Assembly (NCBI RefSeq): GCF_000015645.1
Contig: NC_008816.1
Coordinates: forward strand, 372,001-436,000
Direction: 5' to 3'
DNA: 64,000 bases
Source: Prochlorococcus marinus str. AS9601
Lineage (GTDB): Bacteria; Cyanobacteriota; Cyanobacteriia; PCC-6307; Cyanobiaceae
The translations under genes were made by a program, and so were the position numbers. The notes under the pieces are model-generated. The model saw nothing but the letters and a program-made list of their open reading frames with translations, had not been told where the DNA came from and ran no database searches. Shown one piece after another: positions 1 through 64,000 of this stretch (positions within the stretch are counted from its first letter, which is position 1; each line of letters starts with the position of its first letter).

Positions 1-33
1 CTTTCTGCTGAAATCAAAGATAAAGGGTTTTGA
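1..33 (+). CDS. 3' end of an upstream CDS (partial, unidentified)
   Basis: The first 33 bases read in frame as ten residues (LSAEIKDKGF) followed by TGA at 31-33. The stop overlaps the likely TTG start of the next gene by a TTGA overlap, as expected inside a translationally coupled operon. Ten residues cannot identify the protein. By comparison with the minus-strand operon further right, where a GHKL ATPase precedes the same two-gene order, the missing gene could be an equivalent ATPase. That is inference from layout only. Confidence 0.4.
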   Translation, partial: LSAEIKDKGF

Positions 34-920
34 TTTTGTCGAATATTGCTTATCCATATCCAAATTTGATGCCTTGGGTTAGAGGAAATTCATTATGGGA
101 ATATTCCCTAAATAAAGGAGACTTTTTTGATTTTAAAAATGGAGTTGATAATTGGGACTATTATTCATCAATAGAAATTAAATGTAAATTGATTTGGGAT
201 ATTAAGGAAGCTTTTATAAATGCAAATCTATATCCTATTTTAAATAATTCCAAAGTTGTATTTCTTTTGACAACAGGATCAGGACAATATGGTATCGCAA
301 GAAAAAAAGTTTTTGAATATCAACTTAATGAAGATATTGAATTGCTTAATACCTTCATATTTAATTTAAAATCGAATCAAATTTCAAATATAGTAAAGCT
401 GAGGCTAATAATTTGTACTAATGAGGTTGAGATAAATGGTTTTCATTATAGAAATGGAAGTATACTTTATGATGAATCTGCAAACTTAGAATTAGAGGGT
501 AATTTAGCAAGATTACCAGTTTCAAAAGAAGATTTAAGTCAAATAAATTTTAGATACAAGGATGCAATATGGTATGTATCTTTTAGGGCCGAGGATTTTT
601 ATGAAACTTTCACAAATACTTATCATCTATATCTAAATTCTAAAAATTTAGATATTGATTTTCAATTAAAAAATAATAAATTCCTAGTACAATCGATCAA
701 GGCTGATACTATAGCAACCATTATTAGATCATCTTTATTAGATGATGATTTGAATTTTGATTATCAAGAAGATTATCCAGAGTTTTCATTAGGATTCGTA
801 CTAAAAAATTGGTTAAAAAACTTTATTGAAGGTCCAAGTGATTTGCAAAATTTGATAAAAAAGATCAAGTCAAGTCCTAATGATTTTAACTGTGAATGTC
901 AAAGCATTTTTTGTGATTAG
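30..920 (+). CDS. Hypothetical island protein, first gene of a DUF6339 pair
   Basis: This 296-aa protein has no domain I recognise. It is AT-rich and host-like in composition (one 60-base line, 601-660, has 11 G/C). The N-terminus has an aromatic, proline-rich start (YPYPNLMPW) and the C-terminus is Cys-rich (CECQSIFC). The TTG start overlaps the upstream stop, with AAAGGG just before it; a second TTG lies two codons on. It ends immediately before the DUF6339 gene, so the two are surely co-transcribed. In position it matches the 343-aa protein of the minus-strand operon, which also lies just upstream of a DUF6339-like gene. I could not show homology by eye, apart from loose similarity around their central to C-terminal parts. 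Confidence 0.7.
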   Translation: MILSNIAYPYPNLMPWVRGNSLWEYSLNKGDFFDFKNGVDNWDYYSSIEIKCKLIWDIKEAFINANLYPILNNSKVVFLLTTGSGQYGIARKKVFEYQLNEDIELLNTFIFNLKSNQISNIVKLRLIICTNEVEINGFHYRNGSILYDESANLELEGNLARLPVSKEDLSQINFRYKDAIWYVSFRAEDFYETFTNTYHLYLNSKNLDIDFQLKNNKFLVQSIKADTIATIIRSSLLDDDLNFDYQEDYPEFSLGFVLKNWLKNFIEGPSDLQNLIKKIKSSPNDFNCECQSIFCD

Positions 921-1733
921 ATGATCTATTTACTTCCTCAAATTCAAGATTTTACTGCAAATAAATTACTTGATTTATTTATAGAAAAAAGTTCAGTTGG
1001 AAAATTTAATCCTGAATATAAAGAAAGATTTTATACTGCTACAGGTGGACAAAGAATCCCTATTGATTATTTGTTAGATTTGCGTCGATCTATTTTAAAT
1101 TGTGCAAACAAATATAATTTTCCTAACAAGCAAAAGTCTTTTCTTGATTTCGAATATGAAGTGGCAGAAATTTTTTTTAATTGGCCTTATTTATGGATTG
1201 ATCAAAATAATAAAGAGCCAAATGGGGAGGCATTAAGAAATAATTTTTGGTCTTATATAACTATAATTTTAATGCCTGATATCGCCGTTTGGAGGTGGCC
1301 TATACCTTCTGAAAATGCTTCTAAAAAATCATGGGAGGTTCGGATGAAAGGTGGTGGTACAAGAAATACTTTTCAAAGGATTTTTAGAAGATTAATTAGT
1401 TTTGATAAAGGTAAAGAATATCAACTTCATGAAAGATTAAATCTGATAAAAGGTTTAAATGAGGACGAGTTTCAAGCCATTATTGAGAGAACAAGTGTAA
1501 GCTCATGCTCTAAACTTTCCATCTTGTTGGCAGAGGAAATTATTTCTAGAAAAAAATTAAATATGCAAACTGATAAAGTTAAACAAGATATTTATCGAAA
1601 TTCAATAATAGATTTAACTGCCTATGGCAAAGTTCAATCATTTGATTTATTGGAAGATATAGAATTGAAAGAATTAATTGCAAAAGTTTTTGAATTAAAA
1701 GAAAGTGAAATTTTAGAATTAAAAAATTTATAG
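921..1733 (+). CDS. DUF6339 family protein
   Basis: This 270-aa protein matches the family pattern I remember for DUF6339: an early ATGGxR box (about residues 41-46), LxxLR, an F-D/E helix, then LMPDIAVWRWP (about 117-127), a TRNTFQRIFRR box, and a late LNEDEFQAIIERTS box. The family is typically encoded beside cytosine methyltransferases, GHKL ATPases and Z1-domain helicases in defence islands; its biochemical role is unknown to me. ATG directly follows the stop of the upstream gene with no gap. It converges on the methyltransferase gene, with 17 bp between the two stops. A second, more divergent DUF6339-like gene sits in the facing operon. Confidence 0.75.
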   Translation: MIYLLPQIQDFTANKLLDLFIEKSSVGKFNPEYKERFYTATGGQRIPIDYLLDLRRSILNCANKYNFPNKQKSFLDFEYEVAEIFFNWPYLWIDQNNKEPNGEALRNNFWSYITIILMPDIAVWRWPIPSENASKKSWEVRMKGGGTRNTFQRIFRRLISFDKGKEYQLHERLNLIKGLNEDEFQAIIERTSVSSCSKLSILLAEEIISRKKLNMQTDKVKQDIYRNSIIDLTAYGKVQSFDLLEDIELKELIAKVFELKESEILELKNL

Positions 1734-1750
1734 ATTTTTAAATTTCCTAT

Positions 1751-3847
1751 TTATGAGACATCTCTAAATTCTTTTGAATAAACTTGAGATATTTTTTCAA
1801 TATTATTTATTTCTAGATCTTCTGTATTTATTTTCTCAATTATTTTTTCTTTATTATCTTTTTTTGATAAAGCTAAAAGAGCGCAATAGCCTATACCATC
1901 TTTATCCATTTCTAATAAATGACCTATATGTATATCTCTATTCATATTGCTGAATTTTAAAATTTCATGATCAATATCCATGATCTGAGAAATAATTCTG
2001 CTAATAAATATTGATTGTTTTATCTCTGTGGTTAATCCAACAGTAGCTAATGCACCTCTTACCGAATTCCTGGAAAACAAATCATATTCTTTTCTTGCGA
2101 TTTCACTCCAATCGATTTCATCTTTTATAAGTTCTTCAGCAAACAGTTCTAATGAAGGGATATATTTTTCAAGGCTAAAACTTTTTATTTTCATTTTTCT
2201 AGCTTTATCTTGCAGAAAAATCTCAGGGGTAGGCCAAAAGTTTTTTAATCTTTGATAGGTTTCTTTCTTCCTGTTTTCAAGATCTTTATCTCCTAAGATT
2301 GCAGGTTTATTTTTTTCTTTAGTATTTTTTTTGAAAGTCTCTGGTAGTAAATTTCCAAGACATGCATTCCATGCCCTTATATTACTTGGAATTATTTTTC
2401 TTCCTTCCCTTTTTTTTGTCCATATAAGTTCAACTTCTTTTTTATTTGATTCATACCAGTTAATAAGATTTTCTCTAAGTTTGGGCACTACATCAGGTTG
2501 AGTAAATTCTTTCTCATTTTTAATTGATTTCATGAAAGATTTGCCGAGTTCAAAAGCAACAATTGGTGCAACGGCTTCTCCAATCTGGTGGAATCTATTT
2601 GAAGGCCCTCCATAAAAATTGAAACCATCTGGGAAAGACTGAACTCTTGCCGCTTCTCTAACTGATAGGGTTCTATTCTGGTGAGGGTGAATATACCAAT
2701 AACCATCTTTTGACATATGCGCAGTTATTGTCAGACATGGTTCATTAGGTTTGAGGATATTATATTTATCACCAAAACTCATTTTCTGATTTTGTTTTAC
2801 TTGCTTACCTTCTCTGAAAGCTTTGCTCGTAACTGAATATCTTCTTTGCTCTTCTGATAATTGGGAATATTTGATCCCGGTTGATCGCATTAATTTAAAT
2901 GTCTCAAGATCATCTTCCCTTACTTTTCTTATCAGATGATCATGAATCATCTCGTCATCAATATCCAACCAATTCCTCATTAATTTCTGATAATCGTTTT
3001 TCGGTCCTTCATAGCTGTATTTTTCATCCCACTTTTCATCCCATCCTCCTTTAAGTGGAGGGAGATCTGAAATCGCTTCGTCTAAGGTGACTGCCTCTTC
3101 GAGAGAATCATATTTTGGCTTTGGCCATTTCATAGGAGCGCATTCATTTATTTTTGTTCCGGAAATAAATAATCTTGGCCTTAGTTGGGGTACTCCATAT
3201 TGCCATGCATAAATCAATTTAGGATTTATGCGATAGCCAGCTTTCTCAGCTCTATTAATGATTGATCTATATATTTCCTGCTCACCTGTCTGCGCAATAT
3301 CAGTAACATTCTCCATGAGAAAAGCTTTTGGTTTAACCTGTTCCACTATCGAAATAAATGATTCCCATAATTCTCTTCTATCTTCATTTAGTTCCTGATG
3401 TTGAGCAGAAACTTCTTCGTTGTGTTTTCTCCATTTGATATTTCGGGAGAAAGGCTGACATGGTGGTCCACCTGCAATAAGTGATATTTCTCCACACTTA
3501 TTAAGTTGTTCTGAAATTTCATTAATAACTTTTCTTTTGCTTAAATCACATTCATATGAACATCCACCAAAGTGATGTCTGTGAGTCATTATTGAATCGT
3601 TTCTGATATCGCAGGCCAGGATTACATCAAAATTTGCACGATGCAGTCCAAGGCTTAAACCACCGGCACCTGAAAAAAGGTCAACAGCAAAATAAGGTTC
3701 TTTTTTTATAGATCGAACTTTTGCTGCATATTCAGGAAGTTCATCAAAACTGCATGAATCTACATGTGCCTCAAGTTCTGATGAAGGCCCTCTTACAGGA
3801 CTTAATCTGTGTGGATCACTTTTCCCTACTGCATTTTTATGAATCAT
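1751..3847 (-). CDS. dcm: DNA (cytosine-5-)-methyltransferase with long C-terminal extension
   Basis: This 698-aa C5-cytosine methyltransferase transfers a methyl group from SAM to DNA cytosine. All key motifs are visible: SAM-binding DLFSGAGG (56-63), catalytic PPCQ with Cys130, MENV (178-181), QLRPRL (221-226), REAARVQSFPD (397-407) and GEAVAP (423-428). The target-recognition region lies between about 230 and 390. The family core ends near residue 440, leaving about 255 residues with no domain I recognise. It is the last gene of a four-gene operon: its ATG overlaps the upstream stop by 4 bp (ATGA). The 3' third is much more AT-rich than the 5' part. It could be the modification arm of a restriction-like system or an orphan methylase. 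Confidence 0.95.
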   Translation of the reverse strand: MIHKNAVGKSDPHRLSPVRGPSSELEAHVDSCSFDELPEYAAKVRSIKKEPYFAVDLFSGAGGLSLGLHRANFDVILACDIRNDSIMTHRHHFGGCSYECDLSKRKVINEISEQLNKCGEISLIAGGPPCQPFSRNIKWRKHNEEVSAQHQELNEDRRELWESFISIVEQVKPKAFLMENVTDIAQTGEQEIYRSIINRAEKAGYRINPKLIYAWQYGVPQLRPRLFISGTKINECAPMKWPKPKYDSLEEAVTLDEAISDLPPLKGGWDEKWDEKYSYEGPKNDYQKLMRNWLDIDDEMIHDHLIRKVREDDLETFKLMRSTGIKYSQLSEEQRRYSVTSKAFREGKQVKQNQKMSFGDKYNILKPNEPCLTITAHMSKDGYWYIHPHQNRTLSVREAARVQSFPDGFNFYGGPSNRFHQIGEAVAPIVAFELGKSFMKSIKNEKEFTQPDVVPKLRENLINWYESNKKEVELIWTKKREGRKIIPSNIRAWNACLGNLLPETFKKNTKEKNKPAILGDKDLENRKKETYQRLKNFWPTPEIFLQDKARKMKIKSFSLEKYIPSLELFAEELIKDEIDWSEIARKEYDLFSRNSVRGALATVGLTTEIKQSIFISRIISQIMDIDHEILKFSNMNRDIHIGHLLEMDKDGIGYCALLALSKKDNKEKIIEKINTEDLEINNIEKISQVYSKEFRDVS

Positions 3848-4557
3848 GCGACCTCTTCACTCTGAGTATCAATTAACTGCTGGAGTTGTTCTTCACTTAA
3901 AAGATCAAGACATATTGAACCTCCAAGGGAATTTAGTTTTCTTATCGCAATTCTTACTTTGCTGTCTGGTAATTCAACTAGTTTTTCAGTAAGTATTCTA
4001 TTGATTTTTGGGATCAGGCCAAATTCTCGATCACTCAAACCAAGATGAAGTTCCTGACTGGTAAATAATTTTTTGACCAGGGAATAGTCAGAATGATCAT
4101 TCTCCATCATCCTGTCGGCAGCAAAAAAAAGTCTCGAAAAAGTATTTCTGCCATGTCCATTTATTGATGATGTCCCAAGAAATCTAAGTGATGGAACATG
4201 TTTCTTTCCTGTTCCAACAGTAAATCCATCTTCCGGATCAACCGGAATATTACCTCTCCATCTAAGCCACGGAATATTTGGATATCTTATTACGCATAAC
4301 CAGTGCCATATCCTCATATCAGTAAGAATATGAGAAGGCAGAGATTTGAATGTTGTATGAACACACTCAACTAATCTTGCATCCAGGTTTGCACCAATTA
4401 CTTTTTCGAGAATAAGTTGATCTATAAGTGTTGAGAGATTCGTAAGATCAACCGTGCAGTTGACTGCCTCTACACTTACAGAATCTGGATTTCTTAAAGC
4501 AGAGATAAGTCCATTACTTATTAGAGGTGATTTCAATCTGAAGAGTTTTTCGCTCAT
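3844..4557 (-). CDS. DUF6339-like protein of the GHKL/methyltransferase operon
   Basis: This 237-aa protein shares a pattern with the DUF6339 protein at 921-1733. Both have a WHWL/FWSY aromatic segment, then a short step to WLRWRG/VWRWP, a GRNTFSRLFF/TRNTFQRIFR box, and a C-terminal leucine-rich tail beginning LSDREF/LNEDEF. I see this as divergent homology, not proof. The gene overlaps its neighbours by 4 bp at each end (ATGA junctions), so it is translated with the 343-aa gene before it and the methyltransferase after it. Its molecular role is unknown. Composition (25 of 60 G/C at 4201-4260) is far above the host background. Confidence 0.7.
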   Translation of the reverse strand: MSEKLFRLKSPLISNGLISALRNPDSVSVEAVNCTVDLTNLSTLIDQLILEKVIGANLDARLVECVHTTFKSLPSHILTDMRIWHWLCVIRYPNIPWLRWRGNIPVDPEDGFTVGTGKKHVPSLRFLGTSSINGHGRNTFSRLFFAADRMMENDHSDYSLVKKLFTSQELHLGLSDREFGLIPKINRILTEKLVELPDSKVRIAIRKLNSLGGSICLDLLSEEQLQQLIDTQSEEVA

Positions 4558-5585
4558 GCAACCTCCTCTTTTTCTAGGTCTGCGGGAATATCTGATTCAA
4601 AACTGCACCCTCTTGCCATTATTTCGGCCAATTCCAGAATCTTTGTTTCCTGCTGGATTATTGAACTCATTTTTATAATGAACTTCTGAAAAGATTCGGG
4701 TGATCTAAGTTCATTAGCAAGAGCGACAACCGCCTCATGTGAAGAAATATTTGTTTCAAGAAGATTCTTGGAAAATAGAGATAGAGTCTGAAGTTGTGAT
4801 GGCGGCAATTGCTCAACAATTTCTTCACTGCTCAGGTCACTGTTTGTATTCAACATATTCTGGATGGAGTTCATCGAAATAGAAATAAGCATGGTCCAAA
4901 CAGTGGAACAAATTGAGGTGAAGATGATATCTCTCTGAAGGGAATTGATATCTTTCCTCAATGCCTTACTCATCAGAAGTTTTTTCAATGATGCAGTCAC
5001 ATCTGCATTCATTTCAATTACTGGAGGTTCACTTGGGATTAATCTCCATAACTGATCTTTGCTTTCAGGGGGAAAGGATTGCCACTTTATGTTGAAGATG
5101 GAGTCATTATTAGCTTCGGCGGTAGCAAAACGAATGGTATGAATCAGACTTCTTCCAATTATCTGACCCATTTCTGTGGCATAGCCGCTCCTTGATTTTT
5201 CTCCGGCAAATTGTTCTGTTCTTACAAGAAGTGCTTCTGCCCTGACTTCTTCTCCATTTAAAAAAGGTATATAGGAAGTCTCTGAAAAAAAGAATCCACC
5301 ACCACCATCCTCTAAATCAATTATTTCTCTTCTACCTGTTGATCTGCTTATAAGACGGCATATGAATTTAACAGGAGGATTTTCCCTTTCTGTGGGATGA
5401 AGAGTTTCTTCCCATTCAAATGGTGCAGTTAGCAGTATCTCAAGTTTTGTCTTTTCAAGTTTGCCATTGAACTTGAAAGTAATTCCATTGCTTACTTCCT
5501 GAATTACCTCTTCAGAAATGCTGTCTGGAGCTGTTATTCGAAATGCTCCATCAAGATCTATTGTTTTCCAGGGGACAAAATGCAT
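4554..5585 (-). CDS. Hypothetical protein of the GHKL/methyltransferase operon
   Basis: This 343-aa protein is unrecognised. It has no signal peptide or clear membrane segment; a hydrophobic helix lies around residues 215-240. The N-terminal half looks beta-rich (alternating segments up to about 140, with a run of glycines followed by FFFSETSY), and the C-terminal half looks helical. I see no PD-(D/E)XK, HNH or PLD nuclease motif. It starts 2 bp after the ATPase stop and overlaps the DUF6339-like gene by 4 bp, which implies fixed stoichiometry with both. It may link the ATPase to the methylase module; this is inferred from position only. Confidence 0.75.
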   Translation of the reverse strand: MHFVPWKTIDLDGAFRITAPDSISEEVIQEVSNGITFKFNGKLEKTKLEILLTAPFEWEETLHPTERENPPVKFICRLISRSTGRREIIDLEDGGGGFFFSETSYIPFLNGEEVRAEALLVRTEQFAGEKSRSGYATEMGQIIGRSLIHTIRFATAEANNDSIFNIKWQSFPPESKDQLWRLIPSEPPVIEMNADVTASLKKLLMSKALRKDINSLQRDIIFTSICSTVWTMLISISMNSIQNMLNTNSDLSSEEIVEQLPPSQLQTLSLFSKNLLETNISSHEAVVALANELRSPESFQKFIIKMSSIIQQETKILELAEIMARGCSFESDIPADLEKEEVA

Positions 5586-5587
5586 GA

Positions 5588-7552
5588 TTAACCTACCTTC
5601 CTGAAGCCTGCAATTTCAGGGTTTACTCCGGATGGAGGTTTGACTATGCACTCAAAAGGAACTGATGAAAATTGGTTTTCGGCAGAGAATACAAATCTCC
5701 TTGAATCAGAGTCGTCATATGAAATATATTGTTCACTCCCCATAATTCTCATATCACTTATTCCCCACATTTCTCCCTGGCCACTGTCTGCAATGCTCTG
5801 GAAAGATAAATGTACTTTTGCAGTTTTGATTGATTCACCTGATCGTACTAATTTGCCGGCTATTCTCCATCCATTGGCTTTTTTAATGAAGGAGCATTGA
5901 TCTCTATCTATAACAACTTCAAGTGCGGAACTTTTTGTCTTGGATAGACTTTTCTTTTCTTTAATTCCTCTGCCAAGATTAATCATTCTTTTAAGCATTT
6001 CTGGTCCTTCATCCGGCGGAGCAATAAATGAAGTCAGTAAGTTCTGAATGAGGATCTGCCTTAGTTCATATCTGATTCCTCTAAGTCTGTTGGCATGACC
6101 TCTCCAGGTATAACTTTCTCTCAGTCTTCTTGTTGTAGGCAGCCAGTCATCATGAGTCACTGGTTCACCTGCACGGAAATATTCTTCAGCGAATGCGTTA
6201 TTTTCCCTGCTCAACTCTGTCTTGTCAGATTCGGCAATCTCATTCAATGATGTACCTACAAATGCAGCTGCACAATAGGAACCTCCATCACTTAACTTTG
6301 TACCTTCGGCATAATCAATAACCATTCCAGAACCCCTTATAAGTGCAATAGTTGAACGGCATGGCAGACATTCCTCTTTGGAAGAGACTCTTGTAACTCC
6401 AAGTCTGACAGTACTTTTGAGCTCATCATGAAGAAGTTCAGGATTGTCTGAGGGTTCCACTCGTCTAGGTATGGGAAACTCAACATCAATTGAGGAACTG
6501 TCGCCTGGGAATAATGATTTTGCACCTTCGAAAGGTTCTACTCTTCCGCACTCAACGAATGGAGACCATATTTCATCAGCACGGGCTTCAGATATATATT
6601 CTGCTGATTTGCCCTCTTCACGAAATACTCTTGCTTTAAAATCAAGTCTTTCCCAGCTGATTGCAGGCCAGAACCATTTTGATGCGGCTTTTGTGAAATC
6701 TCTGCAGAGCTCCTCGGGATCTCTTATCCCTGACGAACCGGTATCATCGCGATCAGGTTCATGAAAAGTTGGGATGAGGATAGTTGTTCCGCACTCAGTA
6801 TTATTGTCACGATTGAGAAGAATTTTTTCTGCATCTCTTTCTTTCATCCAGGTGGATTCTGCAATAGGAATTCCATCTTTTTCACTTTCAGATCCCATGT
6901 AGGCACCATCAAGCCATGATTTCCCGTCCATTTCATGAGCGGGAATTTCGCTTCTTCCAAAAATTCTTAATTTCTTTCTGCCTTCAATTCTTGATGAGAA
7001 AAGAACAGTGAATATTCTTGAATGCATCCAGCTGACTGCCTTCCCCAGCCCAAAGCTTCCTCCTAATCCAGACTCTTTTCCGGTTGAAAAATTCTGCACA
7101 CAGAGCTTACGGAAATTTCCTTTCTCGTCCCAGTCATCACCTGTCAGCCCATCAGTTCCGTAATCACTGATTTTCAGACAGACAAGATCAGATGATTTCA
7201 TTGATTCAAGTCCGGCCTTCAGGGTGAGGGCAGTTCCACTTGAACCTTTCACTGATGAAAGATGAGGGATAAGAGTTTCACTGTTGATTGATTTAAGAAA
7301 TTTCTCTTTTTTCTCTCCCTTCAGCACAATCAGATCAAAAAATATTTTCACTTTTTTATCCTTTCTCTGATCGAGACTGTTCTGACAGATTTCTCTGACA
7401 AGTGTTTCCAGCAGTGATCGTTTTCTCTGAGATCCACCTGCTTCAAAAATTTCACTTGCGGCATTACCACCACTGGATCTACCCTGTCCAAGTGATGGAG
7501 TACCAATCCATTTCAGTTGTGTCTTTGCTGTTTTCAATTCCCCTTCAGACAC
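5588..7552 (-). CDS. GHKL (MORC/MutL-like) ATPase, predicted defence component
   Basis: This 654-aa protein has a Bergerat ATP-binding fold. The N box is REICQNSLDQ (about 53-62, with E54 and N58), the second motif is DYGTDG (130-135), and a glycine-rich lid GLGGSFGLGK lies at about 162-171. GHKL ATPases of this kind are known from restriction-like gene clusters related to the ancestors of eukaryotic MORC proteins, where they are thought to act as ATP-driven DNA clamps or loaders. It is the first gene of the operon. The GTG start follows an AT-rich TTTATATA stretch with no clear Shine-Dalgarno, so the exact start is uncertain. GC is high for this genome (27 of 60 at 7081-7140), a sign of transfer. 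Confidence 0.85.
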   Translation of the reverse strand: MSEGELKTAKTQLKWIGTPSLGQGRSSGGNAASEIFEAGGSQRKRSLLETLVREICQNSLDQRKDKKVKIFFDLIVLKGEKKEKFLKSINSETLIPHLSSVKGSSGTALTLKAGLESMKSSDLVCLKISDYGTDGLTGDDWDEKGNFRKLCVQNFSTGKESGLGGSFGLGKAVSWMHSRIFTVLFSSRIEGRKKLRIFGRSEIPAHEMDGKSWLDGAYMGSESEKDGIPIAESTWMKERDAEKILLNRDNNTECGTTILIPTFHEPDRDDTGSSGIRDPEELCRDFTKAASKWFWPAISWERLDFKARVFREEGKSAEYISEARADEIWSPFVECGRVEPFEGAKSLFPGDSSSIDVEFPIPRRVEPSDNPELLHDELKSTVRLGVTRVSSKEECLPCRSTIALIRGSGMVIDYAEGTKLSDGGSYCAAAFVGTSLNEIAESDKTELSRENNAFAEEYFRAGEPVTHDDWLPTTRRLRESYTWRGHANRLRGIRYELRQILIQNLLTSFIAPPDEGPEMLKRMINLGRGIKEKKSLSKTKSSALEVVIDRDQCSFIKKANGWRIAGKLVRSGESIKTAKVHLSFQSIADSGQGEMWGISDMRIMGSEQYISYDDSDSRRFVFSAENQFSSVPFECIVKPPSGVNPEIAGFRKVG

Positions 7553-7720
7553 TATATAAAGCGTTAATAAATGATAGATGCCACGATCAGATTGTCATCT
7601 CAAGGCCAGAGAATTGCAACATTTAGAAGCCATATTCTAAAAATTAATCATAAATTTCTTTACAGGTTTTATACGCTCCATCACCTGCAATAACCCCCCT
7701 ATGGGGGACTGACTGTTGAT
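7553..7720. other. Intergenic spacer between recombinase and ATPase operon
   Basis: This 168-bp gap lies upstream of the ATPase operon and downstream of the recombinase gene. No ORF, tRNA or repeat of the tRNA-Thr 3' end is visible. It contains an inverted repeat of C5/G5 around a TAT spacer at 7694-7707, which could be part of a terminator for the recombinase gene but has no following T-run on the minus strand. AT-rich sequence just before the ATPase start (TTTATATA) may be its promoter. Confidence 0.4.
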
Positions 7721-8713
7721 TTATATGGAAAGTTGAAAATGGCTGTAGCGCATCAACATTTTTATATCTCTGTGGCCGCTGCATGCACTTATCTCCAGGG
7801 CACTCATTCCCGAACGCCACATTCTGCTTATGGCTATATGTCTTAGATCATGAAATCTGAGAGTTTCAAGTCCTGCTTTTTTTCGGGCTTTATCAAATCC
7901 ATTTCTTGCAGCACCTTTTGAAAGTTCTATAACTTTCCCATCTCTTCCCTGTAATTCCTCAAGGATCTTCTGCGCCTTTTCAGGGAAAGGAACAAGCCTC
8001 ATTCCGGATGAATTATCTATTGCGGCACAATTCTTTCTATATATATAGAGTAATTTTTTCTTCAGATCTATATTTCTCCAGGTCAGGCTCAAAAGTTCGG
8101 AGCGGCGGAAGCCAGTTGTCAGTGCAAGCTTTGTGAGTCTCAGATGATTTTGGTTGGACATCTGCGACAGTTCAAACAGGAGTCTTTTTTCATCTTCATT
8201 CGTTAAAAAAGGAGCTCTTGCATCTCCTGTCCCTCTCACTCTCAGTTGCCTTGCGGGGTTATCTTTTATTTCCGCTCCTCTTTCATCTCTTGCCCAGTCA
8301 ATCAATACTCTTAATATCCTCAGTTCCCGCATAACTGTATTCGGTTTCACCTTCAGTAATCGTTCATCTCTCCAGACTGCAAAATGCTTAATCTGCAGAT
8401 CACTTAGTGGAATATCTCCCAGCCAGCTTTCTGCAGTAACCCTGAGAGGATATTTTTCATTCTCCGCACTGCGGTGCAGAAGTAATGGACCATTTATATA
8501 GTCATTGATTGCCTCTCCCAGGGTGACGGGAGTGTCATTTAAAACCTTTTTTGTTCTCTCTTCGACTGCATCTGCCCAGGATTCAGCCAGATCTCTGGAA
8601 AGAAAATTTCTGGACCTCGGGCCTACATAATTCTTCCTTCTGATAAGGACCTGCCAGCCGCTGCCGCTTCTTCTGATTGTTGCCATTTCGGTGCCATCGT
8701 TTGTGTGATGCAC
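7721..8713 (-). CDS. Tyrosine recombinase / integrase
   Basis: This is a complete tyrosine site-specific recombinase. An N-terminal arm and SAM-like DNA-binding domain (about 1-165) precede the catalytic domain. Active-site elements are Arg in TGFRRSELL, HDLRH (His and Arg), GHRD (His) and the nucleophile Tyr in MRYSHF near the end. It would integrate or excise the island, most likely at the adjacent tRNA-Thr gene, whose 3' end lies about 110 bp away. The longest start is GTG at 8713 with GGAGG touching it; ATG at 8686 (MATIRRSG) is the more natural domain start. GC is very high for this genome (33 of 60 at 8641-8700), so it is recently acquired. Confidence 0.9.
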   Translation of the reverse strand: MHHTNDGTEMATIRRSGSGWQVLIRRKNYVGPRSRNFLSRDLAESWADAVEERTKKVLNDTPVTLGEAINDYINGPLLLHRSAENEKYPLRVTAESWLGDIPLSDLQIKHFAVWRDERLLKVKPNTVMRELRILRVLIDWARDERGAEIKDNPARQLRVRGTGDARAPFLTNEDEKRLLFELSQMSNQNHLRLTKLALTTGFRRSELLSLTWRNIDLKKKLLYIYRKNCAAIDNSSGMRLVPFPEKAQKILEELQGRDGKVIELSKGAARNGFDKARKKAGLETLRFHDLRHIAISRMWRSGMSALEISACSGHRDIKMLMRYSHFQLSI

Positions 8714-8740
8714 CTCCAGATATCCGCCTTTAAAACAGAA

Positions 8741-8768
8741 AAGTGGACCCGAAAACGGACGTCCACTT
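8741..8768. terminator. 8-bp perfect inverted repeat between integrase and tRNA-Thr
   Basis: AAGTGGAC at 8741-8748 is exactly inverted as GTCCACTT at 8761-8768, with a 12-bp spacer. Read on the minus strand it lies downstream of the tRNA pair and is followed by TTCTGTTTT, so it may terminate tRNA transcription. Because it also sits between the recombinase start and the presumed attachment site, it could instead be a recombinase or directionality-factor site. Confidence 0.45.
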
Positions 8769-8826
8769 CTGAATAATTTTTTTGTGCGATAGTGGTAATC
8801 TCACTGATACCAAGCTATCCCGCGAG

Positions 8827-8898
<72 letters not shown>

Positions 8899-8908
8899 AA
8901 TTTTAAAG

Positions 8909-8990
8909 TGGGCCGGGTTGGATTTGAACCAACGTAGGCAGAGCCAGCGGATTTACAGTCCGCCCCCTTTAACCACTCGGGCACCGACCC
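8909..8990 (-). tRNA. tRNA-Tyr (GTA)
   Basis: This 82-nt class II tRNA on the minus strand has acceptor GGGTCGG/CCGGCCC, anticodon GTA in GGACTGTAAATCC, a long variable arm, and T-loop GGTTCAAAT. CCA is not encoded. It is upstream of tRNA-Thr in the same direction and divergent from aroQ. Confidence 0.97.
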
Positions 8991-9089
8991 CCACTATTTG
9001 AACTTATCAGTTAATGGACACTTTGTGTGAAATTGTTTTGGTTTTTTTGTTTCTTTCTAGATAGCATTTGTAAAGAAAAGACTTTATTG

Positions 9090-9533
9090 ATGATGAATAT
9101 TTTATTGATAAATGGACCAAATCTAAATCTTTTGGGAACTAGAGAACCTGAAATATATGGTAATAAAACATTGAGTGATATAGAAAAAGATTTAACTAAA
9201 GTTGCTAAAGAAAAAAGTATTAATCTTGAATGTTTTCAAAGTAATTATGAAGGAGAAATAGTAGATAAAATTCAGGAGTCTGTAAAAAGTATCCAAGGTA
9301 TTCTTATAAATGCTGGTGCTTTTACTCATACTTCGATTTCTATTCGTGATGCTTTAGTTGGATCAAAAATTCCGTTTGTGGAGTTACATATTTCAAATAT
9401 TTTTAGTAGAGAAGATTTTCGTAAAGAATCTTTTCTTACAGATAAAGCTATAGGAATTATTAGTGGATTTGGGATATCAAGTTATTCCTTAGCTCTTGAA
9501 GGAATCATTGGATATTTAAGTAGTAAAGATTAA
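9090..9533 (+). CDS. aroQ: 3-dehydroquinate dehydratase type II
   Basis: This enzyme converts 3-dehydroquinate to 3-dehydroshikimate in the shikimate pathway. The type II signature is clear: [22 protein letters not shown] with the catalytic Tyr in EIYG, the substrate loop [17 protein letters not shown], and ELHISN. An in-frame extension back to 9027 exists, but the family N-terminus begins at [11 protein letters not shown], so I start at the ATGATG at 9090. At 147 aa it has the usual length. The stop directly abuts the miaE ATG, so aroQ, miaE and cobI form one operon. Confidence 0.95.
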
Positions 9534-10142
9534 ATGCTAGTCGATTTTAAAAGGCCTATTTCTCATATTAAATATTTAAAGTCATTTACCTCGGATGAAT
9601 GGATCAAACTCGCATTATCTAATCCAATAGAAGTTCTTATTGATCATGCTCATTGTGAAAGAAAAGCAGCAGGAGTAGCTATTCAATTGATGTTTAGATA
9701 TCCATCAGAACCAAATCTGGCAGAAGTTCTTAGTCCAATAGCGAGAGAGGAATTAGAGCATTTTGAAAAAATACTTTATTTTTTAAAGGATCTTGGATAT
9801 TCTCTTGAGTCCTTAAAACCGCCTCCATATGGAGCTGAATTGTCCAAGAATATAAGAAAGGAAGAGCCCAATAGAATGCTTGATAGTTTCTTAATAGCAG
9901 GACTTATTGAAGCAAGAAGTCATGAAAGATTAAGTTTGCTTGCGCTGAATTCTGAAGATAAATCGTTTAAATCCCTTTATGAGTCTCTGCTTGAGAGTGA
10001 GGCAAGACATTTTGGAGTTTACTGGAAACTAGCGCAAACTAAATTCTCTAAAAATCAAACTTTCAAAAGGTTAGAGGAATTGTCTGAAATTGAGGCATCA
10101 ATACTAGCTGAAACTTACTTATTGCCAAGGGTACATAGCTAA
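9534..10142 (+). CDS. miaE: tRNA-(ms2io6A)-hydroxylase (MiaE-like)
   Basis: This is a ferritin-like diiron monooxygenase that hydroxylates the isopentenyl group of ms2i6A-37 in tRNA. Metal ligands fit the pattern E42, E73-x2-H76, E126 and E156-x2-H159. Its 202-aa length is typical. It starts directly after the aroQ stop and is followed 16 bp later by cobI. Assignment to MiaE rather than another ferritin-like protein rests on the spacing of the iron ligands and the CERKAAG and EARSHERL segments. Confidence 0.9.
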   Translation: MLVDFKRPISHIKYLKSFTSDEWIKLALSNPIEVLIDHAHCERKAAGVAIQLMFRYPSEPNLAEVLSPIAREELEHFEKILYFLKDLGYSLESLKPPPYGAELSKNIRKEEPNRMLDSFLIAGLIEARSHERLSLLALNSEDKSFKSLYESLLESEARHFGVYWKLAQTKFSKNQTFKRLEELSEIEASILAETYLLPRVHS

Positions 10143-10158
10143 AGTTAATAAAATAAAA

Positions 10159-10914
10159 ATGATTATAAACAAGTTCTTAAGCTTACTTAATCGATATAAA
10201 ACTGATTTACCAACATTCACCATCGTTGGTGTAGGCCCTGGAGATCCATCGCTTTTAACAATTGCTGCTGTGGATGCAATAAAAAAAGCGAAAGTTATAG
10301 TTTTCCCAATATCAGATGATAATAAAAAGAGTTTCGCTGCGGAAATAGTCAAGAAATACACTAAATTTAAAAAAAATATTCCTATCCTCTTCCCAATGGC
10401 TAGGAAGGATTTTGATCCAGATGAAATATGGTCTAATGCTGTAGAAAAAATTGTGAAATTTATACAAAATGGCGAATCAGTTGTTTTACTCTGTCTTGGA
10501 GATACTTCACTATTTGCAAGTTCTTCTAATATTTTGAGGTTAATAAAAAATAATCATGCTGAAATTATTACCAAAACAATACCTGGTATTTCCTCTATTT
10601 CAGCAGCAGCAGCTTTGAATGATTTTGATTTGGTAAAAAAAGGCGAGACATTGATCATCAAAGAATGCCCTTCTTCAGAATTTGAATTAACAACCCTAAT
10701 TAGCGAAAGTAAGGGAAATAAAACGGTATTAGCAATTATGAAAGTTGGCAAAAGATGGCATTTAGTCAGGGAAATTTTAAAAAAAGAGGATATTATCGAT
10801 ACAACATTAATAGCTTTAAGTGTTGGGATGCCTGATCAAATTATTCAATATGCATCACAATATAAAAAGGAATTTATGCCTTATTTTTCTTTGATTTTGA
10901 TAAGGTTCGATTAA
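10159..10914 (+). CDS. cobI: Precorrin-2 C20-methyltransferase
   Basis: This SAM-dependent tetrapyrrole methylase of the cobalamin (pseudocobalamin) pathway methylates precorrin-2 or Co-precorrin-2 at C-20. The N-terminal VGVGPGDPSLLT box (about 23-34), LCLGDTSLFA and TIPGISSISAAAA are characteristic of the CobI/CbiL group. The gene overlaps the next ATG by one base (TAATG). Other corrin genes are not in this stretch except the CobT-like protein near 57.5 kb. Confidence 0.92.
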   Translation: MIINKFLSLLNRYKTDLPTFTIVGVGPGDPSLLTIAAVDAIKKAKVIVFPISDDNKKSFAAEIVKKYTKFKKNIPILFPMARKDFDPDEIWSNAVEKIVKFIQNGESVVLLCLGDTSLFASSSNILRLIKNNHAEIITKTIPGISSISAAAALNDFDLVKKGETLIIKECPSSEFELTTLISESKGNKTVLAIMKVGKRWHLVREILKKEDIIDTTLIALSVGMPDQIIQYASQYKKEFMPYFSLILIRFD

Positions 10915-11399
10915 TGCAAAAAAAAGAAAAATTAGTTGAAAATAAATTTACATGGCCAATATGTAAGCATCTATTATTTCTTGTTCTCGAAGATAAGGTT
11001 AGTGATGTTTTTGTTTGTGAATTGGTTTGGGAAAGACTTTTTTATACTAGAGAAAAAACTTCAAATATTTGGGTTTCTAGTGCATTAACTCCTTCTTATT
11101 GGTCAGAAAAATTTGAAAAAGCTCCTCAAATCATTTCAGAGCGGCCAGCCTCAGTACATTTGACTCGATCAATTCCAAAAGACTATAAACAGGGATTGAA
11201 AAATTTTCTTAATTTTAAAGGTTACAAGATTCATGAACTCTATCCAAGAAGAACTAGAAGAGCGACGGCAGTCAATTGGTTAATTTATTGGGCGATTGAA
11301 AATGATTGTTTTTCAGAAGATAATGGATTAATGCCAAGTCCTAGTTCTCCCCCTGCTAATCCAGTTAAAGGACATTTTGGCGATCCAGAAATTAAATAA
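10914..11399 (+). CDS. DUF1823 family protein
   Basis: This 161-aa conserved cyanobacterial and plastid-lineage protein has unknown function. It is soluble, rich in Trp and basic residues (YPRRTRRATAVNWLIYW near the C-terminus), and ends in a proline-rich tail. It overlaps cobI by one base and lies upstream of der, so it is translated with the aroQ-miaE-cobI group. I recognise the family from the WERLFYTREKTSNIW segment but know of no assigned role. Confidence 0.8.
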   Translation: MQKKEKLVENKFTWPICKHLLFLVLEDKVSDVFVCELVWERLFYTREKTSNIWVSSALTPSYWSEKFEKAPQIISERPASVHLTRSIPKDYKQGLKNFLNFKGYKIHELYPRRTRRATAVNWLIYWAIENDCFSEDNGLMPSPSSPPANPVKGHFGDPEIK

Positions 11400-11473
11400 G
11401 TTTTTTTGAATAAGGTAAATGATTCTATTAAAGGTATAGTTGTAATGGATACTATTTTCTTTGGAGAGAAGAA

Positions 11474-12847
11474 TTGATTCTTCCTACAATAGCAATTATC
11501 GGAAGACCGAACGTTGGGAAATCTACCTTAGTTAATCGTCTTTGCCAAAGTAATGATGCAATAGTATTTGATAAGCCTGGTGTTACAAGAGATAGAACTT
11601 ATCAAAATGCTTCATGGGGAGGTAAGGAATTTCAAATAGTCGATACTGGAGGTTTAGTTTTTGATGACGAAAGTGAATTTCTCCCAGAGATAAGGACACA
11701 AGTCTTCTTGGCTCTAGAAGAGGCTTCACTTGCGTTACTGGTGGTAGATGGAAATCAAGGCGTTACTGATGGTGATTTATCAATAGCAAAATGGTTAAGA
11801 AACTCAAGCTGCAAAACAATTGTTGCTGTTAATAAATGCGAATCGACTACTTTAGGAATATCCCTAGCTTCAGAGTTCTGGAAATTAGGATTGGGCGAAC
11901 CTAACCCTGTTTCAGCTATTCATGGTTCAGGTACTGGAGATCTTTTAGATCTCGTTATTGGCGAACTTCCTGAAAATAATATCCAGGATGATGAAGAAAA
12001 GATAATGATGTCAATTATTGGTAGGCCTAATGTTGGTAAATCTAGTTTGTTAAATTCAATCTGTGGAGAAAAAAGAGCAATAGTTAGTGATATTAGTGGC
12101 ACGACAACTGATTCAATAGATACGCTTATTAAAAAAGGTGATAATAATTGGAAAATTATTGATACTGCAGGGATTAGAAGAAAGAAAAATGTTAAATATG
12201 GCACTGAATTCTTTGGTATTAATAGGGCTTTTAAATCTATAGATAGAAGTGATGTTTGTGTTTTAGTTATAGATGCTGTAGATGGAGTAACTGATCAAGA
12301 CCAGAAGCTGGCTGGGCGCATAGAAGAACAAGGTAGAGCTTGTATAATTGTTGTTAATAAATGGGATCTTATAGAAAAAAATAGTTCAACAATTTATCAA
12401 GTAGAAAAAGAACTAAGATCTAAACTATATTTTTTACACTGGTCAAAAATGATTTTTATATCTGCCCTAACTGGTCAAAGGGTTGATAATATTTTTGAGC
12501 ATGCTCTTAATGCTGTAAATCAACATAGAAGAAGAGTTACAACATCTGTAGTTAATGAAGTACTAAAAGAATCAATCAGTTGGAAAAGTCCTCCAACGAA
12601 GAGAAGCGGCAAGCAAGGTAGGCTTTATTACGGTACTCAAGTAAAGAACAAACCTCCCACTTTTACTCTTTTTGTAAATGACCCTAAATTATTCGGAATA
12701 ACTTATAGAAGATATATTGAAAAACAAATTAGAGTAAATTTAGGCTTTGAAGGCACACCTCTAATTTTACTTTGGAGAGGAAAACAGCAAAGAGCTTTAA
12801 ATAAAGAAGTCGAAAGAGAAAATATTGAGTTAATTCAAAAAGATTAA
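11474..12847 (+). CDS. der: Ribosome-associated GTPase Der (EngA)
   Basis: This double-Era GTPase is required for 50S subunit maturation. Two full G domains are present: [10 protein letters not shown] near the N-terminus and a second [10 protein letters not shown] near residue 183. Each has DTGG/DTAG and NKxE/NKWD motifs, and a C-terminal KH-like domain carries the basic tail. Length (457 aa) is normal. The start is TTG at 11474, supported by TTGGAGAG about 8 bases before and by the family N-terminus. The stop overlaps the next ATG (TTAATG). Confidence 0.97.
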
Positions 12848-13761
12848 TGAATTTGCTAACCAAATTTTCTGTTGGTCAATACGTTCATGGTAATAGAAGT
12901 TGGCTAAGAATTATAGATAGTAGATTAAAAATAATTATCGTAATGATATTTTTAATCACTCCAATCTGGGCAGGTCCAATATGGAGATTGAGTTTAGTCG
13001 GTATTTTACTATTAATTACTTTTTTAAGTTTATTACCATCTAGAGTATGGTGGCGATCATTAGTTTTCCTCTCATGTTTGTCACTTTTAATTGGATTTAT
13101 ATCAATAATTGCCTCTTCTGATATTCAATCTCTTGATGGCTACTTGAGAAATCCCAATGAGTTGCAAGTAGTACTGGAAAGCCAAAAAGAATGGAATATT
13201 TTGCAAATTCCTTCACAGAAGATATGGTTTATTAATTTTGGTCCCTATAACTTATCAAGAAAAGCCTTTGAACTAGGAATAAAAACCTCTACTTTGATAT
13301 TTACCGTTATTCATAGTGTGAATTTGATGCTTTTAACCACATTGCAGGAAGACATTGTATGGGGATTAAGTTGGTTCATGTACCCATTAAGAAAGATTGG
13401 ATTGCCAACTAGTAAGTGGCTTTTTCAGTTGTTAATTGCATTACGTTTTATTCCTCTAGTGCAGGAAGAACTTCAAAATATCATTAAATCAGTGTCAGTT
13501 AGATCAATAAATTTTCGAAATTTAGGATTAAAGAAATCCTTTAATGTTTTATTAATGTTAGTGGAAAGGTTATTTCAAAATATATTTCTGAGAATTGATC
13601 ATGGAGCAGAATCACTACTCTCAAAGAAAAAAATTATTATAAAAACCAACAGATTTAGGACTCTTTATCCCTCAAAATCTCTCAATGTAATTGTTAATAC
13701 ATTATCGATTTGTTTTATTTGCATAGCAATTTTTCTTAGAAAACTGTATGGTGCATTATAA
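12847..13761 (+). CDS. ECF transporter T component (CbiQ family)
   Basis: This 304-aa integral membrane protein has roughly six hydrophobic segments, a cytoplasmic amphipathic region (RFIPLVQEELQNI then SVRSINFRN) where EcfT proteins contact the ATPases, and a C-terminal membrane helix. It would be the energy-coupling permease of a vitamin or metal ECF transporter; no ATPase or S component is adjacent. It overlaps der by one base, so it is in that operon. The substrate cannot be told from sequence. Confidence 0.8.
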   Translation: MNLLTKFSVGQYVHGNRSWLRIIDSRLKIIIVMIFLITPIWAGPIWRLSLVGILLLITFLSLLPSRVWWRSLVFLSCLSLLIGFISIIASSDIQSLDGYLRNPNELQVVLESQKEWNILQIPSQKIWFINFGPYNLSRKAFELGIKTSTLIFTVIHSVNLMLLTTLQEDIVWGLSWFMYPLRKIGLPTSKWLFQLLIALRFIPLVQEELQNIIKSVSVRSINFRNLGLKKSFNVLLMLVERLFQNIFLRIDHGAESLLSKKKIIIKTNRFRTLYPSKSLNVIVNTLSICFICIAIFLRKLYGAL

Positions 13762-13780
13762 ATAACACAATATTTTAGGT

Positions 13781-14046
13781 TTGAGTTCTGAGCGTTATTT
13801 AAACCATCCAACATTTGGCATGCTATACCAAGTTTCCCCTGGAAATGATGGGAGAGATATTTATGCGACTCTATATGCTCAAAAAATGTTTTTCTTAGTA
13901 GAAGTTCGACAGAGAGAAGTTTTTTTGAGGTTATACCTTATTTAGATGCCCGTAATCAGGCCGAATTAAACCTTCAAAAAGCTAAAAGAAAAGGATCTGA
14001 AGAACTATCTAAATGGGAGAATTTATTTACGCAAACTTTCTTATAA
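13781..14046 (+). pseudogene. pipX: PipX (PII-interacting protein X), frame broken at a T-run
   Basis: PipX binds PII (GlnB) or the nitrogen regulator NtcA and coactivates NtcA. From TTG at 13781 (preceded by TTTAGG) the frame reads SSERYLNHPTFGMLYQ and continues to the segment VEVRQREVF. It then hits a run of seven Ts (13920-13926), shifts, and stops at TAG. With eight Ts the frame would continue FEVIPYLDARNQAELNLQKA to a stop at 14044-14046, giving 88 aa, the normal PipX length. Both halves are otherwise intact. The break may be a homopolymer sequencing error, a real recent mutation, or a gene rescued by polymerase slippage. It sits between the ECF gene and yggS in the usual cyanobacterial order. 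Confidence 0.85.
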
Positions 14047-14049
14047 AAT

Positions 14050-14685
14050 GTGAACTCTGCAAATTATTTAAAAATAAAAAATAAAATACCATCAAATATA
14101 AATATTCTTGCGGTGAGTAAAGGATTTAAAAGTCAAGAAATCAAGACTATTCAAAATATAGGTCAGAACGATTTTGGTGAAAGTAAGGTTCAAGAGGCGT
14201 TTGAAAAACAATTAACATTAAAAGAGCTTAAACAAATAAATTGGCACTTTATTGGAAGAATACAAAGTAATAAAATAAGAAAAATAGTTCAAAATTTTAA
14301 ATATATTCATTCAGTAGATTCATTTGAAAAGTTGCAAAAGATTTCTAATATTTCACGTGAAGAGAAGAAAAAACCATTCATTATGTTGCAGGTTAAGTTG
14401 AGTGATGACCCTACTAAAGGAGGCTTTAATCCTGAATCTTTAATTTTGAAATGGACAGAAATTCAAGAGTTGAAAAATATTTCATTAACCGGTTTGATGA
14501 CTATCAATCCTAAAGGACTTAGCCCTAAAGAAAATTTAGGATTGTTCAAAAAATGTCGCGCTCTCGCTGATTACCTGCAACTACCAGATTGTTCCATGGG
14601 GATGTCAGGTGATTGGGAGGAAGCTATTGACGCTGGATCAACTTGGTTAAGATTAGGAGCATTGATTTTTGGAGGCAGATCCTAA
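14050..14685 (+). CDS. yggS: YggS/PLPBP family pyridoxal-phosphate homeostasis protein
   Basis: This single-domain PLP-binding TIM-barrel protein buffers PLP and affects amino-acid and keto-acid homeostasis. The PLP lysine is in LAVSKGF (K24); IHSVDSFEKL, QVKLSDDPTKGGF and the phosphate-binding end MGMSGDWEEAI ... STWLRLGALIFG are present. The GTG start is 3 bp after the pipX stop. The order pipX-yggS-sepF-proC is conserved in cyanobacteria, linking nitrogen and PLP status to cell division genes. Length 211 aa is slightly short but complete. Confidence 0.93.
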   Translation: MNSANYLKIKNKIPSNINILAVSKGFKSQEIKTIQNIGQNDFGESKVQEAFEKQLTLKELKQINWHFIGRIQSNKIRKIVQNFKYIHSVDSFEKLQKISNISREEKKKPFIMLQVKLSDDPTKGGFNPESLILKWTEIQELKNISLTGLMTINPKGLSPKENLGLFKKCRALADYLQLPDCSMGMSGDWEEAIDAGSTWLRLGALIFGGRS

Positions 14686-14835
14686 TTAGTTATTTTTTTA
14701 TAAAAATCTTATCTATAAACTTGCAGTAAAGTTCAACTAACGTTATTTAAGTATAGGTAGTTTATTCATTTAAAAAATGAATCTAATACTTAAGGTTCTT
14801 AAACCTTAGTAATTAATTTCAAGAGGATTTAAAAG
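14686..14835 (+). promoter_or_regulatory. yggS-sepF spacer with two hairpins
   Basis: This 150-bp spacer carries two inverted repeats. ATTCATTT/AAATGAAT (14764-14782, 3-base loop) is a likely terminator of the pipX-yggS transcript. TAAGGTT/AACCTTA (14791-14808, 4-base loop) lies in the sepF leader, just before the AGAGGA ribosome site. sepF is therefore probably transcribed from its own promoter here. Confidence 0.5.
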
Positions 14836-15411
14836 GTGTCACTTATTTCTAGATTAAAGGCAGTTGTTGCAGGGGATGAGTATCTCGATGATGATTTTGA
14901 TGAGTTGGATTATCCTTCAGAGGATGAATTAAATGATATTAATAATTTCAAACAAAATCCAAAGAATTCAAATGCCCTTGCAAATTCAAATCCATTCGAT
15001 TTTATGAATAACAACAGATCATCAAAAGTAGTTGGTATGCCAGGAATCTCAAATTCATCCTCAGAAGTTAGCTTAATGGAACCAAGAAGTTTTGATGAGA
15101 TGCCTCAAGCTATACAAGCATTAAGAGAGAGAAAAACTGTAATTCTCAATTTAACTATGATGGATCCTGATCAGGCTCAAAGAGCTGTTGATTTTATTGC
15201 TGGGGGAACATATGCAATTGATGGACATCAAGAGAGAGTCGGTGAAAGTATTTTTCTTTTTGCTCCAAGTTGTGTAAATGTAACTAGTTCTTCCCCAGAA
15301 GAAGCTTCTCCTTCTTCTGTGTCTACAGAAAACACACCACAATATAGTTTGGGCAAAAATACTACTCCTGAACCAGCATGGGGTAATTCTAAATTAAGTG
15401 CTTATTCATGA
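14836..15411 (+). CDS. sepF: Cell division protein SepF
   Basis: SepF tethers and bundles FtsZ at the division site; in cyanobacteria it is the Cdv2 division protein. The N-terminal membrane-targeting helix ([13 protein letters not shown]) is followed by an acidic, low-complexity linker and the core domain (about 80-148: [35 protein letters not shown], and [10 protein letters not shown]). A Ser/Pro-rich tail completes 191 aa. The GTG start follows AAGAGGATTTAAAAG, a good ribosome-binding site. proC follows 7 bp later. Confidence 0.95.
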
Positions 15412-15418
15412 TTAATCT

Positions 15419-16231
15419 GTGACAGATAAAATTGCGATTATTGGTTTTGGAAATATTGCAAGCGCTATAGTTACCCCTTTATTAGATAACAAATTAATTC
15501 AGCCAGAGAATGTTTTTTGTGTTGTTAATTCAGAAAAAAGTTTAGAAAACATAAAAAAAAATTATAAATATAAAATAAACGTTTATAAATCAGGTTCTAA
15601 AGAGTCAAAAATAATTTGGGATTGTCAATATAAACTTCTTTCGATAAAACCCCAACAATTAAAAGATATAAGTGAGGCCCATCAGATAAAAAATAAGGGC
15701 AATTTAATAGTTTCAATTCTTGCGGGGGTTTCAATAAATAAACTCACTCAAAAGTTTCCTAATCATAAATGTGTGAGAGTGGTTACAAATATTCCAATAA
15801 CTATTGGAAAAGGTTTAACAGGAATTTCTTGGGGTGAAGAAATTACAGAAGATCAGAAACAATTTACAAAAAAATTATTTGAAAATACTAGTAAGATTTA
15901 TGAATTTACTGAAGATTACCTTGATATATTTTTAGCTTTAACCTCATCTGGTCCTGCAATTATTGCTTTGATTATAGAAGCATTAAGTGATGGAGGATTA
16001 AGTGGGGGATTACCAAAAATAATTTCAGAGGAACTTGTTATGGAAATGATACTAGGGACTATTTGTTTAATAAAGGAAAATAAACTTACTACTTCTGAGC
16101 TCAAAAATTTAGTAACCTCTCCAGGTGGAACAACTATCTCTGCTTTAAGGGTTTTAGAAAAAAAGAGTGTAAGGTCAGCATTAATTGAATCAATAGTTTC
16201 AGCTAGTAATCGAAGTAAAGAGTTTCGTTAG
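15419..16231 (+). CDS. proC: Pyrroline-5-carboxylate reductase
   Basis: This enzyme catalyses the NAD(P)H-dependent last step of proline synthesis. The Rossmann start IAIIGFGNIASAI and the C-terminal family signature (SGPAIIALIIEALSDGG, and VTSPGGTTISALRVLEKK) are clear. The start is GTG at 15419, 7 bp after sepF. Length 270 aa is normal. It converges on the glycosyltransferase gene, with 5 bp between stops. Confidence 0.95.
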   Translation: MTDKIAIIGFGNIASAIVTPLLDNKLIQPENVFCVVNSEKSLENIKKNYKYKINVYKSGSKESKIIWDCQYKLLSIKPQQLKDISEAHQIKNKGNLIVSILAGVSINKLTQKFPNHKCVRVVTNIPITIGKGLTGISWGEEITEDQKQFTKKLFENTSKIYEFTEDYLDIFLALTSSGPAIIALIIEALSDGGLSGGLPKIISEELVMEMILGTICLIKENKLTTSELKNLVTSPGGTTISALRVLEKKSVRSALIESIVSASNRSKEFR

Positions 16232-16236
16232 TTTTT

Positions 16237-17394
16237 TCAATTATCTTTTAAGTTCATATAAACTTTTTCAAGTGAATTTATATTTTTAGTAATTGTGTAT
16301 CTCTCAAGTACACGTTCTCTAGCTTTTTCGCCAAGATCTTTTGTAAATGAAGGGTGTTCTACAAGAATTGGGATTATAGTTTTTAATTGTGCAGCCACAT
16401 TATCAGTTGAAATTACTATTCCTGCTCCGTTATCTAAAACTTCACCATCCGCTCCGGCATCTGTAGCTACGCATGCAGTACCAGCCGACATTGCCTCTAA
16501 AAGTGATAATGATAAACCTTCTACTAAGCTTGGCAAGAAAAATACTTCTGCTATTTGCATTATTGCTACCCTAGTTTCTAAATCTAATTCGGCACCCCAC
16601 CAAATTAATTTCTCATTACCAAGGTTAGAAAAACTATTTTCAAGTGTTGGCTTCATTGGTCCATCCCCAACAATAACTAATTTGCAATTTTGAGTTCTTG
16701 TTTGGCGCCAAGAACGTAAAAGTGCCTCGATATTTTTTTCATTTGCAATCCTTCCCATGTATAAAAAGATTCTTTCATTGCCAAGTTTGTTTTTAACCTG
16801 ATTATATTTTTTACTTTTTTCGCAAAAAGGTTTCCAAATATTTTCATCAACTCCGTTTGGAATAATTATTTGTTTTTCTTTAGGTACTCCTAATTTCTCA
16901 AGAACATTTTTTTGAGGTTCAGAAAAAATAATTATTTTATGGAACTTTGCTAAGGATGGAGCATAAAGTTGATACGTTAATTGTTGCGTGCTTGCAGTTA
17001 GATTTCTATTTTTTGCATCAAATGGTGGATGAAATGTTCCTATAAGGGGAACATTAATTTTAGTACAAAGCTCTGGCAGTCTAAAGTCTAAAGGAGACAA
17101 AGTTAGGCTTGCGTGTACTATGTCAGGCTTTAGTCTTTCCAATGATAGCCTTAGCTCTTTTTCTGCCCTTGGCGAGGGTATTGTATAAACTTGAGATTTA
17201 ATTAAATATGGGAGACTTACATCAGGATCATTCGCAAGAAATAATGGTTTTGATGAATTTGAAGTAGAGGGATTATCGAAATGAATAAAACTAATTTTAT
17301 GCCCTCTGGCCTTTAATTCCTGAGTAGTTGAATTACCGTAAGTTACATTTCCACAAAAAGGGGATTTTTTTCCCAACCAGGCAATATGAACCAA
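16237..17394 (-). CDS. GT4-family glycosyltransferase
   Basis: This 385-aa GT-B glycosyltransferase has an N-terminal acceptor domain starting IAWLGKKSPFCGNVTYG. The C-terminal nucleotide-sugar domain contains GRIANEKNIEALL and the EX7E-type element in PSLVEGLSLSLLEAM. It probably adds a sugar to a lipid or envelope glycan; related cyanobacterial GT4 enzymes make sulfolipid or glucosyl lipids, but the acceptor cannot be told here. It lies after recO on the same strand with an 85-bp gap. Confidence 0.85.
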   Translation of the reverse strand: MVHIAWLGKKSPFCGNVTYGNSTTQELKARGHKISFIHFDNPSTSNSSKPLFLANDPDVSLPYLIKSQVYTIPSPRAEKELRLSLERLKPDIVHASLTLSPLDFRLPELCTKINVPLIGTFHPPFDAKNRNLTASTQQLTYQLYAPSLAKFHKIIIFSEPQKNVLEKLGVPKEKQIIIPNGVDENIWKPFCEKSKKYNQVKNKLGNERIFLYMGRIANEKNIEALLRSWRQTRTQNCKLVIVGDGPMKPTLENSFSNLGNEKLIWWGAELDLETRVAIMQIAEVFFLPSLVEGLSLSLLEAMSAGTACVATDAGADGEVLDNGAGIVISTDNVAAQLKTIIPILVEHPSFTKDLGEKARERVLERYTITKNINSLEKVYMNLKDN

Positions 17395-17479
17395 ATTAAT
17401 TGAATTAACTATTTATTAAGTTAACAGGCAAAGGCGCCATGATCATATTTTTTAAATTTTTTAATGCTTCATGAAAATG

Positions 17480-18265
17480 CTAACTATATATTTCTCTCAA
17501 CATTTTTAGTGAAGATAGCTCCTTCTCTAATTGAGTAGAGATCCATGTCTCAATAATGAACAATATTTTAAGCCAGACTTTTTTGGGACCCAACAACTCT
17601 CCATTAGATTTTATTGGTAATTCTGGGAAAAGAAGTCTCTGTAATAGAGCAACTTCAGATGCATTTATTTTTAGATTACTTTGAGGATCTTCTATGGATG
17701 AAAACCCTTCACTTGGTAAAAAATAACAACTCCATTCCCAATTTCCTATAGGTGGAACAATAGGTTCTCCAGTTTTACAACAATGATGAATTGGTAAATT
17801 AATACCCCCGATGGCTAATAGATGGATTAAAGATTGAAGACTCATTGAGAGCATTTTAATATCTTCTTCTTGAGACTCTTTAAATAAATAAATCCTATCA
17901 AGATGTGCAAGAACGCAAGATAAATAGTCATGTTGCTTGTCATTATTACCTACTAATAAAAATGTTAATTCAGTTATTGCTTGCGCGGCTGCAAGACATT
18001 CAATATTTTTACCTAGGCCAGAATAGCTTTTTAATATTTTAATTTGACGTACAGATTTAAGATTTCTTTTCCCAAAAATTTGCAGACTTAAATATGTTAA
18101 AGGAGTAGCTGCGGCAAGACTACTTTTAGGACGCCTAGCACCAGGTACCGCTAATCTAACAATCCCTTGCTCATCGGTAAGGATAGTTATTAATCTATCA
18201 TTCTCGCCTAATGGAGAAGCTTTAATACAGAGACCTTTTAGTCTGCACTCACCAGAACCAGACAT
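17480..18265 (-). CDS. recO: DNA repair protein RecO
   Basis: RecO acts in recombinational repair, loading RecA on SSB-coated gaps with RecR. The N-terminal OB fold is recognisable (LKGLCIKASPLGENDRLITILTDEQG ... VPGARRPKSSLAAATPLTYL), followed by a helical bundle with LLAIGGI. Length 261 aa is typical. Its start is adjacent to the stop of the DeoC-like gene, so deoC-recO is a two-gene unit, an arrangement found in other picocyanobacteria. Confidence 0.92.
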   Translation of the reverse strand: MSGSGECRLKGLCIKASPLGENDRLITILTDEQGIVRLAVPGARRPKSSLAAATPLTYLSLQIFGKRNLKSVRQIKILKSYSGLGKNIECLAAAQAITELTFLLVGNNDKQHDYLSCVLAHLDRIYLFKESQEEDIKMLSMSLQSLIHLLAIGGINLPIHHCCKTGEPIVPPIGNWEWSCYFLPSEGFSSIEDPQSNLKINASEVALLQRLLFPELPIKSNGELLGPKKVWLKILFIIETWISTQLEKELSSLKMLREIYS

Positions 18266-18925
18266 TTAAATTACGTTAACTTCTTCAAAAATTTCACAAA
18301 AATTGGAAGTTCCCACGCAATTAATTCCAATATCAAACAAATCAATTACTTGCTTCAGTTTTTTTATGCCACCTACAACTTTGATTTGATTTTGAGAGCC
18401 TGTTATTTTTAGTATTTCGGCGACATCATTAAATGTAAGAGGAGATCCAAACCCGTCCCCGAATTGAAAATTTTTAATACCTAATTCTAAACATATTTCT
18501 ATCGCGTTAATTAAAACTTCTTCTTGTAGTTTTGATTTATTTATGATTATTGAAACTGGTAATCCAGATAATTTAACTTGCTCAATTTCAGCAGCGAAAG
18601 TTTCTAAATTTCTTTTGGATAAATTGATAAAGTTTGGGATATATTCAATTCCTTTTGCCCCCTTATCTTTAGCAAAACAAACTAATTCTTCAATAAATGA
18701 AACTGGTAAATCTGCTAAAGGGTAAGAAATAAGTGCGTTTATGTCCGCACTGTAATTACCCAAACAGTTTTTAAGGTCAGTTAAATAATTTAGTGAAGTA
18801 GAAATATTTTTGATATTGTATTTTCTTATTAAATCGCAATTCACACAGAAATCTTCCCATGATAAATAAGGGTTAATAATAATCGCATGAATTTTCTCGT
18901 TTAATTCATATTCAATATTGGGCAT
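18266..18925 (-). CDS. deoC: DeoC-like TIM-barrel protein, catalytic lysine motif absent
   Basis: The fold and overall pattern match deoxyribose-phosphate aldolase, including the C-terminal IKVVGGIK box that carries the second active-site lysine and the end GINCVGTSN. The family Schiff-base motif (F-V/I-K-T-S-T-G) is replaced by NFQFGDGFG, with no lysine at that place. This 219-aa protein is therefore unlikely to work as a normal aldolase. It may be a diverged relative with another role; I keep the symbol only as a family label. It is translationally adjacent to recO. Confidence 0.75.
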   Translation of the reverse strand: MPNIEYELNEKIHAIIINPYLSWEDFCVNCDLIRKYNIKNISTSLNYLTDLKNCLGNYSADINALISYPLADLPVSFIEELVCFAKDKGAKGIEYIPNFINLSKRNLETFAAEIEQVKLSGLPVSIIINKSKLQEEVLINAIEICLELGIKNFQFGDGFGSPLTFNDVAEILKITGSQNQIKVVGGIKKLKQVIDLFDIGINCVGTSNFCEIFEEVNVI

Positions 18926-18932
18926 TTAAAAC

Positions 18933-19517
18933 TTATTTAGATTGAATCAGTCCATAACCTCCATGATTCCTTTTATATATAACTTGAAGTTCATTATTTT
19001 TCTTGTTTCGAAAAACATAAAAATCATGATCAATTAGATCTAATTGTTTTCTTGCTTCGTCTGATGAAATTGGAGTCATTTCAAAGTATTTATTTTTTAT
19101 AGATGGCTCAGGCAGACTTGCTTCAGTTCCTTCTTTAAATAAAGCTTTATCTAAAAAATTTGATTCCATACTTTCAATTGGTAAAGAATCTTTATTTTTA
19201 AATTGTTTATTATGAATTGTTTTATTGTTTCTTTCTTTATATTTGCGTAATTTTCTACAAAGTTTATTTGAAACTAAATCAATGCTTGAGTATAGATTCT
19301 CAGTTTTTTCTTCAGCTCTAATTACGGTACCATTCGCAAAAATAGTAACTTCTGCTGTTTGGAACGAGACTCTTGGATTCTTTTCGATTGAAAGGTGTAT
19401 GTCAGCTTCTTTAACGATATCCTTATAGTGATGTGTTGCTTTTTCTATCTTTGCCTCAGTATATTCTTTTAATGCTCCAGTGAGCTCAAGATTCTTTCCA
19501 TGGATTAAAATTTTCAT
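18933..19517 (-). CDS. hpf: Long-form ribosome hibernation promoting factor (LrtA/HPF)
   Basis: This protein dimerises and stores ribosomes as 100S particles during darkness or starvation; the cyanobacterial version is known as LrtA, light-repressed. The N-terminal HPF domain (about 1-100: MKILIHGKNLELTGALKEY ... VSNKLCRKLRKYKERN) is followed by a variable linker and the C-terminal dimerisation domain (EMTPISSDEARKQLDLIDHDFYVF ... GGYGLIQ). The 194-aa length fits the long form. It lies 7 bp upstream of the DeoC-like gene on the same strand and divergent from lipB. Confidence 0.95.
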   Translation of the reverse strand: MKILIHGKNLELTGALKEYTEAKIEKATHHYKDIVKEADIHLSIEKNPRVSFQTAEVTIFANGTVIRAEEKTENLYSSIDLVSNKLCRKLRKYKERNNKTIHNKQFKNKDSLPIESMESNFLDKALFKEGTEASLPEPSIKNKYFEMTPISSDEARKQLDLIDHDFYVFRNKKNNELQVIYKRNHGGYGLIQSK

Positions 19518-19561
19518 AACAAATCTAAAAATATTTACTTACTTTCTAAATCTACTTAAAT

Positions 19562-20212
19562 ATGGATAATAGAACAGCAATAATTAAACAACCTGATAAT
19601 ATTTCTTTTTTTAATGATGTTTATAAATTACAAAAAGAATATCAAGACGCATTGATTTTAGATAACTCTAACCCTGATTTTATTTGGATAGGGGAGCATC
19701 AACTCTGTTATACATTGGGGAGAGGATCTAATTATGATAATTTACTATTTTCTCTGAATGATGCTAAATATGATGTTTTTAAGATTGATAGAGGTGGTGA
19801 GGTAACTTGTCATATGCCAGGACAATTAGTAACGTATTTGGTTTTAGATTTGAAAAATTTTAATAAAGATTTAAATTGGTACTTAAGAAAAATTGAAGAA
19901 ATTATTATAAAAATCCTTGGAGCTTTTAATATAAATTGTCATTCTAGAGAAGGGTTTACTGGTGTTTGGATAGGAAATAAGAAAATCGCATCAATTGGAA
20001 TTGGTTGTAAAAGATGGATTACGATAAATGGATTTTCAATCAATATTGACTGCGAATTAGAAAACTTTAATAAGATTGTTCCTTGCGGAATAGAAAATTG
20101 TCTTATGGCAAATATGATTGATTACAATAAAAATTTAAATATTCAAGAAGTCAAGAGAATTGTTAAAAAAATAATTCAGGAAGAATTTAATTTTGATTTT
20201 ATATCACAATAG
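19562..20212 (+). CDS. lipB: Octanoyl-[ACP]:protein N-octanoyltransferase
   Basis: This enzyme moves octanoate from ACP to lipoyl domains, the first step of lipoate attachment; the PDH E2 encoded at 22884 is a client. Signature parts are [16 protein letters not shown], the catalytic lysine in [10 protein letters not shown] and the catalytic cysteine in VPCGIEN. Length 216 aa is normal. It is divergent from hpf with a 44-bp shared promoter region. Confidence 0.95.
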
Positions 20213-20239
20213 AAATTAAAATTTCAAAATCAATTTAAT

Positions 20240-22183
20240 ATGGGTGATTTAGCATACTGGCCTTCAGCCAAGCCTCTTTCCAAAAAAGATAAATTTGCCA
20301 AAAAAAGAGATTTTATTAAGAACCTTGATCATATAGATCAAATTTGGGAAGAATTAAAATTTAAATGTGGTGATACTTTAGCTGTTTGCGATTTAAGAGG
20401 AAAATACAAAGAAAAATTTTCTTATTCTGAGCTGGCTGATTTAATAACAAAAGTCTCTTTTTCTTTCGAAAAATATGGTTTAAAAAAGGGGGATGTAGTT
20501 ACTGTAATATCTGAAAATTCTCCAAGATGGCTAGCAGTAGATCAAGGCTTAATGCGTTTGGGAGCTATAAATGCAGTGAGAGGTATTAATTCTCCTTCAG
20601 TAGAATTAGACTATATTATTAAGCATTCTAATTCAGTAGGTCTAATAGTTCAGTCTAAGGAGATTTGGCTAAAGTTAAACAACAAAGAAGAATTAAAAAA
20701 AAGACTTAAATTTATAATCAATTTAGAAGATGAACAATTTGAAAGTTTAATAAGTTGGAGTAAATTTATAAGTTCAGTAGAAAAAGAAAATTCGCAAAAT
20801 AATAATCTTGAAAAATTTAATCCAGAAATTGATGACGTAGCTACTATACTTTACACTTCTGGGACAACAGGTAAACCTAAAGGTGTTCCCTTGACACATG
20901 CAAATTTTTTACATCAAATAATCAATTTAGCCTATATCGCTGATCCAGAACCAGGGACCTGTGTATTAAGCGTATTACCTATCTGGCATTCTTATGAGAG
21001 GAGTGCTGAATACTTCTTTTTTTCATGTGGTTGTTCTCAGTACTATACAATTCCAAAATTTCTGAAAGATGATATTACACAAATAAAACCTGTTGTAATG
21101 GCTACTGTACCAAGACTTTGGGAGGCAATACATGATGGTTTTTTTCAGGCGTTGAAAAAAATGCCTTCCAAGAAGCAAAAACTTATTAAGTTTTTGATAA
21201 GTAATAGTTCAGTTTTTAAAAGAAGTTTAAGAAAGATAAGAAATTTTGATATCAATAAAATAACTTTTAAATCAAAAATCCCCTTACTGGGTTCTGTGAT
21301 TAGCAGATATCCTTTACATAAATTGTCGACAATTTTTTTATGGCCGAATATTCTTAGACAACTATGCGGAGAAAAACTAAAATTTCCCATTAACGGCGGA
21401 GGTGCATTGCCAGAACATGTGGATCTTTTTTTTGAATCTTTAGGAGTAGATGTTTTGGTGGGATATGGACTCACAGAAACTAGTCCAGTATTAACTTGTA
21501 GAAGAAGAGAATTAAATGTTAGAGGATCATCTGGTCAGCCTCTAGCATTTACTGAAATCAAAATAGTGAATGATGATAAAAAAAATATTCTGAAGTTCAG
21601 AGAAGTCGGGAAAATTCTTGTTAGGGGGCCGCAAGTAATGAAAGGTTATCTTAATAATGAAATAGCTACAAATGAAGTTTTATCCAAGGATGGTTGGTTT
21701 GATACTGGTGATTTAGGTTTTCTAATACCAAATGGTTCTCTCTTTATAACAGGAAGAGCCAAGGATACAATAGTGCTATCAAGTGGTGAAAATATAGAAC
21801 CGAATCCCTTAGAGACTGAAATCCTTAGTTCTGAATTTATTAATCAGATTCAACTAGTAGGACAAGATAAGAAATGTTTAACAGCCCTTGTAGTTCCTAA
21901 TGTCGAATTGGTTAAAAGCAAGTTTTTGGAGGAAGACATTTCAAAATTAAACCTGAATAAGAATATTGGTACATTTTTTAAATCACAAATTAATAATTTG
22001 CTTAAAAGTAGATTAGGAGCAAGATCAGAAGAACAAATATTAGATTGTTATTTTGTTGATGCCTTTACTTTAGAAAATGGGTTGTTAACACAAACTCTTA
22101 AACAAAAAAGAAAAGAAATAGAAAAAAAGTATTCATTACAAATAGAAAATATGTATGAAAACAAATTTAGTAAGAAAATTTGA
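20240..22183 (+). CDS. Long-chain acyl-CoA/ACP synthetase (AMP-binding)
   Basis: This 647-aa ANL-superfamily enzyme activates fatty acids through acyl-AMP. Motifs include ILYTSGTTGKPKGVPLTH (P-loop), GYGLTETSPVL, the DTGDLGF box and the hinge region SSGENIEPNPLE. In cyanobacteria the single member usually acts as an acyl-ACP synthetase that recycles free fatty acids from membrane lipids (Aas). It follows lipB by 27 bp and may be co-transcribed. Confidence 0.9.
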   Translation: MGDLAYWPSAKPLSKKDKFAKKRDFIKNLDHIDQIWEELKFKCGDTLAVCDLRGKYKEKFSYSELADLITKVSFSFEKYGLKKGDVVTVISENSPRWLAVDQGLMRLGAINAVRGINSPSVELDYIIKHSNSVGLIVQSKEIWLKLNNKEELKKRLKFIINLEDEQFESLISWSKFISSVEKENSQNNNLEKFNPEIDDVATILYTSGTTGKPKGVPLTHANFLHQIINLAYIADPEPGTCVLSVLPIWHSYERSAEYFFFSCGCSQYYTIPKFLKDDITQIKPVVMATVPRLWEAIHDGFFQALKKMPSKKQKLIKFLISNSSVFKRSLRKIRNFDINKITFKSKIPLLGSVISRYPLHKLSTIFLWPNILRQLCGEKLKFPINGGGALPEHVDLFFESLGVDVLVGYGLTETSPVLTCRRRELNVRGSSGQPLAFTEIKIVNDDKKNILKFREVGKILVRGPQVMKGYLNNEIATNEVLSKDGWFDTGDLGFLIPNGSLFITGRAKDTIVLSSGENIEPNPLETEILSSEFINQIQLVGQDKKCLTALVVPNVELVKSKFLEEDISKLNLNKNIGTFFKSQINNLLKSRLGARSEEQILDCYFVDAFTLENGLLTQTLKQKRKEIEKKYSLQIENMYENKFSKKI

Positions 22184-22221
22184 TTTGTTATATCTATATT
22201 AAAAAGGTAATTTAATTTTTT

Positions 22222-22665
22222 ATGGAAACAAAAAACTCAATATCTATAAAGCGCTCAATAGCTATTAAAGCTGTAGTTACACCAACTTGGAAGGAAGATG
22301 CTGAAAAAGAATTAAGTAAGGCAATTTCAAACATTGATCAGCAATTATCGCAACTTGAGCAGGAGGGGCAGCAAATAGTAAATAATATTAGATCCCAATC
22401 GGTTAATCCTCTTGATCCAAGGGTTCAAGAACAGGTTAGTCAGGTGCAACAACAAGTCGCAGCAAAACGAAATGAAATTGAAGAACAAAAAAGAAATCTA
22501 CTTCAACAACAGAGTCAAGTTCGCGAATTAAAAATGGACGAAATTGTTGATCAAGGGCAAGTGGATAGTTTCTGTGATGTCACTGTGGGAGACAATCTTA
22601 TTCAAAAAATGCAAGTCTCGATTACGGTTAAAGATGGAGTTATTCAATCTATAGATAATAATTAA
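22222..22665 (+). CDS. YlqD-like coiled-coil protein
   Basis: This 147-aa protein has a central Gln/Glu-rich coiled coil (about 30-110) flanked by short beta-rich ends. The C-terminus (VDSFCDVTVGDNLIQKMQVSITVKDG) is the conserved YlqD-type domain. Function is unknown. It follows the acyl-activating enzyme by 38 bp on the same strand. Confidence 0.8.
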   Translation: METKNSISIKRSIAIKAVVTPTWKEDAEKELSKAISNIDQQLSQLEQEGQQIVNNIRSQSVNPLDPRVQEQVSQVQQQVAAKRNEIEEQKRNLLQQQSQVRELKMDEIVDQGQVDSFCDVTVGDNLIQKMQVSITVKDGVIQSIDNN

Positions 22666-22883
22666 AGAGAAGATTTAGTATTTTTGATAAACGTAAGTAA
22701 ATCTTAATTTCGAAAAGTTTTAAATTCTAATCGATCTAAATTATTACTTTCTTAAGTTTTAAGAGTTCCCACTGTGAACATGATTTCGTATAATTAAAAC
22801 AAGAGTTTAAAGGGTTCTTAATCATAAAAACTTTAGGAAGTTTGTTAGAAATCCCTTGAAACTTATGCAATAACAATTTTCTT
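22666..22883 (+). promoter_or_regulatory. Promoter region of the PDH E2 gene
   Basis: A 218-bp spacer without an ORF. A good -10 box, TATAAT, lies at 22789-22794 and would start transcription near 22801, leaving a leader of about 80 nt before the E2 ATG. No clear -35 or terminator is visible. Confidence 0.45.
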
Positions 22884-24251
22884 ATGTCTCACGAAATATT
22901 CATGCCTGCCTTGAGTTCTACCATGACGGAGGGCAAGATTGTGGAATGGTTGAAAAATCCAGGAGATAAAGTTGCAAGAGGTGAATCTGTCTTGGTTGTT
23001 GAATCTGACAAGGCAGATATGGATGTTGAATCTTTTCAAGATGGATACCTTGCAGCTGTTTTAATGCCTGCTGGCAGCACTGCACCAGTAGGAGAGACTA
23101 TCGGTTTAATTGTAGAAAATGAGGATGAGATAGCTTCTGTTCAAGAACAAAATAAAGGAAATCAACCCGAAGTTTCTAGTTCGGATCAACTTGAATTGGT
23201 AAGCAATAAAACTGAAGAAAAACCTTTGGTTCAAACTGAAATTGTTGAAAAACAAGAAAAAGAAGTTGTATTAATGAGTGAAAAGGCAGCCCCATCTTCT
23301 AATAGTGATCAAATAAATGCTGCTACGAGTAATGTTTCTTCGAGGGTGATTGCATCTCCAAGAGCTAAAAAACTTGCCTCTCAAATGGGTGTTGATTTAG
23401 CAAAGGTTCATGGATCAGGACCTCATGGAAGGATTCAAGCCGATGATATTTTAAAAGCTAATGGCCAACCAGTCTCTATACCATGGATAGGCGAAGGTGG
23501 TTCTCCTGCAAGTATCCCTGGTGTAAATTTGGGGGTTGAAAGTAAACCAGAAGCTTCAGGAAATAGTTTTGGTAATCCCGGAGAAACAGTTCAATTTAAT
23601 ACTCTTCAAAAAGCGGTAAATAAAAATATGGAATCTAGTTTAGATGTGCCATGTTTTAGAGTGGGTTACTCCATCAACACAGATAAATTAGATAATTTTT
23701 ATAAAAAAGTAAAACAGAATGGAGTGACTATGACTGCTTTACTAGTTAAAGCAGTTGCTAAGACACTAAAGAAACACCCTCAAGTTAACTCAAGTTTTTC
23801 AGAAAATGGAATTTCTTATCCAGAAAATATAAATATTGCTGTTGCTGTAGCGATGGAAGATGGTGGACTAATAACTCCAGTTTTAAAAGAACCATGCAAT
23901 ACTGATTTATTTGAATTGTCTAGGGAATGGAAAGATCTCGTAAAAAGATCAAGATCAAAACAATTAGAACCCGATGAATACTCAACGGGAACCTTCACTT
24001 TATCTAACCTTGGGATGTTTGGAGTTGATAGATTTGACGCAATTCTTCCTCCAGGTACCGGTGCTATTTTAGCCATAGCATCATCGAAACCAACCGTTGT
24101 TGCTAATAGTGATGGTTCAATATCTGTTAAAAAAATAATGCAAGTAAATCTAACGGCTGATCATAGAGTGATCTATGGAGCTGATGGAGCTTCATTCTTA
24201 AAAGACTTGGCTTCCCTAATTCAAGATGAGCCAGAGACTCTTGTCTCCTAA
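22884..24251 (+). CDS. pdhC: Pyruvate dehydrogenase E2 (dihydrolipoamide acetyltransferase)
   Basis: This 455-aa E2 core of the pyruvate dehydrogenase complex moves the acetyl group to CoA. One lipoyl domain has the lipoylated lysine in ESDKADMDVE (K43). A Glu/Gln-rich linker leads to the E3/E1-binding domain (ASPRAKKLASQMGVDLAKVHGSGPHGRI), then a second linker and the catalytic domain ending in the active-site DHRVIYGADGA. The single lipoyl domain is typical of cyanobacteria. The queA start follows 6 bp later. Confidence 0.93.
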   Translation: MSHEIFMPALSSTMTEGKIVEWLKNPGDKVARGESVLVVESDKADMDVESFQDGYLAAVLMPAGSTAPVGETIGLIVENEDEIASVQEQNKGNQPEVSSSDQLELVSNKTEEKPLVQTEIVEKQEKEVVLMSEKAAPSSNSDQINAATSNVSSRVIASPRAKKLASQMGVDLAKVHGSGPHGRIQADDILKANGQPVSIPWIGEGGSPASIPGVNLGVESKPEASGNSFGNPGETVQFNTLQKAVNKNMESSLDVPCFRVGYSINTDKLDNFYKKVKQNGVTMTALLVKAVAKTLKKHPQVNSSFSENGISYPENINIAVAVAMEDGGLITPVLKEPCNTDLFELSREWKDLVKRSRSKQLEPDEYSTGTFTLSNLGMFGVDRFDAILPPGTGAILAIASSKPTVVANSDGSISVKKIMQVNLTADHRVIYGADGASFLKDLASLIQDEPETLVS

Positions 24252-24257
24252 ATTTAA

Positions 24258-25382
24258 TTGATTTCTCAAATTAATAATGAAGAAAGAGATTATAAGCTTG
24301 AAGCTTATGATTATTTACTTGATCCATCATTAATTGCTAGTAAACCTTCTGCAATTAGGCATGCATCAAGATTGATGATAGTGAGAAATAGTTTTTTAGA
24401 AGAAGACTGCTTAACTAATAAATTTACCAATAATCTTTTAGATGAATTTAGAGAAGGGGATCTTGTAGTTGTAAATAATACTAAAGTTATGAAAGCTAGG
24501 TTAAAAGTTGAATTAGAAAATAAGAAATTAGTCGAATTATTAGTTTTAGAAAGATCCCATGAATGTGTTTGGTTATGTTTGGCAAAGCCAGCGAAAAAGT
24601 TAAAAATAAATAGAAAATTAAAATTAAAATCTCCTTTAGAACAAGAGATTAATTTGATTGTTGATGGAGTTGATGAAGAAACTGGAGGGAGATTTATTAA
24701 ATTTCCGGAAAATATTACTTGTCTCAATTCAATGAATGAACTTCTCGATAAATACGGGGAAATTCCTCTCCCTCCTTATATAAAAAATTCCGAAGAAGAT
24801 TCTTTTCATGAGAAAAGTTATCAAACTGAGTATGCAACTAATCCTGGGGCAGTTGCTGCACCAACAGCTGGTTTACACTTAAGCAAAAGTCTTATTTCCA
24901 ATCTAAAAAAAAAAGGAGTAATAATCTTACCGATAACTTTGCACGTGGGTTATGGAACATTCAAACCAATTGATCAAGAAGATTTAAGTAACTTAAAACT
25001 TCATAAAGAATGGGTAAGTGTTAATAAGGAAGTAGTGAATGAAATAAAAAGAATAAAGAAAACAGATAGAAAAATAATTGCTATTGGCACAACTAGCGTA
25101 AGAGCTCTTGAAAGTTGTTATTCTCACGAAATAAATGACTTTATTCCAATAGCTAAATATGTAAATTTAGTAATTAAGCCAGGTTATAAATTTAAGGTAG
25201 TTGATGGATTATTAACTAATTTTCATCTCCCTAAAAGTTCATTATTACTTTTAGTAAGTGCAATGATTGGTAGAGAAAGATTATTAGAATTGTATAAGAA
25301 AGCCATAAAAGAAAAATTTAGATTCTTCTCTTATGGCGATGCGATGTATATTTCACCAGATTCACTACTGGAGAAAAAATAG
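24258..25382 (+). CDS. queA: S-adenosylmethionine:tRNA ribosyltransferase-isomerase
   Basis: QueA converts preQ1-tRNA to epoxyqueuosine-tRNA using SAM as ribosyl donor. Family boxes seen are YDYLLDPSLIASKP, VVNNTKVMKARL, YQTEYATNPGAVAAPTAGLHLS, TLHVGYGTFKPI, and LLTNFHLPKSSLLLLVSA. Start is TTG at 24258, near the PDH E2 stop. Length 374 aa is normal. Its stop is only 2 bp from the stop of convergent cysK, so the 3' ends must share termination signals. Confidence 0.95.
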   Translation: MISQINNEERDYKLEAYDYLLDPSLIASKPSAIRHASRLMIVRNSFLEEDCLTNKFTNNLLDEFREGDLVVVNNTKVMKARLKVELENKKLVELLVLERSHECVWLCLAKPAKKLKINRKLKLKSPLEQEINLIVDGVDEETGGRFIKFPENITCLNSMNELLDKYGEIPLPPYIKNSEEDSFHEKSYQTEYATNPGAVAAPTAGLHLSKSLISNLKKKGVIILPITLHVGYGTFKPIDQEDLSNLKLHKEWVSVNKEVVNEIKRIKKTDRKIIAIGTTSVRALESCYSHEINDFIPIAKYVNLVIKPGYKFKVVDGLLTNFHLPKSSLLLLVSAMIGRERLLELYKKAIKEKFRFFSYGDAMYISPDSLLEKK

Positions 25383-25384
25383 AT

Positions 25385-26371
25385 TTAGGCTTTGACTGGT
25401 TCTTGAATGATTCCGCTTGGAACTTCAGTAAACATAATTGATGATAAATACCTCTCTGCCAAATCAGGAAGAACAACTACAATTGTCTTCCCAGCATATT
25501 CATCTTGTTCAGCTAATCTAACAGCAGCAGCAGCAGCAGCTCCACAAGATATTCCCACTAATAGACCTTCTTCTTTTGCTAATCTAAGAGCCATCTCGAT
25601 TGACTCTTCATTTGTTACTTGTTCAACCTTATCAACAATTGATAAGTCAAGGTTCTTAGGAATAAATCCTGCTCCAATTCCTTGAATTTTATGAGGTCCA
25701 GATTTAACCTCTTCACCATTCATCGTCTGTGTAATAACAGGACTATGTGATGGTTCTACAGCGACAGAAGTAATATTCTTTCCCTTCTCTTGCTTAATGT
25801 ATCTTGAAACTCCTGTAATTGTGCCGCCAGTTCCAACACCTGCAACTAAAACATCAATTTCACCATCGCAATCATCCCAGATTTCTGGTCCAGTAGTTTT
25901 GAAATGAATTTCAGGGTTTGCTGGATTATCAAATTGACCTGGCATGAAATATTGAGAAGGATTACTTTCTGCAATTTCTTTAGCCTTAGCTATTGCTCCA
26001 GGCATACCTTTAGATGCCTCTGTTAAAACAATTTCAGCACCCAACACTGCCATAACCCTTCTTCTTTCAATTGACATGGATTCTGGCATTGTAAGGATCA
26101 GCTTATAGCCTCTTGCTGAAGCAGTAAAAGCTAGAGCAATTCCTGTATTTCCAGAAGTTGGCTCAACAATAGTTTTGTCTTTTGTAAGTTTCCCGCTTTT
26201 CTCGGCATCCCAGATCATGTTTGCGCCGATCCTACATTTGACACTATAAGCGGGGTTTCTACCTTCAATTTTTGCAAGTACTGTAGCTTTCGCGTTTTTA
26301 GTAACTGATTTTAATTTTACTAATGGAGTGTTTCCAATAGCAAAACTGTTGTCCTCATAAATTTTTGCCAT
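25385..26371 (-). CDS. cysK: Cysteine synthase A (O-acetylserine sulfhydrylase)
   Basis: This PLP enzyme joins O-acetylserine and sulfide to form cysteine. The PLP lysine is K45 in NPAYSVKCR, the substrate loop SGNTG is at 73-77 and the phosphate cradle [10 protein letters not shown] follows. Length 328 aa is typical. The gene lies downstream of two Cys/Met-metabolism PLP enzymes on the same strand, separated by 84 bp, so sulfur assimilation genes are grouped here. Confidence 0.95.
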
Positions 26372-26455
26372 TTATATATTGAGAAAATATATATTAATAC
26401 TAACTATTATTCAGAAAAAGAGTATATAAGTTTCTATACGGTAAATACTAGGAAT

Positions 26456-27925
26456 TTAGAAATTATTTAGTGCTTCAGAAAAGGTTTTCCATAATTGATC
26501 TTGGTCTTCTAATCCAACTGATACTCTAATAAGGTGCGAGGGTATACCAAAACTTTCAGCCCAATCCAACTCGTCATAATGAGCTAGTAAAACATAAGGA
26601 CAAACTAGAGTAAATTTTGTACCTAAACTAGGTCCTTTAGATACTTTTAGAGAATCATAAAATTTTTTAGCTTTGTTCAATCCTCCATTTAATTCAAACG
26701 ATAATAAGCAGCCGTATCCCCCATTAGAAGTAAGTAAAGAATTAAAATTTGGACAATTTTCAGGATGGAAAATATTTTTAATCTCGCTATGAGTCTCTAA
26801 TCTTTTTTTTAATTCTAAACATGCTTTATTTTGTTCAAAAACTCTTTGTTTTACATCTCTACTAACTTTCTCAAGATAAACTATATCTCCATCGGAAAGT
26901 ATTGGAATATTAATCTCGTTCAATGCATTTCTTAACTGATCAATCCATTTGCTTTTTGGATTTAGTATTAATGATCCGGCAAGAATATCACCACTACCTG
27001 AAAAAATTTTTGTAAGTGAAGTAAAAACTATATCTGCATGTTCTATGGAATTTATATTTAAATTAGAACCAATTGTATCGTCAACAATTAAGGGAATATT
27101 TAGCTTTTTTGCAATTTTTGAAATTTTTTTAATGTTTACACATTTGAGCATTGGATTACTTGGAAGTTCAATAATTAATGCTGATGGATTTATTCTTTTG
27201 ATTTCTAATTCAATATCCGCGCAATTTTCTTCTGTAATTAACTTTGCTCCGTGAAAGATTTTCATTGGTAATTTAAGTACATCTACATATGGAAAACCAA
27301 CTTGGAGTGTTGGTTTAGCTGGAAATAATTTATATATGATTTCTAATGATGTATGCAATGCAGACATTCCAGATGAAGTTAAGTGAATATCATTAGAGTC
27401 AATTTTTGTAGATTTAGAAATTCTATTTTTTATTCTTTGAGAACATTCATTTACGTAAGATTTTGGAGGGCAATCTTCAAGACCTAGTTCTATAGCGGCA
27501 GCTCTTGAAGATAGACCAAGACCAGTATGTTGCCAAAAATATTTTGCATAAATACTTCCTTCTTTTTCAGTTATTAAGAAAGCTAAATTATTTCTTTTTT
27601 CTATTAACGAGAATTGTTCAGAAGTATTTCTATCAATGTATTTTTTAGCTTTAAAAGCTATTCTTTCATTCGGATATGGCCAGATACTTTTATTGTTGTA
27701 GTAATTTTGTTTTTTTACTTTTTCGCATAATCTTTTCACTATGGGGTTTAGCCCGAATCGTGGGTAAATGGACTTCAATAAATTCATGCATTCTTGATCT
27801 TTTTCCTCGTAATTTATTACATCATTCCAAGTTGGTAATGCTACAGAAACAGCATGAATACTATCAGGAATTGCATATCCCAACTCTAAATTTTTCCATA
27901 TAGGTTTTTTAAGTAAATCTCTCAA
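26456..27925 (-). CDS. Cys/Met-metabolism PLP enzyme with N-terminal extension
   Basis: This 489-aa fold-type I PLP enzyme of the cystathionine gamma-synthase/lyase family has its PLP lysine in FTSLTKIFSGSGD and the HLIRVSVGLED C-terminal box. It carries about 100 extra N-terminal residues compared with the usual 380-400 aa. Such extended forms are known among cystathionine gamma-synthases, but the reaction (gamma-synthase or beta-lyase) cannot be fixed by eye. It starts 3 bp after the stop of the 387-aa family member, so both are made together. Confidence 0.8.
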   Translation of the reverse strand: MRDLLKKPIWKNLELGYAIPDSIHAVSVALPTWNDVINYEEKDQECMNLLKSIYPRFGLNPIVKRLCEKVKKQNYYNNKSIWPYPNERIAFKAKKYIDRNTSEQFSLIEKRNNLAFLITEKEGSIYAKYFWQHTGLGLSSRAAAIELGLEDCPPKSYVNECSQRIKNRISKSTKIDSNDIHLTSSGMSALHTSLEIIYKLFPAKPTLQVGFPYVDVLKLPMKIFHGAKLITEENCADIELEIKRINPSALIIELPSNPMLKCVNIKKISKIAKKLNIPLIVDDTIGSNLNINSIEHADIVFTSLTKIFSGSGDILAGSLILNPKSKWIDQLRNALNEINIPILSDGDIVYLEKVSRDVKQRVFEQNKACLELKKRLETHSEIKNIFHPENCPNFNSLLTSNGGYGCLLSFELNGGLNKAKKFYDSLKVSKGPSLGTKFTLVCPYVLLAHYDELDWAESFGIPSHLIRVSVGLEDQDQLWKTFSEALNNF

Positions 27926-27928
27926 TTT

Positions 27929-29092
27929 TTAGAATTTATTTAAAGCAAATAAAATGTCCGAGATTAAATCGTTTGTATCTTCACATCCAATTGATAATCT
28001 GACAAGAGCATCATCTATCCCTAGTAGATTTTTTGTTTTGTCATCAACAGAAGCATGAGTCATCGTTGCAGGGTGACAAATTAAACTTTCAACTCCTCCA
28101 AGACTTTCTGCTAGAGAGAAATATTTGAGAGATTTGCAAAATTTAAAAGTATCCTCTTTATTTAAATTTAATTTTAGGCTGATCATTGAACCTCCAGATT
28201 TCATTTGCGATTTTGCTAAATTAAATTGCGGATGTTCTTGATTAAAAGGGTAAATTAATTTACTAATAATTTTATGATTACCTAATTCTTCAGAAATAAA
28301 TTCTGCACTTTTAGTTTGTTGTTCGATTCTTAAAGGAAGAGTTTTTACTCCTCTCGTAATGAGCCAACTATCAAAAGGAGATGGTTGAAGCCCGAGAGCT
28401 TTTTGAGAGAAAAGCATCTTACTATTCCATTCTTCATTATTTGTAAGTACTGCTCCGCCAAGTGCGTCACTATGTCCATTAATGAATTTTGTGGTGCTTA
28501 CAACCGATAGTGTTGCACCAAGGTCCAATGGTTTTTGAATAAGCGCTGTAGAAAATGTGTTGTCTACAACTACTGGTATTTCTAGTTTATTCGCTTCATC
28601 ACAAATCGCCTTAATATCGAGTACCTTTAAAAGTGGATTAGTTGGACTTTCTAGCCATATCAAGGTTGGCTCGAAGTTTGAAATCTTTTTGACATTATTT
28701 TCGTTTGTAAAATCTGTGTATAAAATTTCTAGTCCAAATTTCTTGAAAACTTTTTCGAACATCCTCACTGTACAACCATAGAGATTTGACTCGCAGAGTA
28801 TCTTGTCACCTGATTTCAGTGTTGATGAAATTGCAGTTACCGCGCTAATTCCAGATCCAAAAACTGTACAGTATTTAGAATCTTCTATTGATTTAAGGAT
28901 GTTTTCTAGAATTTTAAAGTTTGGATTGCCTGATCTGGTGTAGTCGAAATTATCTTTATTTCCATGTTTGAAAGTAGATGTAGAAAAAATAGGAGGCATA
29001 ACGCATCCAGTTTCTTCAGCAAATGTTTCCCCATGGTGAATAGATAAGGTCTTAAAACCTGGCTTTTTTATATTATTTTCCTTATTTCCCAT
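27929..29092 (-). CDS. metB: Cystathionine gamma-synthase / beta-lyase family enzyme
   Basis: This 387-aa PLP enzyme belongs to the Cys/Met-metabolism family. Visible are TIHHGET-like N-terminal text (SIHHGETF), the family signature VVSTTKFINGHSDALGG with the PLP lysine, and the C-terminal SLGGVESLICHPATMTHAS and VRLSIGCED boxes. It probably catalyses the transsulfuration step towards methionine (O-succinyl or phosphohomoserine plus cysteine). It is first in the pair ahead of the 489-aa relative. The symbol is a best guess between metB and metC. Confidence 0.8.
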   Translation of the reverse strand: MGNKENNIKKPGFKTLSIHHGETFAEETGCVMPPIFSTSTFKHGNKDNFDYTRSGNPNFKILENILKSIEDSKYCTVFGSGISAVTAISSTLKSGDKILCESNLYGCTVRMFEKVFKKFGLEILYTDFTNENNVKKISNFEPTLIWLESPTNPLLKVLDIKAICDEANKLEIPVVVDNTFSTALIQKPLDLGATLSVVSTTKFINGHSDALGGAVLTNNEEWNSKMLFSQKALGLQPSPFDSWLITRGVKTLPLRIEQQTKSAEFISEELGNHKIISKLIYPFNQEHPQFNLAKSQMKSGGSMISLKLNLNKEDTFKFCKSLKYFSLAESLGGVESLICHPATMTHASVDDKTKNLLGIDDALVRLSIGCEDTNDLISDILFALNKF

Positions 29093-29117
29093 TATTTTTA
29101 AAAATAAGAATTAAATT

Positions 29118-29146
29118 AAATCTCTCTTTTAAAAAATGAGAGATTT
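29118..29146 (-). terminator. Hairpin between rpsD and the metB-like gene
   Basis: A perfect 9-bp stem, AAATCTCTC (29118-29126) and GAGAGATTT (29138-29146), with an 11-base A-rich loop lies just after the rpsD stop. It likely ends the rpsD transcript. The stem is AT-rich, so it may be weak. Confidence 0.5.
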
Positions 29147-29168
29147 AATAATCCAAAGAAAAGTAGTA

Positions 29169-29777
29169 TTAAACTTTTCTTGAATAATATTCAACAACTA
29201 GTAGTTCGTTTATTTCAAGAGCCACCCACTCTCTATCGCATTTCCCATTTATTTTTCCCGTTAATTTAGGCTTGTCTAAATCAAGATGAGGTGGGACATT
29301 TGCTAAGCCAGGGAATTCTATATTACCTTCTACAAGTTTTTTGCTTGCTTTGTTTTCTTTAATTCCGATTACATCGCCTGATTTGCATTGATAACCAGCA
29401 ATATCAAGAACCTTTCCATTAACGGTTACATGGCCATGATTTACTAATTGTCTTGAGCCTGGAATGGTACCTCCAAAACCCAATCTAAAACAAACATTAT
29501 CAAGTCTGTTTTCTAAAAGTCTTAGTAGGTTAGTACCTGTAGATCCTTCTTGAGCTCTAGCTTTTTTCACATAACGTACTAGTTGTTTTTCAGAAACTCC
29601 ATAATTAAACCTAAGTTTCTGCTTTTCTTCTAGACGAATTGCATATTCTGATCGCTTGCGACGGGCTTGGCCGTGCTGACCTGGAGGATTAGACTTCTTT
29701 GAAGCTTTCCTGGTGAGACCTGGTAGTTCTCCCAAGCGACGCGTAACCCTTAATCTGGGGCCGCGGTATCTTGACAT
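29169..29777 (-). CDS. rpsD: 30S ribosomal protein S4
   Basis: S4 nucleates assembly of the 30S body by binding 16S rRNA. The start [22 protein letters not shown] and the S4 RNA-binding domain ([30 protein letters not shown], about 92-125) are diagnostic. Length 202 aa is standard. It stands alone, away from the main ribosomal operon, as in other cyanobacteria, and diverges from yidD. Confidence 0.98.
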
Positions 29778-29872
29778 AATTTTAAATTAAATAGAAAATT
29801 GCAATAAATTGGATAATTGATTAAATTCAATTAAACTAATTACTACTGGAAATATTATTTTACATCATTAAA

Positions 29873-30109
29873 GTGTTGAAAACTATTAATAAATCAATTA
29901 CTTCTATACTTCTTTTTATGATTTCGTTTTATCAAAAGTGGTTTTCTCCTTTTTTTGGACCAAGATGCAGATTTATTCCAAGTTGCAGCTCTTATGGATA
30001 TGAGGCAATTACTAGACATGGTCCTTGGAAGGGAGGGTGGTTAACTTTAAAAAGATTAAGTAGATGTCATCCTTTAACTCCCTGTGGATGTGACCCTGTG
30101 CCTGACTAA
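29873..30109 (+). CDS. yidD: Membrane protein insertion efficiency factor YidD
   Basis: This 78-aa protein helps YidC/Sec insert membrane proteins. The conserved core [28 protein letters not shown] and the end [13 protein letters not shown] are clear. The start is GTG at 29873. A 4-bp gap to the glutaredoxin-like gene suggests co-translation. Confidence 0.95.
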
Positions 30110-30113
30110 ATGA

Positions 30114-30416
30114 ATGAAAATATTTATTTTTGTTAGGCAGGGATGTTGCCTTTGTGATTCATTAAAAAACAAACTGGCAAAAATAAATCTTAATGAGTTA
30201 TTCCCTAATCTAGAGGAGCTTAAAGAAATTGATATTGATAGGGTCGATTTATATAAAGATAAATATAAAAAATATGATTATGAAGTACCTGTTATTGCTG
30301 TTGAAAGAATTAGGTCCGAGGAGATTATAGAATTGCCTCGCATTTCTCCAAGATTAAAAGATGATCAATTAAAGAATTGGTTTCAAAAAAATATTAGTAC
30401 CATTCTGGAGAAATAA
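30114..30416 (+). CDS. Glutaredoxin-like thiol protein (DUF836 type)
   Basis: This 100-aa protein with a thioredoxin-like fold has the redox motif C11-C-L-C14 near the N-terminus (IFVRQGCCLC) and the cis-proline region EVPVIAVE. It likely acts in thiol-disulfide exchange; the partner is unknown. It lies between yidD and murE with close spacing. Confidence 0.8.
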   Translation: MKIFIFVRQGCCLCDSLKNKLAKINLNELFPNLEELKEIDIDRVDLYKDKYKKYDYEVPVIAVERIRSEEIIELPRISPRLKDDQLKNWFQKNISTILEK

Positions 30417-30425
30417 TTTTTTTAT

Positions 30426-31961
30426 ATGAGATCTATAAAATTACATAAACTTTTAGATTTGGTAGGAATTATTCCTTCATCAAATCTTATCGATCAAGAA
30501 ATCAATAATATTTCTTTTAACTCTAAAGAAGTACAAAAAGGAACTTTATTTTTAGGAATGCCTGGTTTAAATGTTGATGGAGGAAAATTTTGTATTGAGG
30601 CAATTGAAAATGGCGCAGAGGCCGCCATTATTGGCCCTGCTGCAAAACAGAAAATTGGATCTATTGATCGAAAAAGGATTTTGGTTATAGAGGATAATTT
30701 AGATTATATTTTTGGTCAAATAGTCGCTGAGTTTTGGAATAGGCCTTCAAGAAAACTTAAACTTATTGGTGTTACTGGTACAAATGGAAAAACGACGATT
30801 ACTTTTTTATTGGAATATCTTTTAAAAAAATTAGGAAAAAAAACTGCATTGTTTGGGACTTTATTCAATAGATGGCCCGGTTTCTCTGAAGTAGCTTCTC
30901 ATACAACTGATTTCGCTGATAAACTTCAAAATAAATTAAATGCTGCTCTTGAGGCAGAATCTGAATTCGCGATATTAGAGGTAAGTTCTCATTCTATTGC
31001 TCAAAACAGGATATCAGGATGCGAATTTGAGGCGGCTATTTTTACTAATTTAACTCAAGATCATCTTGATTATCACCCAGATATGGAATCATATTTTCAA
31101 ACAAAAAGAAAATTATTTTTCCCACCTTACTTAAAAGAAAAAGATGGGATTTGTGTATTAAATCATGATGACCATTGGATATCTAAATTATCATCTGATC
31201 TTAAAAAAAGATCTTTATTAGTCTCTACAAAGATTACTGAAAGTGAATTTGAAAATGATGATTTTTTTTTCGTAACAGATAAAAAATTTACTGAAAGTGG
31301 TTCCACTTGTATTTTTCATACCCCTAGGGAAAAAATTCAACTTTTTGTTCCACTTGTTGGTGAATTTAATTTAATGAATACGATTCAAGCAATAACAATT
31401 TTGTATAAACTGAATTTTTCTTTAAAAGATTTATCAAAGATAATACAATCTTTCCCTGGTGCTCCTGGGAGAATGGAGAAAATACAAATTGATGATAATG
31501 ACGTTTCAAGATCTCTTCCAACAGTAATTGTTGATTATGCCCACACTCCTGATGGATTAAAAAAAGTTTTGCAATCAATTAAAAAACTTTGTGAAGGGAA
31601 ACTAATAACTGTTTTTGGCTGTGGCGGAGATCGTGATCGTAGTAAAAGGCCTTTGATGGGATCAATAGCTGAAGAGTTGTCTGATCAACTTTTTATAACC
31701 TCAGATAATCCAAGAACAGAAGAACCCCAAAAGATAGTAAATGATATTTTGATGGGTATAAAAAAAAGAGAAAAAATAATAATTGAAATTGATAGATTTA
31801 AAGCAATAAATGAATCTATTCAATTTGCCAATAAAAAAGATATTGTTTTAATTGCAGGCAAAGGACATGAAGACTACCAAATTCTCAATGATAAAGTTAT
31901 TAATTTTGATGATAGAAAAATAGCTTATAAATTATTAAAAGAAAAAAATAAATCTCAATAA
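30426..31961 (+). CDS. murE: UDP-MurNAc-tripeptide synthetase (meso-DAP adding)
   Basis: This Mur ligase adds meso-diaminopimelate to UDP-MurNAc-L-Ala-D-Glu. The ATP-binding GVTGTNGKTT box, the carbamylated-lysine region and the substrate-selective motif DNPR (in TSDNPRTEEP) are present; DNPR marks a meso-DAP enzyme. Length 511 aa is normal. It fits a typical Gram-negative peptidoglycan, consistent with the PBP encoded at 45.4 kb. Confidence 0.95.
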   Translation: MRSIKLHKLLDLVGIIPSSNLIDQEINNISFNSKEVQKGTLFLGMPGLNVDGGKFCIEAIENGAEAAIIGPAAKQKIGSIDRKRILVIEDNLDYIFGQIVAEFWNRPSRKLKLIGVTGTNGKTTITFLLEYLLKKLGKKTALFGTLFNRWPGFSEVASHTTDFADKLQNKLNAALEAESEFAILEVSSHSIAQNRISGCEFEAAIFTNLTQDHLDYHPDMESYFQTKRKLFFPPYLKEKDGICVLNHDDHWISKLSSDLKKRSLLVSTKITESEFENDDFFFVTDKKFTESGSTCIFHTPREKIQLFVPLVGEFNLMNTIQAITILYKLNFSLKDLSKIIQSFPGAPGRMEKIQIDDNDVSRSLPTVIVDYAHTPDGLKKVLQSIKKLCEGKLITVFGCGGDRDRSKRPLMGSIAEELSDQLFITSDNPRTEEPQKIVNDILMGIKKREKIIIEIDRFKAINESIQFANKKDIVLIAGKGHEDYQILNDKVINFDDRKIAYKLLKEKNKSQ

Positions 31962-32042
31962 AATTTACTAATTAAATAAGAAAGATTTTTACGCAAATCA
32001 CAAGAAAAGTTTCTTAGAATCAATGTAGTTATTTTTAATAAA

Positions 32043-32747
32043 ATGAAAGGCTTAGCCTTAGTTGTAGGCGCAGGTGGAATTGGAACACAACTAGCTAAAG
32101 ATCTGAATGAAAGTGAAAAAGATTTAGATGTTGTTTTGTGTGGAAGAAAAAGTGAATTTAACCCTTTTTGGGAATTAGATATAGAGGATTCTCAATCCCT
32201 TTTGCAGTTGAAAAATAAAATATCAAATCATCCTTCAAAATTAAGGCTAGTTGTTAATGCTACGGGTAGACTTCATAGTGATTCTCTTCAACCAGAAAAA
32301 AGATTACAACATCTTGATAAAAAAAATATGATTGAAAGTTTTTCAATAAATGCCTTTTCTCCTATTTTATTAGCTAAAGCGATTGAAGAATTTATACCAA
32401 AAGATTTTGATTTTAATTTTGCAAGTATAAGTGCAAGAGTTGGTAGCATTGGAGATAATCAAACTGGAGGTTGGTATTCATATAGAGCTGCAAAATCTGC
32501 GCAAAATCAGTTTTTTAAATCTTTAAGTATTGAATGGGCTAGACGTTTCCCAAAGGCTGCTATCACATTGCTTCATCCAGGAACAGTAGATACTGATTTA
32601 TCTAGACCTTTTCATAAATTTGTTCCAGAACATAAATTATTTAGTAAAGAAAAATCCTCCCAATTCTTGATCAATATTATTAAAAATCAATCACCAGAAT
32701 CTACAGGAAAATTTATTGCATGGGACAACTCGGAGATACCTTGGTAA
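32043..32747 (+). CDS. Short-chain dehydrogenase/reductase
   Basis: This 234-aa SDR has the Rossmann glycine motif in VVGAGGIGTQLA (slightly altered from TGxxxGxG), an NATG segment, and the catalytic YxxxK in YRAAKSAQN. The ending LLHPGTVDTDLSRPF resembles the CsgA-like or sniffer-like subgroup. NAD(P)H dependence is expected; the substrate is unknown. It stands alone after murE and converges on the aminotransferase gene. Confidence 0.85.
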   Translation: MKGLALVVGAGGIGTQLAKDLNESEKDLDVVLCGRKSEFNPFWELDIEDSQSLLQLKNKISNHPSKLRLVVNATGRLHSDSLQPEKRLQHLDKKNMIESFSINAFSPILLAKAIEEFIPKDFDFNFASISARVGSIGDNQTGGWYSYRAAKSAQNQFFKSLSIEWARRFPKAAITLLHPGTVDTDLSRPFHKFVPEHKLFSKEKSSQFLINIIKNQSPESTGKFIAWDNSEIPW

Positions 32748-32774
32748 ACTAAATTTTTTTGTATCAATAGATCT

Positions 32775-33950
32775 TTAAGTCAATATTTTTTTTATTTCTC
32801 TAGCAAGTAAATCAATCTCAGCTTCTGTAGTCATTTGATGTACGCATGCTCTAAACCATTTTGGATCTTCTAAAACTCTAATCCAAATTTTCTTTTCTCC
32901 AAGTTTCTTTACATATTTATCCTTATCTTTAATATTTTCGATATTAAAACTAACAATCCCATTTAAATATTTTTTTTCTAAAACTAATTCAACACCCTTT
33001 GATTGATTTAATTCATCCCAAAGTTTTCCACTTAATTTTTTGATATTTTTGTTTTTTTCTTTTTCATGGCAGTCTTTATCCAAAAGATCTAAAGAATTCC
33101 GTAGCCCAGCAAGTAAAGGAATACAAGAGGTAGCTATTTCAAATTTCCTTGCATCATCATGAAAAAGATTATCTGAAGGCTCATAAATGCCTTGTTCTTT
33201 TTTTAATGATTTCCAACCAATTATTGTTGGATCTGTTTCACGAATAAATCTATCTGAGACATAAATGGCTCCAAGTCCTTCTGGTCCACATGCCCATTTG
33301 TGAGAAGTTATTGAATATAAATCAGAATAAAAAACTTCTTTTTCAATATTTATATGCCCAAAGGTTTGAGCACCATCAACAAGTAAATAAGAGTTTTCTC
33401 GATTATTTTTTAATTCGATAGAAATTTCTTTTAAAGGAATTTTATATCCAAAGTTCCATAAGATATGAGAAATAATTAGGATCTTAGTCTTACTATTTAG
33501 ATTTTTCAAAATCTCTAAAATTATATTTTCGTCGTTTAGATTTTTAATTTTTTGGATTGGCAAAATTTTGAATATTAATTTATTTCTTCTGCAAAATTCT
33601 CGACTTGCAGCCACTACTCCAGGATGTTCACAGTCACTTATTAACAACTCTTCTCCCTCTTTTACTTTTATTCCCCAAAAGGGCAAAATCATACCGGAAG
33701 AGATATTTTCGGTAAAAGCTACATTCTTTGAATTGACACCTAATTTTTGCGCAATGATTCTTTTTGTGGTCAATATTTCTTTGTAAATAAAAGGCCACAT
33801 ATCATTGGTAAATGGTCCTAAATCTTGGATAATCTCCCAAGTTTTAACTATTGCTTCTAGAGAAGATTTTGGTAATGGTCCTTGACCGCCATAGTTGAAA
33901 TAATACTTATTTTTTAATGCGGGTATTTGATCTCTTAGATTATTTCTCAT
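32775..33950 (-). CDS. Class V aminotransferase (SufS/isopenicillin-epimerase-like)
   Basis: This 391-aa fold-type I PLP enzyme has its PLP lysine in SITSHKWACGPEGLGA, a DGAQTFGHI metal/PLP box, and the N-terminus YFNYGGQGPLP typical of the cysteine desulfurase-like class V branch. It could be a desulfurase or an epimerase; I cannot see a mobile-loop cysteine typical of NifS/SufS. It is followed upstream by the ArsM-like gene on the same strand. Confidence 0.82.
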   Translation of the reverse strand: MRNNLRDQIPALKNKYYFNYGGQGPLPKSSLEAIVKTWEIIQDLGPFTNDMWPFIYKEILTTKRIIAQKLGVNSKNVAFTENISSGMILPFWGIKVKEGEELLISDCEHPGVVAASREFCRRNKLIFKILPIQKIKNLNDENIILEILKNLNSKTKILIISHILWNFGYKIPLKEISIELKNNRENSYLLVDGAQTFGHINIEKEVFYSDLYSITSHKWACGPEGLGAIYVSDRFIRETDPTIIGWKSLKKEQGIYEPSDNLFHDDARKFEIATSCIPLLAGLRNSLDLLDKDCHEKEKNKNIKKLSGKLWDELNQSKGVELVLEKKYLNGIVSFNIENIKDKDKYVKKLGEKKIWIRVLEDPKWFRACVHQMTTEAEIDLLAREIKKILT

Positions 33951-33986
33951 AGAAATTTATATTATATTTTCAACTCTTGAATTTTT

Positions 33987-34781
33987 TTAAATATTGCCCA
34001 CTAAAGTTACTGTTCTAAATTCAATATCCTCTATTACTTTCCAAGGTTCAGCACTCCTTTCTACAAATTTTAAATTTTTAAATCCTAGTTCTTTAAAATC
34101 ACTTATAAACTCTGGCTCATACCATGCTCCACTAATACATCCTGTCCATAAATCATGATCATTTTGCAATCTTAAAGGAACTTTTTTGTTAGAGACGATA
34201 TCGCTAATTGCAATTCTTCCATTATCGTTTAAAACTCTTTTTATGTTATTTAGAAGGTTATTTCTAGATTCTGGACTTACCAAGTTTAAAACGCAATTAC
34301 TTAAAATAATATCAACTGATTTATCTGCGATTAATGGATTTAAATCTTTATCTAATTCATCAAGTTTTTCAATCGAACCTTCTAGAAATTCTGTATTGTT
34401 GAAACCTATATTTTTTGTAACTTCTTTAGATGCTGATCTTGATAAAGAAAGCATGTCAGGATTCTGATCAACTCCAATAACTTTCCCTTCTTTCCCAACA
34501 ATTTGGGCACAAATGAAAGCATTTTTGCCGCTACCACTTCCAAGATCTAAGACTATATCATTTTTTTGAACATATTTTGTTGGATCACCACACCCATAGT
34601 CTCTTTCTATCACCTCTTGAGGAATTACTTCTAGTAAAACGGGATCAAACCCAACTGGTGTACAAAGACAACTTTCTTTTTCTTGTGCGGCTGAGCCATA
34701 TCTTTCTTGAATCGCATCTTTATGATCGAATTGATTAGGTGCTTTATTCGATGTGTTTGTATTACAGCAACTTTCAGACAT
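33987..34781 (-). CDS. arsM: Arsenite S-adenosylmethyltransferase-like protein
   Basis: This SAM methyltransferase of the ArsM group methylates arsenite. The SAM loop DLGSGSGKNAF is present, and conserved cysteines fit the arsenite-binding pattern: Cys in SNCVLNL and in TGCISGAW, plus Cys-rich stretches near the N-terminus (ESCC and ESCLC). A longer reading to 34814 would begin at TTG inside the neighbouring terminator, so I use ATG at 34781, giving 264 aa (MSESCCNTN). Arsenate uptake through phosphate transporters makes this useful in low-phosphate oceans. It is alone on its transcript. Confidence 0.8.
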   Translation of the reverse strand: MSESCCNTNTSNKAPNQFDHKDAIQERYGSAAQEKESCLCTPVGFDPVLLEVIPQEVIERDYGCGDPTKYVQKNDIVLDLGSGSGKNAFICAQIVGKEGKVIGVDQNPDMLSLSRSASKEVTKNIGFNNTEFLEGSIEKLDELDKDLNPLIADKSVDIILSNCVLNLVSPESRNNLLNNIKRVLNDNGRIAISDIVSNKKVPLRLQNDHDLWTGCISGAWYEPEFISDFKELGFKNLKFVERSAEPWKVIEDIEFRTVTLVGNI

Positions 34782-34817
34782 ATTTTTTAAAGTACTCTTG
34801 ATAAATATAGCCAAAAA

Positions 34818-34842
34818 AAAAGCCCCTGAAAAAGGGGCTTTT
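34818..34842. terminator. Strong intrinsic terminator, bidirectional
   Basis: The stem AAAAGCCCC (34818-34826) pairs with GGGGCTTTT (34834-34842), with A-rich sequence on the left and T-rich on the right. It serves the DUF4278 gene on the minus strand. The ArsM reading frame could be extended into it only by using a TTG start, which argues against that start. Confidence 0.85.
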
Positions 34843-34858
34843 AATTTGTTTAATTAAA

Positions 34859-35032
34859 TTATTTAGTGTAATTAACACCTCTGTAATTTAATTCTGCTTT
34901 TTCATTACTTGAAGAAGCGTCATCCATTCTGTTGGTGTATACGTTTCTTCTGTAGGTAAGTTCAACAAGTTGCTTTTTAGCAGCTTCTTTGTTTTGAACG
35001 TAGTTTTTACCTCTGTAAGTTAAAGTAGTCAT
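34859..35032 (-). CDS. DUF4278 repeat protein
   Basis: This 57-aa protein is built of DUF4278-type repeats: LTYRGKNYVQ, LTYRRNVYTN and LNYRGVNYTK. The open frame continues to 35119, but the family N-terminus is MTTLTYRG, so I start at ATG 35030-35032. Such small proteins are common in marine picocyanobacteria and often respond to stress or phage infection; the role is unknown. A strong terminator follows, and a long leader precedes it. Confidence 0.8.
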   Translation of the reverse strand: MTTLTYRGKNYVQNKEAAKKQLVELTYRRNVYTNRMDDASSSNEKAELNYRGVNYTK

Positions 35033-35126
35033 GTTTCGATGTGACAACACGGCCATCCCCCGTTCCATGGTATGACTCGAACTGCGCCCTCCAAATGAGG
35101 GTGAACGAAAAAGTAGCAAATGCTAC
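35033..35126 (-). promoter_or_regulatory. Structured 5' leader of the DUF4278 gene
   Basis: A -10 box TATAAT lies on the minus strand at 35133-35138, predicting a start near 35126 and a leader of about 95 nt. The leader is GC-rich for this genome and can fold: GTAGCA/TGCTAC (35113-35126), CCCTC/GAGGG (35087-35101) and CCAT/ATGG around a G-run (35053-35069). A GTTCGAGTC stretch resembles a tRNA T-loop, but no cloverleaf can be made. It may be a regulatory RNA element. Confidence 0.4.
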
Positions 35127-35288
35127 CAAATAATTATAAGCGTATTTTTGACTGCGTGTCTAGCTTTTACAAATAGAAACGAAGATTTAATGTTTTTTTA
35201 ATTATTATCTTAGGTAAATTTTTTTATAAATAGTCTCTAAAAAGGTTTATGTTTATATTTGGTTTAATCTTCATGTAACTATTTATTT

Positions 35289-35546
35289 ATGACAGGTTTT
35301 TTATATTTCTTGGGAAATACTTTAAGGTGGCCAGTGTTAAAGCCAAAAGAATTTTTTTCACTACATGCTTATTTTTCAATTATTTATTTGATAACTTTTA
35401 CTTTGAGTAAATATGATGTAAGTCAATCAAATTTAGTTTTTACTTTAGGAATTCTTGCACCCCTTTTAATCGCTATTGGTCAAGGACTTCCAATTGATTG
35501 CCTTGATATGGAATCATCTTTGTTGAAGGAATTAAAAACTAAATAA
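35289..35546 (+). CDS. Small conserved membrane protein
   Basis: This 85-aa protein has two hydrophobic segments, at about 28-40 and 50-65, after an amphipathic start (FLYFLGNTLRWPVLKPKEFF). I do not recognise a family. It stands alone between the DUF4278 gene and the nfu gene, with its own 169-bp upstream spacer. Typical AT-rich codon use and a conserved-looking sequence suggest a real gene. Confidence 0.65.
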   Translation: MTGFLYFLGNTLRWPVLKPKEFFSLHAYFSIIYLITFTLSKYDVSQSNLVFTLGILAPLLIAIGQGLPIDCLDMESSLLKELKTK

Positions 35547-35568
35547 TATATATTTCAGTTAAAAATTT

Positions 35569-35814
35569 TTATAAAACTTGGACAACTTCGCTTATTTCAG
35601 GAATCATTTCTTTTAACTTTCTTTCAATACCCATTTTGAGAGTCATAGTGCTACTTGGGCAACTACCACATGCTCCTTGAAGTCTGACTTTGACAATTGG
35701 ACCATCTATTTCTGCAATCTCTACATTACCTCCATCAGAAATTAAAAAAGGTCTTAGCTCGTCAAGGACTTTTTCTACATTTTCGTTTGTCAGCGAGAGT
35801 GTTTCAGTACTCAT
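35569..35814 (-). CDS. nfu: NifU-like iron-sulfur scaffold protein
   Basis: This 81-aa protein is essentially a single Nfu domain that carries an Fe-S cluster at the CxxC of GACGSCPSS. In cyanobacteria this small Nfu supplies clusters, including to photosystem I assembly. Flanking segments [14 protein letters not shown] and [17 protein letters not shown] match the family. It converges with the small membrane protein gene and diverges from mqo. Confidence 0.93.
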
Positions 35815-35884
35815 AATTTTGGATTAACTTTATAATAAGCCTAGAAAGAAATCTGATTAATTGCAAAAAAGATAATTTTCTGTT

Positions 35885-37381
35885 GTGACTTCATCTAAAA
35901 ATCCCACTAATGACAATAGCTACTTTGATGCAGTCTTAGTAGGAGCAGGGATAATGAGTAGTACTTTAGCCCTCCTAATTTCAGAAGTTTTACCAGATAT
36001 AAAATTTCTTATTTTAGAAAAATTAAATGCTCCAGGAAGTGAAAGTACTGGCGCTTTTAATAATGCAGGTACAGGACATGCCGCTAATTGCGAATTAAAC
36101 TATACCCCTTTAGATGAAAAAGGAAATCTAATAATAGATAAAGCGCTCTCAATAAATCGTTCTTTTGAAACATCCATGTCTTTATGGGCCTCATTGTATG
36201 AAGCTGGAAAAATTGATATTAAGAAGTTTCTAAAATTTATTCCTCATATTAGCTTTGTTTCTGGTCAGGATAATATTTCTTTTTTAAAAAAAAGATTTCA
36301 GAAAATGACCGAAAATCCTGAATTTATCGATATGGAATTTTCTACATCTTTTGATGAAATTTCATCATGGGCTCCTCTAATAACAAAAGATAGAAATCCA
36401 TCTACTCAAATTGCCGCTACCAGAATAGATAGAGGAACTGATATTAATTTTGAGGCTTTAACTAAAGAGTATTTGTCATTAGTTTCCTTAAACAAAAATG
36501 TTGAAATTAGATACAAAACAGAATTAGTAGATTTAAAGAAAATTGATAAAAAACAATGGGAACTAGAAATCAGTTCTGAAGGTAGAAAAACTTCAATTAG
36601 ATCTGGCTACGTGTTTCTTGGTGCTGGTGGAAAAACAATTAATTATTTACAAAAATCAAAAATTCCAGAAGCAAAAAGTTATGGTGGATTTCCTGTTAGT
36701 GGGAAATGGCTTATTTGCGAGAAAAAAGATCTAACAGAAAAACATAACTCAAAAGTTTATGGTAAAGCTGATATTGGATCGCCACCAATGTCTGTGCCTC
36801 ATTTAGACACCAGATGGATTGATAATAAAAAACTTCTTTTATATGGACCTTTTGCTGGATTTACAACGAAATTTCTAAAACAAAGTTCATACTTTGACTT
36901 ATTTAGTTCAATTAAAAAGAATAATATTTTTTCTATGTTAGACGTTGGTTTCAAGAACAACGATTTAATTAATTACCTAATATCACAATCATTAAAGAAC
37001 CATAACTCAAGAGTTGAGAATTTAAAGAATATGATGCCATCAGCTAATCCTTCTGATTGGTATTTAAAGAATGCTGGTCAAAGAGTCCAAATAATTAAAA
37101 AAACTGAAGGTGGCGGTTCTTTGAAATTTGGAACTGAGATTGTAAATTCTTCTGATGGATCATTATCTGCTTTGTTGGGAGCCTCTCCGGGAGCAAGTAC
37201 TGCGGTTTCAATTATGGTTGAGGTTTTAGAAAAATCTGTTTTATTTTTAAACGATAAGCATAATCTTCAGAAAAAAATAAATGACTTAATTTATCCAGAA
37301 CTATCAGTCTCTGAAAATTACAGTACCTTCATAAAAGAAATTAAAAAAAGAAATAATTCCATTTTTGGTTTCCATCCATAA
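35885..37381 (+). CDS. mqo: Malate:quinone oxidoreductase
   Basis: This FAD-dependent membrane-associated enzyme oxidises malate to oxaloacetate and passes electrons to quinone. It has the FAD-binding start [34 protein letters not shown], and the C-terminal [15 protein letters not shown] box. Length 498 aa is normal. The start is GTG at 35885. It links the incomplete cyanobacterial TCA pathway to the thylakoid or plasma membrane quinone pool. Confidence 0.95.
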
Positions 37382-37436
37382 TTCTAATTAGCTAGTATTA
37401 ATCAAGATGTAATAAGAGGAGAATTTTTCTTTCTAT

Positions 37437-39245
37437 ATGACTGATATATCGGTTTCAAAAATTAGAAATTTCTGCATAATCGCTCATATTGACCATGGTA
37501 AATCTACCCTTGCAGATAGGTTGCTTCAAGATACTGGTACTGTGCAGCAAAGGGATATGCAAGAACAATTTTTGGACAGTATGGATCTTGAAAGAGAGAG
37601 AGGAATTACTATCAAGTTACAGGCCGCTAGGATGAAATATAAAGCTGACGATTCCCAAGAATATGTTTTGAACTTAATAGATACTCCAGGGCATGTTGAT
37701 TTCTCTTATGAGGTTAGTAGATCTCTTCAAGCTTGTGAAGGCGCTTTACTCGTTGTTGATGCAAGTCAAGGAGTAGAAGCTCAAACCTTAGCTAATGTTT
37801 ATCTTGCCTTAGAAAATAATCTTGAAATTATTCCGGTCTTAAATAAAGTTGATTTGCCAGGTGCTGATGCTGAAAAAATAAAACAAGAAATAGAGGAAAT
37901 TATTGGACTTGATACATCTAATGCAATAAATTGTTCAGCAAAAACTGGAGTTGGTATTAAAGATATTTTGGAAGCAATCGTAAGAAGAGTACCTCCTCCT
38001 CAAGATGAAATTAAACTACCTACAAAGGCACTCATTTTCGATTCTTATTATGATCCGTACAGGGGAGTTATTGTTTATTTCAGAGTGATATCTGGGTCTT
38101 TAAATAAGAGAGAAAAAATATTATTAATGGCAAGTAAGAAAAATTATGAACTAGATGAAATAGGAATAATGGCGCCTGATCAGCAGCAAGTTGATGAATT
38201 ACATGCAGGAGAAGTTGGTTATTTAGCTGCTTCTATAAAATCAGTTGCTGATGCGAGAGTGGGAGATACGATTACTCTTTTAAATTCACCTGCCAATGAT
38301 CCTTTGCCTGGATATAAGACAGCAAATCCTATGGTTTTTTGTGGCTTATTCCCGACAGATGCTGATCAATTCCCAGATTTAAGAGTATCACTCGAAAAAT
38401 TACAATTATCTGATGCAGCTTTAAAATATGAGCCCGAAACCAGTAGCGCAATGGGCTTCGGATTTAGGTGCGGATTCCTAGGACTTCTTCATATGGAGAT
38501 TGTTCAAGAAAGATTAGAAAGAGAATATGACTTGGATTTAATCGTAACGGCACCATCAGTTATTTATAAAGTTAATTTAAATCAGCAGGAACATATCTTT
38601 ATTGATAATCCTTCTACAATTCCTGATCCACAACTTAGGGAATCAATAGAAGAGCCTTATGTGAAAATGGAAATTTATGCTCCCAATGAATTTAATGGAA
38701 CATTAATGGGTTTATGTCAGGAAAGAAGGGGTGTATTTATAGATATGAAATACATAACAACAGATCGAGTTACCTTGATTTATGAAATTCCATTAGCAGA
38801 AGTTGTTACAGATTTCTTTGATCAAATGAAAAGTAGAACCCAAGGTTATGCATCAATGGAATATCATTTGATTGGCTATAGAAAAAATGACCTTGTTAGA
38901 TTAGATGTTCTAATAAATTCAGAAAGAGCCGATCCATTAACTTCTATTGTTCATAAAGATAAGGCTTATGGAATTGGCAGAAGTTTAGTTGAGAAATTAA
39001 AAGAACTTATTCCAAAACAACAATTTAAAATACCTATTCAAGCATCAATAGGTAGCAGGATTATTGCAAGTGAAAGCATAAGTGCTTTACGAAAAGATGT
39101 TTTATCTAAATGTTATGGAGGGGATATTTCTAGGAAAAAGAAACTTTTAAAGAAACAAGCCAAAGGTAAAAAGAGGATGAAGGCAATGGGTAAAGTTGAA
39201 GTCCCTCAAGAAGCTTTTATGGCAGTCTTGAAATTAAACCAGTAA
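37437..39245 (+). CDS. lepA: Elongation factor 4 (LepA)
   Basis: EF4 is a translational GTPase involved in ribosome function and 30S biogenesis. The G domain has [15 protein letters not shown] (P-loop), DTPGHVDF and NKVD; the LepA-specific C-terminal domain ends [31 protein letters not shown]. Length 602 aa is standard. It stands between mqo and an ABC permease gene on the same strand. Confidence 0.97.
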
Positions 39246-39324
39246 TATCTTTTAATTTAAAATTTACAGCTATTTATTTTTAAAAGAATTGGGTATATTT
39301 CATTTATATCTGTAAAAAAAGATT

Positions 39325-40170
39325 TTGAATATTAACTCATTTAATCGTGTCGGCGCAAATATCAGAAAAGCTGGGTTTTTAATTGTACTTTTTTATCTTC
39401 TTGTTGTTTTAATAATGAAATTTTTAGAGGCCAATAATTTTTTTGGCTATTCATTTTCAACGTTAAGCAATGATATCTTTGCCCCTCCTTCTCTTAATCA
39501 TTTTTGTGGTACAGATAGATTAGGAAGAGATGTTTGCTTAAGAACTTTGCAAGGATCATCATTAGCGATAGAAGTTGTATTCTTAGCTATTCTTTTTTCA
39601 TTAATTTTGGGTTTGCCATTGGGATTATTAAGTGGATATTTTGGTGGTTTTTTTGATAAATGCTTATCACTAATAATGGATACCATTTTTTCAATACCTG
39701 TAATTTTGCTTTCAGTTGTTGTGGCTTTTGTATTGGGTAAGGGTATCCTTAACGCTGCTTTGGCATTGTGTATTGTTTACTCTCCTCAATATTTTAGATT
39801 AATCAGAAATCAGACAATATTGGTTAAATCCGAAACTTATGTGGAGGCCGCTCAAGTTGCAGGAGCTGATGTTAAAAAAATTATTTTTAAATATATTCTT
39901 CCAAATGTAATAACACCATTGCCTATTCTGCTTACCCTAAATGCTGCAGATGCAGTTTTGGTATTAGGAAGTTTAGGATTTTTAGGCCTTGGCGTTCCTG
40001 CAGATGTCCCAGAGTGGGGAAGTGATTTAAATCTGGCTCTTGCCGCTTTACCTACAGGTATATGGTGGACGGCTTTGTTCCCAGGTTTGGCAATGTTTTT
40101 TTTAGTTTTAGGTCTTTCTTTTATAGGAGAGGACCTTGAAGAAATTTTTGATAGTCAAAATTCTGTATAA
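39325..40170 (+). CDS. ABC transporter permease (oligopeptide type, DppC-like)
   Basis: This 281-aa inner-membrane permease has about six membrane segments. An N-terminal periplasmic part contains FGTDRLGRD-like text (HFCGTDRLGRDVCLRT), and the EAA loop reads YVEAAQVAGADVKKIIFKYILPN. It belongs to the binding-protein-dependent peptide/nickel family. The partner permease, ATPase and binding protein are not next to it. The start is TTG at 39325 with weak ribosome-binding sequence. It converges with the methylase gene by 2 bp. Confidence 0.88.
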   Translation: MNINSFNRVGANIRKAGFLIVLFYLLVVLIMKFLEANNFFGYSFSTLSNDIFAPPSLNHFCGTDRLGRDVCLRTLQGSSLAIEVVFLAILFSLILGLPLGLLSGYFGGFFDKCLSLIMDTIFSIPVILLSVVVAFVLGKGILNAALALCIVYSPQYFRLIRNQTILVKSETYVEAAQVAGADVKKIIFKYILPNVITPLPILLTLNAADAVLVLGSLGFLGLGVPADVPEWGSDLNLALAALPTGIWWTALFPGLAMFFLVLGLSFIGEDLEEIFDSQNSV

Positions 40171-40172
40171 AT

Positions 40173-40844
40173 TTAGTTATCTGTAATAGGATCAAGTTCT
40201 CCTTGATCATTCAACTTTGGATATTCTATAGCTGATTTTTTATACACCTCAGCTAATTCTGGGTAACACCATTCAAAAAGTGTTTTTTGATATTCATCCA
40301 TATTTAACCCTTCTCCATTAGCGGGCAATATACCTTTATTTTTTCTTTGGCGAACAGCTTCAAATAATAATATAGAAGCAGCAACTGAAACATTCAGAGA
40401 TTGAACCATACCTCTCATAGGTATAAAAATTGATTGATCAACCATTGATATAAGTTCATTACTTAGTCCCCATTTTTCTGCTCCTAGAACAAAACATGTA
40501 TTTTGAGAATAATCAAAATTTCTATAATCTACTGATTCACTATTAAGAGTCGTTCCATATAATTTAAAACCCTTATTCTTTAAATCAGATATTGCTGTGA
40601 TAGTGTTTTCATGATTATTCAGTTTTACCCATTTTTGACTTCCTTGCGCAGTACTATTAAAAGTCTTAACGGCATTCGTTTTGCTAATAAAATTTGCTTC
40701 GAAAACTCCTGCTGCATCACATGTCCTTAATATCGCAGATAAATTATGTGGTTTATTGACATCCTCAACTAAAACAGTCAAGTTTTTCATTCTGCAATCT
40801 AAAACACTTTTGATTCGTTCAAATCTTCTTGGCAAAATTGACAT
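40173..40844 (-). CDS. trmH: SpoU-family tRNA (guanosine-2'-O-)-methyltransferase (TrmH)
   Basis: This SPOUT enzyme 2'-O-methylates G18 of tRNA. Motif 1 is in SAILRTCDAAGV, motif 2 in CFVLGAEKWGLS and motif 3 in IPMRGMVQSLNVSVAASILLFE. Length 223 aa and the C-terminal extension fit TrmH more than RlmB. It diverges from the 67-aa protein gene. Confidence 0.9.
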   Translation of the reverse strand: MSILPRRFERIKSVLDCRMKNLTVLVEDVNKPHNLSAILRTCDAAGVFEANFISKTNAVKTFNSTAQGSQKWVKLNNHENTITAISDLKNKGFKLYGTTLNSESVDYRNFDYSQNTCFVLGAEKWGLSNELISMVDQSIFIPMRGMVQSLNVSVAASILLFEAVRQRKNKGILPANGEGLNMDEYQKTLFEWCYPELAEVYKKSAIEYPKLNDQGELDPITDN

Positions 40845-40940
40845 TTATAATTTTTTCACACTTTTAAAGTATATTCAAAAAATATTGATTACCTATTAAA
40901 TCTCTTGGTTTATAATATTTTGGTAGTTTAAATTAACTCA

Positions 40941-41144
40941 ATGGCATACATAGAATGGGACTATACAGTAATAACAAGTATGGTAGAAAAACAAGGGTGG
41001 GATTTACCTGATCGTGAATCGGAAGAATGGAATAAATTTAACGATGAATTAGGAGAAAAAATGAGAGGTGTTGGACTTATTTTTGAAAAATATTGTAAAT
41101 TTACTCCTGACGTAGGAGAAGGAGTTCATCTTCTAGATGACTGA
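40941..41144 (+). CDS. Conserved hypothetical protein (67 aa)
   Basis: This acidic 67-aa protein (start MAYIEWDYTVITSMVEKQGW) has no recognised domain and no membrane segment. It resembles small conserved picocyanobacterial proteins but I cannot name it. A GTAGTTTAAATTAACTCA leader without a strong ribosome site precedes it. A clear hairpin (41160-41185) follows, so it is a single-gene transcript. Confidence 0.65.
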   Translation: MAYIEWDYTVITSMVEKQGWDLPDRESEEWNKFNDELGEKMRGVGLIFEKYCKFTPDVGEGVHLLDD

Positions 41145-41159
41145 TCATAAAGTTTTAAA

Positions 41160-41185
41160 CCATTGATGTATCCCTTAATCAATGG
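41160..41185 (+). terminator. Hairpin after the 67-aa gene, plus adjacent palindrome
   Basis: CCATTGAT (41160-41167) pairs with ATCAATGG (41178-41185). It is followed at once by a perfect 16-bp AT palindrome (CTTATTAA/TTAATAAG, 41186-41201). The first hairpin is a probable terminator for the 67-aa gene. The 164-bp spacer up to the next gene holds nothing else I can identify. Confidence 0.5.
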
Positions 41186-41319
41186 CTTATTAATTAATAA
41201 GATAATATAATTTCACTTAATTAGAACTGGCAATTATTAAGGCTTTATAAAGTTTGTAGTCTAAAAAAAAATTTTTATTCCACAAAAAAGTTATTTAATT
41301 TCTATATTTGAATAAAAAT

Positions 41320-41712
41320 ATGAAAAATAAATTAACATTTTTATTCGATGGTGGTTGTCCACTTTGTTTGAGAGAAACAAATTTTCTTAAAAAAAGAGAT
41401 ACCTTAAATAAAATTGTATTTATAGATATTAATAGTAAGGATTATGATCAAAGACTTTTTAATGACATCTCATATTCAGAAGCCATGTCAAACCTGCATG
41501 GGATTATTGAAAATGGTGAAACTATTAAGGGACTAGATGTACTTGCATATTCTTATGAATTAGTTGGTTTAGGTTGGGTTTATTATCCTTTGAAGATTAA
41601 GCTCTTATCTCCATTATTGAGATTGGTTTACAGATATTGGGCAAAATATAGACTTCAAATTACAGGTAGATCCGATATTGAAAAACTTTGTACCTCACAA
41701 TGTGAACAATAA
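41320..41712 (+). CDS. DCC-family thiol-disulfide oxidoreductase (DUF393)
   Basis: This small redox protein carries the motif FDGGCPLCLRE, with the CxxC of the DCC family. The remainder (GLDVLAYSYELVGLGWVYYPL ... LLSPLLRLVYRYWAKYR) is typical. The frame is open to a TTG at 41308, but I take ATG at 41320. It is the first gene of a tight cluster with the TIGR03643, DUF2256 and photolyase-family genes. A role in thiol chemistry is expected; the target is unknown. Confidence 0.85.
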   Translation: MKNKLTFLFDGGCPLCLRETNFLKKRDTLNKIVFIDINSKDYDQRLFNDISYSEAMSNLHGIIENGETIKGLDVLAYSYELVGLGWVYYPLKIKLLSPLLRLVYRYWAKYRLQITGRSDIEKLCTSQCEQ

Positions 41713-41714
41713 AT

Positions 41715-41951
41715 ATGGAAAGTATCGACATAGACAGAATAATAGAAATGTGTTGGGAAGATAGAACACCCTTTGAAGCTATCGAGTATCAATTTGGTTT
41801 AAAAGAGGAAGATGCGATAAAAATTATGCGGCGAAATCTTAAACCCAAATCTTTCAAAGTCTGGAGAAAGAGAGTTTCAGGGAGAAATACAAAACATATG
41901 GCCCTTAAAGATTCAACTAGATTTAAATCTACTCATAAAAGAAAATTATAA
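41715..41951 (+). CDS. TIGR03643 family protein
   Basis: This 78-aa protein belongs to the small family that begins DIDRIIEMCWEDRTPFEAIEYQFGL (helix-turn-helix-like) and ends in a basic tail (FKVWRKRVSGRNTKHM). Function is unknown. Members often sit near photolyase/cryptochrome genes in marine bacteria, and that holds here. It begins 2 bp after the DCC gene stop. Confidence 0.88.
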   Translation: MESIDIDRIIEMCWEDRTPFEAIEYQFGLKEEDAIKIMRRNLKPKSFKVWRKRVSGRNTKHMALKDSTRFKSTHKRKL

Positions 41952-41954
41952 ATT

Positions 41955-42086
41955 TTGAAAAATCTTTCTACTAAAACTTGTCCTGTTTGCAATAGGCCAT
42001 TTGAGTGGCGTAAAAAATGGAAAAACTGTTGGGATGAAGTTATCTACTGTTCAAAAAGATGCAGTAACAGGAAGTCGCAAAGATGA
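41955..42086 (+). CDS. DUF2256 protein (43 aa)
   Basis: This short gene reads from TTG at 41955 to TGA at 42084-42086. The protein has two CxxC-type pairs, [15 protein letters not shown] and YCSKRCS, as in the DUF2256 zinc-finger family. It lies 3 bp after the TIGR03643 gene, and its stop overlaps the photolyase-family ATG by 4 bp (ATGA). This coupling suggests a functional link with that protein. Confidence 0.88.
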
Positions 42087-43573
42087 AACAAGTATCAATT
42101 ATTTTCCCGAATCAACTTTTTAGAGAAAGCCCAATCTTAAAAATAAATTGTGAAGTTTTGATTTTGGAAGACTCATTATTTTTTGGAAATGATAAATTTC
42201 ATAAATTAATTAACCATAAAAATAAGTTAGTTTTTCATAGAGCATCTATGCTCGCTTATAAAAATTATTTAGAAATATCTGGCTTTAAAGTTTTGTATAT
42301 CGAAAACAAGAATAATGTTTCTACAGTTGATTACTTATCGGAATTTATTAAAAATAAATATCAGAAAATAAATCTCATTGACCCTCATGATTTTTTAATA
42401 ATGAAGAGGATTAATAATTTTGTTGAAAGTAATAATTTAACTTTAAATATTTTGCCTTCTCCTATGTTTATGAGCAGTGAAGATTTAAAAAATTTATTTG
42501 TATCAAATGCAAAAAAACCTCTTATGGGGAGATTTTATGAGAATCAAAGAAAGAGCCAAAAGATATTAGTTAATTCTGATGATACACCTGAAGGTGGTAA
42601 ATGGAGTTTTGATGAAATGAACAGAAAAAAATTACCAAAAAAAATAAATATACCCGACACACCAAAATTACAAAAAAATAAATTTGTAGTTAATGCAGAA
42701 AGGTCATTAGCTAATTTTGATATTGAGTTTATTGGAGAAAGTAATAACTTTTTATATCCAACTAATTTTGAAGAGGCAGATGAATGGTTAAATGATTTTT
42801 TTAAACATAAATTTTTCTTATTTGGAGATTATGAGGATGCTATTTCTAAAGAAAATTCTTTTTTATGGCACAGTTTACTTTCTCCTCTTTTAAATAGCGG
42901 CTTATTAACCCCAGATGTAGTAGTAAATAAAGCATTACTTTTTGCAAAAAATAATAATGTTCCTATTAACTCTTTAGAGGGTTTTATTCGTCAAATTATT
43001 GGATGGAGAGAATTTATTTGCCTCGTCTATAAAAAGTACGGAACAAAGATGCGAAATAGTAATTTTTGGAATTTTGAAGATAAGCCAATTCCAAAATCTT
43101 TTTATCAAGGAAATACAGGAATTGAACCAGTAGACGTTGTTATAAAAAATATTATTAAATTTGGTTATTGTCATCATATTGAGCGGCTAATGATTGTTGG
43201 CAACTTTATGCTTCTATGTAGAATTCACCCCAACCAAGTTTATAAATGGTTTATGGAAATGTTTATTGATTCCTATGATTGGGTTATGGTCCCAAATGTT
43301 TACGGAATGAGTCAGTTTAGTGATGGTGGTATCTTTTCAACAAAGCCATATATATCAAGCTCTAATTATGTAAAAAAAATGTCTAATTTTAAAAGTGGTC
43401 TATGGTGCGAAATATGGGATGGCTTATTTTGGAAATTTATTAAAGATAATGAAAGCTTTTTTAGAAAGCAATATCGTCTGGCAATGTTAACGAGAAATCT
43501 CGATAAAATGTCAGCGGAAAAATTAAATAATCACTTAAAAAAGGCCGATAAATTTTTAAGAGATATTCAATAA
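42083..43573 (+). CDS. Cryptochrome/photolyase-family protein (prokaryotic 6-4 photolyase-like)
   Basis: This 496-aa member of the deoxyribodipyrimidine-photolyase-related family (PhrB/CryB lineage) probably binds FAD and repairs or senses UV damage. The N-terminal antenna domain starts [10 protein letters not shown]; the FAD domain has [46 protein letters not shown] and [12 protein letters not shown]. In the 4Fe-4S-bearing members I recall cysteines in a segment following MSxYC-x2-C; here that segment reads [18 protein letters not shown] with a single cysteine, so the cluster is probably absent. It is translationally coupled to the DUF2256 gene. Confidence 0.88.
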
Positions 43574-43678
43574 ATTAAGAGTAATAATCTACAGTTGTCT
43601 TTGAAAAATTAAAAGAATATTATGTTATGAATAAATATTAAGTACGGATGTTAACTTAGAAAAAATTAGATTTATCTA

Positions 43679-43858
43679 ATGGAAATTGGAACACTTTTTT
43701 TAAAAAGTAATTCGACTGGAATTATTACTTTTTCTGAATTAGATTGGATAACTACCCATCAATCTAATTTCACTAGGTTGGAGGAATCCGTAGCAATTAA
43801 ATTAGGCAGAATGCTTGATGCAGGATGTATCAATATTGGTTGCCGTTTGAAATCCTGA
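43679..43858 (+). CDS. Small conserved hypothetical protein (59 aa)
   Basis: ATG at 43679 opens a 59-aa frame (start MEIGTLFLKSNSTGIITFSE, end GCINIGCRLKS) with a TGA at 43856-43858. It looks like a helix-turn-helix-sized or beta-start protein but I recognise no domain. Sequence character (balanced residues, not low complexity) suggests a real gene, and I believe it is conserved in marine picocyanobacteria. It is followed by a 47-aa membrane protein. Confidence 0.6.
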   Translation: MEIGTLFLKSNSTGIITFSELDWITTHQSNFTRLEESVAIKLGRMLDAGCINIGCRLKS

Positions 43859-43877
43859 ATAAGTTTTTATTTTAATA

Positions 43878-44021
43878 ATGAAGTCTCAAAAAGAGAAAAA
43901 AATATTTTTTCGGGAAAGAATCCATTCTTTAAATATCTTTCTTTTTTTAGGATTTAATCTTTCACTTATTTCTATCTTAGGTTTTATTTGGTTTAATTCT
44001 GCAATTGAAAAAGTAGTTTAA
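43878..44021 (+). CDS. Small single-span membrane protein (47 aa)
   Basis: A frame from ATG 43878 to TAA 44019-44021 encodes a basic N-terminus (MKSQKEKKIFFRERI) followed by one hydrophobic span (about residues 19-39: IFLFLGFNLSLISILGFIW). It resembles small photosynthetic or membrane-accessory proteins in layout, but I cannot name it. It lies 19 bp after the 59-aa gene. Confidence 0.5.
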   Translation: MKSQKEKKIFFRERIHSLNIFLFLGFNLSLISILGFIWFNSAIEKVV

Positions 44022-44072
44022 ATTTTTGAATTTTTTGTATATTAAAGTTATCTTTAAAAAATTAATTACATT

Positions 44073-45389
44073 TTGAGCATAGGATATTTACAAAGAAAGG
44101 CAGCTTGGGAAATTTTATTAAAAGTTAGTTCGGGTGATTTTTCTGATCATGCTCTTGAAAAGGTTTTAAAAAATTATCAATTTAATCCTCTTGATATAGC
44201 TTTTATTACGGAATTATCTTTTGGATGCATAAGGTATAGAAAATTTCTTGATCTTTGGACGGATCATACATCAAAAATTACTCATAAAAAGCAGCCTCCA
44301 AAGTTAAGATGGCTTCTACATATAGGTTTATATCAACTATTGAAAATGGATAAAATTCCATTTCCTGCTGCTATTACTACGACTGTAGAAGTAGCTAAAA
44401 AAACAGATTTAAATGGTTTAGCGGGAACTGTAAATGCGATATTGAGAAATGCATCAAGAAAATTAGAACAAAAAATATTTCCGGAATTATCATCTGATAG
44501 AAAAGAAAGAATTTCATATCTTGAATCATTCCCATTATGGCTTGTGAAGGATCTTTATAAATGGGTCGGTAATAGTGAGGGTGAAAATATCATTAGGGCA
44601 TTTAATAAAAAACCATCAATTGATTTGAGAATTAACCAATTAAAAACTAATTTAGATAACTTTTTGAAAGTACTTCATGAAAATAAAATTGATGCTGAAA
44701 TTATTAATGATTTAAATAATGGAATTACTTTAAAATCTAATCCAAGATCTATAAAAAATTTACCAGGATATAGTGATGGGCTTTGGACAATTCAAGATAG
44801 ATCTTCTCAATGGATAGCACCTCTCTTAAATCCAAAAGAAGGTGAAAAGATTTTAGATGCTTGTGCAGCTCCAGGAAGTAAGTCTACCCACCTTGCAGAA
44901 TTAACAAATGATAGTGCTGAAATAATTGCCGTAGATAGATCAGCAAAAAGATTAAAAATACTGCAATCAAATTTAGAAAGGTTAAATTTGAAATCTGTTA
45001 ATACCCTTAAGGCTGATGCTACGAGGTTGATTGAATTAAATCCTAAGTTTATTTCTTATTTTGATAAGATTTTATTAGATGCTCCATGTTCAGGCATTGG
45101 AACTCTTTCCAGGAATCCAGATTCTAGATGGTCTTTAAGTAAAGAAAAAATAAAATCTTTAACTTTATTACAGGGAAAACTTTTGGAGAGTATTTTACCT
45201 CTTTTGAAAAAAGATGGCACTTTAGTTTATTCAACTTGTACTATTTGTCCCGATGAAAATAATCTATTAATTGAACGATTTATTGAAAAAAACAAAACTT
45301 TAAAATTGGTTAGCCAAAAGCAAATTTTACCTAGCTTGGATTATCCTGGTGATGGATTTTATTCTGCAATAATTTCTTATAAATCTTAA
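44073..45389 (+). CDS. rsmB: 16S rRNA m5C967 methyltransferase (RsmB/Sun)
   Basis: This enzyme methylates cytosine 967 of 16S rRNA. The N-terminal NusB-like RNA-binding domain precedes the SAM domain: DACAAPGSKSTHLAE, DAPCSGIGTLSRNPDSRW and the catalytic cysteine in YSTCTICPDEN. Length 438 aa is normal. The start is TTG at 44073. It converges with the PBP gene, with 9 bp between stops. Confidence 0.94.
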   Translation: MSIGYLQRKAAWEILLKVSSGDFSDHALEKVLKNYQFNPLDIAFITELSFGCIRYRKFLDLWTDHTSKITHKKQPPKLRWLLHIGLYQLLKMDKIPFPAAITTTVEVAKKTDLNGLAGTVNAILRNASRKLEQKIFPELSSDRKERISYLESFPLWLVKDLYKWVGNSEGENIIRAFNKKPSIDLRINQLKTNLDNFLKVLHENKIDAEIINDLNNGITLKSNPRSIKNLPGYSDGLWTIQDRSSQWIAPLLNPKEGEKILDACAAPGSKSTHLAELTNDSAEIIAVDRSAKRLKILQSNLERLNLKSVNTLKADATRLIELNPKFISYFDKILLDAPCSGIGTLSRNPDSRWSLSKEKIKSLTLLQGKLLESILPLLKKDGTLVYSTCTICPDENNLLIERFIEKNKTLKLVSQKQILPSLDYPGDGFYSAIISYKS

Positions 45390-45398
45390 AAATATAAT

Positions 45399-47177
45399 TT
45401 ATTTTTTAATTTGAATTTTATAAATTTCAGATATGAACTTCTTCCATAAATAAGCTGCATTCCCACTAGATAATTCAGTTTCCTTGTTATCGTCATAACC
45501 TATCCAGATCCCTGTTGTAAGGTTATCAATGGAACCAATAAACCAGAGATCTTTATTCCCATCAGATGTTCCTGTTTTCCCATAAATTTTATTTCCTTTT
45601 ATAGAGGCTGCTTTTGAAGTGCCTTCTTTTACAGATTTTTCAAGAAGTTTATTTATTTTCTTGTTTATTTTTAAATCTAATATTTTCTTGGAAATAGATT
45701 TATTTTCCCAAATAGGTTGTTTTTTAAATGATTCTATTTTTTCTATGATTTCAGTGCTTTGAATTTTCCCATTATTGTTTATTGCAGAATATGCATTTGT
45801 GATGTTTAAAAGATTATCTCCGTAGGCGCCAATAGCTAATGATGGGAATTCCTCAAACTCTTGCTCGTAACCAAGTCCAAATGAATTCGCTAAATTAATT
45901 ATATTTTTTAAGCCGATTGTTTTTGTTATTGATATTGGAACGATATTTGATGAACTTTTAAATGATTCAATCAAAGATATTGAACCTCTATAGTCTTCTG
46001 AAAAATTTTTTGGGCAATAACTTTCCCAGCATATTGGTAAGTCTTCAAATTTATCGCTTAATTTTGTTCCTTCTATTAATGCAGCAGCATAAGGGATTAT
46101 TTTAAAAGTAGAACCTAAAGGTCTTACAGATGAAATCACTCTATTGTATTCATTAATTGATGGATTTTTGCTGGTTATCATTGTCCTGATTAGTCCTGTG
46201 TTTGATTCGATAGATAACAGACCAAATTCAAGTTCTTTAGGCCCTGCGTATGTTGATATTTTTTGACCTTTTTCTTGCCAATCTTTGTTGATAGAAGATT
46301 TAATTCTTAAAAACTTATAATCATTTTTACTTCCAATTTTTTTATCTGTTTCCTGAAGAATAAATTTTATTAGTAATTTATCATCTAAAAAATTATCAGC
46401 TTTTTGATAATTTAAATCTATTTTTTCTTTAATAGCCTTATCCTTATTTGCAAGAGAAATATATCCATCAACATACATTGATTCAAGAACTTTATTTCTA
46501 TTTTTAATAGCTAGTTCTAAATTTTGATAAGGTGAATAAATTGATGGAGCTGGAGCTAATCCTGCAATTAATGCGATCTCTGATAATGTCAATTCTTCTA
46601 CAAATTTTCCAAAATAAACTTGGGCAGCCTCGTTTACCCCGTATGCTCCTGATCCTAGATAAATATTGTTTAAATATAATTTTAAAATTTGATTTTTGTT
46701 ATATCTAAATTCAAGTATGAGTGATATCAATATTTCTTTGATTTTTCTTTGAAAACTTAAATCATTATTTAGAAAAAGTAATCTAGAAACTTGTTGTGTA
46801 ATCGTACTTCCTCCCTCTTTAACATAACCACTTCTAAAATTTTGAATAAGGGCACGTGAAATACTTTTTAAATCTATTCCATTATGTTTATAAAATCTTT
46901 TATCCTCGGAAGATATAAAAGAATGTTTAAGAAAAAATGGAATTTTATCATAACTATTATCTATTTCAAATTTGCGGCTTAATTTACTTAGTATCTTATT
47001 ATCAGAAGATGATATTACGTAAGAATATTTGGTTTCCTGAGACTTTTTATTTTTAGAAACGTCAAATTTTAAGATATTAAATATTAGACTAAAAAAATAA
47101 AAAGATATTCCAGAAAAAATTAATATTGGAATTATTAAAACAAAAGATTTGAATTTAATCTTTTGCACCTTAAGCAA
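45399..47177 (-). CDS. Class A penicillin-binding protein (PBP1)
   Basis: This bifunctional peptidoglycan synthase is anchored by an N-terminal membrane segment (about 12-34). The glycosyltransferase domain has the catalytic glutamate in SSEDKRFYKHNGID and GGSTITQQVSR. The transpeptidase domain has SxxK in GSTFK, SxN in SSSNIV and KTG in YGKTGTSDG. Length 592 aa is on the short side for the class but both domains look complete. Its start overlaps the chlG stop by 8 bp. Confidence 0.93.
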   Translation of the reverse strand: MLKVQKIKFKSFVLIIPILIFSGISFYFFSLIFNILKFDVSKNKKSQETKYSYVISSSDNKILSKLSRKFEIDNSYDKIPFFLKHSFISSEDKRFYKHNGIDLKSISRALIQNFRSGYVKEGGSTITQQVSRLLFLNNDLSFQRKIKEILISLILEFRYNKNQILKLYLNNIYLGSGAYGVNEAAQVYFGKFVEELTLSEIALIAGLAPAPSIYSPYQNLELAIKNRNKVLESMYVDGYISLANKDKAIKEKIDLNYQKADNFLDDKLLIKFILQETDKKIGSKNDYKFLRIKSSINKDWQEKGQKISTYAGPKELEFGLLSIESNTGLIRTMITSKNPSINEYNRVISSVRPLGSTFKIIPYAAALIEGTKLSDKFEDLPICWESYCPKNFSEDYRGSISLIESFKSSSNIVPISITKTIGLKNIINLANSFGLGYEQEFEEFPSLAIGAYGDNLLNITNAYSAINNNGKIQSTEIIEKIESFKKQPIWENKSISKKILDLKINKKINKLLEKSVKEGTSKAASIKGNKIYGKTGTSDGNKDLWFIGSIDNLTTGIWIGYDDNKETELSSGNAAYLWKKFISEIYKIQIKK

Positions 47178-48117
47178 CTAAAAAACTATGTCCTATCGCT
47201 AAAGCTGTAACTAACATCCCAGTTATAAGGAACGGTTGGGCACTTGCTTGATATTTGACATCAAACTTTAGAGGATCTCTCAGTAACCACATATCTTGAA
47301 ATGTAATTTGTGGAATTACCAATAAAACCAAAATTACAGAGGCTAAATGTTGACCAATAATGACTAATACTACAACCATTGCTAATTGAAAAATATCAAT
47401 CAGTCCTGCACTTATTCTACTTGCATTTTTAATTCCAAATACTACTGGTAGAGAATTTAAGCCTAGCTTTGAGTCTCCTTCAACACTTTTGAAATCATTA
47501 ATAACAGCAATTCCAAGTCCTGAGAGGCTATAAGCAAGTGTTAGTATCGCCGTCACGATTGTTAATTTCCCAAACAAGGCTTGTCCTGCCCACCAAGGTA
47601 AAGCTATATAAGATGCTCCTAATGCATAATTTCCAAGCCAACCATTCTGTTTTAATTTGAGTGGTGGAGCAGAATATATATAACTAACAAAGGAACCTCC
47701 TAATGCTAAAAGTAAGACGGAAGGGAAGCTGTGCTTAGCATATAAATCTAATAGAAAAGCAACTATTAAACCCGCTATAAGTAATACCCAGATTTGTATT
47801 TTTACATCTTTAATTGATATTTTCCCAGAAGGAATTGGTCTATTTGGTTCATTAATTGCATCAATTTCTTTATCAAAAAAATCATTTATAGTTTGGGTAT
47901 AACCAGCCAGAAGCGGTCCACTCATCAACATACATGCTAATGAAGCTAGTACATTACTAAATGTCCATTCAAAATTCCCACTTGCAGCTGCTCCACAAAT
48001 AACTCCCCATATCAAAGGGATCCACGTTATGGGTTTCATTAACTGTATACGGAGTTTCCATATACTTGATGTTTCAGAGGCACCCTTAATTCCTAATAGT
48101 TGTTTTGGATCATTCAC
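47170..48117 (-). CDS. chlG: Chlorophyll synthase (divinyl-chlorophyll)
   Basis: This UbiA-family membrane prenyltransferase esterifies chlorophyllide with phytyl or geranylgeranyl diphosphate. The diphosphate-binding motif NDFFDKEIDAINEPNRPIPSG and the second loop INDFKSVEGDSKLGLNSLPV are diagnostic; about eight membrane spans follow. Length 315 aa is normal. It lies between the DUF2862 gene (8 bp) and the PBP gene (8-bp overlap), forming a three-gene unit. It shows the host is an oxygenic phototroph. Confidence 0.96.
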   Translation of the reverse strand: MNDPKQLLGIKGASETSSIWKLRIQLMKPITWIPLIWGVICGAAASGNFEWTFSNVLASLACMLMSGPLLAGYTQTINDFFDKEIDAINEPNRPIPSGKISIKDVKIQIWVLLIAGLIVAFLLDLYAKHSFPSVLLLALGGSFVSYIYSAPPLKLKQNGWLGNYALGASYIALPWWAGQALFGKLTIVTAILTLAYSLSGLGIAVINDFKSVEGDSKLGLNSLPVVFGIKNASRISAGLIDIFQLAMVVVLVIIGQHLASVILVLLVIPQITFQDMWLLRDPLKFDVKYQASAQPFLITGMLVTALAIGHSFLVA

Positions 48118-48125
48118 TTTATTCT

Positions 48126-48350
48126 TTAACCTTTCTCAATTTCTTCTGGGAAAAACCAATTTTGCTCACCATTCTGAAATTTTGCGGTGATTCCAATACT
48201 TCTGCCGTCTGTCATTTTATAGCCAGTTATTACGGCTTTAGGACTCGAGGATATTTGATCGATTAATTTAGCTGGTAGTCTATCTTTTACTTTGTTAATG
48301 TTAATTTTGATTTTACTACCGATTTTGGGTAATAATTTTGTTTCAGCCAT
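48126..48350 (-). CDS. DUF2862 protein (74 aa)
   Basis: This small conserved cyanobacterial protein starts with MAETKLLPKIGSKIKININK and has an SH3-like beta pattern, ending QNWFFPEEIEKG. I recognise the DUF2862 family but know no function. It lies directly upstream of chlG, as in other cyanobacteria, and diverges from hisF with a 59-bp gap. Confidence 0.82.
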   Translation of the reverse strand: MAETKLLPKIGSKIKININKVKDRLPAKLIDQISSSPKAVITGYKMTDGRSIGITAKFQNGEQNWFFPEEIEKG

Positions 48351-48409
48351 AAGAGGTAAAATGGAAGCTATTATGCAAGATTAACAGCATTTGGACAATT
48401 TTTACTAAA

Positions 48410-49180
48410 ATGGTAGCTCTTCGTTTAATTCCTTGTTTAGATGTCGCCCATGGCAGAGTGGTTAAAGGTGTAAATTTTGTTAATTTGAGAGACTCAGGCG
48501 ATCCTGTTGAATTGGCTTGTAGGTATTCTGATGAGGGAGCAGATGAATTAGTATTCTTAGATATTAGAGCTAGTGTAGAAAATAGAAATACATTAGTTGA
48601 CCTTGTCTCTAGGACCGCAAAATCAGTAAAAATCCCATTTACAGTAGGTGGAGGAATAGATTCTGTTTCTTCAATTAATGATCTTTTAAGAGCTGGAGCG
48701 GATAAAGTAAGTTTGAATTCTTCTGCAGTTAGAAATCCAGATTTAATTTCTAAAAGTTCTAGAGAATTTGGCAATCAATGTATTGTGATAGCAATTGATG
48801 CTCGAAGAAAAGTTAATAAGTTTGGTGAGTGGGAGGTATATGTAAAAGGAGGGCGAGAAAATACTGGTATAGATGTATTAAGTTGGGCAAAGAAAGTTGA
48901 GGAGTTAGGCGCGGGGGAAATATTGCTTACTTCAATGGATGGTGATGGAACACAGAATGGATATGATTTGAATCTGACCGAATCTGTTGCAAATATTGTT
49001 GATATCCCAGTAATTGCTTCTGGAGGAGCAGGCTCTCTAGAAGATATCTTTGATGTTTTCAAAGAAGGCAGGGCATCAGCAGCACTTTTAGCATCATTAC
49101 TTCATGATAAGAAACTTACTTTAAAAGAAATAAAAACTTTCCTCCTCGAAAAAAAACTCTCAATTAGACCATATGAATAA
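48410..49180 (+). CDS. hisF: Imidazole glycerol phosphate synthase subunit HisF
   Basis: HisF is the cyclase subunit of histidine synthesis; it uses ammonia from HisH to form IGP and AICAR. Catalytic aspartates are in [12 protein letters not shown] and [14 protein letters not shown]. The TIM-barrel signature ([15 protein letters not shown]) is complete. Length 256 aa is normal. Confidence 0.97.
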
Positions 49181-49223
49181 AAATTTTAATTAAATCCCAA
49201 AAAAATAAGTTAAAAATTTAAAA

Positions 49224-49925
49224 ATGAAATTTACAAAAACTATCGAAGTCAAAAATATATTTAATAAAATTTCCTATAAATATGACTTTTTAAATAATCT
49301 ATTAAGTTTTGGGCTGCACAGATTATGGAAAAGGAAATTGGTTAATTTATTGGAACCTTTAAATGGTGAAAATTGGGCTGATTTATGCTGTGGAACTGGC
49401 GATTTAGCATTCTTAATTTCTGAGAGGGTTAGTCCAAGTGGTTCAATTACTGGGATTGACAGTGCAGAAGATATTTTAAATATTGCGAAGAAAAAATCAG
49501 AGCTTAAAAAAAATAAATTTATTAAGTGGGAAATTAAAGATGTATTAGAAATTAATGATTATTCAAAAAATTTTGATGGGATTTGTATGTCATATGGACT
49601 AAGAAACTTGAATAATGTTGAAGAAGGAATAAAAAAAGTTTTTGATCTTTTGAAGGATAAGGGAAGAGCAGGATTTTTGGATTTTAATCACTCAACAAGA
49701 AATTCTTTATCCAATATTTTTCAGAAAATTTATTTGAGATTAATCGTAGTAACCATTTCGCGGCTTTTTAATTTAGGTCCAGAATACGCATATATTGAAA
49801 AAAGTATTAGTAATTTTCCAAAGAAAAATGAACTTATAAATATTGCTAAGGAAGTTGGATTTAAAAAAGCTGAATATAGGACTATTTTGGGAGGGCAAAT
49901 GGGAATATTAATTTTAACTAAATAA
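49224..49925 (+). CDS. menG: Demethylphylloquinone/demethylmenaquinone methyltransferase
   Basis: This SAM-dependent UbiE/MenG-type enzyme performs the last step of phylloquinone synthesis in cyanobacteria. It has NKISYKYDFLNNLLSFGLHRLWK, the SAM motif DLCCGTGDLAFL and YGLRNLNNVEEGI. Length 233 aa is typical. It converges with the DUF721 gene by 5 bp. Confidence 0.92.
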   Translation: MKFTKTIEVKNIFNKISYKYDFLNNLLSFGLHRLWKRKLVNLLEPLNGENWADLCCGTGDLAFLISERVSPSGSITGIDSAEDILNIAKKKSELKKNKFIKWEIKDVLEINDYSKNFDGICMSYGLRNLNNVEEGIKKVFDLLKDKGRAGFLDFNHSTRNSLSNIFQKIYLRLIVVTISRLFNLGPEYAYIEKSISNFPKKNELINIAKEVGFKKAEYRTILGGQMGILILTK

Positions 49926-49930
49926 AGAAT

Positions 49931-50416
49931 TTAGTTTTTTATTTTTCTCCAACAAAAAGAACACTTTCCCCATCTTTTGATTTCGCCGTCAGGAGTAGGT
50001 GAATTACAAAGAGGACAAATGCACATATTATTTTGATTGATTCTGCTTGGATGCTTTGCCCAGACTATCTTTGCATTAGTAGCTTTGATGTTTTTATTTT
50101 TAATTTCATAATTTTGTATTATTTTTATTTCATTCAAAGTTATTCCAATTTTCTCTATTCTCTCTTTCAATTTATGCTTGTAATAGATTAAAGCTTGGCG
50201 CCACTGTGGATGATTTACTGCGATAGTAAGTATTTTTTTTTCAATATTTAATGGTTTACATTCTTGAAATAGTTCTAAGCCGATTAAGTTCTTCCAGTTT
50301 TTATTGATTTTAGTGAGTTGATCTAAGTCTCCGCAGGATTTTTTGAAATTATCAAGACAATTTTTTAATGGATGTGGATTCCTTCTATTCACTATTGGCA
50401 AATACTTTTTGTCCAA
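49931..50416 (-). CDS. DUF721 (DciA-like) protein with C-terminal zinc finger
   Basis: This 161-aa protein has the DUF721/DciA-type N-terminal domain (WKNLIGLELFQECKPLNIEKKILTIAVNHPQWRQAL). DciA proteins load the replicative helicase in bacteria without DnaC. A C-terminal zinc-ribbon (CPLCNSPTPDGEIKRWGKCSFC) is the extra feature of cyanobacterial members. It diverges from birA with a 75-bp promoter region. Confidence 0.82.
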   Translation of the reverse strand: MDKKYLPIVNRRNPHPLKNCLDNFKKSCGDLDQLTKINKNWKNLIGLELFQECKPLNIEKKILTIAVNHPQWRQALIYYKHKLKERIEKIGITLNEIKIIQNYEIKNKNIKATNAKIVWAKHPSRINQNNMCICPLCNSPTPDGEIKRWGKCSFCWRKIKN

Positions 50417-50491
50417 TTTGTAAAATTTACTTATTAAGACTAAAGTTAATCTAATCTTTAAAAAGATGCTCGTTGTTTTAATAAAGAATTT

Positions 50492-51241
50492 GTGAAAGTT
50501 ATTGGACCTGCAGCTAAAACAGTTTTTTATTTAAAAAAAATTCAGGGTCAATATCCAACCTGGACACTTCATTACAAAATAAAATGTAAAAGTACCGAAA
50601 ATGAGCTAACAAACTTGCTTGAATATTCTGAAATCAAGAAAAACCACCCAGTAGCGATAATCGCAAGAGAACAATTCTCAGGAGTTGGCCAAAATTCAAA
50701 AACTTGGGTTTCTCCAAAAGGCGGGATTTGGTTAAGTGCAGCTTACCCAATATTTTTAAAAGAATTTGAATATCAAATATTTAATTTGTCATTAGGTATT
50801 AAGCTATGTGAAATGCTTAGACAAGAGAATATAAATGTTTGTTTGAAATGGCCAAATGATATTTTTTTTGGTTCAAAAAAGTTGATTGGATTTTTACCAA
50901 GGGTGATAACAAGAGGCAAAAAAATTATCTATGTAAGATTAGGACTTGGCATGAATGTTTTAAATTACACCCCATCAGAAGGTATTTCATTATCAAAAGT
51001 ACTTCAAACTAAGAATATTAATCAATATTATTGGACAGCCAAAGTTCTTAAAGCCTTTTATGACTCAATTGAATGTAATAAGAAAAAAGAATATGTGATT
51101 AAATCTGCAAATAAGTTTCTTACTAAAAGTTTTTTACCTAGTGGTTATTGTCCTGATTCATGGAAAATTAAAGATATTGATTCGAATGGAAATTTAAGAA
51201 TTGAAAATGAAACTCAACTGAAGGTAATTAGAAGGTTTTGA
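50492..51241 (+). CDS. birA: Biotin--[acetyl-CoA-carboxylase] ligase
   Basis: This enzyme attaches biotin to the carboxyl carrier protein of acetyl-CoA carboxylase. The catalytic domain shows AREQFSGVGQNSKTWVSPKGGIWLS (a changed GRGRxGR loop), LKWPNDIFFGSKKLIGFLPR and GLGMNVLN. There is no N-terminal repressor domain, so it is a monofunctional ligase. The start is GTG at 50492; length 249 aa is normal. It converges with the ABC ATPase gene by 2 bp. Confidence 0.92.
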   Translation: MKVIGPAAKTVFYLKKIQGQYPTWTLHYKIKCKSTENELTNLLEYSEIKKNHPVAIIAREQFSGVGQNSKTWVSPKGGIWLSAAYPIFLKEFEYQIFNLSLGIKLCEMLRQENINVCLKWPNDIFFGSKKLIGFLPRVITRGKKIIYVRLGLGMNVLNYTPSEGISLSKVLQTKNINQYYWTAKVLKAFYDSIECNKKKEYVIKSANKFLTKSFLPSGYCPDSWKIKDIDSNGNLRIENETQLKVIRRF

Positions 51242-51243
51242 AT

Positions 51244-51930
51244 TTAATTAACTTTTAATTCGACTATTCTTCCATCCTTAAATTTGGCTATTTTTTTTGC
51301 GCGATTTGCAACTTCATCTTCATGCGTAACCAAAACTATAGTTATTCCAGATTCATGCAGTTTGTCAAAAAGATCTAACACATCTTCAGTGGTTTTTGAA
51401 TCAAGTGCTCCAGTAGGTTCGTCTGCTAACAAAATTGCTGGGTTATTGATAATAGCCCTCGCAATAGCAACTCGTTGTTGTTGACCTCCGGATAATTGGT
51501 TTGGGCGATTATTCATTCTTTCTGAAAGGCCAACTTTTTTTAGGGCATTCTTACCTCGCACTAATCTTTGCTCAGGCTCAATGCCAGCATAAATCATGGG
51601 CAAAATTACGTTTTCAAGCGCAGTTGCGTCTGAAAGAAGATGAAATTGTTGAAAAACGAAGCCTAATTTTTGGTTACGTATTTCCGCGAGCTCATCATCA
51701 GATAAATTCTCAACAGGAAAACCATTTAATTTATAAATACCTTCAGATGGTCTATCTAGACATCCAATAATATTCATAGCTGTACTTTTGCCTGAGCCAC
51801 TTGCTCCCATTACCGCTAGATAATCACCTTTATAAATTTCTAAATTTATGCTGTCTAAGGCTTTGACAGTTAGATCCTCTTTACCATATGTTTTAGATAT
51901 ATTTTCTAAACTAGCGACTTTCTTAGACAT
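51244..51930 (-). CDS. ABC transporter ATP-binding protein (LolD/MacB/DevA type)
   Basis: This 228-aa ATPase has Walker A GASGSGKST, Q-loop FVFQQFHLL, signature LSGGQQQRVAIARAI, Walker B LLADEPTGALDS and the H-loop LVTHED. It belongs to the group that drives MacB/LolCDE/DevBCA exporters. No permease is adjacent. It lies 16 bp downstream of ndhB on the same strand. Confidence 0.9.
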   Translation of the reverse strand: MSKKVASLENISKTYGKEDLTVKALDSINLEIYKGDYLAVMGASGSGKSTAMNIIGCLDRPSEGIYKLNGFPVENLSDDELAEIRNQKLGFVFQQFHLLSDATALENVILPMIYAGIEPEQRLVRGKNALKKVGLSERMNNRPNQLSGGQQQRVAIARAIINNPAILLADEPTGALDSKTTEDVLDLFDKLHESGITIVLVTHEDEVANRAKKIAKFKDGRIVELKVN

Positions 51931-51946
51931 TTATTGAAGAATTTTT

Positions 51947-53467
51947 CTAGGAAATATTGTTTGCTATAGCAATAATATCTTGTAAAAAAGGAGTTTCTGA
52001 AACTGCTGTATTGGCTAATTTAAAAAGAGGATTAGATAGGATTCCTCCAAGAGCAGTTACCGCTACGCAAGTGTAAAGTGCAATTCTCAAGGGAGGTAAT
52101 CCTTCAATTCCCCAATTAATTTCAGGATATGATTTGACTATTTCAGAAGCTTCCTGTGGTTCTTTAACTACCATCATTTTTATCACTGAAATGTAGTAAT
52201 AAATAGATATAACTGAAGTTACTAATCCAACAATAACTAGTAGATATTGATGATTGGCCCAACCTGCAAAGAACAAGTATATTTTTCCAAAAAATCCCAA
52301 CATTGGAGGTAAACCTCCAAGTGATAGAAGACAAAGGCTTAAGCCTAATGTAATGAGAGGATCTTTTTGGTAAAGTCCTGAGTAATCAAGAATTCTGTCA
52401 GAACCAGTTCTTAGTGAGAAAAGTATTACACAAGAAAATGCACCCAAATTCATAAATAAATATGCAGCCAAATATAAAACAGCAGCTGATAAACCATCTT
52501 GTGTGCCAGATACTATTCCAATCATTACAAATCCTGCTTGTCCAATAGAACTGTAAGCTAGCATCCTTTTCATTGAGGTTTGAGCTAGAGCTACAACATT
52601 TCCTAGAGCCATGCTCAATATTGCCAAAATGGTAAATAAAAGTTTCCATTCTTCGTCAAAAGAAGAGAAAGTTGTGCTTAATATTCTTATCGCAAATGCA
52701 AAGCCCGCTGTTTTTGAACCAACAGATAAAAAAGCTACTACAGGAGTAGGTGAACCCTCATATACGTCAGGAGTCCATTGATGAAAGGGAACAGCAGCAA
52801 TTTTAAATGCAACTGTTGATAAGACAAATACAAGTGCTAGTGAAGTTATGAAGGATGGCTTATTGATAATCTCTAAACCTATTGTCGCTAAGTTTGTTGA
52901 ACCACTTAATCCATAAAGAAAAGAGGATCCATACAAATAGACAGCAGCAGCAGCTGATCCGACAAGGAGGTATTTTAAGGCCGCTTCTGAACTTCTTGGA
53001 TCTCTCTTGAGGTAGCCAGAAAGTAAGTAGCTTGCTACAGATAAAGTTTCAAGAGAAATAAATACACTAATAAGGTCAGTAGATCCACATAAAAGCATTG
53101 CTCCAAGTGTGGCTGAAAGAACTATCGCAGCAAACTCTCCAATTGGGCTTCCACTTTGTTCTGTATACCGCCAACTTATAAGTAAAGAAATCAAGGTTGA
53201 TAAAGAAATTATTGCTCTAAATGCGATTGCCAAATTATCTGAATTAAAGGATCCAAGGAATGCGTTTTCTACCGGATTACTCCACTGCAATGCCAAGCTA
53301 ACAAGAGAGCTTCCGATTGACAAATAGCAAATTATTGGTGCCCACTTCGATGCAGTTTTTTCTCCAGCTAAATCTACAAGAAGTGTTCCAACAATACCTA
53401 GTAAAATAAAAGCCTCTGGAATAATGGCTTGAGCATTTAAATTAATTGTAAAGATTTCGTTGGGCAC
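51947..53467 (-). CDS. ndhB: NAD(P)H-quinone oxidoreductase subunit 2
   Basis: NdhB is a proton-pumping membrane subunit of photosynthetic complex I (NDH-1), active in respiration, cyclic electron flow and CO2 uptake. It has about 14 membrane spans over 506 aa and the conserved segment [31 protein letters not shown] in the channel region. It is the first gene before the ABC ATPase on this strand and diverges from topA across a 175-bp spacer with no recognised element. Confidence 0.96.
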
Positions 53468-53642
53468 TTTATTAAATTGGATTAAATTAGAAGTTTGATT
53501 GTAAGAGTCTAGGAGTTAATCTTAACTTGATTATAATTTGTGGGTATGATTTTTGAAATTTTCAGAAGAAATTACTTGAAAAAGCTTCAAATAATCATAA
53601 TATGCCCTAACTGAACAAAAACACCAATTTTTAAAATAAACC

Positions 53643-56249
53643 TTGGATCACACACTTGTTATTGTTGAAAGTCCCACCAAAGCAAAAACTATAAGAAAGT
53701 TTTTGCCATCTAATTATGAAGTTCTCGCTTCAATGGGACATGTAAGAGATCTTCCAAAAGGAGCTGCTGAAATACCTGCTTCGGTTAAAAAGGAAAAATG
53801 GTCAAGGATAGGAGTTAATACAACAGAAGATTTTGAACCACTTTATATAGTTCCAAAAGATAAGAAAAAGGTTGTTAAAGAGTTAAAAGATGCATTGAAA
53901 GGTGCGACCCAGCTATTACTTGCAACTGATGAAGATAGAGAGGGAGAGAGTATTAGCTGGCATCTCCTGCAAATTCTTAAGCCTAAAATACCAACTAAGA
54001 GAATGGTTTTTCATGAAATCACAAAAAAGGCAATTAATAAAGCTTTAGATCAAACAAGAGAAATTGATATGGAACTTGTTCAGGCTCAAGAAACAAGAAG
54101 AATCCTAGACAGGCTTTTTGGATATGAATTATCTCCTTTACTTTGGAAGAAGGTAGCCCCCCGACTATCTGCTGGTCGTGTTCAATCTGTTTCTGTAAGA
54201 CTTCTTGTTAGGAGAGAGAGAGAAAGAAGATCCTTTAAAAAAGCTAGTTACTGGGGGATTAAAGCTTCCTTAGTAAAAGATAATATTACTTTCGAAACTA
54301 AATTATTCAGTTTAAAAGGTCAAAGAATTTGTAACGGTTCCGATTTCGACGAACAAACCGGTAAATTAAAAGAAGGAAACAAATCTTTAATAATTGGAGA
54401 AGAACAAGTAAATGATTTATTGAATACTTTTTCCTCTGAGGATTGGTTAGTCTCAAAAATCGAAAAAAAGCCATCCACTCGTAAGCCAGTTCCTCCATTT
54501 ACAACAAGCACATTACAACAAGAAGCAAATAGGAAGCTTCGTTTGTCTTCAAGAGAAACTATGAGATGTGCACAAGGGCTATATGAGAGAGGTTTCATAA
54601 CATATATGAGAACTGATTCAGTTCATCTCTCCGAACAAGCCACAAGAGCTGCTAGAGAATGTGTCAGTTCTATGTATGGGAAAGAATATTTATCTAACTC
54701 ACCAAGACAATTTAATTCAACTGCAAGAAATGCTCAAGAAGCACACGAAGCTATTAGGCCTGCAGGTGAGGTATTTAAAACACCAAAGGAAACTAATTTA
54801 ACTGGTAGAGACTTATCACTTTACGATTTAATTTGGAAAAGAACTGTAGCTAGTCAAATGGCGGAAGCTAGGTTAACAATGATTAATGCTGAAATTAGCG
54901 TAGGGTATGGATTATTTAAATCGAGCGGGAAAAGTATTGATTTCCCAGGATTCTTCAGAGCTTATGTCGAGGGAAGTGATGATCCAAGTTCATCCCTTGA
55001 ACAACAAGAAATTATTCTCCCAAACTTAACAACTGGAACATGTCTTGAAGTTACTAGTAAGGAATCTACTTTTCATGAAACTAAGCCTCCTGCAAGATAT
55101 ACAGAGGCTGCATTAGTTAAAGTTCTTGAAAAAGAAGGGATTGGAAGACCCTCTACCTATGCCAGCATTATTGGGACCATAGTTGATAGAGGTTATGCGA
55201 ATATATCTTCCAATACTTTGGCTCCAACGTTTACAGCTTTTGCTGTTACTGCTCTATTAGAAGAACATTTTCCTGATCTGGTTGATACTACTTTTACTGC
55301 AAAAATGGAATCTTCATTGGATGAAATATCTTCAGGCAATCTTGAGTGGCTACCATACCTCGAAACTTTCTATAAAGGTAAAAATGGTTTGGAGATAAAG
55401 GTTCAGAAAACAGAGGGTAATATTGATGGTAAAGCTTATAGACAAGTTGATTTCGAAGACCTTCCTTGCGTAGTCAGAATAGGCTCAAACGGACCTTGGT
55501 TAGAGGGTACAAAAATTGATGAATCTGGAAATGAAATTCAGGCTAAAGGTAATCTTCCAATGGATATTACTCCTGGTGATTTAGACATTAAACAAGTTGA
55601 TCAAATCTTAAGTGGCCCATCGGATCTTGGAACTGATCCAAAAACCGGGGAAAAAGTCTTTTTAAGATTTGGTCCTTATGGACCTTACGTTCAATTAGGA
55701 AATAATGATCAAGATAAAGCTAAACCAAGGAGAGCCTCATTACCCAAAGAGTTGAAAACTGATGACCTAACTCTAGATGAGGCTCTTGTACTTTTAAGTT
55801 TGCCTAGATTGTTAGGAGCTCATCCTGAAGGAGGAGTTGTTGAGGCTGATAGAGGAAGATTTGGCCCGTATATCAAATGGATTAAAAATGAAAATGAATC
55901 TGAAAACAGATCCTTAAAGAAAGAGGATGATGTTTTTAGAGTTGATATAAAACGAGCATTAGAAATTCTTGCGATGCCAAAAATGGGTAGAGGTGGTCAA
56001 GAGGTACTTAAAGACTTTGGAAAACCAAAAGAATTTAAAGAAAAAATTCAAATATTAAATGGAAGATATGGCGTCTATTTAAAATGTGGCAAAACTAATG
56101 TATCGATTGCCAAAGATACTGACATAGAAAAATTTACCATAGATGAAGCAGTATCTCTTTTAGAAGAAAAACTAAAAGATAAAAAAGGTGCAATTTTAAA
56201 GAAAACAAAGATTAGTAATAAAAAAACTTCAAGGAAAAAGAAAAGTTAG
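53643..56249 (+). CDS. topA: DNA topoisomerase I
   Basis: This type IA topoisomerase relaxes negative supercoils. The Toprim domain has VIVESPTKAKTIRKFL and DEDREGESISWHL; the catalytic tyrosine is in GFITYMRTDSVHL. The C-terminal region carries topoisomerase repeat units (FGPYGPYVQLG, FGPYIKW, GRYGVYLKCG) and ends in a Lys-rich tail (TSRKKKS). Length 868 aa is normal for cyanobacteria. The start is TTG at 53643. A tandem-repeat lipoprotein follows 7 bp later. Confidence 0.96.
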   Translation: MDHTLVIVESPTKAKTIRKFLPSNYEVLASMGHVRDLPKGAAEIPASVKKEKWSRIGVNTTEDFEPLYIVPKDKKKVVKELKDALKGATQLLLATDEDREGESISWHLLQILKPKIPTKRMVFHEITKKAINKALDQTREIDMELVQAQETRRILDRLFGYELSPLLWKKVAPRLSAGRVQSVSVRLLVRRERERRSFKKASYWGIKASLVKDNITFETKLFSLKGQRICNGSDFDEQTGKLKEGNKSLIIGEEQVNDLLNTFSSEDWLVSKIEKKPSTRKPVPPFTTSTLQQEANRKLRLSSRETMRCAQGLYERGFITYMRTDSVHLSEQATRAARECVSSMYGKEYLSNSPRQFNSTARNAQEAHEAIRPAGEVFKTPKETNLTGRDLSLYDLIWKRTVASQMAEARLTMINAEISVGYGLFKSSGKSIDFPGFFRAYVEGSDDPSSSLEQQEIILPNLTTGTCLEVTSKESTFHETKPPARYTEAALVKVLEKEGIGRPSTYASIIGTIVDRGYANISSNTLAPTFTAFAVTALLEEHFPDLVDTTFTAKMESSLDEISSGNLEWLPYLETFYKGKNGLEIKVQKTEGNIDGKAYRQVDFEDLPCVVRIGSNGPWLEGTKIDESGNEIQAKGNLPMDITPGDLDIKQVDQILSGPSDLGTDPKTGEKVFLRFGPYGPYVQLGNNDQDKAKPRRASLPKELKTDDLTLDEALVLLSLPRLLGAHPEGGVVEADRGRFGPYIKWIKNENESENRSLKKEDDVFRVDIKRALEILAMPKMGRGGQEVLKDFGKPKEFKEKIQILNGRYGVYLKCGKTNVSIAKDTDIEKFTIDEAVSLLEEKLKDKKGAILKKTKISNKKTSRKKKS

Positions 56250-56256
56250 AAAAAAT

Positions 56257-56859
56257 ATGATTTTAAAAAAAAAAGAACTTTTTTTATTAATTTTTTTAAT
56301 TTTCTTGCAATCATGCTCTGGAGGGAGGATTGGAAATTTTCTTGAAAGTAGTTTTAATGATTTAGAAAAAACAAGCAAAAATGAAGATTTACAAAATAAA
56401 TTATTAAATAAAAATGATACAAATTTAGAAAAAGAAAACAAAAAATTTGATGATAAAAAAAATAAAAAAATTAAAAAAGTTGAAAAGCCAAAAAATGTTC
56501 CAGAAAATAAAAATGATATAAATTTAGAAAAAGAAAACAAAAAATTTGATGATAAAAAAAATAAAAAAATTAAAAAAGTTGAAAAGCCAAAAAATGTTCC
56601 AGAAAATAAAAATGATATAAATTTAGAAAAAGAAAACAAAAAATTTGATGATAAAAAAAATAAAAAAATAAAGAATCTTTCAAAAAAAAGAAAAATTGAG
56701 CTTCAATCTTACAAAATAATATTCATTTTAAAAGATGTAGATCCAAAAGATCCAACTGAAGAGTTAAGTTCCATATTGAGTAATTCTGAGGTAAATTTTG
56801 AAATAGAAAAGATTGAACGTATCTTAGATTCAAAAAATAAAAGTATGAATAAAAATTAA
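56257..56859 (+). CDS. Lys/Asn-rich repeat lipoprotein
   Basis: This 200-aa predicted lipoprotein starts with a basic N-terminus and a hydrophobic stretch ending in the lipobox LQSC, with lipidated Cys near residue 20. The middle is a highly charged tandem repeat of 33 residues (LEKENKKFDDKKNKKIKKVE type). The C-terminal 50 residues (YKIIFILKDVDPKDPTEELSSIL) look like a folded domain. Function is unknown. It lies just after topA and is 20 bp from the DUF2232 gene, so these may share transcription. Confidence 0.75.
   Translation: MILKKKELFLLIFLIFLQSCSGGRIGNFLESSFNDLEKTSKNEDLQNKLLNKNDTNLEKENKKFDDKKNKKIKKVEKPKNVPENKNDINLEKENKKFDDKKNKKIKKVEKPKNVPENKNDINLEKENKKFDDKKNKKIKNLSKKRKIELQSYKIIFILKDVDPKDPTEELSSILSNSEVNFEIEKIERILDSKNKSMNKN
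56407..56673 (+). repeat. Tandem 99-bp repeats inside the lipoprotein gene
   Basis: Two full 99-bp units (56407-56505 and 56506-56604) and a partial third (56605-56673) are almost identical. The one change I noticed between the first two is GATACA against GATATA near the start of each unit. Such near-identity suggests recent expansion by slippage or recombination; the frame is kept because 99 is a multiple of three. Confidence 0.95.
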
Positions 56860-56879
56860 TTAAAAATATTCAACAAAAA

Positions 56880-57518
56880 ATGAAAATAACATCAAAAACT
56901 GAAGCATTAAATATTGTCGAAACCTCTTATTTAGCATCTCTTTCGTCTTTATTATGGGTTGCATTATATTATCTGCCAATTGGGGGAGCTTTATTAAGGT
57001 TGATTTTGCCTCTCCCAATGATCTTGTTGCACTTGAGAAGAGGATCTAAAATTGCATTGGAAGGACTTTTAATACAATTTCTACTTTTATTCATAATTAT
57101 GGGTCCTGTTAGAGGAACTTTATTTTTATTTCCTTATGGTATCTTGGCTTTTTGGTTAGGTTGGTGTTGGTTTAAAGAAAAGAGTTGGAAACTTAGTTTA
57201 ACTGGGGGAGTTGTTATTGGAACCCTTGGCTTCTTACTAAGAGTAATAGCATTATCTACGTTGGTAGGAGATAATCTTTGGGTCCTAATTACTCGAGCGA
57301 GTTATGGTCTAATAGAAAAGTTCATTGGATTATTTAATTTACCTTTATATCCCTCAATTTTGAGTATACAATTTGGTGCAATTTTATTAATAATTTTTCA
57401 AGAAATAGTTTATGTCTTAACGGTACATGTAGTTGCCTATTGTCTTTTTCCTAGATTTAAATTAACCATCCCAGATCCTCCAAGATTATTAAATAGCTTA
57501 GTTGATTTTAATAATTAA
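56880..57518 (+). CDS. DUF2232 membrane protein
   Basis: This 212-aa integral membrane protein has about five hydrophobic segments, with the conserved loop LPLPMILLHLRRGSKIALEGLL. It resembles the DUF2232 (YybS-like) family of predicted ECF S-type proteins. It may provide a substrate-binding subunit for an ECF transporter; the substrate is unknown. It precedes the CobT-like gene by 12 bp. Confidence 0.75.
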   Translation: MKITSKTEALNIVETSYLASLSSLLWVALYYLPIGGALLRLILPLPMILLHLRRGSKIALEGLLIQFLLLFIIMGPVRGTLFLFPYGILAFWLGWCWFKEKSWKLSLTGGVVIGTLGFLLRVIALSTLVGDNLWVLITRASYGLIEKFIGLFNLPLYPSILSIQFGAILLIIFQEIVYVLTVHVVAYCLFPRFKLTIPDPPRLLNSLVDFNN

Positions 57519-57530
57519 AAAAAAGTAAGA

Positions 57531-58688
57531 ATGTACAGTAAAGAATTAGGGATAAATTTTTTTGGTAATGAATCCAATAAAAAAAGACAACTTAATAAGA
57601 TAGAAATACTGAAAAAGAATATTAAAAATTTAAAAATATTTCTTATAATTGCTGGCACTAATACATCTCAAATTCCAGGAATTTCCGCAGCAGGTATTAA
57701 TGCAAAATCAAGGAGAAAAACTGCGCTCGCAGATGCCGAATTTTTGCTTGAGGGTGCTTCAAAAGATCATAAATATAAATTGCCTCTTCTCAATGCAGGA
57801 GTAACTCCGGCCCTAATCAGTCATGTTTGTTCAAAGCTTATAAATATTTATCCAGTTATTGTCCCTTTGGGAATAGGAGCAAAGCCTTATTTTAATCATT
57901 TGGATGTAGAAGATAGAAATTTGGGCCCATCAAATTGTCTTACTACTGGTAAATCGATGACTAAAGAGAGAGTTTTAAATCTCTATGAAAAAGGTCTTGC
58001 CATAGGAAAATCCTTACAACAACCAGTTTTAATTTCTGAATCTGTTCCGGGGGGCACCACAACTGCTCAGGCAGTAATGGAAGCTTTTGGTTTACAGGTA
58101 TCTAATTTAGTAGGGAGTAGTTTATTTAAAGCTCCAAGAGAATTAAGAAGAAAAGTAGTTAAAAGAGGACTTTTCAATGCAAATTTCAAGGCTAATTTTG
58201 ACTCTTTTGATGTTGTCGCGGCTGTAGGTGATCCTTTCCAAGCTTTCTCAATGGGTCTATTAATTGGTGCCAGGTTAGCAAAACAACCTGTAATATTGTC
58301 TGGAGGAAGTCAGATGTTAGCGATCATTTTGCTTGTCTTAGAATTTTTAGATGAAAAACACAAAGATGAATTTATTGAAGATGTTTTTATTGCGACAACT
58401 GGGTGGCTTGTGAAAGATAATTCTCTAAATGATTTAGTAAATCTAATTAATGAAAAATATGATGTCAAATTATTAGGTTTAGCCAGTCCTTTAAATTTCA
58501 AATCTTCAAAATACAAAGAATTGAGGGATTATGAATTAGGTCATGTAAAAGAAGGTGTAGGTGCTGGTGGAATATCATTGCTTGCTTTCTTAGATGGATT
58601 TAAAAATGAAGAAATAGTTTCATTGTGTCAACTAAATCTGGAAATGATGAAGGACCTAGGTCAAATTTCTTTAGAGAAGGATTGCTGA
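57531..58688 (+). CDS. CobT-like phosphoribosyltransferase (TIGR00303 family)
   Basis: This 385-aa protein belongs to the nicotinate-nucleotide:benzimidazole phosphoribosyltransferase-like family. It has ESVPGGTTTAQAVMEAFG, GDPFQAFSMGLLIGARL and LSGGSQMLAIILL. Classical CobT activates the lower ligand of cobalamin. Marine cyanobacteria make pseudocobalamin with adenine as lower ligand, so this protein may act on adenine or another base. The adjoining DUF2232 gene could encode its vitamin-related transport partner. Its stop is followed directly by the next ATG. Confidence 0.82.
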   Translation: MYSKELGINFFGNESNKKRQLNKIEILKKNIKNLKIFLIIAGTNTSQIPGISAAGINAKSRRKTALADAEFLLEGASKDHKYKLPLLNAGVTPALISHVCSKLINIYPVIVPLGIGAKPYFNHLDVEDRNLGPSNCLTTGKSMTKERVLNLYEKGLAIGKSLQQPVLISESVPGGTTTAQAVMEAFGLQVSNLVGSSLFKAPRELRRKVVKRGLFNANFKANFDSFDVVAAVGDPFQAFSMGLLIGARLAKQPVILSGGSQMLAIILLVLEFLDEKHKDEFIEDVFIATTGWLVKDNSLNDLVNLINEKYDVKLLGLASPLNFKSSKYKELRDYELGHVKEGVGAGGISLLAFLDGFKNEEIVSLCQLNLEMMKDLGQISLEKDC

Positions 58689-59687
58689 ATGTTTTCAAAA
58701 TTTGCAACCAGAAGAGAATTTTTAAATTGTGGTAAGCTTTCGCTTTTATTTTTCTTAAACTCTTGCAGTAATCTACCTAATAAAGTAAAAATTGCATTAC
58801 AAAATTCTTTTTATCCAGAATCTTTTAAAGATACGATTCCAAAAGATTGGAAGCAGGAAAAAATTAATTTTGAAAATAATCGGCTACAAGAAAATAGAAA
58901 CACAATTGTCAATTCGGACTTTACTTTAATAAATGATGGATGGATTTCTAATATAGATTTTTCAGAATTTGAAAAAATAAATGAATATGCATTGTTCGAA
59001 AATTTGGATAAGAGATCGATGGATTTTTTGGGAAGTTTTAATCAAAATCAGAGGGGTAAACTATTTCCTATTGGCGTAGTACCCTATGCAATTATCATAA
59101 AAAATGATAAAGAATTAATAAATTCAGCAAGAACTTCTTGGGATTTTCTTCTTTCTAAAAAATTAACTGGAAAAATTATTTTTCCACAAAGCCCCAGAAT
59201 AATATTGTCAATTGCTCAAAAAATTAATTCATCTAATACTTTAAAAAAACTCAAAAGCCAAGCAATGTTATTTGATGATAAAAATATGCTCAATTGGTTG
59301 ATTAATTCTGATGCTATTGTCGCAATAGTTCCTTATAGTCTTTGTTCAAAATATTTAAAAATGGATCCAAGGCTTTCTTTAGTTTTCCCAAGCCAAGGCG
59401 TACCTTTGATGTGGCATTTTATACTAAGTCGATTAAATGTTAATAATGCAATATTAATTAAATGGATTAAATCTTTAGAAAATAAATCAATAGTAGATAA
59501 ATTAGTAAGCCAAGGCTGGTATCTTCCATTCAATAGTGAGTATTTACAAAGTAAATATAAATCTGAAATGTTCCCCATCTCAGGACCTTCTGAGAAATGT
59601 TGGGAAAATAGTTGGTCTTTCCCTCTTTTAACAAATGAACAAAAAATTAATCTTAAAAATATCTGGAATGAGTCCTTATCCCCATAA
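58689..59687 (+). CDS. Predicted Tat-type lipoprotein, polyamine-binding-like
   Basis: This 332-aa protein begins with a twin-arginine sequence TRREFLNCG, a short hydrophobic stretch and a lipobox-like LNSC. The rest resembles the polyamine/iron ABC solute-binding family (FPIGVVPYAIIIKND, WDFLLSKKLTGKIIFPQSPR, DAIVAIVPYSL, SQGVPLMWHFILSR). It may bind a substrate at the membrane surface, but no transporter genes are beside it. It overlaps the 3' end of the aldo/keto reductase gene on the other strand by 12 bp. Confidence 0.7.
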   Translation: MFSKFATRREFLNCGKLSLLFFLNSCSNLPNKVKIALQNSFYPESFKDTIPKDWKQEKINFENNRLQENRNTIVNSDFTLINDGWISNIDFSEFEKINEYALFENLDKRSMDFLGSFNQNQRGKLFPIGVVPYAIIIKNDKELINSARTSWDFLLSKKLTGKIIFPQSPRIILSIAQKINSSNTLKKLKSQAMLFDDKNMLNWLINSDAIVAIVPYSLCSKYLKMDPRLSLVFPSQGVPLMWHFILSRLNVNNAILIKWIKSLENKSIVDKLVSQGWYLPFNSEYLQSKYKSEMFPISGPSEKCWENSWSFPLLTNEQKINLKNIWNESLSP

Positions 59688-60818
59688 TCTTTTTGTAGGA
59701 TTTTCAGTTAATAAGTTATGGGCTTCCGTTAATAAATTTGGTATGTCTAATTTACTAGGACATTTAGGAACACATTCATTACATTCTTGACAAAATGAGG
59801 AATTTTTTTCTTCCCACCAGTGGCCAGCTTTTCCTATTAAATTGTATCTTTCTTTTGAAAATTCTATTTGGCCATAACCAATAGATATATTTCTTAAACG
59901 AAGTATTTCTGGAATAGGCACTTCATTTGGACATGGAAGACAAGATCTACATTGTTCACATTTGGTTGAGTTTAATCTTTCATTAGAAACTTCCTCAATT
60001 TTATTAAGGGCGCTTTTTTCAAGTTTTGTAAGCTTATCGAATGAATTTCTAAGTTTATATGCAAATTCAAAATCTTTTTTGTTTGCCGCCCCCAAGGATA
60101 AAGTTGTAACGCCTTTTGCGAGCAGAAATCGATACGCTAATTCTAATGGATGAAAAGGCTTAGAGGCCTCTATTAAAATATCACTTGGAGAATACAATTT
60201 ACCACCTTTATCAGCAGGTGATATTGCTAAAACTCCCATACCTTTTTTTATAGCTTCCTCCGCTAAAGAAATCTTAGATTGATCTAAATAATGTAAGTGA
60301 AGACTACAAAAATTAAAAACTTCACAGTTAATTGCATCTTTAATTAGTGAATAACTTCCGTGAGAACTAAAACCAACTTGATCAACTAGTTCCTTTTCAA
60401 GTATCCAAGATATGAATTTCTTACCCTCTCCAACAAGAGCCCAATCTAGATGTTGTTTTAAGTTGAGTCCGTGAATTGCAAGATTATTAATTTTCTCGCG
60501 ATTTAAATTTTTAAGAGACTTTTTAAAATTATTTTTTAAAAAGTCAAAATCACCCTTTGGTAAAACTTTGGAAGTAATTACCCAATTTTTTTCTTTTATA
60601 TTCTCTTCTATTGCTAATTTTTTTATTGAATTTCCAATAAGTGATTCAGCATCACCATAAGAGGGTGCTGTTTCTATGTGATTAATTCCTACATAATATG
60701 CATTTTTTATTATGCTATACATTTTTTCAAGACTTTCAGTTCCTCGCATTGTCCCTAAAGTGAATAGGCTCACTTTCGCCCCTTTCCCAAATGATCTTTT
60801 TTGTGAATTAATAATCAT
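59676..60818 (-). CDS. Aldo/keto reductase with 4Fe-4S ferredoxin-like tail
   Basis: This 380-aa protein combines an N-terminal AKR TIM barrel (FTLGTMRGTESLEKMY ... NHIETAPSYGDAESLIG, with the catalytic Tyr in SYG) and a C-terminal iron-sulfur domain with CEQCRSCLPCPNEVPIPE and CQECNECVPKCPSKLDIP. Such fusions are common in prokaryotes and reduce sugars or carbonyls using ferredoxin-type electron input. The substrate is unknown. It diverges from ribE. Confidence 0.88.
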   Translation of the reverse strand: MIINSQKRSFGKGAKVSLFTLGTMRGTESLEKMYSIIKNAYYVGINHIETAPSYGDAESLIGNSIKKLAIEENIKEKNWVITSKVLPKGDFDFLKNNFKKSLKNLNREKINNLAIHGLNLKQHLDWALVGEGKKFISWILEKELVDQVGFSSHGSYSLIKDAINCEVFNFCSLHLHYLDQSKISLAEEAIKKGMGVLAISPADKGGKLYSPSDILIEASKPFHPLELAYRFLLAKGVTTLSLGAANKKDFEFAYKLRNSFDKLTKLEKSALNKIEEVSNERLNSTKCEQCRSCLPCPNEVPIPEILRLRNISIGYGQIEFSKERYNLIGKAGHWWEEKNSSFCQECNECVPKCPSKLDIPNLLTEAHNLLTENPTKRLWG

Positions 60819-60931
60819 CTAAATATGATTAATTTCTTTTTTATTTACTCTTTAATTTATTTATAGTTGAAAATCATTTAAAGTAAATTAAAGTAAATAC
60901 AAAATTTTGCAAAAATATTTTTCTTAAATCT

Positions 60932-61585
60932 ATGTTTACAGGAATAATTCAGTCAGTAGGAAAACTAAGACAAGAAAAAAATATTGTAGAAATTGAAATT
61001 ATAGATAATTTATTTGATATTGCAATCGGTGACAGCATAGCTGTTGATGGAATTTGTTTGACAGTTAAAGAGATTTTTCAAAATAAATTTACTGTTGATG
61101 TTAGTGAGGAGACATTAAAAAAAACAACTTTAGGAGTAAAGTTGAACCTGAATCAGATTGTTAATTTGGAGCCCGCTCTTAGGGTGTCTGACCGTCTAGG
61201 AGGGCATATAGTTAGCGGACATGTTGATGGCCTTGGAACAGTTGAAAATATAGAAAAATTAGAGAAATCTTGGCTCTTATCAATAAAGTGGAAAAATAAA
61301 AATTTTTCAAAATATGTAGTTAATAAAGGAAGTATTTGTGTAAATGGTATTAGTCTTACGATTGCAAAATATGAGCAGGAAGGAGAAATATTTACTATTG
61401 CGATAATTCCTCATACTTGGCATAACACAAATCTGAATAAATTAAATATCGGTGACAGTGTTAACCTTGAGGCAGATGCACTAATTAAATATGTAGAGAA
61501 ATTACTTTTATTTAATAAAAATAGTAATCAAGATTTATCTTCAAAAAATATTTCTTCCGAGTGGCTTAAAGAAAACGGTTGGTAA
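60932..61585 (+). CDS. ribE: Riboflavin synthase alpha chain
   Basis: This enzyme dismutates 6,7-dimethyl-8-ribityllumazine to riboflavin. The start MFTGIIQSVGKL and two lumazine-binding repeats (SIAVDGICLTV, and GSICVNGISLTIAK) with GGHIVSGHVDGLG are diagnostic. Length 217 aa is normal. It converges with the cyAbrB gene. Confidence 0.95.
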   Translation: MFTGIIQSVGKLRQEKNIVEIEIIDNLFDIAIGDSIAVDGICLTVKEIFQNKFTVDVSEETLKKTTLGVKLNLNQIVNLEPALRVSDRLGGHIVSGHVDGLGTVENIEKLEKSWLLSIKWKNKNFSKYVVNKGSICVNGISLTIAKYEQEGEIFTIAIIPHTWHNTNLNKLNIGDSVNLEADALIKYVEKLLLFNKNSNQDLSSKNISSEWLKENGW

Positions 61586-61595
61586 AATATATCTT

Positions 61596-61949
61596 TTAAT
61601 TTAGTGGAATCAGATAAATTGTTTTTGATTCTTTTTTAAGATCGATTTTAAATTCCTGACCAGGTTGTAGACCTAATTTTTTGGTGTAGGCATGACCAAT
61701 TAATAGGTTCCCATTGCCATGAACTTTAGTTTTGAATTCTGTCTGTCTACCTCTTGAAGCTCTAGTACCATTTTTCCCCTGACGACCATTTCCTATTTTG
61801 TAACCCTTAGCTTCAATAAGCGCCCTATAAAAACTTTTTCTTAAGATTCTTCCACTAGGACCTATATACCCACAACCTCTTGCTATCTCATCTTCAGATT
61901 TTTTACTTAATAATTTTGCTTTTTCAAGAAGTTCTTTTCCTTCTAGCAT
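61596..61949 (-). CDS. cyAbrB-type transcriptional regulator
   Basis: This 117-aa cyanobacterial AbrB-like regulator has its DNA-binding AbrB domain at the C-terminus (EFKTKVHGNGNLLIGHAYTKKLGLQPGQEFKIDL), unlike Bacillus AbrB. The N-terminal helical part (MLEGKELLEKAKLLSKKSEDEIARGCGYIG) is family-specific. cyAbrB proteins control nitrogen and carbon metabolism and redox genes in cyanobacteria. It stands alone, convergent to ribE. Confidence 0.9.
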   Translation of the reverse strand: MLEGKELLEKAKLLSKKSEDEIARGCGYIGPSGRILRKSFYRALIEAKGYKIGNGRQGKNGTRASRGRQTEFKTKVHGNGNLLIGHAYTKKLGLQPGQEFKIDLKKESKTIYLIPLN

Positions 61950-62045
61950 TATCTGAAAAATTTCTAATTATATATTCTTACTAAAAAGGAGAATTGTGGC
62001 AATATAAATTAATAAAAAATATATTTAATTTTTTAAATTTAGTTT

Positions 62046-62648
62046 TTATAAAAGATACAAGATAATAAATAAAATAACCCATATTCCATCTACAAAATGC
62101 CAGTACAATTCAACAGCTTCTAAGGGGAACATATTTTGACTAGTTAATCTTCCGCCATTGATTCTCGATTGCCAAGCAATAATTAAAATCATTAAAGTTC
62201 CTAAAGTGACATGTAATCCATGAAAACCAGTAAGAGCATAAAAAGTACTTGCAAATAAATTATCGGTTAATCCAAAAGGTAAATGAAAATATTCAAATAA
62301 TTGACATATTAAAAATATAATGCCAAGAGAAGCAGTAATAAATAACCATTTTTGGGAATCAGAGTTTTTATCTTTTAAAAGTGCTTTGCCTGCTTTATGG
62401 AAAGTTGCACTACTAACAAGTAACAAAATCGTATTTAGTGTAGGTATTGGTAGTTCTAATTCATAAATAGCACCATCAGGTAATGGATTTACTGCTTTAT
62501 AAGTTAGATAAGCAGCAAAGAATCCAGCAAAAGTCATTCCGTCCGCAATTAGGAAAGTTACAAGACCAAACATTCTGAAGTCTTCATGTGTTTCATTAAC
62601 TTCAGAATTATTTTTTTGAATTTCTTTTGAGCTATCTAGAGTTGTCAT
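62046..62648 (-). CDS. ctaE: Cytochrome c oxidase subunit III
   Basis: This 200-aa membrane subunit of the aa3-type terminal oxidase has about five membrane spans, with FYALTGFHGLHVTLGTLMILII and EAVELYWHFVDGIWVILFIILYLL. The N-terminal HEDFRMFGLVTFLIADGMTFAGFFAAYLTYK fits subunit III. It starts directly after the ctaD stop on the minus strand, so ctaD-ctaE is one operon. Confidence 0.95.
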   Translation of the reverse strand: MTTLDSSKEIQKNNSEVNETHEDFRMFGLVTFLIADGMTFAGFFAAYLTYKAVNPLPDGAIYELELPIPTLNTILLLVSSATFHKAGKALLKDKNSDSQKWLFITASLGIIFLICQLFEYFHLPFGLTDNLFASTFYALTGFHGLHVTLGTLMILIIAWQSRINGGRLTSQNMFPLEAVELYWHFVDGIWVILFIILYLL

Positions 62649-64000
62649 TTATTTTTGTTCATAAATTTCTTTACCATAACCATAAGGTTCTTCAACTAAT
62701 GGAGCTTCTCCTTCCCAATTTTCCACTGGAGGTGGAGAAGATGTTAACCATTCAGGTGTAAGAGCGTTCCAAGGGTTATCTCCAGCATCTTTCCCATTCC
62801 TCACGCTAATGATTACATTTATTAAAAAAGGAATTGTACTTATAGCCATCAAAAGAGCCCCAAGGCTACTAATTTGATTTACAAACTGGAATTGAGGATC
62901 ATATTCTGCAACTCTTCTTGGCATTCCATTTAAACCAAGCCAATGTTGAGGAGCAAAGCACAAGTTAAATCCAATAAAGGTAATGATAAAATGTAAAATT
63001 CCTAATTTTTCATTGAGCATTTTTCCAGTTACTTTGGGGAACCAATGATAAATTGAAGAGAAAATAATAAAAACAGTCCCTCCATAAACTATGTAATGAA
63101 AATGGGCTACAACGAAATAGGTATCATGTACGTGAATATCGAAAGGTACCTGTGCCAAAGCAACTCCTGTAATACCTCCAAAAACAAAATTTATAATAAA
63201 TCCGCAAGAGAATAGTATTGCACTATTGATGGAAATTTTACCTCCCCATAATGTTGCAACCCAGTTGAAAAATTTTATACCTGTTGGAACAGCAATAAAT
63301 GCTGTTGCGATAGTAAAGAATAATCTCATCCAAGGGGGCGTTCCACTGGTAAACATGTGATGCGCCCAAACAACTAAACCTAAAACTACTATCCCCATTA
63401 TTGAAAAAACCATTGTTGTATATCCAAAAAGTGGTTTTCTAGCATGTACAGGAAGTATTTCACTAACTAATCCAAAGGCAGGAAGGACCATTATGTACAC
63501 AGCTGGATGAGAATAAAACCAAAATAAATGCTGATAAACTACGACATTGCCACCTAAAACAGGATTGAAAAAACCTGTATTAGCAATGATATCGAAGCTA
63601 AGTAGAATTAAAGTGCCTGCTAAAACAGGAGTTGACAAAACAACTAATAGACTTGTTCCAAGCATTGCCCAACAATACATTGGCAATTGCATAAGTTTTA
63701 ATCCTGGTCTTCTTAATTTGATAATGGTCGCTATAAAGTTTATTCCACCAAATATAGAGCTGCCTCCAAGTAATAGAACGCTAAGAATCCAAATAATTTG
63801 TCCCGATTGAGGCGTAGTTATGCTCAAAGGAGGATAAGCCGTCCATCCAGCCTGAGCAGCACCCTCAACAAAATAGCTTGCTACCAGCATCAAACCTGAA
63901 GGAGGAATTAACCAAAAAGCTACTGCATTTAATCTTGGGAATGCCATATCTCTCGCACCTACATAAAATGGAATCAAATAATTTCCAAAAGCCCCGTTGA
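62649..64000 (-). CDS. ctaD: Cytochrome c oxidase subunit I (partial, runs off window)
   Basis: This is the 3' part of the heme-copper oxidase catalytic subunit. The frame is open to the window edge (NGAFGNYLIPFYV), so the N-terminal section is missing. Visible are the CuB and Tyr region WFYSHPAVYIMVLP, the HH in WAHHMFTSGTPPW and the heme ligands in HVHDTYFVVAHFHYIVYGG. About ten of the twelve membrane spans are present. It makes the dark-respiration terminal oxidase. Confidence 0.96.
   Translation of the reverse strand, partial: NGAFGNYLIPFYVGARDMAFPRLNAVAFWLIPPSGLMLVASYFVEGAAQAGWTAYPPLSITTPQSGQIIWILSVLLLGGSSIFGGINFIATIIKLRRPGLKLMQLPMYCWAMLGTSLLVVLSTPVLAGTLILLSFDIIANTGFFNPVLGGNVVVYQHLFWFYSHPAVYIMVLPAFGLVSEILPVHARKPLFGYTTMVFSIMGIVVLGLVVWAHHMFTSGTPPWMRLFFTIATAFIAVPTGIKFFNWVATLWGGKISINSAILFSCGFIINFVFGGITGVALAQVPFDIHVHDTYFVVAHFHYIVYGGTVFIIFSSIYHWFPKVTGKMLNEKLGILHFIITFIGFNLCFAPQHWLGLNGMPRRVAEYDPQFQFVNQISSLGALLMAISTIPFLINVIISVRNGKDAGDNPWNALTPEWLTSSPPPVENWEGEAPLVEEPYGYGKEIYEQK

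What the first reader, a model, noticed from the sequence alone, without database searches (positions are those of the whole stretch)
1751..7552. Four-gene GHKL ATPase / unknown / DUF6339-like / cytosine methylase operon in a tRNA island: candidate defence system
The sequence shows a tightly coupled operon (2-bp gap, then two 4-bp ATGA overlaps) with a clear GHKL ATPase, a complete C5-cytosine methyltransferase and two uncharacterised proteins. GHKL/MORC-like ATPases and DUF6339 proteins are known from restriction-like loci. Most Prochlorococcus genomes carry few restriction-modification systems, so this is unusual for the host. That the operon protects against phage is inference.
Basis: partly seen in the sequence, partly recalled or inferred. 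Interest (0 to 1): 0.75.

Follow-up and report, generated by a model that had tools for sequence, protein, structure and literature searches.

The report
Methylase half of swappable defence system
The four genes are the constant, DNA-marking half of a probable anti-virus restriction-modification system in the ocean cyanobacterium Prochlorococcus, whose cutting half, mostly just outside the window, is exchanged between strains for quite different gene sets.

Summary
The four-gene operon (1751-7552, minus strand) encodes a paraMORC2 GHKL ATPase, unknown B, DUF6339 and a C5-cytosine methylase. The first three are relatives of PADLOC's candidate PDC-M33. The operon is half of a larger locus cut by the window edge: a convergent operon (Vsr, Z1 ATPase, DUF4420 nuclease, second paraMORC2, B', DUF6339-like) ends 17 bp from the methylase gene. 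Both lie in a 24.3-kb island bounded by a 98-bp repeat that holds a whole tRNA-Thr.

New here: in 13 loci of the genus the methylase operon is nearly constant (ATPase 88-99% identical to the window's), while the segment between methylase and Vsr is exchanged: Z1-DUF4420-trio (5), a second trio (4), MORC-Z1-DUF4420-AIPR (3) or nothing (1). All 12 cassettes bring a second GHKL ATPase. Relationships reverse between halves (ATPases, window/G117: 98% versus 49%; G117/L035: 88% versus 84%), so cassettes were exchanged.

Best reading: a MORC-type restriction-modification system whose constant methylase-plus-ATPase half marks and checks DNA and works with interchangeable cutting halves. Phage defence and mechanism are inferred. 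New variant of a known kind.

The parts
5588..7552 (-). paraMORC2 GHKL ATPase of the constant (methylase-linked) half, 654 aa
   Evidence: PADLOC PDC-M33A E=4.3e-28; GHKL motifs and ExxxH (E463..H467) invariant in 12 of 12 rows
4554..5585 (-). B protein, 343 aa: beta-sandwich-like N-terminal part and helical C-terminal part; distant relative of PDC-M33B
   Evidence: No Pfam hit over a cut-off and no PADLOC hit itself; profile match to Bacillota B proteins, probability 98.5, E=3.4e-15, of which L077's is PDC-M33B E=2e-53; model pLDDT 84, pTM 0.58
3844..4557 (-). DUF6339 protein, 237 aa (PDC-M33C)
   Evidence: PF19866 E=1.4e-16; PDC-M33C E=1.8e-11; model pLDDT 90, no clear structural relative found
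1751..3847 (-). C5-cytosine DNA methyltransferase, 698 aa, with about 250 aa of unknown function after the catalytic domain
   Evidence: PF00145 E=1.4e-55 over 55-438; motifs I, IV, VI, X found by pattern, the pattern for VIII found nothing and QLRPR was read by eye (motif meanings recalled); the only PF00145 match in the genome at E<=0.001
1826..1860 (.). right exchange junction: left of here, inside the last 25-36 codons of the methylase gene, loci with other cassette architectures lose DNA similarity
   Evidence: BLASTN blocks start at window 1826-1839 in 6 of 6 loci with another or no cassette architecture (G191, G461, L029, L033, L034, G555); tails. In G117 and L035, same architecture but diverged, similarity runs on to window 1132
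921..1733 (+). C', DUF6339-like last gene of the convergent cassette operon, 270 aa
   Evidence: PF19866 E=0.032, below cut-off; BLASTP to the DUF6339 protein E=1e-4; same iterative-search family
30..920 (+). B', B-type protein of the convergent cassette operon, 296 aa; the operon continues left of the window: GHKL' G000:C1:370048-372033, DUF4420 369074-370048, Z1 366365-369070, Vsr 365886-366299
   Evidence: profile match to the B family, probability 95.8, E=7.5e-9
7721..8713 (-). tyrosine recombinase/integrase of the island, 330 aa
   Evidence: PF00589 E=1.8e-23; 93% and 92% identical copies beside the same tRNA in G117 and G461
8825..8922 (.). right copy of the 98-bp perfect direct repeat (whole tRNA-Thr plus 24-25 bp); left copy at G000:C1:356526-356623
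   Evidence: BLASTN 98/98 identity; one tRNA-Thr only in the stretches read of the unoccupied G543 and the nearly unoccupied G571

Best explanation
The operon is the constant modification half of a mobile, MORC-type restriction-modification system. Shown: the methylase and a paraMORC2-B-DUF6339 trio form one conserved operon; in Prochlorococcus a second, exchangeable gene block sits between the 3' end of the methylase gene and the 3' end of Vsr; each of the 12 blocks examined brings another GHKL ATPase (paraMORC2 or classical MORC), in 8 of them with a Z1 ATPase and a PD-(D/E)XK DUF4420 nuclease. Inferred: the methylase marks the host's sites with 5-methylcytosine; the paraMORC2 trio, a MutL-like ATP-driven clamp with two scaffold subunits, stays with the methylase and reads or enforces the methylation state; on unmethylated incoming DNA it engages the GHKL ATPase of the cassette, which works with the Z1 motor and the DUF4420 nuclease to destroy the DNA; Vsr repairs the T:G mismatches that deaminated 5-methylcytosine leaves (its textbook role, recalled), or supplies the cut where the cassette holds no other recognisable nuclease. 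Because the site-defining methylase half stays the same, unrelated cutting halves can be swapped in without re-matching sequence specificity.
For: Convergent Vsr-Z1-DUF4420-GHKL-B-C operon beside the methylase. Constant versus exchanged parts: ATPase of the methylase half 98% between window and each of G117, G191, G461, L029, cassette ATPase 49, 26, 27, 26%; G117 versus L035 88% and 84%, a reversal of order. Shared DNA junctions. Second GHKL in 12 of 12 cassettes. Eleven haloarchaeal loci also pair a methylase-adjacent trio with another trio. Trio loci elsewhere hold MutH/Sau3AI-like, FokI-like, HNH, GmrSD and type III nucleases. Catalytic motifs are present in the island's enzymes. Published R-M context of paraMORCs (PMC2292703); a published Z1 + PD-(D/E)XK + cytosine methylase six-gene defence candidate (PMC9523054); a Z1-containing ATPase known to drive cleavage with a partner nuclease, N.CglI/R.CglI (PMC4267653, passages); a GHKL-PD-(D/E)XK protein that restricts phages (PMC12137116, passages).
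Against: No experiment; target sequence unknown; no 5mC data. In type 1 loci the two halves are convergent, so they are not one transcript. One locus has no cassette (L034), the S. elongatus plasmid has an Abi gene in its place, and Bacillota loci show one trio only, so pairing is not universal: 15 of 59 loci show two or more GHKL genes, all in cyanobacteria or haloarchaea. Type 2 cassettes hold no recognised nuclease. The order methylase-cassette-Vsr is not kept outside Prochlorococcus: in G195 and L038 Vsr lies next to the methylase. In seven haloarchaeal loci both trios diverge at about the same rate, which linkage alone would also give.
Confidence: 0.55

Rival explanations
1. Two independent defence systems share one hot spot: a PDC-M33-plus-methylase system on the right, and changing neighbours (a Z1/DUF4420 six-gene system, a bare PDC-M33, an Mza-like system) on the left.
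For: The four-gene operon stands without a cassette in L034 and on the S. elongatus plasmid; the slot in G502 and G167 holds a complete Vsr-methylase-MORC-Z1-DUF4420-AIPR set without the window's operon; type 1 cassettes are on the other strand.
Against: None of the 10 cassettes that could be read in full shows a C5 methylase of its own (nor do the readable parts of L030/G709 and L035/G554), while the Mza-like set without the operon has one; type 2 and 3 cassettes follow the methylase on the same strand; the join falls at the same place in the methylase gene in 6 of 6 loci of other architecture.
Confidence: 0.25
2. The methylase operon is mainly a chromosome-marking or gene-regulating unit (orphan-like methylase with an ATPase chaperone), not defence.
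For: It is retained without any cassette in L034.
Against: Patchy presence (16 of 200 genus genomes), island with integrase, cassettes in 12 of 13 loci (8 with a DUF4420 nuclease), PADLOC candidate status.
Confidence: 0.08
3. The cassettes attack modified phage DNA (type IV-like) and the methylase half marks targets rather than protecting self.
For: A GmrSD gene, a type IV restriction enzyme, lies in one trio locus (L043).
Against: A self-marking methylase in the same locus would be suicidal unless further regulated; Vsr, usually the companion of protective 5mC (recalled), is seen in all 11 of the 13 genus loci where its place can be read.
Confidence: 0.05

Closest known systems
paraMORC2 R-M loci (Iyer, Abhiman and Aravind 2008, PMC2292703; abstract and main text parts 1-3 of 4 read)
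   Same: GHKL ATPase with ExxxH motif; company of cytosine methylases, Vsr, an SFII helicase with the DThhQXuRhFG motif (the island's Z1 protein has DTLMQMGRWFG) and an RE-fold nuclease
   Different: The parts read name no B or DUF6339 partner, no constant and exchanged halves and no paired paraMORC2 trios; they do mention MORC loci that also encode a paraMORC1 (figures not visible, legends only)
PADLOC PDC-M33 (PDC-M33A, B, C)
   Same: Same three genes in the same order; A and C match directly, B only through relatives
   Different: Catalogue candidate only; here in an operon with a C5 methylase and paired with a second GHKL module
Six-gene 'Type I' candidate defence system of PMC9523054 (section 11 read and passages)
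   Same: Z1 protein, PD-(D/E)XK protein (the text prints DUF4220), cytosine methylase, three further genes, association with repair endonucleases
   Different: The text does not name the three extra genes; a second, methylase-linked trio and exchange of cassettes are not mentioned in that section
MzaABCDE
   Same: The island's Z1 and DUF4420 match MzaC (E=2.5e-72) and MzaD (E=1.1e-5); L022's MORC matches MzaB and the AIPR proteins of L020 and L022 match MzaE
   Different: No MzaB or MzaE among the 11 island genes scanned; in G697, G647 and G586 a MORC-Z1-DUF4420-AIPR set sits beside the constant methylase half

Membership tests
paraMORC2 GHKL family (PMC2292703) | GHKL ATP-binding motifs I-IV intact | tested here: met
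   E54/N58/D61, D130/T133/G135, G164/G165/G168/G170/K171, G255-T256 invariant in 12 of 12 rows
[quoted passage not shown]
   E463 and H467 invariant in 12 of 12 rows; that the stretch lies in an S5 fold is assumed, no model of the ATPase was made
paraMORC2 GHKL family (PMC2292703) | R-M gene neighbourhood (methylase, Vsr, SFII helicase, RE-fold nuclease) | tested here: met
paraMORC2 GHKL family (PMC2292703) | ATP-driven DNA clamping or looping | not testable with these tools
   biochemistry needed
PADLOC PDC-M33 | A (GHKL) and C (DUF6339) genes in one operon | tested here: met
   A E=4.3e-28 and C E=1.8e-11
PADLOC PDC-M33 | a PDC-M33B gene between them | tested here: inconclusive
   Window B gives no PADLOC hit at E<=1; it is joined only by profile comparison with Bacillota B proteins (probability 98.5), one of which is PDC-M33B
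MzaABCDE | MzaB (MORC/MutL-like) and MzaE (AIPR) present with MzaC and MzaD | tested here: not met
   Of 11 island genes scanned in PADLOC only Z1 and DUF4420 match Mza models, C and D; the island's far-left ORFs were not scanned
Classical type II R-M | cognate sequence-specific endonuclease for the methylase | tested here: inconclusive
   No named restriction endonuclease among 14 island genes scanned in Pfam; DUF4420 and Vsr are the near candidates, and a PDDEXK_1 gene lies elsewhere in the island (G000:C1:361007-361858)
Six-gene Type I candidate of PMC9523054 | the three additional genes are the GHKL-B-DUF6339 trio | tested here: inconclusive
Tycheposon-like tRNA element | tRNA border and tyrosine recombinase | tested here: met
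   features as given in PMC10872708 passages
Tycheposon-like tRNA element | own replication or mobilisation genes, independent transfer | not tested
   -

The most novel reading that the evidence does not exclude
A two-ATPase licensing scheme: a fixed methylase-bound paraMORC2 trio acts as a general adaptor that reads the host's cytosine-methylation mark and hands unmarked DNA to a second GHKL ATPase (paraMORC2 or MORC) carried by any of several unrelated nuclease cassettes. Specificity thus lies in the constant half and killing in a plug-in half, a modular logic not described for restriction-modification systems in what I read, and a bacterial parallel to paired MORC/MutL ATPases acting on methylated DNA.
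Probability: 0.3. Interest if true: 0.85.

Novelty: new variant of a known kind. Interest (0 to 1): 0.62.

Why it matters
In ordinary R-M systems the cutter and the marker must agree on a sequence, so swapping one alone should kill the cell. Here natural strains seem to have done the swap repeatedly, at one fixed junction, with cassettes as different as a second paraMORC2 trio and an Mza-like MORC-Z1-DUF4420-AIPR set. That makes a direct test of which part reads the methyl mark possible, and it gives the GHKL/MORC ATPases, poorly understood in bacteria, a natural experiment. It also suggests that two catalogued defence candidates (PDC-M33 and Mza-like sets) can be alternative partners of one methylase module.

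Tried and rejected
DUF6339 fold: Foldseek against the PDB gave no match with E<=0.001 (16 with E<=10); the VIA second look gave only middling helical matches (best Z 5.5, 68 residues), so no function is read from it. B fold: many Ig/FnIII-like beta-sandwich matches over residues 1-160 (best Z 8.8, 110 residues), too common to name a family; the peptidylarginine deiminase rows that head Foldseek (E down to 2.5e-4, TM under 0.2) were not taken as relatives. Sequence searches of solved structures gave nothing at E<=0.1 for the GHKL, B or DUF6339 profiles; the methylase matches known C5 methylases, which does not give its target. No paper of the held library contains DUF6339 or PDC-M33. Viral contigs: 4 weak GHKL relatives with the A1 profile, neighbourhoods not studied, so phage carriage is not claimed. 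B families: Bacillota B versus B' directly is weak (probability 14.6, E=0.0019), though each matches the window's B family. HMM labelling missed B in Bacillota; I then counted B by position (70 of 73, 49 by HMM). A statistical model for the junction coincidence and a formal tree-incongruence test were not run; the identity matrix was judged enough for exchange. The ATPase tree is a quick one with several long branches and a warning that two of them meet.

The 72-of-73 count is of GHKL genes fetched with profile A1 of 12 proteins: two from the window's island, four from loci first found through DUF6339 and six from plasmid loci found with the window's ATPase, so the sample leans to trio-type GHKL genes. 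The scan kept the best 80 of 261 confirmed relatives (71 loci). Genes under 400 aa were not counted, and 10 of 83 counted genes had under 2 kb downstream and were dropped.

The 13-locus table leaves out four genus genomes whose contigs end too early or whose gene is in pieces: G604 (=L031), G677 (=L032), G547 and G723. In L030/G709 and L035/G554 the contig ends inside Z1, so Vsr could not be looked for. Locus identities such as L029=G548 and L030=G709 are inferred from equal coordinates. The haloarchaeal matrix uses one partner a locus; L046 and L052 hold a third trio that was left out, and in L056 the methylase lies between the two ATPases.
Full report
What is there. The window is bases 372001-436000 of a single-contig 1.67-Mb genome. 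Its operon's nearest records are named Prochlorococcus (seven records with full-length ATPase matches at 88-98% identity), so I take the host to be Prochlorococcus. The reported operon is exact in coordinates and spacing. Its products are a C5-cytosine methylase (PF00145, 1.4e-55), a DUF6339 protein (PF19866, 1.4e-16), a protein B without a Pfam hit over a cut-off, and a GHKL ATPase that Pfam misses but PADLOC names PDC-M33A (4.3e-28). PADLOC names the DUF6339 protein PDC-M33C (1.8e-11); window B gives no PADLOC hit and is tied to PDC-M33B only through its Bacillota relatives. In a 12-row alignment the GHKL motifs and an ExxxH motif (E463..H467) are invariant. Iyer et al. 2008 gave ExxxH as a mark of the paraMORC2 family, predominant in cyanobacteria and Gram-positives, and placed MORC and paraMORC ATPases in R-M loci with methylases, Vsr, a distinct SFII helicase and RE-fold nucleases (PMC2292703, main text parts 1-3 of 4 read).

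What the window edge hides. Left of the window (stretches fetched) lies a convergent operon: Vsr (PF03852, 2.2e-32), Z1 ATPase (PF10593, 2.9e-55), DUF4420 PD-(D/E)XK nuclease (PF14390, 9.6e-34), a second paraMORC2-type ATPase (PDC-M33A, 2.6e-15), then B' and a DUF6339-like protein, which are the first two ORFs of the window. B' (30-920) and the DUF6339-like gene (921-1733) abut, and the latter ends 17 bp from the end of the methylase gene. Both sides therefore carry a GHKL-B-DUF6339 trio. The two ATPases are 25% identical over 494 aligned positions. B and B' families match by profile (probability 95.8, E=7.5e-9). The methylase is the only PF00145 match in the genome.

The island. A 98-bp stretch with the whole tRNA-Thr occurs twice, perfectly, 24.3 kb apart, with the integrase beside the right copy. 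In G543 the left flank runs on, with about 0.2 kb between, to a single tRNA-Thr/tRNA-Tyr pair and the same right flank: an unoccupied site. G571 is the same except for about 2 kb that includes a SIMPL (DUF541) gene of the island. Two tRNA-Thr copies were found in G461 and G167, but only one in the stretches read of G117, G502, G191 and G555, so the repeat is not seen round every such island. In PMC10872708 (passages only) tycheposons are described with a tRNA border and a tyrosine recombinase, which this island has; their other features were not tested.

Constant and exchanged halves. In the genus sample the methylase-half ATPase is in 16 of 200 genomes, own genome included (11 of 66 of those at least 90% complete and at most 5% contaminated). 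Thirteen loci, gathered, could be read on both sides of the methylase. Cassette type 1, Z1-DUF4420-paraMORC2-B-C, convergent: the window, G573, G709 (=L030), and as a diverged subtype G117 and L035 (=G554). Type 2, a 101-aa ORF and a second trio, same strand as the methylase, no Z1 or DUF4420 found: G191, G461, L029 (=G548), G555. Type 3, MORC-Z1-DUF4420-AIPR, same strand: G697, G647, G586 (=L033). No cassette (about 0.4 kb between Vsr and methylase): L034 (=G634). All 12 cassettes hold a second GHKL ATPase. Vsr closes the far side in all 11 loci whose contig reaches that far.

Exchange, not merely fast change. In the ten-locus matrix the methylase-half ATPase is 87-99% identical in all pairs; the three later loci G573, G647 and G697 are 97, 98 and 99% identical to the window's. 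The cassette ATPase is 98% identical between the window and L030, but 49-50% for G117 and L035 and 23-27% for type 2. The order reverses: window-G117 98% (constant half) and 49% (cassette); G117-L035 88% and 84%. At DNA level the similarity to the window starts at window 1826-1839, inside the methylase's last codons, in six of six loci of other or no architecture (G191, G461, L029, L033, L034, G555), and on the other side it ends in the last 110 bases of Vsr in the loci of that set that show Vsr. In G117 and L035, of the same architecture, it runs on to window 1132. The C-terminal tails of the methylase and Vsr differ between cassette types, and Vsr tails also within type 2.

How general. A scan of 84,980 species genomes with the GHKL profile gave 71 loci. 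Of 73 GHKL genes of at least 400 aa with at least 2 kb downstream, 72 are followed by a DUF6339-family gene and 70 by a B-sized ORF (49 recognised by HMM); 41 of 59 loci, and 32 of 40 loci of at least 15 kb, hold a C5 methylase; 15 of 59 hold two or more GHKL genes, all cyanobacterial or haloarchaeal. The sample leans to trio-type genes (see Tried and rejected). Nucleases found in trio loci elsewhere, from ten proteins picked for a Pfam scan, are a MutH/Sau3AI-like enzyme (L084), a FokI-type domain (L080), HNH (L090, L084), type III Res with endonuclease domain (L044, L097) and GmrSD (L043). Eleven haloarchaeal loci hold a methylase-adjacent trio whose ATPases fall in one clade of 14 rows (SH-aLRT 100, quick tree) plus a further trio from outside it. 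In seven of these the two ATPases diverge in step; in L056, L057, L060 and L065 the partner is 28-39% identical to those of the other loci (L056-L057: 63%) while the methylase-adjacent one is 54-94%. In other picocyanobacteria the constant half stands with MORC-Z1-DUF4420-AIPR (G080/L022, G195), with a Z1-trio cassette (L038) or with a second trio (L037; in G131/L021 only the ATPase of that trio was recognised by HMM). In G195 and L038 Vsr lies next to the methylase, so the Prochlorococcus gene order is not general.

Reading. The anatomy fits a restriction-modification system split into a constant methylase-plus-ATPase half and a plug-in cutting half. A MutL-like ATPase trio that stays with the methylase is the obvious candidate for reading the methyl mark and recruiting whichever cutter is present. 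The predicted folds of B (beta-sandwich plus helices, pLDDT 84, pTM 0.58) and DUF6339 (mostly helical, pLDDT 90, pTM 0.88) gave no recognised nuclease relative, so I treat them as scaffold or adaptor subunits; that is inference. For the cutter, a Z1-containing ATPase is known to drive DNA cleavage by a partner nuclease in the CglI system (PMC4267653, passages), and a GHKL-PD-(D/E)XK protein, VcSduA, restricts phages (PMC12137116, passages). Against the reading: some loci have the constant half without a cassette, type 2 cassettes show no known nuclease beyond Vsr, and nothing here measures methylation or phage resistance.

What is known and what is new. Known: paraMORC2 in R-M loci (2008), PDC-M33 as a PADLOC candidate, and a Z1 + PD-(D/E)XK + methylase six-gene candidate from a language-model study (PMC9523054, section 11 read), which the island's cassette plus methylase resembles. 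Not found in the papers read, nor in titles and abstracts returned by full-text searches for DUF6339, PDC-M33, MORC/GHKL R-M, paraMORC and Mza terms: the paired trios, the constant/exchanged division, or the fixed junction. I file it as a new variant of a known kind.

Noticed in passing
L120 (G167) and L118/L119 (G502), same tRNA-Thr slot: Between the conserved Vsr and integrase lies a full Vsr-methylase(298 aa)-MORC-Z1-DUF4420-AIPR set instead of the window's operon: an Mza-like R-M system in the same slot.
   Followed up: partly
G191, G461, G555, L029, L034: just after the methylase stop codon: An inverted repeat close to CCGTACATAT-nnn-ATATGTACGG follows the methylase gene in these type 2 and cassette-less loci and not in the window, G117, L030, L035 or L033 (G573, G647, G697 not looked at). 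Terminator, operator or recombination site is unknown.
   Followed up: no
G000:C1:356170-356510 and 365302-365650 (outside the window): A stretch of about 340 bp near the left tRNA-Thr recurs inside the island ahead of Vsr and matches several relatives (overlapping BLASTN blocks).
   Followed up: no
window 1751-2480 (methylase residues about 455-698): A C-terminal extension of about 250 aa on the methylase has no Pfam hit over a cut-off. Picocyanobacterial relatives are equally long (641-701 aa), while most haloarchaeal methylases beside trios are 363-397 aa, one 492; it may bind the trio.
   Followed up: no
L024 5552-7915; genes of like size in L046, L049, L052, L060, L063, L068: A pair of genes (about 508 and 258 aa) beside the second trio of haloarchaea; L024's pair has no Pfam or PADLOC hit, the others are matched by size and place only. 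Candidate unknown effector.
   Followed up: partly
L084 9968-17452: Bacillota locus with trio, C5 methylase and a MutH/Sau3AI-type endonuclease: a MutL-like ATPase beside a MutH-like nuclease inside an R-M locus.
   Followed up: partly
L016 10731-15542 (G191): A 1603-aa helicase-domain protein stands left of Vsr, seen only in G191 among the loci read.
   Followed up: no
G000:C1:361007-361858 (L005 1007-1858): A PDDEXK_1/Cas4-like nuclease gene elsewhere in the island, with 93-96% identical copies in G117, G191, G167 and G555.
   Followed up: no
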